The notes beneath the pieces are model-generated. The model did not search any database. It was not told the origin of the DNA and saw nothing but the letters and a program-made list of their open reading frames with translations. A DNA stretch of 27,627 nucleotides from a virus. Location of the stretch: positions 1 to 27,627 of IMG/VR virus record IMGVR_UViG_3300026078_000076. One strand, 5' to 3'. The number at the start of each line of letters is the position of its first letter. Position 1 is the first letter of the stretch. Positions 1 to 27,627 of the stretch are shown piece after piece. The position numbers were made by a program, and so were the translations under genes.

Positions 1-542
1 CCTCCTATATCGCCCGATCTAGGAGGGAGATGAGGGTTCACCAATGCGGTGGAGCCCTCGCGCACTGCCGGGTGCATAGAATCCCCGGACACGATCATTC
101 CGTAGCCATCACGAACTCGTAACAGCGGCGCCGGCCTTACCACCCAATCAACCGCACGATCGGTCACAATCAACGCCCCCCGTCCACCCTGGGCCGTACT
201 AAAGACGGGCAAATCAGCTTCACCAAACAGTTCAGCGCCCGGTTTTATTTCCAGATCTTTGCGCGCGTCGGGTGCCACTTTATCCTGTGTTAACGATTGC
301 ACAACTCGTCCTTCTACGGGGTGTGGCTTATGGTTAACGGTTCCATGACGTAGCGAGCTTTCTGCAACGCCGAGAACGGAAGCGAGAGGCTGGCGCACCT
401 TCTCTGGCAGCTCAGAGGGCACGCCGCGCTTTATGAACTGCTGCAAATAGGCGTGGTTTTTCCCAATCTTACGGGATAGTTCCGCAAGGTTTGTACCGCT
501 GTCGGCGGCCTTCTCTAGAATCAATTTTCGCACTGCATCCAT
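1..542 (-). CDS. CI/LexA-like phage repressor (HTH + S24 peptidase), C-terminus cut by window edge
   Basis: Translating leftward from the ATG at 542-540 gives 180 open codons that run off the window. The N-terminal ~60 residues form a helix-turn-helix-like region (LAELSRKIGKNHAYLQQF). After a linker, the C-terminal part reads GYGMIVSGDSMHP followed by REGSTALVNPHLPPRSGDI. This is the peptidase S24 signature, with the catalytic serine in GDSM; the lysine of the Ser/Lys dyad would lie beyond the edge. In this family the protein represses the lytic promoters and is inactivated by RecA-stimulated self-cleavage. It is divergent from the Cro-like gene and is separated from it by three palindromic operators, which fits the maintenance repressor role. 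There is no Shine-Dalgarno before the ATG, so its mRNA may be leaderless. The exact start is inferred. Confidence 0.9.
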   Translation of the reverse strand, partial: MDAVRKLILEKAADSGTNLAELSRKIGKNHAYLQQFIKRGVPSELPEKVRQPLASVLGVAESSLRHGTVNHKPHPVEGRVVQSLTQDKVAPDARKDLEIKPGAELFGEADLPVFSTAQGGRGALIVTDRAVDWVVRPAPLLRVRDGYGMIVSGDSMHPAVREGSTALVNPHLPPRSGDIG

Positions 543-549
543 ACGCAGG

Positions 550-579
550 GTTGTAGGAAATTCCCTATTTGGCGTCGAA
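550..579 (-). promoter_or_regulatory. Candidate repressor-maintenance promoter (PRM-like)
   Basis: On the minus strand, TTCGAC (579-574) and TACAAC (555-550) are separated by 18 nt. The -10 element is followed by only 7 nt before the repressor ATG, which would give a leaderless transcript as for lambda cI from PRM. The -35 match is poor. The -10 end overlaps the operator at 554-567, as expected for autoregulation. The position is inferred from sequence only. Confidence 0.35.
554..567. promoter_or_regulatory. Operator copy 1 (repressor-proximal, OR3-like)
   Basis: TAGGAAATTCCCTA is a near-perfect inverted repeat (TAGGA / CCCTA) of the form TAGGA-n4-TCCTA. It lies next to the repressor start and overlaps the candidate leftward -10 element, matching the place of OR3 in lambda, where Cro or excess CI shuts off repressor synthesis. 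Confidence 0.65.
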
Positions 580-593
580 TAGGATTTTGCCTC
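580..593. promoter_or_regulatory. Operator copy 2 (middle, OR2-like, degenerate)
   Basis: TAGGATTTTGCCTC has an exact left half-site TAGGA and a degenerate right half-site (GCCTC against TCCTA). It starts 26 bp after copy 1 and 23 bp before copy 3, spacing of about two to two and a half helical turns that would allow dimers on neighbouring sites to touch. Confidence 0.55.
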
Positions 594-622
594 TTGCGAG
601 CGTAGGAATAGTCCTATATGTT
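594..622 (+). promoter_or_regulatory. Candidate rightward early promoter (PR-like)
   Basis: TTGCGA (594-599) and TATGTT (617-622) are separated by 17 nt. Each matches the sigma70 consensus at four of six positions. Transcription would start around 628-631, at or next to the Cro-like ATG at 631, so the message may be leaderless; no Shine-Dalgarno is visible there. The perfect operator at 603-616 fills the spacer. Confidence 0.4.
603..616. promoter_or_regulatory. Operator copy 3 (cro-proximal, OR1-like, perfect palindrome arms)
   Basis: TAGGAATAGTCCTA has perfect 5-bp arms TAGGA/TCCTA with a 4-bp centre. It sits between the candidate -35 and -10 of the rightward promoter, so repressor bound here would block the polymerase. 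It is the best-conserved of the three sites and is therefore the likely highest-affinity one. Confidence 0.65.
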
Positions 623-630
623 GCTGATCC

Positions 631-831
631 ATGACGCACTCTGAGCAATTTCTAGCTGAAGTCGAAGCCTTCCTGAGCCGGGCCAGTATGAGGCCCACGG
701 CCTTCGGGAAGGCTGCACTGAATGATCCGAGCTTCGTGCGCGACCTCCGCGCCGGACGGAAGCCAAATCTCGGCGTTGTTGATCGCGTCCATGAGTTTAT
801 CCGCCAGCATGACGCGAGCGCCGCGGCATGA
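631..831 (+). CDS. Cro-like small DNA-binding protein
   Basis: A 66-residue protein of predicted helical character. Residues ~20-45 (MRPTAFGKAALNDPSFVRDL) fit the helix-turn-helix of a small family common in Hyphomicrobiales, in which a short N-terminal helix precedes a TxFGKxAL-type first helix and a FVRDLRAGR recognition helix. It is transcribed divergently from the CI-like repressor across a three-operator region, the position of cro in lambdoid phages. It should bind the same operators and favour lytic growth. The start at 631 has no Shine-Dalgarno but lies at the predicted transcription start. The family is recognised from sequence pattern; the Cro role comes from context. Confidence 0.75.
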   Translation: MTHSEQFLAEVEAFLSRASMRPTAFGKAALNDPSFVRDLRAGRKPNLGVVDRVHEFIRQHDASAAA

Positions 832-1046
832 CCCATTGGCGCCAACGGAATTCAGTCCCGGCCGCTACCCCCAATTCCTCCCGGCGGTCGGCCAACTCTG
901 GCGCTACGCGCCAGCCTTCTATTCGTGAGGGCGAGATTGCCGGCGGCGTTCTTTTCGTCGGCATCTTCTTCCTCGTTCCGATCCTCATCGTTCTTTGCAT
1001 TCGCTTCGCGTGCCTGACGTTCGTTCCTGAGCTTGTTCAGCATTAG
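828..1046 (+). CDS. Possible small membrane protein (72 aa), strand ambiguous
   Basis: This frame starts inside the stop region of the Cro-like gene (ATGA overlap at 828-831). It ends in a strongly hydrophobic stretch, GGVLFVGIFFLVPILIVLC, that could cross the membrane once. The first 35 residues are rich in Ser, Arg, Asn and Pro and look like an out-of-frame translation. The antisense strand over the same bases has an equally open frame (852-1085) with more coding-like second-position composition. Only one of the two is likely real. No family is recognised. Confidence 0.3.
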   Translation: MTHWRQRNSVPAATPNSSRRSANSGATRQPSIREGEIAGGVLFVGIFFLVPILIVLCIRFACLTFVPELVQH

Positions 1047-1085
1047 CGCCACATGCCAGCCGATCGTCTCCCATCGCGTGTTCAT
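852..1085 (-). CDS. Possible charged hypothetical protein (77 aa), strand ambiguous
   Basis: This leftward frame starts MNTRWETIGWHVALMLNKLR, continues with a very acidic and basic stretch (KNDEDRNEEEDADEK) and ends in an Arg/Gly-rich tail. Counting the codons I read, third positions are GC-rich and second positions AT-rich, as in real genes of this GC content. It opposes the early operon, and there is only a weak Shine-Dalgarno. It overlaps the alternative rightward frame 828-1046 almost completely. It is listed so that the 280-base stretch is not left blank; the call is uncertain. Confidence 0.3.
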   Translation of the reverse strand: MNTRWETIGWHVALMLNKLRNERQAREANAKNDEDRNEEEDADEKNAAGNLALTNRRLARSARVGRPPGGIGGSGRD

Positions 1086-1114
1086 TGTTGTGTGTCTTTC
1101 GGGGGTGTTGCGTC

Positions 1115-1399
1115 ATGCATGGAGTATTCGCCAAACGGGTTCAGGAGGCCAGAAATGTCGAACGCGCGATCGTGCAGGGCACTGCACGAATGTGCAGTCC
1201 GAATTTCGGGAAGGTATGCAAGGCGCTTTGGCCGTTGAAAACAGCGGAAAATCTCGCGTCGCTGGTCGGATGTTCTGTACGAGCGGCGGCTTACGAGATT
1301 TCCGGTGAACGCGAGCCATCAGCATTTTCGCTGCTGGTCGTCATGAACGAAATTGTCCCGAGACGAGAAAGCCCGCCGCATCACGGTTCGGGCAAGTAG
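1115..1399 (+). CDS. Early regulator with HTH-like segment (94 aa)
   Basis: Residues ~32-85 read FGKVCKALWPLKTAENLASL, then a VRAAAYEISGEREPSAFSLL-like segment. This is the pattern of a small helix-turn-helix-like family seen in alphaproteobacterial phages and prophages, with a conserved LWPxKTAxxLA helix and a SGExxPS turn. The ATG at 1115 is preferred to the TTG at 1085 because a G-rich stretch (1101-1107) precedes it. Its place, second in the rightward early operon after the Cro-like gene, resembles lambda cII, but no CII homology is claimed. It probably binds DNA; the target is unknown. Confidence 0.65.
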   Translation: MHGVFAKRVQEARNVERAIVQGTARMCSPNFGKVCKALWPLKTAENLASLVGCSVRAAAYEISGEREPSAFSLLVVMNEIVPRRESPPHHGSGK

Positions 1400-1409
1400 G
1401 AGGCAGGGG

Positions 1410-1787
1410 ATGCACTACAACTCCAGACGTTGGACTGTCGAAGAGACGGCTTCACTGAAGCAGATGAAGGCTGACGGCTACAAAAACAAGGTCATCGCCT
1501 TCAAACTCAGCCGGACTGAGATGTCTGTGGCCGAGCGCTGGCGCTGGATCAACAAAAGTGAGGAGTTGAAGGAAAGGCGCCGTCTCCAAGTTCATCAGAA
1601 CAGGCAACTGTGGCGATCCAATCAGGCCGAAAATATCGTCACACGATCCTTTCGAGCCGTGCCGGAGGTGCTGGCCGAGCGAGACTATCGCCTCTCCCTG
1701 CCGCGCACCATTGGTCAGATCGTTCTCGGCGATCCTCCGCCCGGCTATTCGGCCCTGGATCGCAAGAGGCAGGGGTTGCCGGTATGA
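1410..1787 (+). CDS. SANT/Myb-like HTH protein (125 aa)
   Basis: The N-terminal 45 residues (RRWTVEETASLKQMKADGYK, then a second and third helix ending AERWRWIN) show the three-tryptophan spacing of a single Myb/SANT-like helix-turn-helix. The C-terminal half is basic and has no motif I recognise. The ATG at 1410 is chosen because a strong Shine-Dalgarno (TAGGAGG, 1397-1403) lies just upstream; the longer frame from 1353 lacks one and would overlap the upstream gene. The stop overlaps the RuvC-like start (ATGA, 1784-1787), so the two are coupled. It is probably a DNA-binding accessory or regulatory protein. Confidence 0.7.
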   Translation: MHYNSRRWTVEETASLKQMKADGYKNKVIAFKLSRTEMSVAERWRWINKSEELKERRRLQVHQNRQLWRSNQAENIVTRSFRAVPEVLAERDYRLSLPRTIGQIVLGDPPPGYSALDRKRQGLPV

Positions 1788-2251
1788 CCATCATATTGGG
1801 TATAGACCCCGGCATCTCCGGCGCCGTCGCATTCTACTTCCCCATGGTCCCGTCGCGCATCGCCGTTGATGACGCGCCCGTGGCCGGCGGCGAGATCAAC
1901 GGTTATGAACTGGCGCGGCTAATCCGCATGCACCGCCCGACGCTCGCCGTGATCGAGCGCGTCAATGCCATGCCAGGGCAGGGCGTCAGCAGCAGCTTCA
2001 ACTTCGGCCGGTCCTATGGCGACGTCCGCGGCGTTGTCAGCGCATGTGACGTGCCCATGCATTTTGTCACGCCGCAGAAGTGGAAAAAGCATTTCGGCCT
2101 GTCGGCCGACAAAGACGAAAGCCGGTTGCGCGCGATCCGCATGTTCCCGAACGCAGCCGAGAGTTTCAAGCTCAAGAAACATGACGGGCGGGCAGAAGCG
2201 GCGTTGCTGGCGCTTTATGGCGCCGAGGTCTTGCTGAAGGTGGCGGCATGA
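1784..2251 (+). CDS. RuvC-like Holliday junction resolvase
   Basis: A 155-aa protein with the RNase H-fold signature of RuvC-type junction nucleases. The first strand GIDPGISGAV carries the first catalytic Asp (D8), VIERV carries Glu (E58), and HDGRAEAALLAL near the C-terminus supplies D134 and E138, where bacterial RuvC has its last acidic pair. TPQKWKKHFGL (~97-105) is a conserved segment of phage RuvC-like enzymes. The enzyme would resolve branched phage DNA before packaging or during recombination. It overlaps its neighbours by ATGA at both ends and forms a recombination unit with the PD-(D/E)XK nuclease that follows. Confidence 0.85.
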   Translation: MTIILGIDPGISGAVAFYFPMVPSRIAVDDAPVAGGEINGYELARLIRMHRPTLAVIERVNAMPGQGVSSSFNFGRSYGDVRGVVSACDVPMHFVTPQKWKKHFGLSADKDESRLRAIRMFPNAAESFKLKKHDGRAEAALLALYGAEVLLKVAA

Positions 2252-2973
2252 AACTGGAGCGTCACAGCCCTTCGTCCCTGAATCTTTTCTGCGCGAGCCC
2301 CAGCATGTTCGTGCTGGAACGCGTGCTCGGCGTGCGTCAGCCAGTAGGGTCTCCAGCTCATAGAGGGACAGCGGTCGAGGACGGCGTTACCCACGGGCTC
2401 ATGAACCTGACGGCCGATATCAGTGATTGCGTCGCTGTGGCCCTGAAGAAATACGACACGATCTCGGCGCTCTCCGCCGACAAGCGGCGCGAGGATTACC
2501 GATCGACTATTCCCAGCATGGTCGAGACTGCGCTGCAAGAACTCCGCCCCTATGGCACGCCATCGCGCTGCCAGGGCTTCGTCGAGTGGAGGCCAAACGG
2601 CCTCGCATCTCCCATCGTTGGATATTTCGACTACGAATGGGAGCAGCATGGCGTCCTCGTTGATCTCAAAACCACGGAAAAATTGCCGTCATCGATCAAG
2701 GTCCCGCACGCCCGCCAGGTGGCCCTCTACACCCAATCAGACAACGTGGACGCGCGCCTGACCTATTGCACGCCAAAGAAGAAGGCGACGTATCGGCTGG
2801 AGAATGTTCGCGAACATCGTACCGCGCTGCATCAGATTGCGCTGCGAGTTGAACGGTTCTTGGCATTGTCCGATGACCCCGAGTTCTTCACGTCAATTAC
2901 CGCGCCGGATTACGAGTCCTTCTATTGGGGAGGACCCGCGCGGCAGATCGGATACGACCGCTGGAAATTCTAG
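2248..2973 (+). CDS. PD-(D/E)XK (RecB/Cas4-like) nuclease
   Basis: A 241-aa protein. Residues 6-24 (HSPSSLNLFCASPSMFVLER) match the opening 'S.S.l..f..CP..f' motif of PDDEXK_1/RecB-like nucleases. The core follows: H38-RGTAVE-44, then D128 in GYFDYEW and D139-x-K141 in VLVDLKTT (motifs II and III), then Q157 in ARQVALYT (QxxxY motif). All expected catalytic residues are present. In phages this family acts as a 5'-3' exonuclease or end-processing enzyme for recombination. It overlaps the RuvC-like gene by ATGA, which supports a joint role. No cysteine pattern for an Fe-S cluster is evident. Confidence 0.85.
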   Translation: MKLERHSPSSLNLFCASPSMFVLERVLGVRQPVGSPAHRGTAVEDGVTHGLMNLTADISDCVAVALKKYDTISALSADKRREDYRSTIPSMVETALQELRPYGTPSRCQGFVEWRPNGLASPIVGYFDYEWEQHGVLVDLKTTEKLPSSIKVPHARQVALYTQSDNVDARLTYCTPKKKATYRLENVREHRTALHQIALRVERFLALSDDPEFFTSITAPDYESFYWGGPARQIGYDRWKF

Positions 2974-3031
2974 CGGCGTTTGGCATGCCGTCTGCCTGAA
3001 TGGCGGCTTTGTTGGAAGAGGGAGAGCCCAG

Positions 3032-3703
3032 ATGGGTCTCGGATTGAGCACTGGTGGAACAGGTGGCGGAGATATCCAGCCGTACATCAACTATGACGCA
3101 AAGGCAGGAAGAATGTTCCGTGTCGATCGTTCTCAGGGCGGCGACGGAACGTGGCAGACGGACAAGGTGGAGATCACCAGCACCGTGCAGATGGTGATGG
3201 ACCTCGCCAACATCCGCGTTGGCTGGATCAACTACACCACGCAGGGGCCGGTTCGTAAGCTGGTCGTGCTCGGCAAGGAGCCGATCCCGCCGCGGCCGGA
3301 CGACAAGACCGCGGAAGGCAAGCCCGCCTTCAAGCAGGGGTTCGAGGTCAATCTTCTGCTCGACAAGAACAGCGGGGGCGGTGGTCCGCGTGTGTTCGGT
3401 TCCGCCGCTGGCTGCGTGATCGAGGCTATGGACGCCCTGCACGATGCCTATTCGGCGGCACCGGAGTCCAAGTCAGGCAAGCTGCCGATCGTCAAGATTG
3501 CCGGCGTGCAGCCGGTCAAGGCCGGCCAGTCCACGAACTACAAGCCGACTTTCGCAATCGTGAACTGGATCGACCGGCCCCAGCCGCTTGCTGGATCCGG
3601 CGCCCCTGCGGCTCCCGCGTCTGCCCCGGCCACCGGCTCGACTGTTGTGCCCCCTCCTGCACCGCAGCCGACCGCGATGGCCGACGCTTCTGACTTTGGC
3701 TGA
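3032..3703 (+). CDS. Putative ssDNA-binding/recombination accessory protein (223 aa)
   Basis: The protein has a compact, beta-rich N-terminal domain (about 1-175, with many short alternating strands). A Pro/Ala/Thr-rich flexible linker follows (~180-212), and the chain ends in a short acidic-aromatic tip, MADASDFG. A globular domain, a disordered Pro-rich linker and an acidic tip is the layout of many phage single-strand binding proteins. The gene sits between the recombination nuclease and the primase-helicase, where SSB genes commonly occur. I do not recognise a definite OB-fold motif, so the function is inferred from layout and position. The ATG at 3032 has a purine-rich site upstream (GAAGAGGGAGAG). 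Confidence 0.55.
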   Translation: MGLGLSTGGTGGGDIQPYINYDAKAGRMFRVDRSQGGDGTWQTDKVEITSTVQMVMDLANIRVGWINYTTQGPVRKLVVLGKEPIPPRPDDKTAEGKPAFKQGFEVNLLLDKNSGGGGPRVFGSAAGCVIEAMDALHDAYSAAPESKSGKLPIVKIAGVQPVKAGQSTNYKPTFAIVNWIDRPQPLAGSGAPAAPASAPATGSTVVPPPAPQPTAMADASDFG

Positions 3704-3724
3704 ACCCCGGAAGTCCACGACAAC

Positions 3725-3748
3725 GACCGGGCCTGCTGCGGCCCGGTC
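3725..3748 (+). terminator. Perfect 9-bp GC hairpin between SSB-like and primase genes
   Basis: GACCGGGCC (3725-3733) pairs exactly with GGCCCGGTC (3740-3748) around a 6-nt loop. No T-run follows, so it is not a typical intrinsic terminator. It could attenuate transcription, protect a 3' end or mark a processing site before the primase gene at 3815. Confidence 0.4.
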
Positions 3749-3814
3749 AGCTTACACAGCATCACGATAGAGTCATCAGTTGCGTAGGAGGTTCTTTGGT
3801 CAGAGGCAGGAAGA

Positions 3815-5947
3815 ATGAACGCCGTGGTTCAGCCGATTTTCACGCCGGACGTGACAGCCATGCGGCTGCACGTCGAACATTTGTTTGGCGGGTATCTCGA
3901 CGGCTGCCATGACGGCCTGATCGAGCTTTCCTGGACCGACACCAAACCTGATCAGGCTGGCCGCTACCGGCTGGCCAACGCCAAGCTGTTCGGAACCGAC
4001 AAGTTGGACGATCTTGTCGATGAGGCCGCGCGTCTGAACGCGCAGCCCATGTGCAACGTCTATATCGGCGCCGCGCTCCGCCACCCCGACACAGCACCAT
4101 TCGGCCGCGCCCAGGACCGTGACGCATGGGCCTTGACGTGCGCCTACGTTGACCTCGACGACGCTGAAGCCGCCACCAACGCGAAGGACATTTACGGGCT
4201 CGATAAGCCAACGCTTGTTGTCGTGACTGGCCGCGCGCCCCACACACGGGCGCAGCTCTGGTGGAGGCTGGAAGAGCCCCTGAAGGACGCCAACCACTGG
4301 CCGACGCTCCTACGTGGCTTTGCGGCCCGTCTGCATGGCGATTCCACAGTAACAAACCCGTCCCGCGTCATGAGGCTCGCCGGCACGATCGCGTGGCCGG
4401 TCAAGCCGGGGCGTACCGTGGAACTCACTTCTATTGCCCCTCTGCGCGAGCCTGGAGCCCGCGAATATTCGCCCGAGCATTTGGCGCAGGTCTTTCCGCC
4501 GATCGCTGGCGGGCCTCCCGTGGCCCAGCCAACGCATATCAACCACACCACCAATTCCCTTGGCCTTGCCGACAAGATCAGCGACGGCCGCGAAGCCTAT
4601 ATGCGGGATACCATCTCAGCCTGTCTGATCGAGCTGATCGGGACAACCGGATCCTGCCCGACCGCGCAAGAACTGAACGACGCGGCATGGCCACAGTATG
4701 AGCGTAAGGTAGATCTGACCCGAGGCGGCCGTGGTGCCGATGAGTTCGCCCAGAAGTGCGCCTACACGGTCACCAGGTTCGAGCGGGGAGACATCCGCGG
4801 TATCGAGACGCTGGATAAAGCGATCGAGGTTTACCAGCGCAAGGAAGCGCGGAAGCCGGCGCAACCCGCAGCGCTTCCGCAACCAGCCGTTCAGGCCACA
4901 GCAATCAAGACGACGAACTTTCTCACTTTGTTGACTGAAGACGTCCCGGAAGAGCCCGACATGATCGAGCCTGGGTTTGCCGGGCCCGGTTCGTTTGTCC
5001 TCATTGCCGGCCCACCCAAGGCCCAGAAATCGTTCCTTCTTCAGGAAATGTTGGTAGCGGCCGCAACCGGCGGCGCTTTCCTGGAGGGCACGTTCAATTG
5101 CACCCGTCCGCTGCGCGTCTTTTACCTCCAGGCCGAAATGAACCGGAAGCTGCTGCGCAAGCGGGCCCGGGAGTTCAAGCTACTGACAACGGAAGAAAAG
5201 GGGCTGCTGGCAACCAACCTGATCGTGTCGGAGCGCTTCCACATGATTCTGAACGAAAACGGAGTCAAACTGGCCGTCGAAACCATCAAGGCAAGCTTCC
5301 CCGGGGAACCGCCGGACATCATTGCGGTAGATCCGCTCGCCAACGTCTTCGACCAGGACAACGAGAACGACAACACCCAGCTCATGCGGTTCCTGACCGG
5401 ACGCATTGAGGCTGTACGCCAGGCCATTAACCCGAACGCCGCGGTCGTGATGGTGCACCACGCTACCAAGCGCAGCAACGAAGATATGGCCCGGGATCCA
5501 TTCATCGCCATCCGAGGTGCCGGCGCGCTGCGCGGCTATTACGACTCGGCGATCGTCATTTTCCGCGCAGGTGAAGAGACCAAGGCACGCAAAGTGCACT
5601 TCGAATTGCGAAGCGGAGAATCCCCCGAGCCCATGACCGTGGAATTGGTCAATGGCAGGTTTGTGACCGTCTCAGAGAATGCCAGTTCGATTGACAAGCC
5701 GATGGCTCGGCAAATGTTGGCTGTCCTTAGGGAAGCCTGGAATGCCGAAGAGCCGCTGTCGATGCATCCGCAGTCGCGAAAGGATGGGCGGTTTGCCGTG
5801 TTCAATCTGTCGGAGCAGTTCAAGGTCCGCGCCAAGGAGGTCGATAAACTGCTCAATCAGTGGATGCTCAACCGCGTGGTCGTGATGCGTCCGAGGGTTT
5901 CTAGAGGCCGTCCAGCGGGGCTCGAAGTGGTCGGTTCGATCGATTGA
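3815..5947 (+). CDS. PrimPol primase-helicase (AEP/RepB-like primase + AAA_25/RepA-like ATPase)
   Basis: This 710-aa replication protein fuses two enzymes. The N-terminal archaeo-eukaryotic primase domain shows the metal-binding motif AYVDLDDAE (~109-117), GRAPHTRAQLWWRLEEP (~140-156) and RLAGTIAWPVKPGR (~187-200); these are the three landmarks of RepB-like/PrimPol primases. The C-terminal RecA-fold ATPase has a Walker A-like AGPPKAQKSF (~396-405), Walker B IIAVDPLANVFD (~501-512) and a sensor-like VVMVHHATKR (~544-553), as in RepA/AAA_25 hexameric helicases. Walker A has Gln where the usual Gly precedes Lys-Ser. A winged-helix-like C-terminus is possible (FNLSEQFKVRAKEVDKLLNQ). It would prime and unwind at the phage origin; a repeat cluster with an AT tract and hairpin follows immediately. 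A purine-rich Shine-Dalgarno (AGGCAGGAAG) precedes the ATG. Confidence 0.85.
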   Translation: MNAVVQPIFTPDVTAMRLHVEHLFGGYLDGCHDGLIELSWTDTKPDQAGRYRLANAKLFGTDKLDDLVDEAARLNAQPMCNVYIGAALRHPDTAPFGRAQDRDAWALTCAYVDLDDAEAATNAKDIYGLDKPTLVVVTGRAPHTRAQLWWRLEEPLKDANHWPTLLRGFAARLHGDSTVTNPSRVMRLAGTIAWPVKPGRTVELTSIAPLREPGAREYSPEHLAQVFPPIAGGPPVAQPTHINHTTNSLGLADKISDGREAYMRDTISACLIELIGTTGSCPTAQELNDAAWPQYERKVDLTRGGRGADEFAQKCAYTVTRFERGDIRGIETLDKAIEVYQRKEARKPAQPAALPQPAVQATAIKTTNFLTLLTEDVPEEPDMIEPGFAGPGSFVLIAGPPKAQKSFLLQEMLVAAATGGAFLEGTFNCTRPLRVFYLQAEMNRKLLRKRAREFKLLTTEEKGLLATNLIVSERFHMILNENGVKLAVETIKASFPGEPPDIIAVDPLANVFDQDNENDNTQLMRFLTGRIEAVRQAINPNAAVVMVHHATKRSNEDMARDPFIAIRGAGALRGYYDSAIVIFRAGEETKARKVHFELRSGESPEPMTVELVNGRFVTVSENASSIDKPMARQMLAVLREAWNAEEPLSMHPQSRKDGRFAVFNLSEQFKVRAKEVDKLLNQWMLNRVVVMRPRVSRGRPAGLEVVGSID

Positions 5948-5953
5948 TACCGT

Positions 5954-6089
5954 GCACAGCAAGCACAGAAGGGGGTCGCAAGTGTTTGAAATGATTGATG
6001 CACAGAAGCGGCACAGAAGCTGCACCAAAGCACAGAAGGGGGTCGCAAGTGTTTGGAATCGTTGAATGCACAGAAGCACTGCACAGAAG
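5954..6089 (+). repeat. Iteron-like cluster of GCACAGAAG (six exact, two degenerate copies)
   Basis: Exact copies of GCACAGAAG begin at 5963, 6000, 6011, 6030, 6068 and 6081. Degenerate copies lie at 5954 (GCACAGCAA) and 6022 (GCACCAAAG). All are in the same orientation. Many same-strand copies of a short word directly after the replication gene is typical of initiator-binding iterons. No gene is predicted in this 223-bp gap. Confidence 0.8.
5961..6055 (+). repeat. Two copies of a 28-bp identical direct repeat, 67 bp apart
   Basis: The 28 bp at 5961-5988 and at 6028-6055 are identical (starting AAGCACAGAAGGGGGTCGCA). Similarity continues imperfectly for a further ~20 bp into the next GCACAGAAG copy. 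The larger unit therefore looks like an ancestral tandem duplication of about 67 bp, which itself carries the smaller iterons. Confidence 0.85.
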
Positions 6090-6090
6090 C

Positions 6091-6137
6091 ATATATATAT
6101 ATATCCCGCTGCGCTTCGCAGCGCGCGGGAATATATT
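6091..6137. other. AT tract plus hairpin; with the iterons a probable replication origin
   Basis: (AT)7 occupies 6091-6104. It is followed by CGCTGCG (6107-6113) and CGCAGCG (6117-6123), a 7-bp stem with a 3-nt loop. Outer arms CCC (6105-6107) and GGG (6127-6129), then AT-rich flanks on both sides (6099-6104 and 6131-6136), can extend the pairing with a bulge. There is no T-run, so it is not a standard terminator. An easily melted AT tract beside iterons, with a strong hairpin, next to a primase-helicase gene is the usual composition of an origin. The function is inferred. Confidence 0.55.
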
Positions 6138-6170
6138 GCTCGGGCAAGCCTCTCTTGGCGGGAGACTTTG

Positions 6171-6773
6171 ATGGCGAAAACATCCGTTTCCCCCATCGAC
6201 ACCAGACCGCTTGGCGGGTCCCACTCATGGGCGCGCAGCAATGGCACCTACATCTCGGGGCGCGCCTACATCGACGGCGCCGACGAGACCGCCTGCGAGA
6301 TGGAGGCCAAGTGGGGCGCTGACCGATTGCGGCTTCTGGTCTCGCCCGAGCTGCGGGAGAAGTTCGACCGCCAGCGCTACCTGTTCAACCAGGCGATCTG
6401 GCATGGCGACCTCGAAGCGGTGCGCCGGGAGTCAGGCCGCATGGTCAACGCCTGGCTGGCGCTCGATGCTGCCGCGACTGCCGCCGGCAAGGTGGGGCTG
6501 TCGCCGAAGGTCTGGGAGATCGCGGACGAGGGCAGGGTGATCGCGATCGTCCCGACCGACCATGACGCTGCGGCCGTCAATGCCGATGGGCGCGAGGTCG
6601 TGGTGTACACGCTCGAAGAGATCGGACGGCTGTTGCGTGCGTACCCGGATATCGCGGTCGCCAAGCAGGTCTTCCCTGGCGCGACCGTGAGTGAAATCCG
6701 GAAGTCGGTCGAGGATCCCTTGAATGCGATCCCCGACACCAAGGACGATCTGAACGACGAAATCGGATTTTGA
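6171..6773 (+). CDS. Phage protein of unknown function with SSB-like C-terminal tip (200 aa)
   Basis: A soluble 200-aa protein. Its middle (MEAKWGADRLRLLVSPELRE, then FDRQRYLFNQAIWHGDLEAV) is strongly helical and resembles a family common in Hyphomicrobiales phages. The C-terminus is an acidic run ending DDLNDEIGF, which closely resembles the DDDIPF tip by which bacterial SSB recruits replication and repair proteins. The gene follows the putative origin and has a good Shine-Dalgarno (GGCGGGAGA before 6171). I infer a replication or recombination accessory role, possibly recruiting host SSB-interacting proteins. The fold is not recognised. Confidence 0.7.
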   Translation: MAKTSVSPIDTRPLGGSHSWARSNGTYISGRAYIDGADETACEMEAKWGADRLRLLVSPELREKFDRQRYLFNQAIWHGDLEAVRRESGRMVNAWLALDAAATAAGKVGLSPKVWEIADEGRVIAIVPTDHDAAAVNADGREVVVYTLEEIGRLLRAYPDIAVAKQVFPGATVSEIRKSVEDPLNAIPDTKDDLNDEIGF

Positions 6774-6783
6774 GGGGCATCAC

Positions 6784-7362
6784 ATGAACGCACCAACCCG
6801 CCGCATCACCGGGAAGAAGCGACAGCCATACGACCCAGCCGCCCACGACCGAAGGGCAACGGACCTGCTTCGGAATGCTCAGGTGGCTCCGATTGAGGTG
6901 GACGACCCCATGGAGCTGGGGGCAAAGCTGATCGTGATCCGCTCGACGCGGGATGATCCTCTCGGAGACATGCACGCCCGCGACCAAATCGACGAGGCTC
7001 AATATCACGCCGGTAGGGCGTTCCAGCACGACTTCGAGACGGCGGAGCGAGGACCGAGGGCGATCGATCCAAGCAAGGAAGCGGTTGACGGTGGAGTGAT
7101 GCCAGAACCGATTACGGAGGCCCAGCGTCGCGCGGCGCGGCAACTGGCTGTCGTGTACCGTGCGCTCGGCCAAGACGGCTCAGCGATCGCCCACGAGGTT
7201 CTGGTGCATGGGAAAACGCGGTCGCAGATTGCGGCGTCTCGCGGACTGGTTGGCGAGAGGTGGGAGAAATACTACGGCCTTCGGTTTCGGGAGTGCCTGG
7301 ATTGCATGGCGGGGATTTACGGTTTTACTATGGTGGGACGTGGGCAAGGAGCGCTGAGGTGA
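6784..7362 (+). CDS. DUF6456-like helical/HTH regulator (192 aa)
   Basis: The N-terminal half is basic and polar, with no clear fold. The C-terminal half (~105-185) reads EAQRRAARQLAVVYRALG, GSAIAHEVLVHGKTRSQIAA and YGLRFRECLDCMAGIYGF. This follows the pattern of a DUF6456-type domain found in alphaproteobacterial regulators and phages, in which VLVxGKTxxxIA is a helix-turn-helix-like core. In phages such proteins often sit at the end of the early region, so it may activate or antiterminate late genes; that is inferred from position. The family assignment is from memory of the motif pattern. The stop overlaps a GTG of a tiny frame (GTGA at 7359-7362). Confidence 0.65.
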   Translation: MNAPTRRITGKKRQPYDPAAHDRRATDLLRNAQVAPIEVDDPMELGAKLIVIRSTRDDPLGDMHARDQIDEAQYHAGRAFQHDFETAERGPRAIDPSKEAVDGGVMPEPITEAQRRAARQLAVVYRALGQDGSAIAHEVLVHGKTRSQIAASRGLVGERWEKYYGLRFRECLDCMAGIYGFTMVGRGQGALR

Positions 7363-7450
7363 CCGAGGATTTGATCGCTCTGGTTTCCATTGGAGTGGGT
7401 GCCTCGATCGGGCCGTAATCACCAGCCTAGTCGGCGGCCCGTTCTTTTAA
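7359..7450 (+). pseudogene. Possible frameshifted mini membrane ORF
   Basis: From the GTG at 7359 a 19-residue frame reads VTEDLIALVSIGVGASIGP and stops at 7416-7418. If one base were restored near 7411 the frame would continue as AVITSLVGGPFF to a stop at 7448-7450. That would give a ~30-residue hydrophobic peptide with one transmembrane helix. The GTGA overlap with the upstream gene suggests coupling. A one-base deletion, a sequencing error or pure chance are all possible. Confidence 0.2.
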
Positions 7451-7460
7451 AGAGGCGGCA

Positions 7461-7799
7461 ATGACACTAAAGCAACTTTGGTCAATTGTACGTGGTCGCC
7501 AAACCGGCTTCCGCTGGGCCAATATGTCGTGGACCTTTTATCCGGATGGCGATCCGATGAACAAGCGGGAGCCCCACATGAGCGATATCGCTGAGCGACT
7601 GCACCAGATGATGCTGCGGCCGGGCTTCCAGAGCCGCGAAGATCAGGAAACTTTGCTTGATGGTAGAGCCGCAATATTAGCTCTTAGAGTCCTCTTGGGT
7701 GAAGCCCTCAGTAGCCGCGCCCCCGATTATGTAGAAGTCGAGTTCCCGGGATGGTCGGAGCGCGTCAAACGCATTCTGGTGCAAGCAGAAAGAAAGTGA
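7461..7799 (+). CDS. Hypothetical protein (112 aa)
   Basis: The ATG at 7461 has a good Shine-Dalgarno (AAAGAGGCGG). An internal in-frame ATG at 7578 (MSDIAERLHQMM) also has a purine-rich site and would give a 73-aa product whose helical character looks more conserved. The first 39 residues (with WSIVRGRQTGFRWANMSW) could then be a leader or a separate small segment. The body is helical and acidic, ending FPGWSERVKRILVQAERK. No family is recognised. It lies in the accessory block between early and late genes. Confidence 0.55.
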   Translation: MTLKQLWSIVRGRQTGFRWANMSWTFYPDGDPMNKREPHMSDIAERLHQMMLRPGFQSREDQETLLDGRAAILALRVLLGEALSSRAPDYVEVEFPGWSERVKRILVQAERK

Positions 7800-7806
7800 T
7801 CACGGT

Positions 7807-8091
7807 ATGAGCGACAATATCGTCAATCGACTTCGCTTCGATGCCGCTCGCGTTGAGCTAGGTTTTTCGAGGGGTATCGCCATGAACATGGAAGAGGCGG
7901 CCGGTACGCTTGAAAAGCTGCAAGCGGTCTACGAAGCGGCTCGCGGCCTTTGCCACGGTCACGACTGGAACGAAGGCACACAGGCCAAGCTACATGGATA
8001 CAGGAACAAGCTGATCAAGGCCGTGGACGCCATTGAGAAGCTACCCGACGCGGCCGGTGTGTCGATCTCGGCACCTCCCCGCTCTCCCTGA
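7807..8091 (+). CDS. Hypothetical helical protein (94 aa)
   Basis: A small, mostly helical soluble protein with a mid-region MEEAAGTLEKLQAVYEAARG and a second helix YRNKLIKAVDAIEKLPDA. It begins 8 nt after the previous stop, and AGAAAGAAAG upstream may serve as ribosome binding site. The first 26 residues may be leader-like, since a second ATG at 7882 begins MNMEEAAG. No domain is recognised. It is the last gene before the non-coding stretch 8092-8416. Confidence 0.55.
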   Translation: MSDNIVNRLRFDAARVELGFSRGIAMNMEEAAGTLEKLQAVYEAARGLCHGHDWNEGTQAKLHGYRNKLIKAVDAIEKLPDAAGVSISAPPRSP

Positions 8092-8132
8092 GACCACGCT
8101 GCGGCGCGGTAAACCGATCTGTGTAATTCCAG

Positions 8133-8162
8133 TTGACAGGACCAGTAACTCAGGTGCATATT
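8133..8162 (+). promoter_or_regulatory. Candidate sigma70 promoter
   Basis: A perfect -35 hexamer TTGACA (8133-8138) is followed after 18 nt by CATATT (8157-8162), which matches TATAAT at four of six positions. It lies in a 325-bp stretch with no convincing gene and points at a series of hairpins ending in an intrinsic terminator. Confidence 0.5.
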
Positions 8163-8167
8163 GCCAT

Positions 8168-8298
8168 CGTCGCAAGAGTTTTGGTTCGACCATGTAGCTT
8201 GGGTATTGAGGCTACCGCGCTTGCCCGCTGGCTGGAGTAGAAGCCAGCTACCAGGATCGCCAAATTAGCCCGCCCAGAGGAATCTGAGGCGGGCTTTT
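8168..8298 (+). ncRNA. Candidate structured small RNA (~130 nt)
   Basis: Downstream of the TTGACA promoter there are three consecutive stem-loops and no plausible ORF. GTAGC (8194-8198) pairs with GCTAC (8211-8215). GCTGGCT (8227-8233) pairs with AGCCAGC (8242-8248), leaving an 8-nt loop GGAGTAGA. AGCCCGCC (8267-8274) pairs with GGCGGGCT (8288-8295), followed by a short T-run. Promoter, stems and terminator in order is the layout of a free-standing sRNA. It does not fold as a tRNA. The alternative is that the terminator simply ends the early operon. The 5' end is estimated. Confidence 0.4.
8267..8298 (+). terminator. Intrinsic terminator
   Basis: An 8-bp perfect GC-rich stem (8267-8274 with 8288-8295) with a 13-nt loop is followed by TTTT (8295-8298). 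The rightward orientation would end the early/accessory transcript or the candidate sRNA before the acb2-like block. Confidence 0.75.
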
Positions 8299-8416
8299 CC
8301 GTTCGCGCGGCGCCTTTGAGCAAACCAAGTCGCTGCATCTCCCCTGCATACGGCCGATTACGTGCCGAGAGCGCTTAACTGCCGGGCAGCCGCGCGAAAC
8401 CAACCAGGAGCCCACC

Positions 8417-8518
8417 ATGTCCAAGAAGCATTTGAAGCGCCTCGCCAAGAGGATCGCGAGCGGGAAGGCTGTTATCGTCGCGCACAAGGGCAAGGTTTAT
8501 CCGTTCAAGGCGAAGTGA
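8417..8518 (+). CDS. Tiny basic protein (33 aa)
   Basis: An ATG at 8417 preceded by AGGAG (8406-8410) opens a 33-codon frame. It starts MSKKHLKRLAKRIASGKAVI and ends GKVYPFKAK. About one third of the residues are Lys, Arg or His, suggesting nucleic-acid binding or interaction with an acidic host protein. It is the first gene after the intrinsic terminator and shortly precedes the Acb2-like gene. No family is recognised. The good ribosome binding site and the amphipathic basic helix make it credible despite its length. Confidence 0.5.
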   Translation: MSKKHLKRLAKRIASGKAVIVAHKGKVYPFKAK

Positions 8519-8623
8519 TTTGGGGACAATGGCCAGCGGAGCAAGCGGCTCCGTCACGACTGGTGATCAGAGACCATTTTCCGAGCCTGACGGATTCAGG
8601 CAAAGCGAAACAGGAGAGCCAAG

Positions 8624-8851
8624 ATGGCTTCTGTCGATAGCACTTCCGACGCCCGCACCGTGAACAACACCATGCGGCACGCTTACCGCGTTCTGTCCGA
8701 CGCCGAGAAGGCGAACATGTCCGCGATTAAGGATAAGGGCCTTGAATTTCACGACCTGATCGCCGGCATGGGCAACAGCCGCGAAATCTCGCTTGCCAAG
8801 ACCAAGATCGAAGAAGCGGTCATGTGGGCCGTCAAGCACATCACGGCTTGA
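8624..8851 (+). CDS. acb2-like: Acb2/Tad1-like cyclic nucleotide sponge (anti-CBASS/anti-Thoeris candidate)
   Basis: A 75-aa, all-helical protein. After a short variable N-terminus, residues 18-39 read RHAYRVLSDAEKANMSAIKD, and residues 52-75 read REISLAKTKIEEAVMWAVKH plus ITA. This is the two-helix hairpin pattern of the Acb2/Tad1 family: YRxLS..E...M..IK in helix 1, and RE...AxTxIEEAxMWAVKxIT in helix 2. Characterised members form oligomers that bind cyclic di- or trinucleotides or cyclic-ADP-ribose signals, starving CBASS or Thoeris effectors. Y21 and K36 are 15 residues apart, the same spacing I recall for the ligand-contacting Tyr11 and Lys26 of Acb2 from phage PaMx33. The Shine-Dalgarno is CAGGAGAG before 8624. 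Ligand specificity cannot be read from the sequence. Confidence 0.8.
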   Translation: MASVDSTSDARTVNNTMRHAYRVLSDAEKANMSAIKDKGLEFHDLIAGMGNSREISLAKTKIEEAVMWAVKHITA

Positions 8852-8855
8852 CCCT

Positions 8856-9029
8856 ATGGAAATGATCAAAAGTCCGCTCTCCAACACTCTTGAGCAAAAC
8901 GAAGCCGAGCTGCGCGCGTTTGATAGCAGCCGCAAGCCGGAGTCTCGCACGTATTCACCAAATGGTGCGCGGGAAGTGGCAAGGCGGCTGCGGCAAATGG
9001 AGCGCATCAGGTCGAAGGCGGAGGCTTAG
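8856..9029 (+). CDS. Small hypothetical protein (57 aa)
   Basis: The ATG at 8856 lies 4 nt after the Acb2-like stop, so it is probably translationally coupled to it. It encodes MEMIKSPLSNTLEQNEAELR, a polar linker, and a very basic C-terminal helix (GAREVARRLRQMERIRSKAE). It is likely helical, with no recognised domain. Close coupling to an anti-defence gene makes a related counter-defence or regulatory role possible, but this is only context. Confidence 0.55.
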   Translation: MEMIKSPLSNTLEQNEAELRAFDSSRKPESRTYSPNGAREVARRLRQMERIRSKAEA

Positions 9030-9031
9030 CT

Positions 9032-9157
9032 GTGGATCACGCGATCACCGTTGGCAATGTGGTCATGGTTGGCGGGATCGCGCTGACCGTTATTACAGTT
9101 TGTGGCTGCGCCCTTCTGGTGCTCAGCATTCTAAACCCGTTCCGCAGCGGCCACTAG
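9032..9157 (+). CDS. Single-span small membrane protein (41 aa, GTG start)
   Basis: A GTG at 9032, two bases after the previous stop and with GCGGAGG upstream, opens a 41-codon frame. It has one clear transmembrane helix (MVGGIALTVITVCGCALLVL), a short polar N-terminus (DHAITVGN) and a C-terminal SILNPFRSGH. The hydrophobic span of ~22 residues followed by an Arg suggests an N-out or N-in single-pass inner membrane peptide. The function is unknown. Tiny membrane proteins in phage accessory blocks can act in superinfection exclusion or lysis timing; nothing here distinguishes these. Confidence 0.6.
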   Translation: MDHAITVGNVVMVGGIALTVITVCGCALLVLSILNPFRSGH

Positions 9158-9222
9158 CTCCAAGCACACTGCCAGCGCACTTCTCCGTGCCAGCTCCGAG
9201 TCGAACTGAGAGTAGTCCCCAA

Positions 9223-9393
9223 ATGATCGTCTTCGACTTCCCCTCCATCAACCGCAAGCTCAACTGCCAAGAGCAGAAAGCCGAGTTCGAGGCGAAGCAC
9301 CCCAAGTCAGAACCTCCGGTCTACTGGCCCATGTACGGGGTAGGCGTTGGCGGCATTGCTCCGTTCATCGCTCCTGACAGAGATCCGGCTTAG
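9223..9393 (+). CDS. Small hypothetical protein (56 aa)
   Basis: This frame reads MIVFDFPSINRKLNCQEQKA, then an EFEAKHPKSEPPVYWPMYGV segment, and ends with a Gly/Pro-rich tail. The start has only a weak purine stretch upstream (GAGAGTAG). The Pro-, Tyr- and Trp-containing centre is unusual for a random frame. No domain is recognised. It lies just before the terminase genes. Confidence 0.4.
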   Translation: MIVFDFPSINRKLNCQEQKAEFEAKHPKSEPPVYWPMYGVGVGGIAPFIAPDRDPA

Positions 9394-9406
9394 ACCCATC
9401 ACGCAA

Positions 9407-9655
9407 ATGTCTAAAACTCCTACCGATATCCGCTCTTTGGCGCGCAGTCATACCGAAACGGCCATATCTGCTTTGGCTGGCATTGCGCAGAACGGCCAGT
9501 CGGAAGCGGCGCGGGTTTCTGCGGCTGTCGCCCTACTCGATCGGGGCTGGGGCAAGCCCGCTCAGCCGGTTGATGGGGACGGCGAGGGCGGAGCTATCCA
9601 GCTCGTCCACAAGATCGAGCGCGTGATTGTCCAGTCTTCAAATCAAGACGGCTAA
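9407..9655 (+). CDS. Probable terminase small-subunit-like protein (82 aa)
   Basis: An 82-aa helical protein that ends inside the large terminase gene (29-bp overlap). The segment LARSHTETAISALAGIAQNG with AARVSAAVALLDRGWGKPAQ is a two-helix repeat often found immediately before large terminases of alphaproteobacterial phages, where it is commonly labelled as small terminase or hypothetical. It is shorter than usual small terminases (~140-180 aa) and lacks an obvious N-terminal DNA-binding HTH. It may be a minimal DNA-recognition subunit or an adaptor. The assignment rests on position and motif. Confidence 0.5.
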   Translation: MSKTPTDIRSLARSHTETAISALAGIAQNGQSEAARVSAAVALLDRGWGKPAQPVDGDGEGGAIQLVHKIERVIVQSSNQDG

Positions 9656-10940
9656 GGTATTCGAGCCGCTTCTTCACCCGTCCCGCTACAAGGGGGCACA
9701 TGGAGGGCGCGGCTCGGGAAAGTCCCACTTCTTCGGCGAACTTGCGGTTGAGGACGCGCTAAGGGCGCCTGGCGACTTCGGTGAGGGCCTGCGGATGGTG
9801 TGCATCCGAGAGGTCCAGAAGGACCTAACGCAGTCCTCCAAGCTTCTGATCGAGGACAAGATCAGGCGGCTCGGTCTGACGGAAGCGGACGGCTTCAAGC
9901 CATGGAATGATCGGATCGAGCTGCCCAAAGATGGGGTGGTGATCTTCAAGGGCATGAAGGACTACTCGGCGGACTCGGTAAAGTCGCTGGAGGGCTTCCA
10001 CCGGGCCTGGATGGAGGAGGCGCAGTCGATCTCGGCGCGCTCGCTGTCCTTGCTGCGGCCGACAATCCGGTCTCCAGGATCTGAGATTTGGGCAAGCTGG
10101 AACCCGACGCGCAAGAGCGATGCGGTCGATGATTTCTTCCGTGGGCCGCAGGGCGCCCCGAAGGGCGCAACGGTGATCCAGGCCAATTGGCGGGACAATC
10201 CGTTCTGGACGGCAGAGCTTGAGGCTGAGCGCCAGATCGAATTAGAGCGCTATCCCGAGCGCTACGACCACACTTACGAGGGCGGATATGCCTCGGCCTT
10301 CGAGGGTGCTTACTTCGCCGGCCTGCTCTCAGAGGCCAAGCGCAAGGGCAGGATAGGGGTTGTCGCGGCGGACCCGTTGTTGCCGCTGCGTGCCTTTATC
10401 GACATCGGCGGGTCTGGTGCGAATGCCGACGCCTTCACCATCTGGATTGTCCAGTGGGTAGGGCAGGAAATTCGCGTTCTCGACTATTACGAAGCGATCG
10501 GCCAGGTGCTCGCCTATCACGTCGCGTGGCTTCGGCAGAATGGCTACGAAAAGGCCATCCTGTATCTGCCGCACGATGGCGTCAACGAAAACAATATCAC
10601 CGGCAAGCGTTACGAAGATCACCTTCGCGAGGCTGGCTTCGCTGTAGAGCCGCCTGTCAAGAACCAGGGCAAGGGCGCCGCCGCAATGCGGATCGAGGCG
10701 CTGCGCCGGCTTGGCCCACAGCTTTGGTTCAACGAGACAACCACGGAGCCCGGCCGTCAGGCATTGGGCTTCTACCATGAACGGAAAGACGAAACGCGCA
10801 ATGTCGGACTTGGGCCGGAACACGATTGGTCGTCGCATGCCGCGGACGCGCTGGGCCTGATGGCGATTTGCTATGAAGAGCCGGGCAGGGCTGCGAACTT
10901 CAATCGCCCCATCAACTACCCGAGCATGGGCGTAGCCTGA
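9627..10940 (+). CDS. terL: Terminase large subunit (ATPase-nuclease)
   Basis: A 437-aa DNA packaging motor. Walker A is GGRGSGKS (26-33), the Walker B/catalytic pair is WMEEAQ (~128-133), and a coupling motif-like region is WASWNPTRKSDAVDDFF. The C-terminal RNase H-fold nuclease has AFIDIGGSGANADAF (first Asp), YLPHDG (second Asp) and DWSSHAADALGLM (third acidic site). The length and motifs fit the PBSX/Terminase_3-6 type. Translation starts at a TTG (9627) inside the preceding gene; there is no upstream ATG in frame. It ends TGATG with the portal start. The enzyme cuts concatemers and pumps DNA into the prohead. Confidence 0.9.
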   Translation: MSSLQIKTAKVFEPLLHPSRYKGAHGGRGSGKSHFFGELAVEDALRAPGDFGEGLRMVCIREVQKDLTQSSKLLIEDKIRRLGLTEADGFKPWNDRIELPKDGVVIFKGMKDYSADSVKSLEGFHRAWMEEAQSISARSLSLLRPTIRSPGSEIWASWNPTRKSDAVDDFFRGPQGAPKGATVIQANWRDNPFWTAELEAERQIELERYPERYDHTYEGGYASAFEGAYFAGLLSEAKRKGRIGVVAADPLLPLRAFIDIGGSGANADAFTIWIVQWVGQEIRVLDYYEAIGQVLAYHVAWLRQNGYEKAILYLPHDGVNENNITGKRYEDHLREAGFAVEPPVKNQGKGAAAMRIEALRRLGPQLWFNETTTEPGRQALGFYHERKDETRNVGLGPEHDWSSHAADALGLMAICYEEPGRAANFNRPINYPSMGVA

Positions 10941-11515
10941 TGCCCAAGATGTCAACGCTCGACGTGCAGACCGCGTTGAGCGCGGAAAAGGCCAACGCGC
11001 TGGCGGCAATCACGGCTGCGCAACTCGCCGAAGACCGTGCCCAGGCTATGGCCTACTATCTCGGTGATATGTCGCAGGACATGCCGAGCCAGGCCGGGCG
11101 CTCCAAGGCCGTCTCGACGGACGTTGCCGACACCATCGAAGGCCTGATGCCGAGCCTGATGGATATCTTCGCGGGCTCTGACGAGGTTGTCAGGTTTGAG
11201 CCTGTCGGCCCTGAGGATGAGGAGGCGGCCCAGCAAGAGACTGATTACGTGAACCATGTGTTCATGCAGCAGAATCCCGGCTTTATGGTGCTGTACGGCT
11301 TCGTCAAGGACGCGCTGTTGTCCAAGGTCGGCATCGTCAAGGTTTGGTGGGAGGAGCGCGAGGAAGAGCAGCGCGAGACCTATTACGACCTGACGGAAGA
11401 GCAGTTCATGGTGCTGTCGCAGGAGGTCTTGCAATCGGACGGCGCGATGAAGATCGTTGAGCACACGGTCAACAACGAGCCGGAAGCGAACGAGCCCAGC
11501 GAGGCGACGAGCTGA
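10940..11515 (+). CDS. Portal protein, N-terminal part (split gene)
   Basis: This 191-aa ORF carries the N-terminal wing of a podovirus portal. It includes EDRAQAMAYYLGDMSQDMPS, the conserved GRSKAVSTDVADTIEGLMPS, and SDEVVRFEPVGPEDEEAAQQ, with GFVKDALLSKVGIVKVWWEE in the middle. In relatives as I know them, these motifs belong to a single ~700-750-aa portal. Here the frame stops at 11515 after a Glu/Asn-rich tail, and the next ORF opens at the same base (TGATG), in another frame. 191 + 568 residues make 759, a normal full portal length. The start overlaps the terL stop (TGATG). Together the two pieces would form the 12-mer DNA channel. Confidence 0.85.
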   Translation: MPKMSTLDVQTALSAEKANALAAITAAQLAEDRAQAMAYYLGDMSQDMPSQAGRSKAVSTDVADTIEGLMPSLMDIFAGSDEVVRFEPVGPEDEEAAQQETDYVNHVFMQQNPGFMVLYGFVKDALLSKVGIVKVWWEEREEEQRETYYDLTEEQFMVLSQEVLQSDGAMKIVEHTVNNEPEANEPSEATS

Positions 11516-13221
11516 TGGACGCGATGCAGCCGGCCACGTTGGCTCAACCACCTATGCCGGCGCCTGTCACGCACGACGTTACGATTGTCACGACCAAGAA
11601 GCTCGCCCAAGCCAAGGTGATGGGCGTTCCCCCGGAAGAGTTCGGCATCGAGCGCGGCGCACGCAGCATCCGGGACTGCAATTACTGCTTCCATGAGGTC
11701 GTGACCAAGACCGAAGCGCAGTTGATCGCCGAAGGCTTTGACGAATACGATGTCAAGGGCCTCGCCAGCTACGAGGGCAATACAGAGGTCGAAACCCTGA
11801 CGCGCGATAGCGTCCAGGAGCACTATTTCACGATCGGGGCCGATAGCGCCAACAGCGCTGCAAGGCTCGTGCGCATCACCGAGCACTATATGCGCATGGA
11901 CTACGAGGGCAACGGTCGCCCTTGCCTGTATCAAGTCATCACGGGCGGAGAGCGCGGGCAGATCCTCAAGCGAGACGGTAAGCCCGCGATTACCCCGTTT
12001 GACGCGATCCCATTCGCGGTCACCACGCCGGTCCCGATTACGCATCGCTTCTTTGGCCGCTCCATTGCTGACCTCGTGATGGACATCCAGCGCATCAAGA
12101 CGGCCATTTTGCGCGGCGGTCTCGATAACCTTTACCTGCATAATAATCCTCGCGTCGAGGTGGCCGAGGCCAACGCCGGGCCTAACACGCTCGATGATTT
12201 GCTTGTGAGCCGCCCCGGCGGCGTGGTGCGCACCAAGACAGCCGGCGGCTTGAATTGGCAGGTTGTCCCCGACATCACGGCGTCAACCTTCCCGATGCTC
12301 CAGTACATGGACGCACTCAGGGAGCAGCGCACGGGGCTCAGCCAGCAATCGCAGGGGCTCGATGCCAATGCATTGCAGAATCAGAGCGCGACTGCGGTTG
12401 CTCAGGTGTTTTCGGCCTCGCAGATGCGCATGAAGCTTATCGCGCGCATCATGGCCGAGGGCGTCAAGGACTTGTTCTCGTTGCTGCATGGTACGATCCG
12501 CAAGCACGGCCAGCAAGCCCAGACGGTCCGCCTTCGCAATACGTGGGTCAACGTCGATCCGCGCAATTGGAAGACCCGCAACGACATGACCGTTAACGTG
12601 GGCCTTGGCAACGGCGGCAAGGCCCAGCAGTTCGCTCAGACCATGGCGATCGGCAATTTCCAGAAGGAATTGCTGATGGGCGGCAAGGCCAACCTGGTGG
12701 ACGACAAGGCGCTGTACAATACCGGCGCCGAGCTAATCAAGATCATGGGGCACAAGAACCCTGACAAGTTCCTGAACGATCCCGACGCCAAAGACCCGCA
12801 GACCGGGCAGCCGTTGCACCCGCCCGTTCAGCCGCCGCCAGACCCCAAGGTGATGGCGATCCAGGCGCAGGCGCAGAACGACCAGCAAGAGCTGAAGATG
12901 AAGGCCGAGCTGGACAAGCAGAAGGCGCAGGACGCCGCCCAACTGGCACAGTTCAAGGCCGAGATTGACGCCAAGCTCAAGATCATCGACGCGCACATGA
13001 AAGCGATGGAGATGGAGCGCAAGGCCAAGACCGACCAGCAAGCGCATCATGCCAAGATCGCGGAGGCTGTGGTTGGTGTTGTTGCCGACGCCCACAAGCA
13101 TGACATGGCGATGGCGCATGAGCAGCAGGTGCACGACCAAAAGCTTGAGCAGGCCGACAAGGCGCACGAGGCCAAGCTTCAGCAGATGAAGAACGCCCCG
13201 AAGCCGAAGGCCGGTAAATGA
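11515..13221 (+). CDS. Portal protein, C-terminal part (split gene)
   Basis: A 568-aa ORF in a different frame from the preceding piece. It opens in a variable region (MDAMQPATLAQPPMPAPVTH), then picks up conserved portal sequence: KLAQAKVMGVPPEEFGIERG, ARSIRDCNYCFHEV, the core FDAIPFAVTTPVPITHRFFG and SIADLVMDIQRIKTAILRGG. The last ~130 residues are a long Gln/Lys/His-rich coiled coil (KMKAELDKQKAQDAAQLAQF and on), comparable to the helical barrel of P22-like portals. Coupling by TGATG suggests termination-reinitiation, so both halves are made together and assemble as one portal. A sequencing or assembly indel is the alternative. Confident as portal; uncertain why it is split. Confidence 0.88.
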   Translation: MDAMQPATLAQPPMPAPVTHDVTIVTTKKLAQAKVMGVPPEEFGIERGARSIRDCNYCFHEVVTKTEAQLIAEGFDEYDVKGLASYEGNTEVETLTRDSVQEHYFTIGADSANSAARLVRITEHYMRMDYEGNGRPCLYQVITGGERGQILKRDGKPAITPFDAIPFAVTTPVPITHRFFGRSIADLVMDIQRIKTAILRGGLDNLYLHNNPRVEVAEANAGPNTLDDLLVSRPGGVVRTKTAGGLNWQVVPDITASTFPMLQYMDALREQRTGLSQQSQGLDANALQNQSATAVAQVFSASQMRMKLIARIMAEGVKDLFSLLHGTIRKHGQQAQTVRLRNTWVNVDPRNWKTRNDMTVNVGLGNGGKAQQFAQTMAIGNFQKELLMGGKANLVDDKALYNTGAELIKIMGHKNPDKFLNDPDAKDPQTGQPLHPPVQPPPDPKVMAIQAQAQNDQQELKMKAELDKQKAQDAAQLAQFKAEIDAKLKIIDAHMKAMEMERKAKTDQQAHHAKIAEAVVGVVADAHKHDMAMAHEQQVHDQKLEQADKAHEAKLQQMKNAPKPKAGK

Positions 13222-13517
13222 GCGACGAAGACGCGCTAACCAGAGCCGCCACAAGAGCCGTCAGAGCGCAAAGCCTGCTTGATAATGAACTCCTGCTCGA
13301 AGCGTTTAGCGGGCTGGAGGACGCCTATACGAAGGCGTGGCGCGCAACTACGATCGAAGACGTGTCCGGCCGGGAAAAGCTGTTCCTGGCAATCAATATC
13401 GTGGGCAAGGTCCGCGATCACCTCAATGCCGTTGTGAGCAATGGCACATTGGCGGCGGCCGAATTGAAGGCCCTCGCCGAAACCTCCGAGCGCAGAAAGC
13501 GCTTCGGCATCATCTAA
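13218..13517 (+). CDS. Small helical phage protein between portal and scaffold (99 aa)
   Basis: The start overlaps the portal stop (ATGA, 13218-13221). It is a helix-rich, soluble protein (LLDNELLLEAFSGLEDAYTK, GREKLFLAINIVGKVRDHLN, ending RRKRFGII). Proteins of this size and place, between portal and scaffold, occur in related podoviruses without a settled function. They may be assembly factors. No domain is identified. Confidence 0.7.
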   Translation: MSDEDALTRAATRAVRAQSLLDNELLLEAFSGLEDAYTKAWRATTIEDVSGREKLFLAINIVGKVRDHLNAVVSNGTLAAAELKALAETSERRKRFGII

Positions 13518-13531
13518 CACAAGGACAATTT

Positions 13532-14611
13532 ATGACGACCGAAACCGCCTCGCCCGTCGAGGGGATGTCTTCCGTTGACCTCCCCGCAGACGCTCCCGAG
13601 AGCTTCAATTCCGTCAGCGAAGCCGCCGCCTATTTTACCGAGCTTCAGGAGAAGCGAAAGAATCCACCTGCTGAGAGCGCCGAACCGGCGACCGCAGAAC
13701 CCGAATTGGCGCAAGCCAACGACGACCCGGCCGAGCCGGCTCCCGTCGAAGCCACCGAGGATGCCGAACCGGAAGCCCAACTTCCGCCCATCGAGCCGCC
13801 GAGGTCTTGGACTCAGGCAGAGAAGGAACGCTTCCAATCCTTGCCTCGCGAGACGCAGGAATACCTGCACACTCGCGAACAGGAGAGGGAAACCGCCCTT
13901 CGCCGAAGTCAGAACGAAATCGCTGAACAGCGCAAAGCCATCCAGGCCGAGCGCGAAGCGGCGGAAAAGGTAAGGCAACAGTACGAAGCACAGCTTCCCG
14001 CGCTCATGAGGGAACTGGAGAGCGTCAACCAGGCGCAATTCAGCGACATCAAGACGATGGAGGATGTGGTCAAGCTCCAGGCTGAAGATCCGTTCCGTTT
14101 CCAGGCGTGGCAGGTGCATCAGATGCGCATGCAGGCCGTAAAACAGGAAGCGGACAAGGCCGCGCAGGAAAACCAGACTGCCGAGCAGACCAAATGGGCC
14201 TCACACGTCCAGGAGGAGAACGCAAAGGCGGTCGAGTTCATCCCGGAGCTTGCCGACAAGGCCAAGGGCGAGGCGCTGACCAAGCGTGTTGCCACTGAGC
14301 TGCTTCCCGAATTGGGCTTCAAGGATGGCGAACTCGCCGATCTCGCGACTGGCAAATCGAAGCTCTCGATTTACGACCATCGCGTGCAGCGACTCCTCGC
14401 CGATGCCGTGAAGCTCAGGGACATTCAGAAGGCCCCGAAGGCTATTGCCGCGAAACCTCTTCCTCCCGTTCAGAAGCCCGGAACGTCCAAGCCCGCAGGC
14501 TCCGACGTGTCCGAGCGAATCCAAGCCCTCAACCGCAAGCCCGAGCTGACCATGAAGGAGGCGGAAGAACTGTACTTGCTACAGACCCGCCAGACTCGCC
14601 GGGCATCTTAA
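13532..14611 (+). CDS. Scaffold/head-assembly protein (359 aa)
   Basis: The N-terminal ~90 residues are disordered and rich in Glu, Pro and Ala. A Trp-containing segment follows (PPRSWTQAEKERFQSLPRET), then a long coiled coil (EQERETALRRSQNEIAEQRK onward to ~250), and a basic, Pro-rich C-terminus ending in a helix (KEAEELYLLQTRQTRRAS). Acidic disordered start, coiled-coil centre, basic C-terminus and position directly before the major capsid gene are the hallmarks of a podoviral scaffolding protein. It would organise capsid subunits and exit or be degraded on maturation. The ATG at 13532 has AAGGA upstream. The frame opens at 13337, but only the part from 13532 is coding. Confidence 0.8.
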   Translation: MTTETASPVEGMSSVDLPADAPESFNSVSEAAAYFTELQEKRKNPPAESAEPATAEPELAQANDDPAEPAPVEATEDAEPEAQLPPIEPPRSWTQAEKERFQSLPRETQEYLHTREQERETALRRSQNEIAEQRKAIQAEREAAEKVRQQYEAQLPALMRELESVNQAQFSDIKTMEDVVKLQAEDPFRFQAWQVHQMRMQAVKQEADKAAQENQTAEQTKWASHVQEENAKAVEFIPELADKAKGEALTKRVATELLPELGFKDGELADLATGKSKLSIYDHRVQRLLADAVKLRDIQKAPKAIAAKPLPPVQKPGTSKPAGSDVSERIQALNRKPELTMKEAEELYLLQTRQTRRAS

Positions 14612-14623
14612 AGGATACCGACA

Positions 14624-15589
14624 ATGGCACTTCCTACCAATACCCTCGCCACCTATGAGGCGATCGGCAACCGCGAAGACCTCTCCAACATCATCTACCG
14701 CATTTCTCCGACCGACACGCCGTTCATGTCGTCGATCGATCGCGAGAAGGCGACCGGCGTCAACCACGAATGGCAGACCCAGGCGCTCGCTGCGGCTTCC
14801 ACTGGCAACGCCCAGCTCGAAGGCGACGACGCGACCACCAAGGCGGTCACGCCCCGCGTTCGTCTCGGCAACATCTGCCAGATCTCGACCAAGACCGTTC
14901 GCGTGTCGGGCACCCAGCAGGCCGTTCAGACTGCCGGCGTCCCCAACGAGTTGGCCAATCAGGCCATGCTTGCCGGCCTCGAACTGAAGACCGACATCGA
15001 ATCGCAGATGGTCGGCTCGAACCAGGCCAAGAACACCGGCGCCGACGCGACCGCGCGTGTGTCGGCTTCGATCCTGTCCTGGATCAAGACCAACACCGAC
15101 AAGGGCACGGCCGGCGGCGCGGCTGACCCGTCTGCGGCTGACGGTACGGGCACCCGTACCGATGGCACCCAGATCGCGTTCACGGAACAGCGCCTCAAGA
15201 GCGTTCTCCAAAAGTGCTGGACGCAGGGCGGCAAGCCGGGAACGATCATGCTCGGCGGAGGCAACAAGCAGGCGTTTTCGACCTTCACCGGTCGCGCCTC
15301 GCCGATCGAGGAAACCAAGTCCAAGAAGATCGTGGCTTCGGTCACGGCCTACGAGTCGGACTTCGGCACCCTCACGGTTGTCCCGAACCGCTTCATGCGC
15401 ACCCGTGACGTGCTCGTGCTCGAAATGGGCAAGTGGGCGCAGGCGCATCTGAACGGCCGCAGCATGGTCAACCTGCCGCTGGCGAAGACCGGCGACTCTG
15501 ATCGCCGCATGATGCTGTCGGAATACGTGCTGGTTGCCCGCAACGAGAAGGCATCTGGCGGCGTGTTCGACTGCACCGTTCCCACCTGA
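14624..15589 (+). CDS. Major capsid protein, SU10/DUF5309 type (HK97 fold)
   Basis: A 321-aa protein. The opening LATYEAIGNREDLSNIIYRI with SPTDTPFMSSI and EWQTQALAAA is characteristic of the DUF5309/SU10-type major capsid family. This family usually runs 300-340 residues. Further landmarks are RVRLGNICQISTKTVRVSGT (start of the spine helix), a flexible G/A/D-rich loop at ~160-180, and the P-domain strand region YESDFGTLTVVPNRFM. It follows the scaffold gene by 12 nt with AAAGGATACC as ribosome binding site. An intrinsic terminator follows it. It forms the icosahedral shell. Confidence 0.88.
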   Translation: MALPTNTLATYEAIGNREDLSNIIYRISPTDTPFMSSIDREKATGVNHEWQTQALAAASTGNAQLEGDDATTKAVTPRVRLGNICQISTKTVRVSGTQQAVQTAGVPNELANQAMLAGLELKTDIESQMVGSNQAKNTGADATARVSASILSWIKTNTDKGTAGGAADPSAADGTGTRTDGTQIAFTEQRLKSVLQKCWTQGGKPGTIMLGGGNKQAFSTFTGRASPIEETKSKKIVASVTAYESDFGTLTVVPNRFMRTRDVLVLEMGKWAQAHLNGRSMVNLPLAKTGDSDRRMMLSEYVLVARNEKASGGVFDCTVPT

Positions 15590-15596
15590 TGACATC

Positions 15597-15621
15597 GGGG
15601 CCGGGTAACTCCGGCCCCTTT
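15597..15621 (+). terminator. Intrinsic terminator after the major capsid gene
   Basis: GGGGCCGG (15597-15604) pairs perfectly with CCGGCCCC (15611-15618) around a 6-nt loop, followed by TTTCATTTCCTTT. It would reduce transcription into the downstream minor structural genes and so favour capsid protein dosage. The next gene starts 25 nt later with no obvious promoter, so read-through is expected. Confidence 0.75.
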
Positions 15622-15645
15622 CATTTCCTTTGAAAGGATACCCCG

Positions 15646-16257
15646 ATGGGAACAACTGACAATTTCGACTCTGCGGCGGCTACCCGCGCGATTGCGACCA
15701 TGACGCAGCCCGTGCTTCTGGCCTCGAACGGCGGCGCACGCAATCTCACCCTCGACCAGCAGTCGCCGTTCACTGGCCGCTATCGCTTCCCGACAATCAA
15801 CGGCAACCTCGGCACGCTGTCCTCGCTCGGCACCAACAAGACGATGGTGGCCGGTACGACTTGGGTCGCGGACATCTTCATCCCTCTCGCCAGCGTGACG
15901 CTGACTGGGATCGGCGTGCTCAACGGCGCCACTGTCGGTACCGACAAGGGCATTGTGTCGCTGTATGACAGCACCGGCGCGCTGTTGGCAAACTCGGCTC
16001 TTGCCGGTGCAACGACCTCCGGCGCGAATACGTTCCAGCAGTATGCGTTCACCGCGACCTATTCCACGATCAAACCGGGTCGTTTCTTCGTGGCCTACCA
16101 GTCGAACGGCACCACGGACACGGTTCGCACGATTGCGACCGCGACTTGGATCGATGTGCTCACGCAGTCCAACGCGGGCACGTTCGCCACACTGCCGGCG
16201 CTCACCCCGCCCACGACCTTCACCGCCGATCTTGGCCCCGTGGCCTACGCCTACTAA
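15646..16257 (+). CDS. Structural protein, possible head decoration/fibre (203 aa)
   Basis: A beta-rich protein low in charge and high in Thr, Ala, Gly and Ser, typical of phage virion surface proteins. The core (VADIFIPLASVTLTGIGVLN, GIVSLYDSTGALLANSALAG and KPGRFFVAYQSNGTTDTVRT) looks like a jelly-roll or Ig-like sandwich. It has the same AAAGGATACC ribosome binding site as the capsid gene. Its position right after the capsid gene supports a decoration or head-associated protein. No named family is recognised. Confidence 0.65.
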   Translation: MGTTDNFDSAAATRAIATMTQPVLLASNGGARNLTLDQQSPFTGRYRFPTINGNLGTLSSLGTNKTMVAGTTWVADIFIPLASVTLTGIGVLNGATVGTDKGIVSLYDSTGALLANSALAGATTSGANTFQQYAFTATYSTIKPGRFFVAYQSNGTTDTVRTIATATWIDVLTQSNAGTFATLPALTPPTTFTADLGPVAYAY

Positions 16258-16269
16258 TCGGAGAGACCA

Positions 16270-16641
16270 ATGGCCATTCCTGGCAACCATCCCTTCCTCA
16301 AGGAAGCTTTCGAGACGATCTACTGCTCGTCGATCGGCGGCACGCCGGTTTCGACGTACATCCGCGCGCCCTTCAACTGCCGTATCGGTACCATGAGCGT
16401 TACCCCGCACGGCGCGATCACGACCGCCGATTGCGCGATTGCGGTCGCGGTCAACGGCACCGCGAATTCCAACCTCGCAGGCACTCTCCCGGTATCGGGC
16501 GCTGCGGCTGGTACGCCGGCCGTATGGACTCCGCTGATCCCGACTTATGTTGCGGAAGGTGACATCATCAAGTTCACGCCTTCCGGCGCCTCGGGATCTT
16601 CGATCGCGGCCACGTTCGGCATCAACTTCATCGCGGGCTAA
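16270..16641 (+). CDS. Small structural protein (123 aa)
   Basis: A beta-rich, low-charge protein. It begins AIPGNHPFLKEAFETIYCSS and ends SGSSIAATFGINFIAG, with Gly/Thr/Ala-rich strands between. GGAGAG lies before the ATG. It sits in a run of small virion genes between capsid and adaptor and resembles short head-decoration or trimeric spike proteins in composition. No definite family is seen. Confidence 0.6.
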   Translation: MAIPGNHPFLKEAFETIYCSSIGGTPVSTYIRAPFNCRIGTMSVTPHGAITTADCAIAVAVNGTANSNLAGTLPVSGAAAGTPAVWTPLIPTYVAEGDIIKFTPSGASGSSIAATFGINFIAG

Positions 16642-16646
16642 GTCCA

Positions 16647-16928
16647 ATGACGCAATACATTGGAACGGCTCAGTGGGGCACGGTCACAAACCAGGCCTAC
16701 ACGGGGACGGCTAGCGCGGTTATCGCGGTGAGCGCCGGCATTTTTAAGGTGCGACTGCTTTCCACTACGGACTGTTACGTCCGCACGGACGGGGTGACGG
16801 CCACCTCGTCGAACGGTGTTTATCTGCCTGCCTTGCAGGCGGAATATGCCACGGTGAGGGGCGGGCAGGGCATCACGGCTGTACAGGTCTCTGCCGGCGG
16901 CACGCTCCAGGTCACGGAGTGCATGTAG
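16647..16928 (+). CDS. Small structural protein (93 aa)
   Basis: A short beta-rich protein (TASAVIAVSAGIFKVRLLST with TDCYVRTDGVTATSS) starting 5 nt after the previous stop. The pattern of short strands ending in LQVTECM suggests a small beta-sandwich. It may be a capsid cement or head-completion factor; this is inferred only from position and composition. Confidence 0.55.
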   Translation: MTQYIGTAQWGTVTNQAYTGTASAVIAVSAGIFKVRLLSTTDCYVRTDGVTATSSNGVYLPALQAEYATVRGGQGITAVQVSAGGTLQVTECM

Positions 16929-17258
16929 ATGCTGCAAACCCGCATCCTTCTCGATAGCAACGGCCAAGACCTCGCCGTCGAGAACGTGCAGGATGTGGAG
17001 CCGATCCTTGAGCAGAACAAGGTGTTGCGCACGCTGGACCAGACCAAGACGGACGGGATGAAGGAAGTTGCCGAAATCCCCAATGTGACGTTGATCCAGT
17101 GGTTGAATGAGGAGCATGCGCGGGGCAACGGAAACCTGCGCCTGTTTACGCCCGAGTTCGACGCGATCGTGAAGAAGAAACTGCAAGATCCCGATTGGGC
17201 CTATTTGCGCACAGACAAGCCTGCGTTGATTGTCGGCTGGATGGGGTTCGGTAGCTGA
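16929..17258 (+). CDS. Phage structural/assembly protein (109 aa)
   Basis: It starts at the base after the previous TAG stop. Soluble and mixed alpha/beta: VENVQDVEPILEQNKVLRTL, then TKTDGMKEVAEIPNVTLIQW, and a basic helix KKKLQDPDWAYLR before a hydrophobic end. The NVxDVEPILExNK segment is a pattern I associate with a phage family near head-tail joining genes, but I cannot name it. It overlaps the adaptor start by TGATG, so the two are coupled. Confidence 0.6.
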   Translation: MLQTRILLDSNGQDLAVENVQDVEPILEQNKVLRTLDQTKTDGMKEVAEIPNVTLIQWLNEEHARGNGNLRLFTPEFDAIVKKKLQDPDWAYLRTDKPALIVGWMGFGS

Positions 17259-17860
17259 TGGCACTTGCATCATACGCCGATCTACAGGCACAGGTCGCGA
17301 ACTGGCTCGCTCGCGACGACCTGACGGCGTACATTCCTGACTTTATCACGCTGTTTGAGTGCGCAGCAATGCGCAGGCTCAAGGTCAGGCTTCAGGAAAC
17401 CACGACGACGCTAACGCCATCATCCGGCGTTGCGACGCTCCCGAGCGATTATCTCGGCTATCGTCGCGTGACGTGGACCGGCTCGCCCAACCACGATCTC
17501 GATTACGTCGCGCCCAATATCTGGTCTGAGACGTACCCGCTGGATGGCGGCGCTTCGATCCCCATTGTCTTTACGATCGAGGGGACCAATCTCCGCGTTG
17601 GGCCTTCTGACGACACATCGCTGACGTTCGATTACTTCCAGAAGACGGCCGCAGTCTCGTCCTCACTGAACTGGCTCTATACCAACCATCCCGACGCCTA
17701 TCTGTTCGGCACCCTCTGCGAGGCCAACGCCTTCATCAAAAACGCCGACAAGGCTGTTCTTTGGAAGGCCCGCCGCGATGAGGTGTTCCAGGAAATCGCC
17801 ATGCTTGACTTCAACGAGCGTCAGGGCATGGCAATGCGTGTGATGGGTGTGACGCCCTAA
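17258..17860 (+). CDS. Head-tail adaptor (SU10-type adaptor protein)
   Basis: A 200-aa protein of the SU10/P22 gp4-like adaptor pattern. It starts ASYADLQAQVANWLARDDLT, followed by IPDFITLFECAAMRRLKVR (helical), then a beta segment (LPSDYLGYRRVTWTGSPNHD). The C-terminal helices LCEANAFIKNADKAVLWKAR and RRDEVFQEIAMLDFNERQG would dock on the portal. The length and the order after capsid and small head genes agree. It seals the portal after packaging and carries the tail nozzle. Both ends are coupled (TGATG before, TAATG after). Confidence 0.75.
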   Translation: MALASYADLQAQVANWLARDDLTAYIPDFITLFECAAMRRLKVRLQETTTTLTPSSGVATLPSDYLGYRRVTWTGSPNHDLDYVAPNIWSETYPLDGGASIPIVFTIEGTNLRVGPSDDTSLTFDYFQKTAAVSSSLNWLYTNHPDAYLFGTLCEANAFIKNADKAVLWKARRDEVFQEIAMLDFNERQGMAMRVMGVTP

Positions 17861-19566
17861 TGCCGCTGCTCAAATACGGGGAATGGCTCCCCGACACGAC
17901 CGACTATGAGAGCAGCACGGTCTACAACATTCAGAACGTCGTGCCGCGCGGGGATGGCTATGGCCCGTTTCCGAGCTTTGCGGCGGCGACCCAGGCTCTC
18001 CCTGCGCCGTGCCGCGGCGCCTTCTATGCGCTGAAAAACGACGGCTCGGTTCAGGTCTTCGCCGGCACGTCGAACGGTCTCTATCGGCTCGACAATACCG
18101 CGCTGGGCTGGATCAATGTCGGCCGCGTCTCGGACTGCACCATCAGTAATGCCAGCCCCGGCGTCGTCACGATGGCGAACAGCTTCGTTGCCAACGAGCC
18201 TGTGCAGTTTCAGGCGGGATCTGGCACGCTTCCGGCTCAGATCGTCGCTGGTACGACCTATTACGTGCTTTCATCTGGCCTGTCCGGGTCGGCGTTCAAG
18301 GTCGCGGCAACTCCGGGCGGGACTGCGATCAACACATCCGGCGGGTCGGGCACGGTCAAGTGTACGGACCATTTCGCCGCGCTGAGTTCTAACGCGCAAT
18401 GGCAGTTCGCGCAGACCGGCAATCTCGTTTGGGCGACACAGGCCAACGATCTGCTCCAGGTGTTTGATTTGACCTCCGCGACGGCATTCTCGAACTCGCT
18501 GGGAAGCCCGCCGCAGGCCGCTTACATCTCGGTCGTCGGCCGGTTTCTTGTGCTCTCTGGGCTTCTCTCGGCACCCTATCGCGTGCAGTGGTCGGGTCTT
18601 AACAATTTCAACGCCTCGACCTCTTGGGACAACGCAACGCTAAGCTCCAACCTTCAGGACTTCCCTGACGGCGGTATCGTTCGCGGCGTTGCTGGCGGCG
18701 AGTTCGGGTATGTGTTCCAGGATCAGGCCATTCGGCGCATGTCCTATATTCCTGGATCTGCGATCATCTTCCAGATCGAGCGCATTTCGGAAGACATGGG
18801 CCTTTATGCGCCGTATTCGATCGTTCGGTCCGGCTCGACGGTGCTGTTTTACGGCAACCACGGCTTTCACAAGATCGAGCCGGGCAGCCTTCCTACCCCG
18901 ATCGGCCGCGAGAAGGTTGATAGGACGTTCCTGACCGATCTCGACAGCTCCAACCTGCAACTGATGATTGGGGCGTCTGACCCGCGTTCGACGCGCGCCT
19001 ATTGGGCCTACAAATCGACTGCGGGCAGCGCCGGGCTGTACGACAAGCTGATCGGCTACGACAAGGTTTTGGACAGGTTTTTCCCCGTTAGCATGATCGG
19101 GGAATATCTGGTTGGCATCTCGCAGACGGGCCTGACGTTGGAATCGCTCGACACGCTGTCTTCGTCGATTGATGCTCTTACGTTGACCTTGGACGCGTAC
19201 TCGACGGCGGTCCAGCCCGAAATCGCTCAGTTCGACGTTGCTCATAAGCAGGGCTTCTTCCGCGGGTCGAACCTGGAAGCCACGATCGAGACGGCGGAGC
19301 AGGGCACGGACGGGCAGCGCATCTTTGTGAATGGCTTTCGGCCGGTCACTGACGCTGCGACGTTTTACGGGTCGTGCTCTTTTCGTGAGACGGTACAGAC
19401 AACGCCAACATCCACGCCAGAAATCGCGCGCAACTCGCGAACGGGCCGATGCGACATGCGCAAGTCAACCCGCTATTCCCGGTTCAAGGTCCGCATTCCC
19501 GCCGGCACGGTCTGGACTTTCGCATCTGGCGTTGAGCCCGACATTTCGATGGACGGTGAGACGTGA
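17860..19566 (+). CDS. Tail nozzle/stabilisation protein (P22 gp10-like beta-propeller)
   Basis: This 568-aa protein has blade-like repeats of 30-50 residues (GAFYALKNDGSVQVFAGTSN, QFAQTGNLVWATQANDLLQV, VVGRFLVLSGLLSAPYRVQW, VAGGEFGYVFQDQAIRRM, RSGSTVLFYGNHGFHKI). Each pairs a VxVxGxxN-like strand with a turn, as in the propeller domain of podoviral tail hub/nozzle proteins. The opening (MPLLKYGEWLPDTTDYESST) is a common start for these proteins. It would plug or gate the short tail. The start TAATG couples it to the adaptor. The stop overlaps the next start (GTGA). Confidence 0.78.
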   Translation: MPLLKYGEWLPDTTDYESSTVYNIQNVVPRGDGYGPFPSFAAATQALPAPCRGAFYALKNDGSVQVFAGTSNGLYRLDNTALGWINVGRVSDCTISNASPGVVTMANSFVANEPVQFQAGSGTLPAQIVAGTTYYVLSSGLSGSAFKVAATPGGTAINTSGGSGTVKCTDHFAALSSNAQWQFAQTGNLVWATQANDLLQVFDLTSATAFSNSLGSPPQAAYISVVGRFLVLSGLLSAPYRVQWSGLNNFNASTSWDNATLSSNLQDFPDGGIVRGVAGGEFGYVFQDQAIRRMSYIPGSAIIFQIERISEDMGLYAPYSIVRSGSTVLFYGNHGFHKIEPGSLPTPIGREKVDRTFLTDLDSSNLQLMIGASDPRSTRAYWAYKSTAGSAGLYDKLIGYDKVLDRFFPVSMIGEYLVGISQTGLTLESLDTLSSSIDALTLTLDAYSTAVQPEIAQFDVAHKQGFFRGSNLEATIETAEQGTDGQRIFVNGFRPVTDAATFYGSCSFRETVQTTPTSTPEIARNSRTGRCDMRKSTRYSRFKVRIPAGTVWTFASGVEPDISMDGET

Positions 19567-20012
19567 GCATTTACGTCCCCGGCACACAAGAAAAAGACCT
19601 ATCCAAGGTCATCATGTCGCTTCAGGCTGTCATTGCCGAGCTGACGCTGATCGAAGGTGTATGGACTGACTTCACGCCAACGTTCTCGTCATCCAGCGGA
19701 ACGCTGACAACCAAATCTGCCTCGGGCCGCTATAAGCAGATCGGGAAGACCGTCTTCTTTACGATCAAGGGCGTCATTACCACGAACGGAACGGGGTCTG
19801 GCTGGCTCCGCTTTACGCCCCCGGTCGGCGGGCTGAGCACAGGCAATTGGAATTTCGACGCCTATAACGTGACCGACAACGTTCTGCTGATGTCGCGCTA
19901 TCTCGTTGGCTTGACCAGCGCAACCAATATCGACGTTTTCAAAACAGACGGCTCATATCCGGGTGCTGACGGCAAGACCTACATTCTCAGCGGGCAATAT
20001 GAGTCCAACTGA
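19563..20012 (+). CDS. Small tail fibre/receptor-region-like protein (149 aa)
   Basis: GTG at 19563 overlaps the nozzle stop. It opens with a helix (DLSKVIMSLQAVIAELTLIE) that could form a trimeric stalk. A beta-sandwich-like region follows (WTDFTPTFSSSSGTLTTKSA, GRYKQIGKTVFFTIKGVITT, LRFTPPVGGLSTGNWNFDAY), a pattern found at the ends of phage fibres. It is probably a minor tail or fibre tip. The function is inferred from the beta-rich sequence and its place after the nozzle. Confidence 0.6.
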   Translation: MSIYVPGTQEKDLSKVIMSLQAVIAELTLIEGVWTDFTPTFSSSSGTLTTKSASGRYKQIGKTVFFTIKGVITTNGTGSGWLRFTPPVGGLSTGNWNFDAYNVTDNVLLMSRYLVGLTSATNIDVFKTDGSYPGADGKTYILSGQYESN

Positions 20013-20415
20013 GCTTGTGTGCGTTGACCCGGCGTGCATTCGCGATGTCTGGCCGCACGCAAGAGACAAGATCAAGCGTGCGATCGAAGCAACCGGCCTT
20101 AGTGCCTTCGAGGACATCGAGGACGGTGTTTTTGCAGGTGAGCAGCTTCTATGGCTGGCGTGGGACGGCAGCGAGATCGTGGCTGTCGCGACAACCCAGA
20201 TCACCAAGCCACTGAGCAAAGTTTGCACACTGACAGCCTGCGCCGGGCATGGCCGCGAGCGTTGGCTACCGCTCTTTGGACAGATCGAGCAATACGCAAC
20301 TGATGAAGGCTGCTCCTCAATGCGGATCTTCGGCCGCAAAGGTTGGGAGCGGGTGCTGACCGGCTACACGTCGAAGCACGTAATCTTGGAGAAACCCCTT
20401 GGGCGGACAGTCTAG
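19999..20415 (+). CDS. GNAT-like acetyltransferase-fold protein (138 aa)
   Basis: The ATG lies at 19999, inside the end of the upstream gene (14-bp overlap). The pattern LWLAWDGSEIVAVATTQI (beta strands 3-4), CTLTACAGHGRERWLPLFGQ (cofactor-binding-like loop and helix) and QYATDEGCSSMRIFGRKGWE (helix and strand) is that of a GNAT-fold family frequent in the late operons of podoviruses. The usual R/Q-x-x-G-x-G/A acetyl-CoA loop is degenerate (AGHGRERW), so catalytic activity is uncertain. It may modify a host or virion protein or act as a structural assembly factor. Confidence 0.6.
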   Translation: MSPTELVCVDPACIRDVWPHARDKIKRAIEATGLSAFEDIEDGVFAGEQLLWLAWDGSEIVAVATTQITKPLSKVCTLTACAGHGRERWLPLFGQIEQYATDEGCSSMRIFGRKGWERVLTGYTSKHVILEKPLGRTV

Positions 20416-21265
20416 CTCTACCTCAACGCAGCAGTCCACGACTGCGCCTTGGACCGCCGCGCAGCCCACGGTTACTGGCATCCTGAGCCAGTTGAACGGG
20501 TACATCCCACAGACCGGGATCAACGGCGCTCAGACCGGCGCGCTCAACACGATCGAACAGAACGGCGCCAACGTCGGCCAGTATGCGCCAGCGATCCAGA
20601 ATTACACGTCCTCGCTTCTCGGCGGCGGCGGCGCGATGGGCCAGGCCGGCAACGTCAATCAGAACTATCTCGATTACCAGAAGGCCACGCAGCCGCTCGC
20701 GTCGAACACGGACTATAACCCGTACAACACGCCCGGTCTGTCCGACGCGCTGGCCACGATGAAGAACGACATTTCCAGCTCGGTCAATGGCCAGTTCGCC
20801 GCTGCTGGGCGGGATATGTCGCCAGCCAACACGACGGCTCTTTCGCGCGGTCTTGTTTCAGGCATGGCTCCCGTCCTGACCTCGCAGTATAATCAGAACG
20901 TCAGCAACCAGCAGGGCGCGGCCGGCAATCTCTATAACGCCGGCAACACCAACGCAGGCATCCTGTCCGGGCTCCAGCAGCAGGGCTTGGCGAACCAGGG
21001 GGCGGGCGTCTCGGCGATCGGTGCCGGTCAGGACGCGCTCAATTCCGGCGCGACGAACACGCTTGCTGCGGAGGCCCAGCGCCTTGGCATCCCGCTTCAA
21101 AACTTGGGCATGCTCGCCAACATCGGCGTTCCCATTGCAGGGCTTGGCTCGCAGTCGAGCGGGACGGGCACGCAGACGAACCAGATGTCAGGCGCGCAGC
21201 AGTTCGCGACGATCGCGGGCGGCGCTGGCAATCTCTTCAAATCCTTCTTCCCGACTGGATTGTAA
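20399..21265 (+). CDS. Internal virion/DNA ejection protein 1 (288 aa)
   Basis: It starts at a TTG (20399) within the previous gene, with GGAGAAAC upstream. The composition is dominated by Gly, Ala, Asn, Gln and Ser with few charges (NYTSSLLGGGGAMGQAGNVN, GAAGNLYNAGNTNAGILSGL). It has alternating helices and a hydrophobic stretch near the C-terminus (NLGMLANIGVPIAGLG). Low-complexity, Gln/Asn/Gly-rich proteins right after the tail genes are typical podoviral ejection proteins (P22 gp7/gp16/gp20 analogues) that cross the cell envelope ahead of DNA. The family is inferred. Confidence 0.65.
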   Translation: MGGQSSSTSTQQSTTAPWTAAQPTVTGILSQLNGYIPQTGINGAQTGALNTIEQNGANVGQYAPAIQNYTSSLLGGGGAMGQAGNVNQNYLDYQKATQPLASNTDYNPYNTPGLSDALATMKNDISSSVNGQFAAAGRDMSPANTTALSRGLVSGMAPVLTSQYNQNVSNQQGAAGNLYNAGNTNAGILSGLQQQGLANQGAGVSAIGAGQDALNSGATNTLAAEAQRLGIPLQNLGMLANIGVPIAGLGSQSSGTGTQTNQMSGAQQFATIAGGAGNLFKSFFPTGL

Positions 21266-21268
21266 TCG

Positions 21269-22783
21269 ATGGGGCTCCTCGACTCCCTCTTCAGTTCAAA
21301 TACCTATGGCGGGCAGGGCGGCTTGCTCGACTTCCTGCGCACGGCGCAGGCGCAGAACGACCAGTACCAGCCGAGCGCAGGCTTTCCGGCCGCGCCGTCT
21401 CAGCGTTTTGACGCCGCGTCATTCGACCCGACGACCTATGCGCCGAGCCAGCCGAACAACCCGATTGCAGTCGGTGGCTATCAGATGCCGCGCATTGGCA
21501 ATGCGGATCAGTTCCAGCCGCAGCAGGCCATGACGCCGCCGAACGCTCAGCCCACGCAGGGACAGCTTCCGCAGGGCGCGCCCGCTCAGCAGCCGATGCA
21601 GCAGCCCATGCAACTGCCGCCCGCGCTCGGCGGCAACGGTGGCGGCTTCAATATCAGCAATCTAGGCCGCGCCTTCAATCCAGATGGCCTTATTGCCCGA
21701 TTGACCGGCAACGACTCGCGCTCGATCACTCAGCAGAATCTCAAGGCGCAGTACGATTCCCTGGTGCCGATGCTCGGGCCGCAGAAGGCATTGCTTGCAG
21801 TGATGAACCCGGAAGCGGGTAAGACGCTCATCAATGAGGCGCTGACCAACAAGGAAAAGTATCAGGTCGTCAGCGAAGATCCGTTCGCCGGCAAGAAGTA
21901 TGGCTTCGTCAATGAGCGCGAGCAGACGGTGAACGGAAAGCCGATCGATGCTCAGAATACCGCAATGGGCTCGGGCTCGCCTCTCGCTGACATGGAGAAG
22001 GCAAAGGCCGCTGGCGTGCAGGGTGAAGCCCTGTATGATTATTTGCCCAAGCAGATTGCCCCGATGGTCAAGGCCATGATCGAGGGGAGGCAGCCGCTTC
22101 CGAGTGGGGCCGCGATGCGCAATCCGGCCACGCTCGCTCTCATCGACGCCGCCCATTCGGTCGATCCGACCTTTGACGCAACATCATGGGGCGCTCGCGC
22201 TGCCGGCGCCAAGGACTTCACGTCCGGCAAGAGTTCCGAGATGGTGCGCGCCGCAAACCAGACCTTGGCGCACGTCGGCTCGTTACTCGACTCCATGGAC
22301 AATCTGCACAATCGCAGCGTGCCGGCTTGGAATTACATTGCCAACGCGGCGAACGAAGCGACCGGAGGAGGTCAGCCCGGCGCATTCCGCACCAACGCTC
22401 ATGCCGTCGCAGAAGAGATGTCCAAGGTCTTCAAGGGCGCGAACCTCTCGGACTCGGAAATCCGGCATTGGGAGCAGAACCTTTCGGAGAATATGTCGCC
22501 TGAGCAGCAGAAAGCGCAGATCGCCAAACTCTCGGAATTGCTTCACGGCTCGCTTGCAGCCCTTGAGGAAAAGCGCCTTGCAGCGATCGGCCCGATGGCT
22601 GCGGCCAAGGCTGGCCCCGTCATCAAGGAAGAGGGCCAGAAGGTGCTTGAGCGCATCGACAATTGGCTGAAGGGCAACGGCGGCGCGCAACCAGCGTCGG
22701 CTGGCGGCATCCAGGAAGGCGCGACCGCGACCAACCCGCAGACGGGCCAGAAGATCACCTTCCGCAACGGGAAATGGCAGTGA
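21269..22783 (+). CDS. Internal virion/DNA ejection protein 2 (504 aa)
   Basis: Residues 1-120 are a Pro/Gln-rich disordered region (QPTQGQLPQGAPAQQPMQQP). After it comes a helical domain (~140-470) including TLAHVGSLLDSMDNLHNRSV, WNYIANAANEATGG and LSENMSPEQQKAQIAKLSEL. The segment TQNNLKAQYD-like to VPMLGPQKALLAVMNPEAGK resembles a family of phage internal proteins. The C-terminal TATNPQTGQKITFRNGKW is a motif often ending phage structural proteins. It starts 3 nt after the previous stop (Shine-Dalgarno weak). It would be ejected with the DNA. Confidence 0.68.
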   Translation: MGLLDSLFSSNTYGGQGGLLDFLRTAQAQNDQYQPSAGFPAAPSQRFDAASFDPTTYAPSQPNNPIAVGGYQMPRIGNADQFQPQQAMTPPNAQPTQGQLPQGAPAQQPMQQPMQLPPALGGNGGGFNISNLGRAFNPDGLIARLTGNDSRSITQQNLKAQYDSLVPMLGPQKALLAVMNPEAGKTLINEALTNKEKYQVVSEDPFAGKKYGFVNEREQTVNGKPIDAQNTAMGSGSPLADMEKAKAAGVQGEALYDYLPKQIAPMVKAMIEGRQPLPSGAAMRNPATLALIDAAHSVDPTFDATSWGARAAGAKDFTSGKSSEMVRAANQTLAHVGSLLDSMDNLHNRSVPAWNYIANAANEATGGGQPGAFRTNAHAVAEEMSKVFKGANLSDSEIRHWEQNLSENMSPEQQKAQIAKLSELLHGSLAALEEKRLAAIGPMAAAKAGPVIKEEGQKVLERIDNWLKGNGGAQPASAGGIQEGATATNPQTGQKITFRNGKWQ

Positions 22784-24378
22784 GCGAACTTCCTCCGGGT
22801 TTTGTGCTGGATCAGCCCAGCGCTCCGGCGCTGCCGCCTGGTTTTGTGCTGGACAATCCCGGCATGGCCGAAGACGCCGCCAAGAGCGTTGGGTCAGGTC
22901 TCGCCAGCGCGACCGTTGGCGCGATTGGCGGCCTTGGCGATATCCGCGAGCTTGCGTCCAAGGGCGTGGATCTTGCGGGCCAGGAGTTGGGCGTCGATCT
23001 GTCGCCCGTCAAAACAGCCGCGTCCGCCGCGTCGCGTTTTATCCCGCCCCTTGGCATGGCTGCCATGGCGCCGACCTCGGCCGACGTAAAGTCAACCGTA
23101 ACCGATCCGATCGTCTCGCCGGACTATCAGCCGCAATATGAAACTGGACGCCTTCTCAAGAAAGGCGCCGAATTCGCGCCCAACATGCTGATAGGTGGGC
23201 CAGATGGCCTTGCGGCTCGGTTCATGACCAACGTTGCCGCACCTGCTATTGGCAGCGAGATTGGCGGACAGGTCGGCGGCCCTCTTGGCGAGATCGCGGG
23301 TGGGCTAGTAGGGGCTGGTGGCGCTTCTGCCGCGGCTCGCAAATTCCAGGCTATGGCTGCCGCGCGACAGGCCCAGAAGGCCATTCCGTCCGCTGAGGAT
23401 TTGCTGAAGTCCGGTTCTCAGGGCTTCGAGGCTGTCAAGGCGTCCGACGCGATTATCAAGCCCTCGACCGTCGAGCAGATGGCGAAGGACATCAAGACCG
23501 AATTGCTCAATGACGGCAAGCACCCGACCAGCGAAGGACAGGCTGGCATCTTCAACGCCCTCGACCGTCTGGAGGCCATGGGTAAGTCAGGTGGTGGCGT
23601 CACCACCAAGGACATGGAAGTCATCCGCAAGAACCTTGTTGATCAGAAGACAAGCATCAATCCGTCCGTTTCGCAGGCCGCTCGGCAGGCAACCGAATCG
23701 TTCATGCAGAAGTATTCGAACCTCGGACAGAACGATCTTCTGCACGGTTCGAACCCGTTTCCGACGCTCAAGAACGCCATTGGCGATTGGGCGGCTGGTA
23801 AACGGTCGAATACCGTCATGGGTAAGGTCGATCTTGCCAACCTGAATGCAGGAACGGCAGGCAGCGGGGCGAACATCGATAACGCTATGAGGCAGGCGGT
23901 CAAGCAGCTCGCCCGACCTCAAAATAATACGAATGTTCCGGTCGCCAAAAGGCTCGGCTTCAACAATCAGGAAATTGACGCGATCAAGAAAGCCGCAACC
24001 GGCACGGTGACGGGCAACATCGCGCGCTATATTGGCAAAGCCGCGCCTACGGGCATTGTTTCGGGTGCGTTGACGGGAACGGCTGGACACGCTGTTGGCG
24101 GCCCCATCGGCGCTGTAGCGCTTCCTGCCGCTGGGTATGTTGCGAAAAAGATCGGCGACCTGTCCACCAAGCGCGCAGTTTCGGCTTTGGATTCTCTGGT
24201 GCGCTCCCGATCGCCGCTTGCCGCTCATGTCGCGGCACAATTGCCGCCTCAAATTGTCAACCAGTTGCCATCAAAGACCCAGCGCATTCTACAGACTTTG
24301 ACGATCGCCGCGCCGACAGTAAGCCAGCAGATTGCTCAGCCCCAAGGTCAGGCCATAGGCCAACCCGTAACCCAATAG
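22774..24378 (+). CDS. Internal virion/DNA ejection protein 3 with LPPGFVLD repeat (534 aa)
   Basis: The ATG at 22774 overlaps the previous stop by 10 bp; a GTG at 22780 is an alternative. Two tandem copies of LPPGFVLD(Q/N)P (residues 6-15 and 20-29, period 14) open the protein. A Gly/Ala-rich region with hydrophobic stretches follows (NVAAPAIGSEIGGQVGGPLG, GEIAGGLVGAGGASAAARKF). Then a long helical domain (KPSTVEQMAKDIKTELLNDG, MEVIRKNLVDQKTSINPSVS) and a glycine-rich membrane-compatible part (GIVSGALTGTAGHAVGGPIG) complete it. The layout suits a large ejection protein that can insert in membranes. The last 90 bp overlap an antisense small gene. Confidence 0.68.
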   Translation: MAVSELPPGFVLDQPSAPALPPGFVLDNPGMAEDAAKSVGSGLASATVGAIGGLGDIRELASKGVDLAGQELGVDLSPVKTAASAASRFIPPLGMAAMAPTSADVKSTVTDPIVSPDYQPQYETGRLLKKGAEFAPNMLIGGPDGLAARFMTNVAAPAIGSEIGGQVGGPLGEIAGGLVGAGGASAAARKFQAMAAARQAQKAIPSAEDLLKSGSQGFEAVKASDAIIKPSTVEQMAKDIKTELLNDGKHPTSEGQAGIFNALDRLEAMGKSGGGVTTKDMEVIRKNLVDQKTSINPSVSQAARQATESFMQKYSNLGQNDLLHGSNPFPTLKNAIGDWAAGKRSNTVMGKVDLANLNAGTAGSGANIDNAMRQAVKQLARPQNNTNVPVAKRLGFNNQEIDAIKKAATGTVTGNIARYIGKAAPTGIVSGALTGTAGHAVGGPIGAVALPAAGYVAKKIGDLSTKRAVSALDSLVRSRSPLAAHVAAQLPPQIVNQLPSKTQRILQTLTIAAPTVSQQIAQPQGQAIGQPVTQ

Positions 24379-24471
24379 TCCGGCGACGTAGCCGTTGGGC
24401 GTCCAGTGCCATGTCACATTCGACGCCATCACCGCAAACATGATCAGCATCTGAAGGCAATACCACCACAT
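24289..24471 (-). CDS. Small two-helix membrane protein opposing the late operon (60 aa)
   Basis: A leftward frame from the ATG at 24471-24469 encodes MWWYCLQMLIMFAVMASNVT, then WHWTPNGYVAGLLGYGLAYG and LTLGLSNLLAYCRRGDRQSL. The protein has two clear transmembrane helices around a WxWTPNGY turn and a basic C-terminus, a coherent small inner-membrane protein rather than a shadow. The plus strand is non-coding from 24379 to 24469, so this gene fills the gap. GGAG lies about 12 nt upstream of the ATG. Its ATG and that of the transglycosylase share the CATG at 24469-24472. The function is unknown; a lysogen-expressed membrane or exclusion protein is possible. Confidence 0.6.
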   Translation of the reverse strand: MWWYCLQMLIMFAVMASNVTWHWTPNGYVAGLLGYGLAYGLTLGLSNLLAYCRRGDRQSL

Positions 24472-25195
24472 GGGCTTGGTTGACTCCATCATCGGCGTAG
24501 AGAGCGGCGGCAATCCGAACGCCACCAATCCTAATTCGTCGGCATCGGGGCTCGGTCAGTTCATCGATAGCACTTGGCTTTCGACCATCAAGCAGGCCCG
24601 GCCTGACTTGGCACAGGGCAAGTCCGACGCTGATCTGATCGCCCTGAAATCCGACCCGCAGCTCTCGCGGGAAATGACGGAAGCCTACGCCAACCAGAAC
24701 CAGGCCATCCTATCAAGGGCGGGAGTACCCGTCACCCCCGGCACGACCTATTTGGCGCATTTCGCCGGGCCGGGTGGGGCGGTCAAGGTGCTTCAAGCCG
24801 ACCCGAACGCTCCCGTCGAATCCGTGCTCGGGGCGGCCGAGGTCAATGCCAACCCCTTCCTGCGTGGGATGACCGTGAGCGGGCTACAGGCGTGGGCCGA
24901 CAAGAAGATGGGCGGGAGTGCCCCTCAACCACAACCCGCACAGGCGAGTCCCGCAAGCCCTCCTGGCGCCCCTCTGGTGCTGCCGTCCGCTCAGCCACCT
25001 GTCTTCCCGCAGGCCGCTCAGGCCGCCCCGCAGGCGCCGCAGCAGGCCCAGCAGGCCGATAGCTCCTACTTCAACCAGATCCCCGCCGAGACGATCCAAG
25101 CCCCGCAAATCCAGTTCGCACAACGGCGGCCGGTCAATCTTGCCGGGCTTCGCAACATGCTGGGCTCCCGAGCCCCTATTTTCCCGAAAGGCTGA
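24470..25195 (+). CDS. Virion-associated lytic transglycosylase (SLT domain, 241 aa)
   Basis: The N-terminal ~100 residues are a compact SLT-type domain. IIGVESGGNPNAT has the catalytic Glu (E11), SASGLGQFIDSTW is the GLxQ motif, and EAYANQNQAIL plus TYLAHFAGPGGAVKVLQADP matches the following helices and the AHxxG region. Residues ~160-205 are a Pro/Ala/Gln-rich linker (QPAQASPASPPGAPLVLPSA), with a short basic C-terminus. In podoviruses such enzymes open peptidoglycan for the ejection proteins. It is small and starts directly at the domain, with no signal peptide, consistent with virion location. It shares the CATG start overlap with the antisense membrane gene. Confidence 0.85.
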   Translation: MGLVDSIIGVESGGNPNATNPNSSASGLGQFIDSTWLSTIKQARPDLAQGKSDADLIALKSDPQLSREMTEAYANQNQAILSRAGVPVTPGTTYLAHFAGPGGAVKVLQADPNAPVESVLGAAEVNANPFLRGMTVSGLQAWADKKMGGSAPQPQPAQASPASPPGAPLVLPSAQPPVFPQAAQAAPQAPQQAQQADSSYFNQIPAETIQAPQIQFAQRRPVNLAGLRNMLGSRAPIFPKG

Positions 25196-25198
25196 TAG

Positions 25199-26206
25199 AT
25201 GACCACGACCGGCGTTAAATCATGGTCTCAGACGGCGGCGACCAACGCCACTGCGGATTCGTCGGTAAATTGGTCCGAGGGCCAAGCCCCGTCCAGCATC
25301 AACGACTCCGCTCGCGCCATGATGGCGAGTATGGCGAAGTACCGGGACGACATTGCCGGCGCGATCACGACGGGCGGCACTTCGACGGCCTATACGGTTT
25401 CGAGCTATCAGACGTTTCAAAGTCTGTCAGAGATGGGCGGACAGATTATCGCCTTCACGCCGCACACGACGAACACGGGCGGCTCTCCGAACGTGACGCT
25501 GAATGTGGACAGCCTTGGCGCGAAGTCCATCCAACTCAGCCCCGGCGTTGAGCTGCCGGCGGGCACCCTCGTTCAGGGCTCGCCGTATGTGGCGCTGTAC
25601 AATGCCGCGAACGGAGTATTCTATCTCCAGAACTTCTTCGGCAATCCGTATAATGTCCCGATCGGCGGGCTCATTCCGTACATCGGGTCAACAGCGCCGA
25701 ATTCGAGTTTTGTATTGCCTTACGGTCAGGCCGTCAGTCGATCCACCTACAGCACTCTGTTCGGCATGGTAAACACGGCCTTCGGCGTCGGTGACGGGTC
25801 AACCACGTTCGGCCTGCCGGACTTCCGGGGTCGTATCATCGCCGGCAAGGACGATATGGGAGGCTCTGCCGCGAGCCGGCTGACCTCGACTTATTTCGGC
25901 ACGTCTGCCGCTGTGCTTGGCGCAGTTGGAGGCTCGGAAAGCCACACACTGACGAGTGCGCAAATGCCGACCCACTCACACGGCGTCAACGAAAGCGCGC
26001 ATACGCACGGCGTCACTGGCGGCAACGGAACGCCCTGGGTGGGCGGCGTAGGTTCTTCAGCTCAGGGCGGCAGCACTTTCGCGATGAACACCGGCAGTAT
26101 CACGCCCGCCTTGACAGGCATCACTATCCAAAACGCAGGTAGCGGCGGGGCTCACAACAACGTGCAGCCGACCATCATTTGCAACTATATCCTGCGGATT
26201 ATCTAG
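25199..26206 (+). CDS. Tail collar-domain fibre protein (335 aa)
   Basis: The N-terminal ~75 residues (WSEGQAPSSINDSARAMMAS) are the phage tail-needle-like attachment segment. A beta-rich middle follows (GSPNVTLNVDSLGAKSIQLS). Residues ~155-220 carry a phage tail collar domain: VPIGGLIPYIGSTAPNSSFV, LPYGQAVSRSTYSTLFGMV and GDGSTTFGLPDFRGRIIAGK. Then THSHG and AHTHG histidine pairs resemble the metal-binding HxH of fibre tips, ahead of a C-terminal NVQPTIICNYILRI common to this family. It would recognise the host surface. The stop overlaps the convergent methyltransferase stop by 8 bp (26199-26206). Confidence 0.82.
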   Translation: MTTTGVKSWSQTAATNATADSSVNWSEGQAPSSINDSARAMMASMAKYRDDIAGAITTGGTSTAYTVSSYQTFQSLSEMGGQIIAFTPHTTNTGGSPNVTLNVDSLGAKSIQLSPGVELPAGTLVQGSPYVALYNAANGVFYLQNFFGNPYNVPIGGLIPYIGSTAPNSSFVLPYGQAVSRSTYSTLFGMVNTAFGVGDGSTTFGLPDFRGRIIAGKDDMGGSAASRLTSTYFGTSAAVLGAVGGSESHTLTSAQMPTHSHGVNESAHTHGVTGGNGTPWVGGVGSSAQGGSTFAMNTGSITPALTGITIQNAGSGGAHNNVQPTIICNYILRII

Positions 26207-26807
26207 CGAACTTGAACCAATCCGCGCCGCTGTCTTCCATCGTGTAATTGTGGTGAGCGGCGACGAATTCGCCCCGATCAATCCTCTGGAAGTCGTATGC
26301 GACTTTCTTGCGGGCGCCAATTTTCCCAGGCCCGTTGTCTCTCAGCCGAGATATTTGGGTCTCTGAGCCGCTGCCAAGAAAAAGACGATGCCAAAGCATC
26401 TGTCGTGCCCCGACGCCGCAAAGTGCTCGCACGATGGAAAGGGGCTCTGGGGTGTATTGCAGAGCGCCATTTGAGTGGACGACCTCGACACTACCGAGCC
26501 AGCTAGCCGCTTCGTCAATGCTGGTGAAAAATCGGAGTTGGCCAGTTTCAAGTTCACGCGCTCTCGCGACCATCGCGGGGGTTTCGACAACGGCCCAGCG
26601 TATCGCGATCGAGTGTCGCTTCGCGTCTTTGTAATGCCGGCCGCAGGCGCCGCCAAAGTCCAAGACTGAGCTGACACCCTCCATGTCAGGCCAAGGCTCG
26701 ACAGGCTCATAAGCGAGAGTCTTTCGGAAGACTGTCTCGACAAGTTCGGGGTGCTCATACCCCTGCAATGTTTCGACAGGCAAAAATTTGAATAGCCGCT
26801 CCAGCAT
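26199..26807 (-). CDS. SAM-dependent methyltransferase, TIGR04325-like, opposing the late operon (202 aa)
   Basis: A leftward frame from the ATG at 26807-26805. The class I methyltransferase core appears as VSSVLDFGGACGRHY (motif I, ~46-59), WAVVETPAMVARARELE (~71-87, acidic motif II region), and a VEVVHSNGALQYTPEPL segment (~108-123). This order, in particular the SNGALQY motif, is characteristic of the TIGR04325 family, often found in polysaccharide or surface-modification clusters. The region looks less GC-rich than its neighbours. It lies head-to-tail against the fibre gene and its start is close to that of the endolysin. It may be a lysogenic-conversion (moron) gene that changes a host surface sugar; the substrate is unknown. 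Confidence 0.78.
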   Translation of the reverse strand: MLERLFKFLPVETLQGYEHPELVETVFRKTLAYEPVEPWPDMEGVSSVLDFGGACGRHYKDAKRHSIAIRWAVVETPAMVARARELETGQLRFFTSIDEAASWLGSVEVVHSNGALQYTPEPLSIVRALCGVGARQMLWHRLFLGSGSETQISRLRDNGPGKIGARKKVAYDFQRIDRGEFVAAHHNYTMEDSGADWFKFAR

Positions 26808-26844
26808 GGGGCGAAAACCTACCACCGCAACCGCAGGTCTATCA

Positions 26845-27612
26845 ATGGCAGACTTCGCCTCTGCACTCACCCGCCTATGGCCCAACGGGGACCAGAAAAT
26901 CCCCGGCCTGCGCGCCGGGATTATCGCTTCTGCGCCCGCTGTCTTCGCCAAATACGGGGTGAAGGACGCGCTCGTTCTGGCGCACATCATGGCCCAGATC
27001 AGCCACGAATGCGGGGCCGGTCATGACGTGGTGGAGAACCTGAACTACACGGCCGAGCGGATGGTGCAGGTATGGCCGAGCCGATTCCGGACGGTGGCCG
27101 AGGCGCTGCCCTTCGCCGGCAACCCGAAGGCTCTCGCCAACAAGGTCTACAACGGCCGGATGGGCAACCGGCTGGGCTCGGACGATGGCTGGAATTTCCG
27201 GGGCCGGGGTGGGTCGCAGACGACAGGCAGGGAGGGTTACGAGCGCGTCGCCAAGCAGACCGGCCTCGATGTCGTCAACCATCCTGAGATCCTGATCGAC
27301 CCTCAGCACTTCCTCGAATGCGCCGTGTCGGACTTCATCAACTGCGGCTGCATGCCGTTCGCGAAGGCGGACGACATCAAGGAAGTCACGCACAAGCTGA
27401 ACGGCGGCTACATCGGCCTGGCTGAGCGCTCGGCGTGGCTGGCGAAGTGGAAGGCTCAGGCCGTGCCGGTCCCGATGGCGCCGATGATCATTCTGCCGAA
27501 GTCGTCCACGCCGCCCGACGTTCCGAAACCGCCCTCGATCACCAACCCCTCCAAGGGCTCGATCGGTGCGTTTATCGCCTCAATCTTCAACGCCATTTTC
27601 CGAAGGAAATAG
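26845..27612 (+). CDS. GH19-type endolysin (chitinase-like muramidase, 255 aa)
   Basis: The protein starts ADFASALTRLWPNGDQKIPG. The GH19 catalytic segment is LAHIMAQISHECGAGHD with the acid Glu at E55. YTAERMVQVWPSRFRT, then LANKVYNGRMGNRLG and GWNFRGRGGSQTTGREGYER, complete the family pattern. The C-terminal ~50 residues hold a Pro-rich linker and a short amphipathic helix (GSIGAFIASIFNAIFRRK) that could touch membrane. In phages this family degrades host peptidoglycan to release virions. The ATG at 26845 is preferred; an ATG at 26806 also lies in frame but would add 13 residues and overlap the start of the antisense methyltransferase. No signal peptide is present, so export needs a holin. 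Confidence 0.88.
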   Translation: MADFASALTRLWPNGDQKIPGLRAGIIASAPAVFAKYGVKDALVLAHIMAQISHECGAGHDVVENLNYTAERMVQVWPSRFRTVAEALPFAGNPKALANKVYNGRMGNRLGSDDGWNFRGRGGSQTTGREGYERVAKQTGLDVVNHPEILIDPQHFLECAVSDFINCGCMPFAKADDIKEVTHKLNGGYIGLAERSAWLAKWKAQAVPVPMAPMIILPKSSTPPDVPKPPSITNPSKGSIGAFIASIFNAIFRRK

Positions 27613-27613
27613 C

Positions 27614-27627
27614 ATGTTTGCAAAAAT
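27614..27627 (+). CDS. Start of next gene, truncated by window edge
   Basis: GAAGGA (27602-27607) is followed 6 nt later by an ATG at 27614, reading MFAK before the window ends. It directly follows the endolysin stop and would be in the same operon. The product cannot be identified; lysis genes such as holin or spanin are the usual neighbours. Confidence 0.35.

Follow-up and report, generated by a model that had tools for sequence, protein, structure and literature searches.

A probable iteron-type replication origin directly behind a fused primase-helicase gene in an uncultivated phage

Introduction

What function does a short, repeat-rich stretch of DNA serve when it lies immediately behind a primase-helicase gene in a phage? 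The window analysed here, a whole stretch of 27,627 nucleotides, is a fragment of an uncultivated virus, and the tract in question occupies positions 5954-6137. A second contig (L002; also L519-L521) matches the window with 99.98% identity over 27.6 kb, and its 120-bp terminal overlap closes a circle of 43,920 bp. This complete genome encodes an integrase, an S24-type repressor, two DNA methylases and a Lar-like protein, and the phage is therefore probably temperate. A first-pass annotation had read the tract as a plasmid-like origin inside a phage. We examined this proposal through the architecture of the locus, the neighbouring protein and its relatives, and comparison with known replication systems.

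Results

The iteron array

The locus comprises the following features (window coordinates).

3815-5947, plus strand: putative initiator gene, 710 aa; AEP primase (PrimPol), RSF1010 RepA-like hexameric helicase and C-terminal winged-helix-like domain
5690-5944, plus strand: C-terminal domain of this protein, residues ~626-710 (AlphaFold model); candidate iteron reader
5954-5962, plus strand: degenerate iteron GCACAGCAA, read from sequence; GCACAGCA is the main iteron of relatives L012 and L413
5963-5971, plus strand: iteron 1, exact GCACAGAAG
5979-5997, plus strand: box copy 1, CAAGTGTTTGAAATGATTG; four mismatches to TAAGTCATTGAAATCATTG, with 0/40 shuffles as good
6000-6008, plus strand: iteron 2, exact GCACAGAAG
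6011-6019, plus strand: iteron 3, exact GCACAGAAG
6022-6030, plus strand: degenerate iteron GCACCAAAG, read from sequence
6030-6038, plus strand: iteron 4, exact GCACAGAAG
6046-6064, plus strand: box copy 2, CAAGTGTTTGGAATCGTTG, 67 bp after copy 1
6068-6076, plus strand: iteron 5, exact GCACAGAAG
6081-6089, plus strand: iteron 6, exact GCACAGAAG
6088-6140, no strand assigned: extended hairpin (DNA fold) with a GC apex (7-bp stem, 3-nt loop, 6107-6123)
6091-6104, no strand assigned: (AT)7 tract, read from sequence; 5' lower stem of the extended hairpin in the DNA fold
6171-6773, plus strand: next gene, 200 aa, no Pfam or PHROG family; bounds the putative origin on the right

The six exact copies of GCACAGAAG begin at 5963, 6000, 6011, 6030, 6068 and 6081, all on the plus strand and within 127 bp, and the word is absent from the rest of the 27.6-kb window. 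The same six are the sole copies in the circular 43,920-bp genome when both strands are checked, so that several direct repeats of one orientation, found nowhere else in the replicon, are present as in iteron origins. In 200 simulated 27.6-kb sequences no 9-mer occurred more than three times per 184 bp (the maximum being 2 in 196 runs and 3 in the other 4), whereas the tract has 6 copies and the rest of the window reaches a maximum of 2. Part of the array has been duplicated at a distance of 67 bp (5961-5998 and 6028-6065, 92%), and the duplication holds a 28-nt perfect repeat, AAGCACAGAAGGGGGTCGCAAGTGTTTG.

The first-pass annotation had listed six exact and two degenerate direct copies, the 67-bp duplication with its 28-bp perfect repeat, and an (AT)7 followed by a 7-bp stem with a 3-nt loop, and each of these elements was found where it had been placed. 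Its view that the tract contains no gene also holds, since the overlapping open reading frame most likely begins at 6171, a start shared with relatives. An Rfam search returned zero families at the gathering threshold.

The AT tract and hairpin

The (AT)7 lies directly 3' of iteron 6, placing an AT-rich region, and hence a candidate melting region, beside the iterons, and a similar AT-rich stretch is found in L003, L012 and L413. Folded as DNA, 6086-6140 gives a single hairpin as its best structure (z=-5.0, matched by 0/200 shuffles), in which the lower AT stem pairs with AATATAT 3' of the GC stem. According to this fold the (AT)7 and the GC hairpin are not independent and can form a single extended structure, which we regard as a candidate primase-loading (ssi-like) hairpin or cruciform; its location parallels that of the hairpins at which RSF1010 loads its primase. 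A role in priming is suggested by analogy with the ssi sites of RSF1010 and by an enrichment of structure right after the last iteron, which across 42 loci is modest (mean z -0.83 vs -0.25, p=9e-5). The hairpin sequence is variable among relatives, and a strong hairpin is missing in some. Scans of 5900-6250 for RNA-type terminators and sigma-70 promoters found none.

In GC-rich relatives, short palindromes (CCCCTA..TAGGGG or CCCCTAAAGGGG) stand in place of the AT tract directly after the last iteron, as at L379:4115-4140; they also occur downstream of the initiator in L406, L361 and L459.

The probable initiator protein

The protein encoded directly upstream of the array carries a Pfam AAA_25 match (E=1.5e-21). 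The predicted fold of residues 1-300 matches the PrimPol of S-2L (6zp9, E=1e-11) and RSF1010 RepB' (3h20/3h25, E=8e-8), the latter having a structure solved with its initiator DNA as well, while residues 387-581 give a PDB profile match to the RSF1010 helicase RepA (1g8y, E=9.5e-22), on which the full model aligns with a TM of 0.73 on target. The AlphaFold model of the C-terminal domain, with mostly good confidence, shows a helix-helix-helix-strand-strand arrangement that is winged-helix-like. Judged from these models, the protein resembles a single-chain combination of RepB', RepA and a RepC-like DNA reader, which bears out its earlier description as a PrimPol-RepA-like initiator.

Conservation of the layout

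To gauge how general this arrangement is, homologues of the protein were gathered blind to repeats, and the 330 bp after the gene were scanned in the 55 for which downstream sequence exists. In 29 of them this stretch holds a significant iteron array, equalled by 0/100 shuffles, and most full-length primase-helicase-wHTH proteins are among these 29. Strong arrays were seen behind 35% of homologues vs 3% of other ORF ends. Many distant helicase-only homologues are without iterons, as expected for other systems. A single-protein scan of viral contigs returned the protein itself as its sole match.

The isolated Rhizobium phage RHph_N65 and the isolated Roseobacter phages CRP-811/821/823/831, together with EBPR siphovirus 5, also have the fused gene followed by an iteron cluster, in most cases with a palindrome; the iteron word is group-specific and the records consulted carry no origin annotation. 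RHph_N65 was found via the box described below, and the CRP phages, EBPR siphovirus 5 and RHph_X2_25 via the protein. Their iteron words, with those of two further loci, are as follows.

Rhizobium phage RHph_N65: GGCGGAGAT, ~11 iterons at 34.9-35.1 kb
Roseobacter phages CRP-823/811: ACTACAAA
Roseobacter phages CRP-831/821: TTTATACA
EBPR siphovirus 5 (metagenomic record): GGCGGAAGT, also written GGCGGAAGTA
RHph_X2_25: GCGTGACA, also written AGCGTGACA
L003: GCACCGAAG
L361: TGCGGAAGT

In L003 the next gene is swapped for another and the repeats are retained with the initiator. In the complete genome the cumulative GC skew begins to rise at the iterons, but after detrending its minimum falls at another place; in RHph_N65 and two CRP phages, too, the minimum is not at the repeats. 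The gene at 6171-6773 itself recurs behind several such putative origins (L004, L006, L315 and L446).

Which domain probably reads the iterons

Iteron consensus similarity was compared with the identity of three regions of the protein across 27 loci (22 after deduplication). For the C-terminal domain there is a correlation (r=0.44 with a permutation p of 2e-4, and r=0.42 with p=8e-4 on the deduplicated set; partial beta 0.59/0.48). For the primase there is none (r=0.06; deduplicated 0.00), and for the helicase hardly any (r=0.14; deduplicated 0.09), a term that vanishes in the joint fit. The gene for the putative cognate initiator adjoins the repeats, and its C-terminal identity predicts iteron similarity. 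From this co-variation, the C-terminal domain probably reads the iterons. The first-pass annotation had anticipated that the iteron word would change with the initiator; among relatives the repeats are kept with the same protein, and it is the C-terminal domain with which the word co-varies.

Natural domain swaps agree with the iterons following the C-terminal domain. L004 (4001-6118, compared with window 3815-5947) is a natural chimera whose primase is ~91% identical over residues 1-357 and whose helicase and C-terminus are unrelated to those of the window; its iteron is TGAACGAT and the box core is kept. L400 and L429, with C-terminal domains 86% identical and primases only 20% identical, have an iteron common to both. 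The helicase and C-terminus of L413 and L012 are related to those of the window, and both loci have the iteron GCACAGCA.

A conserved 19-bp box between the iterons

A second motif, absent from the first-pass annotation, lies between the iterons: a 19-bp box, TAAGTCATTGAAATCATTG, built as a 9-bp tandem (AARTCATTG x2). Both copies in the window are degenerate and sit inside the 67-bp duplication; L003 and L413 have versions closer to TAAGTCATTGAAATCATTG at the site of copy 2. In a scan of viral contigs the exact 18-mer of the box was found in at least 120 viral stretches, vs 10 for the reversed 18-mer. Among the matches listed, nearly all are intergenic, and the preceding base, left free in the search, is T or C in ~94%. 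Boxes often come in pairs next to iterons whose sequences are unrelated, and the box core persists where iterons are swapped. When pairs of boxes separated by 55-79 bp were sought blind and the results pooled with the earlier loci, 53 distinct places emerged; 24 of these lie behind a gene of the initiator family and 29 have iterons, and 57 bp is the commonest spacing. The box is not universal, being absent from CRP-831 and several distant homologues. A text search of open-access papers found no description of it.

We considered and rejected the idea that the box is limited to this initiator family, as paired boxes also occur at sites where a search of the surroundings found no such protein, and the box occurs in T7-like Rhizobium phages without iterons. 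A PHROG search of the genes near helicase-less boxes found no common replication protein. The box was also rejected as a chromosomal site: the exact 18-mer occurs in 0/398 Pseudomonadota genomes, and the 42 matches to its 14-mer core in 385 genomes (vs 4 reversed) lie mostly inside ORFs, where ATT GAA ATC ATT (IEII) looks like codon use. Most weaker matches in phage and plasmid records are intragenic, in jumbo and T4-like phages, and seem fortuitous.

The T7-like examples are Rhizobium phage Palo (L382:4001-4020, near the left end) and TRX32-1 (L381:4001-4020), both with the box in a non-coding stretch and without an initiator of this family. A box-like sequence, AAGTCCATTGAAATCATTGA, together with inverted partial copies TGAAATCATTGAGC and GTAAATCATTGCC, occurs in the mapped attP of Rhizobium phage 16-3 (L485:539-798).

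Discussion

A detailed comparison of the locus and its relatives leads us to propose that the 150-bp tract is very probably the iteron-type replication origin of this phage, and the protein encoded directly upstream its one-polypeptide initiator. This reading draws on the domain folds, the arrays recovered from a protein-first search, the co-variation, the natural swaps and the fact that the repeats stay with the initiator, as well as on precedents in SaPI (PMC7581432) and pRN1 (PMC4234260). The plasmid-like origin inside a phage that had been suggested at the outset is therefore supported by the initiator folds, the conserved layout and the co-variation of iterons with the C-terminal domain.

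It is plausible that initiation would begin with the C-terminal winged-helix domains of several initiator subunits binding the GCACAGAAG iterons, while a further factor, probably a host DNA-bending protein, acting on the two AT-rich boxes would help to wrap the array. In this model the AT tract beside the last iteron would melt and the RepA-like domain would load as a hexamer, following which the PrimPol domain could use the exposed hairpin for the first primer, as RSF1010 RepB' does at ssiA/ssiB. The host replisome would then take over, a step we propose because none of the proteins scanned, which represent part of the phage's genes, was recognised as a DNA polymerase.

In its components the system resembles the oriV of RSF1010 (IncQ), which shares a RepA-like hexameric helicase, a RepB'-like primase, and iterons beside an AT-rich stretch and hairpins. 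The helicase and primase types of that strand-displacement system are both present here, as judged by profile and predicted folds. However, RSF1010 divides the work over three proteins (RepA, RepB' and RepC), whereas the phage has one polypeptide, with no separate RepC and a C-terminal domain that seems to substitute for it. RSF1010 also loads its primase at two oppositely oriented ssi hairpins, whereas one extended hairpin was found here, and the phage differs further in having its origin directly behind the gene and extra conserved boxes between the iterons.

The Rep/ori of SaPI and the alpha/ori of phage P4 resemble the phage in having an initiator helicase with a C-terminal DNA-binding domain that reads iterons. 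We know of no paired box in SaPI or P4 origins. In SaPIs the origin sits immediately 3' of rep, and the C-terminal domain of Rep reads it (PMC7581432); the phage iterons are likewise directly downstream of the initiator gene, and co-variation points to C-terminal reading. The enzymes differ: SaPI has a Rep-type helicase and P4 another helicase type with a Toprim primase, whereas the phage combines an AEP primase with a helicase of the RSF1010 RepA/RecA type. Replication of pRN1 depends on 166 bp downstream of its primase-helicase gene, and both pRN1 and Bordetella phage BIP-1 have a stem-loop behind a gene that encodes primase, helicase and winged helix in one protein, the stem-loop being essential in pRN1 (PMC4234260). 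The likeness to pRN1 ORF904 and BIP-1 extends to the AEP primase, the helicase, the C-terminal winged helix and, for pRN1, an essential element directly 3'; the pRN1 type nevertheless has an SF3 helicase and a large stem-loop without iterons, whereas the phage has a RecA-type helicase and iterons. Because it departs from RSF1010, SaPI and pRN1 in at least one tested defining feature each, we regard the system as a separate form of iteron origin outside all three. A limited search of open-access text found no earlier description of it.

If correct, this would give a large phage family a predicted origin, an initiator and a directly testable specificity code, and the dozens of natural pairs of iteron and C-terminal domain could yield a recognition code for that domain. 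It also suggests that the three replication proteins of RSF1010 occur in phages as one protein with the origin attached, while the common box points to a factor on which many phages appear to rely.

Several other explanations merit consideration. The repeats could be operators or copy-control sites for the initiator or a regulator, acting through autoregulation or handcuffing, with the true origin elsewhere; plasmid iterons are established as serving control as well as initiation, and the array adjoins a transcription unit. We think this improbable, as the array lies 3' of the initiator gene and not before it, the region 5900-6250 yielded no promoter-like site, no 9-mer elsewhere in the window exceeds two copies within 184 bp, and the AT tract and hairpin belong to the unit. 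Still more remote is a packaging (pac/cos) or partition site: the terminase lies ~3.5 kb downstream of the tract and centromere-like sites can be short repeat arrays, yet the repeats co-vary with a domain of a replication protein, they are not lost when the downstream genes are exchanged, and neither ParA nor ParB was recognised among the proteins scanned. A narrower doubt concerns the hairpin, which might terminate transcription of the initiator operon ahead of the next gene and have no role in replication, leaving only the iterons (and AT tract) to matter. GC hairpins 3' of genes are frequently terminators. In pRN1 a terminator hairpin is dispensable and a different stem-loop is required (PMC4234260). 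We nonetheless consider it less likely than not that the hairpin is only a terminator, given the absence of a T-run after it, the negative terminator scan and the recurrence of its position just past the last iteron among relatives.

One candidate for the factor that reads the box is IHF. IHF sites are usual in origins and attP, and the textbook IHF consensus is YAANNNNTTGATW. The box may be a site at which IHF (or an HU-like protein) bends the DNA and so wraps the iteron array: apart from one mismatch, TAAGTCATTGAAA fits the core of this consensus, T or C precedes AAG in the great majority of the matches listed although that base was unconstrained, and the mapped attP of phage 16-3 contains a box-like sequence. 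We hold this possibility with some reserve, however, as conservation spans ~19 bp in the form of the 9-bp tandem, beyond what IHF needs, L004 and the first box of L005 retain TTGAAATCATT but lose YAA, and the box is missing from the 398 Pseudomonadota genomes searched, while in chromosomes its shorter core is mostly in ORFs. Tentatively, the box may be a phage-wide cis-element of replication origins, recognised by a single conserved factor that probably belongs to the host; around this element phages would exchange initiator C-terminal domains and iteron words together. Were this so, many unrelated phages would have a common origin scaffold in which the specificity cassette is replaceable.

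Other arrangements of the box also occur. At least three copies, 20-65 bp apart and with no visible iterons, lie in L428 (reverse strand, ~3137-3245) and L436 (3540-3700). In the related contigs L411 (2010-2083), L418 (reverse strand, ~122-196) and L419 (reverse strand, ~3153), where no known initiator gene was recognised in the neighbours scanned, the boxes and their flanks are conserved and the iterons differ, the respective words being TGTGAGAA, ATGTTACA and GTAAGAA.
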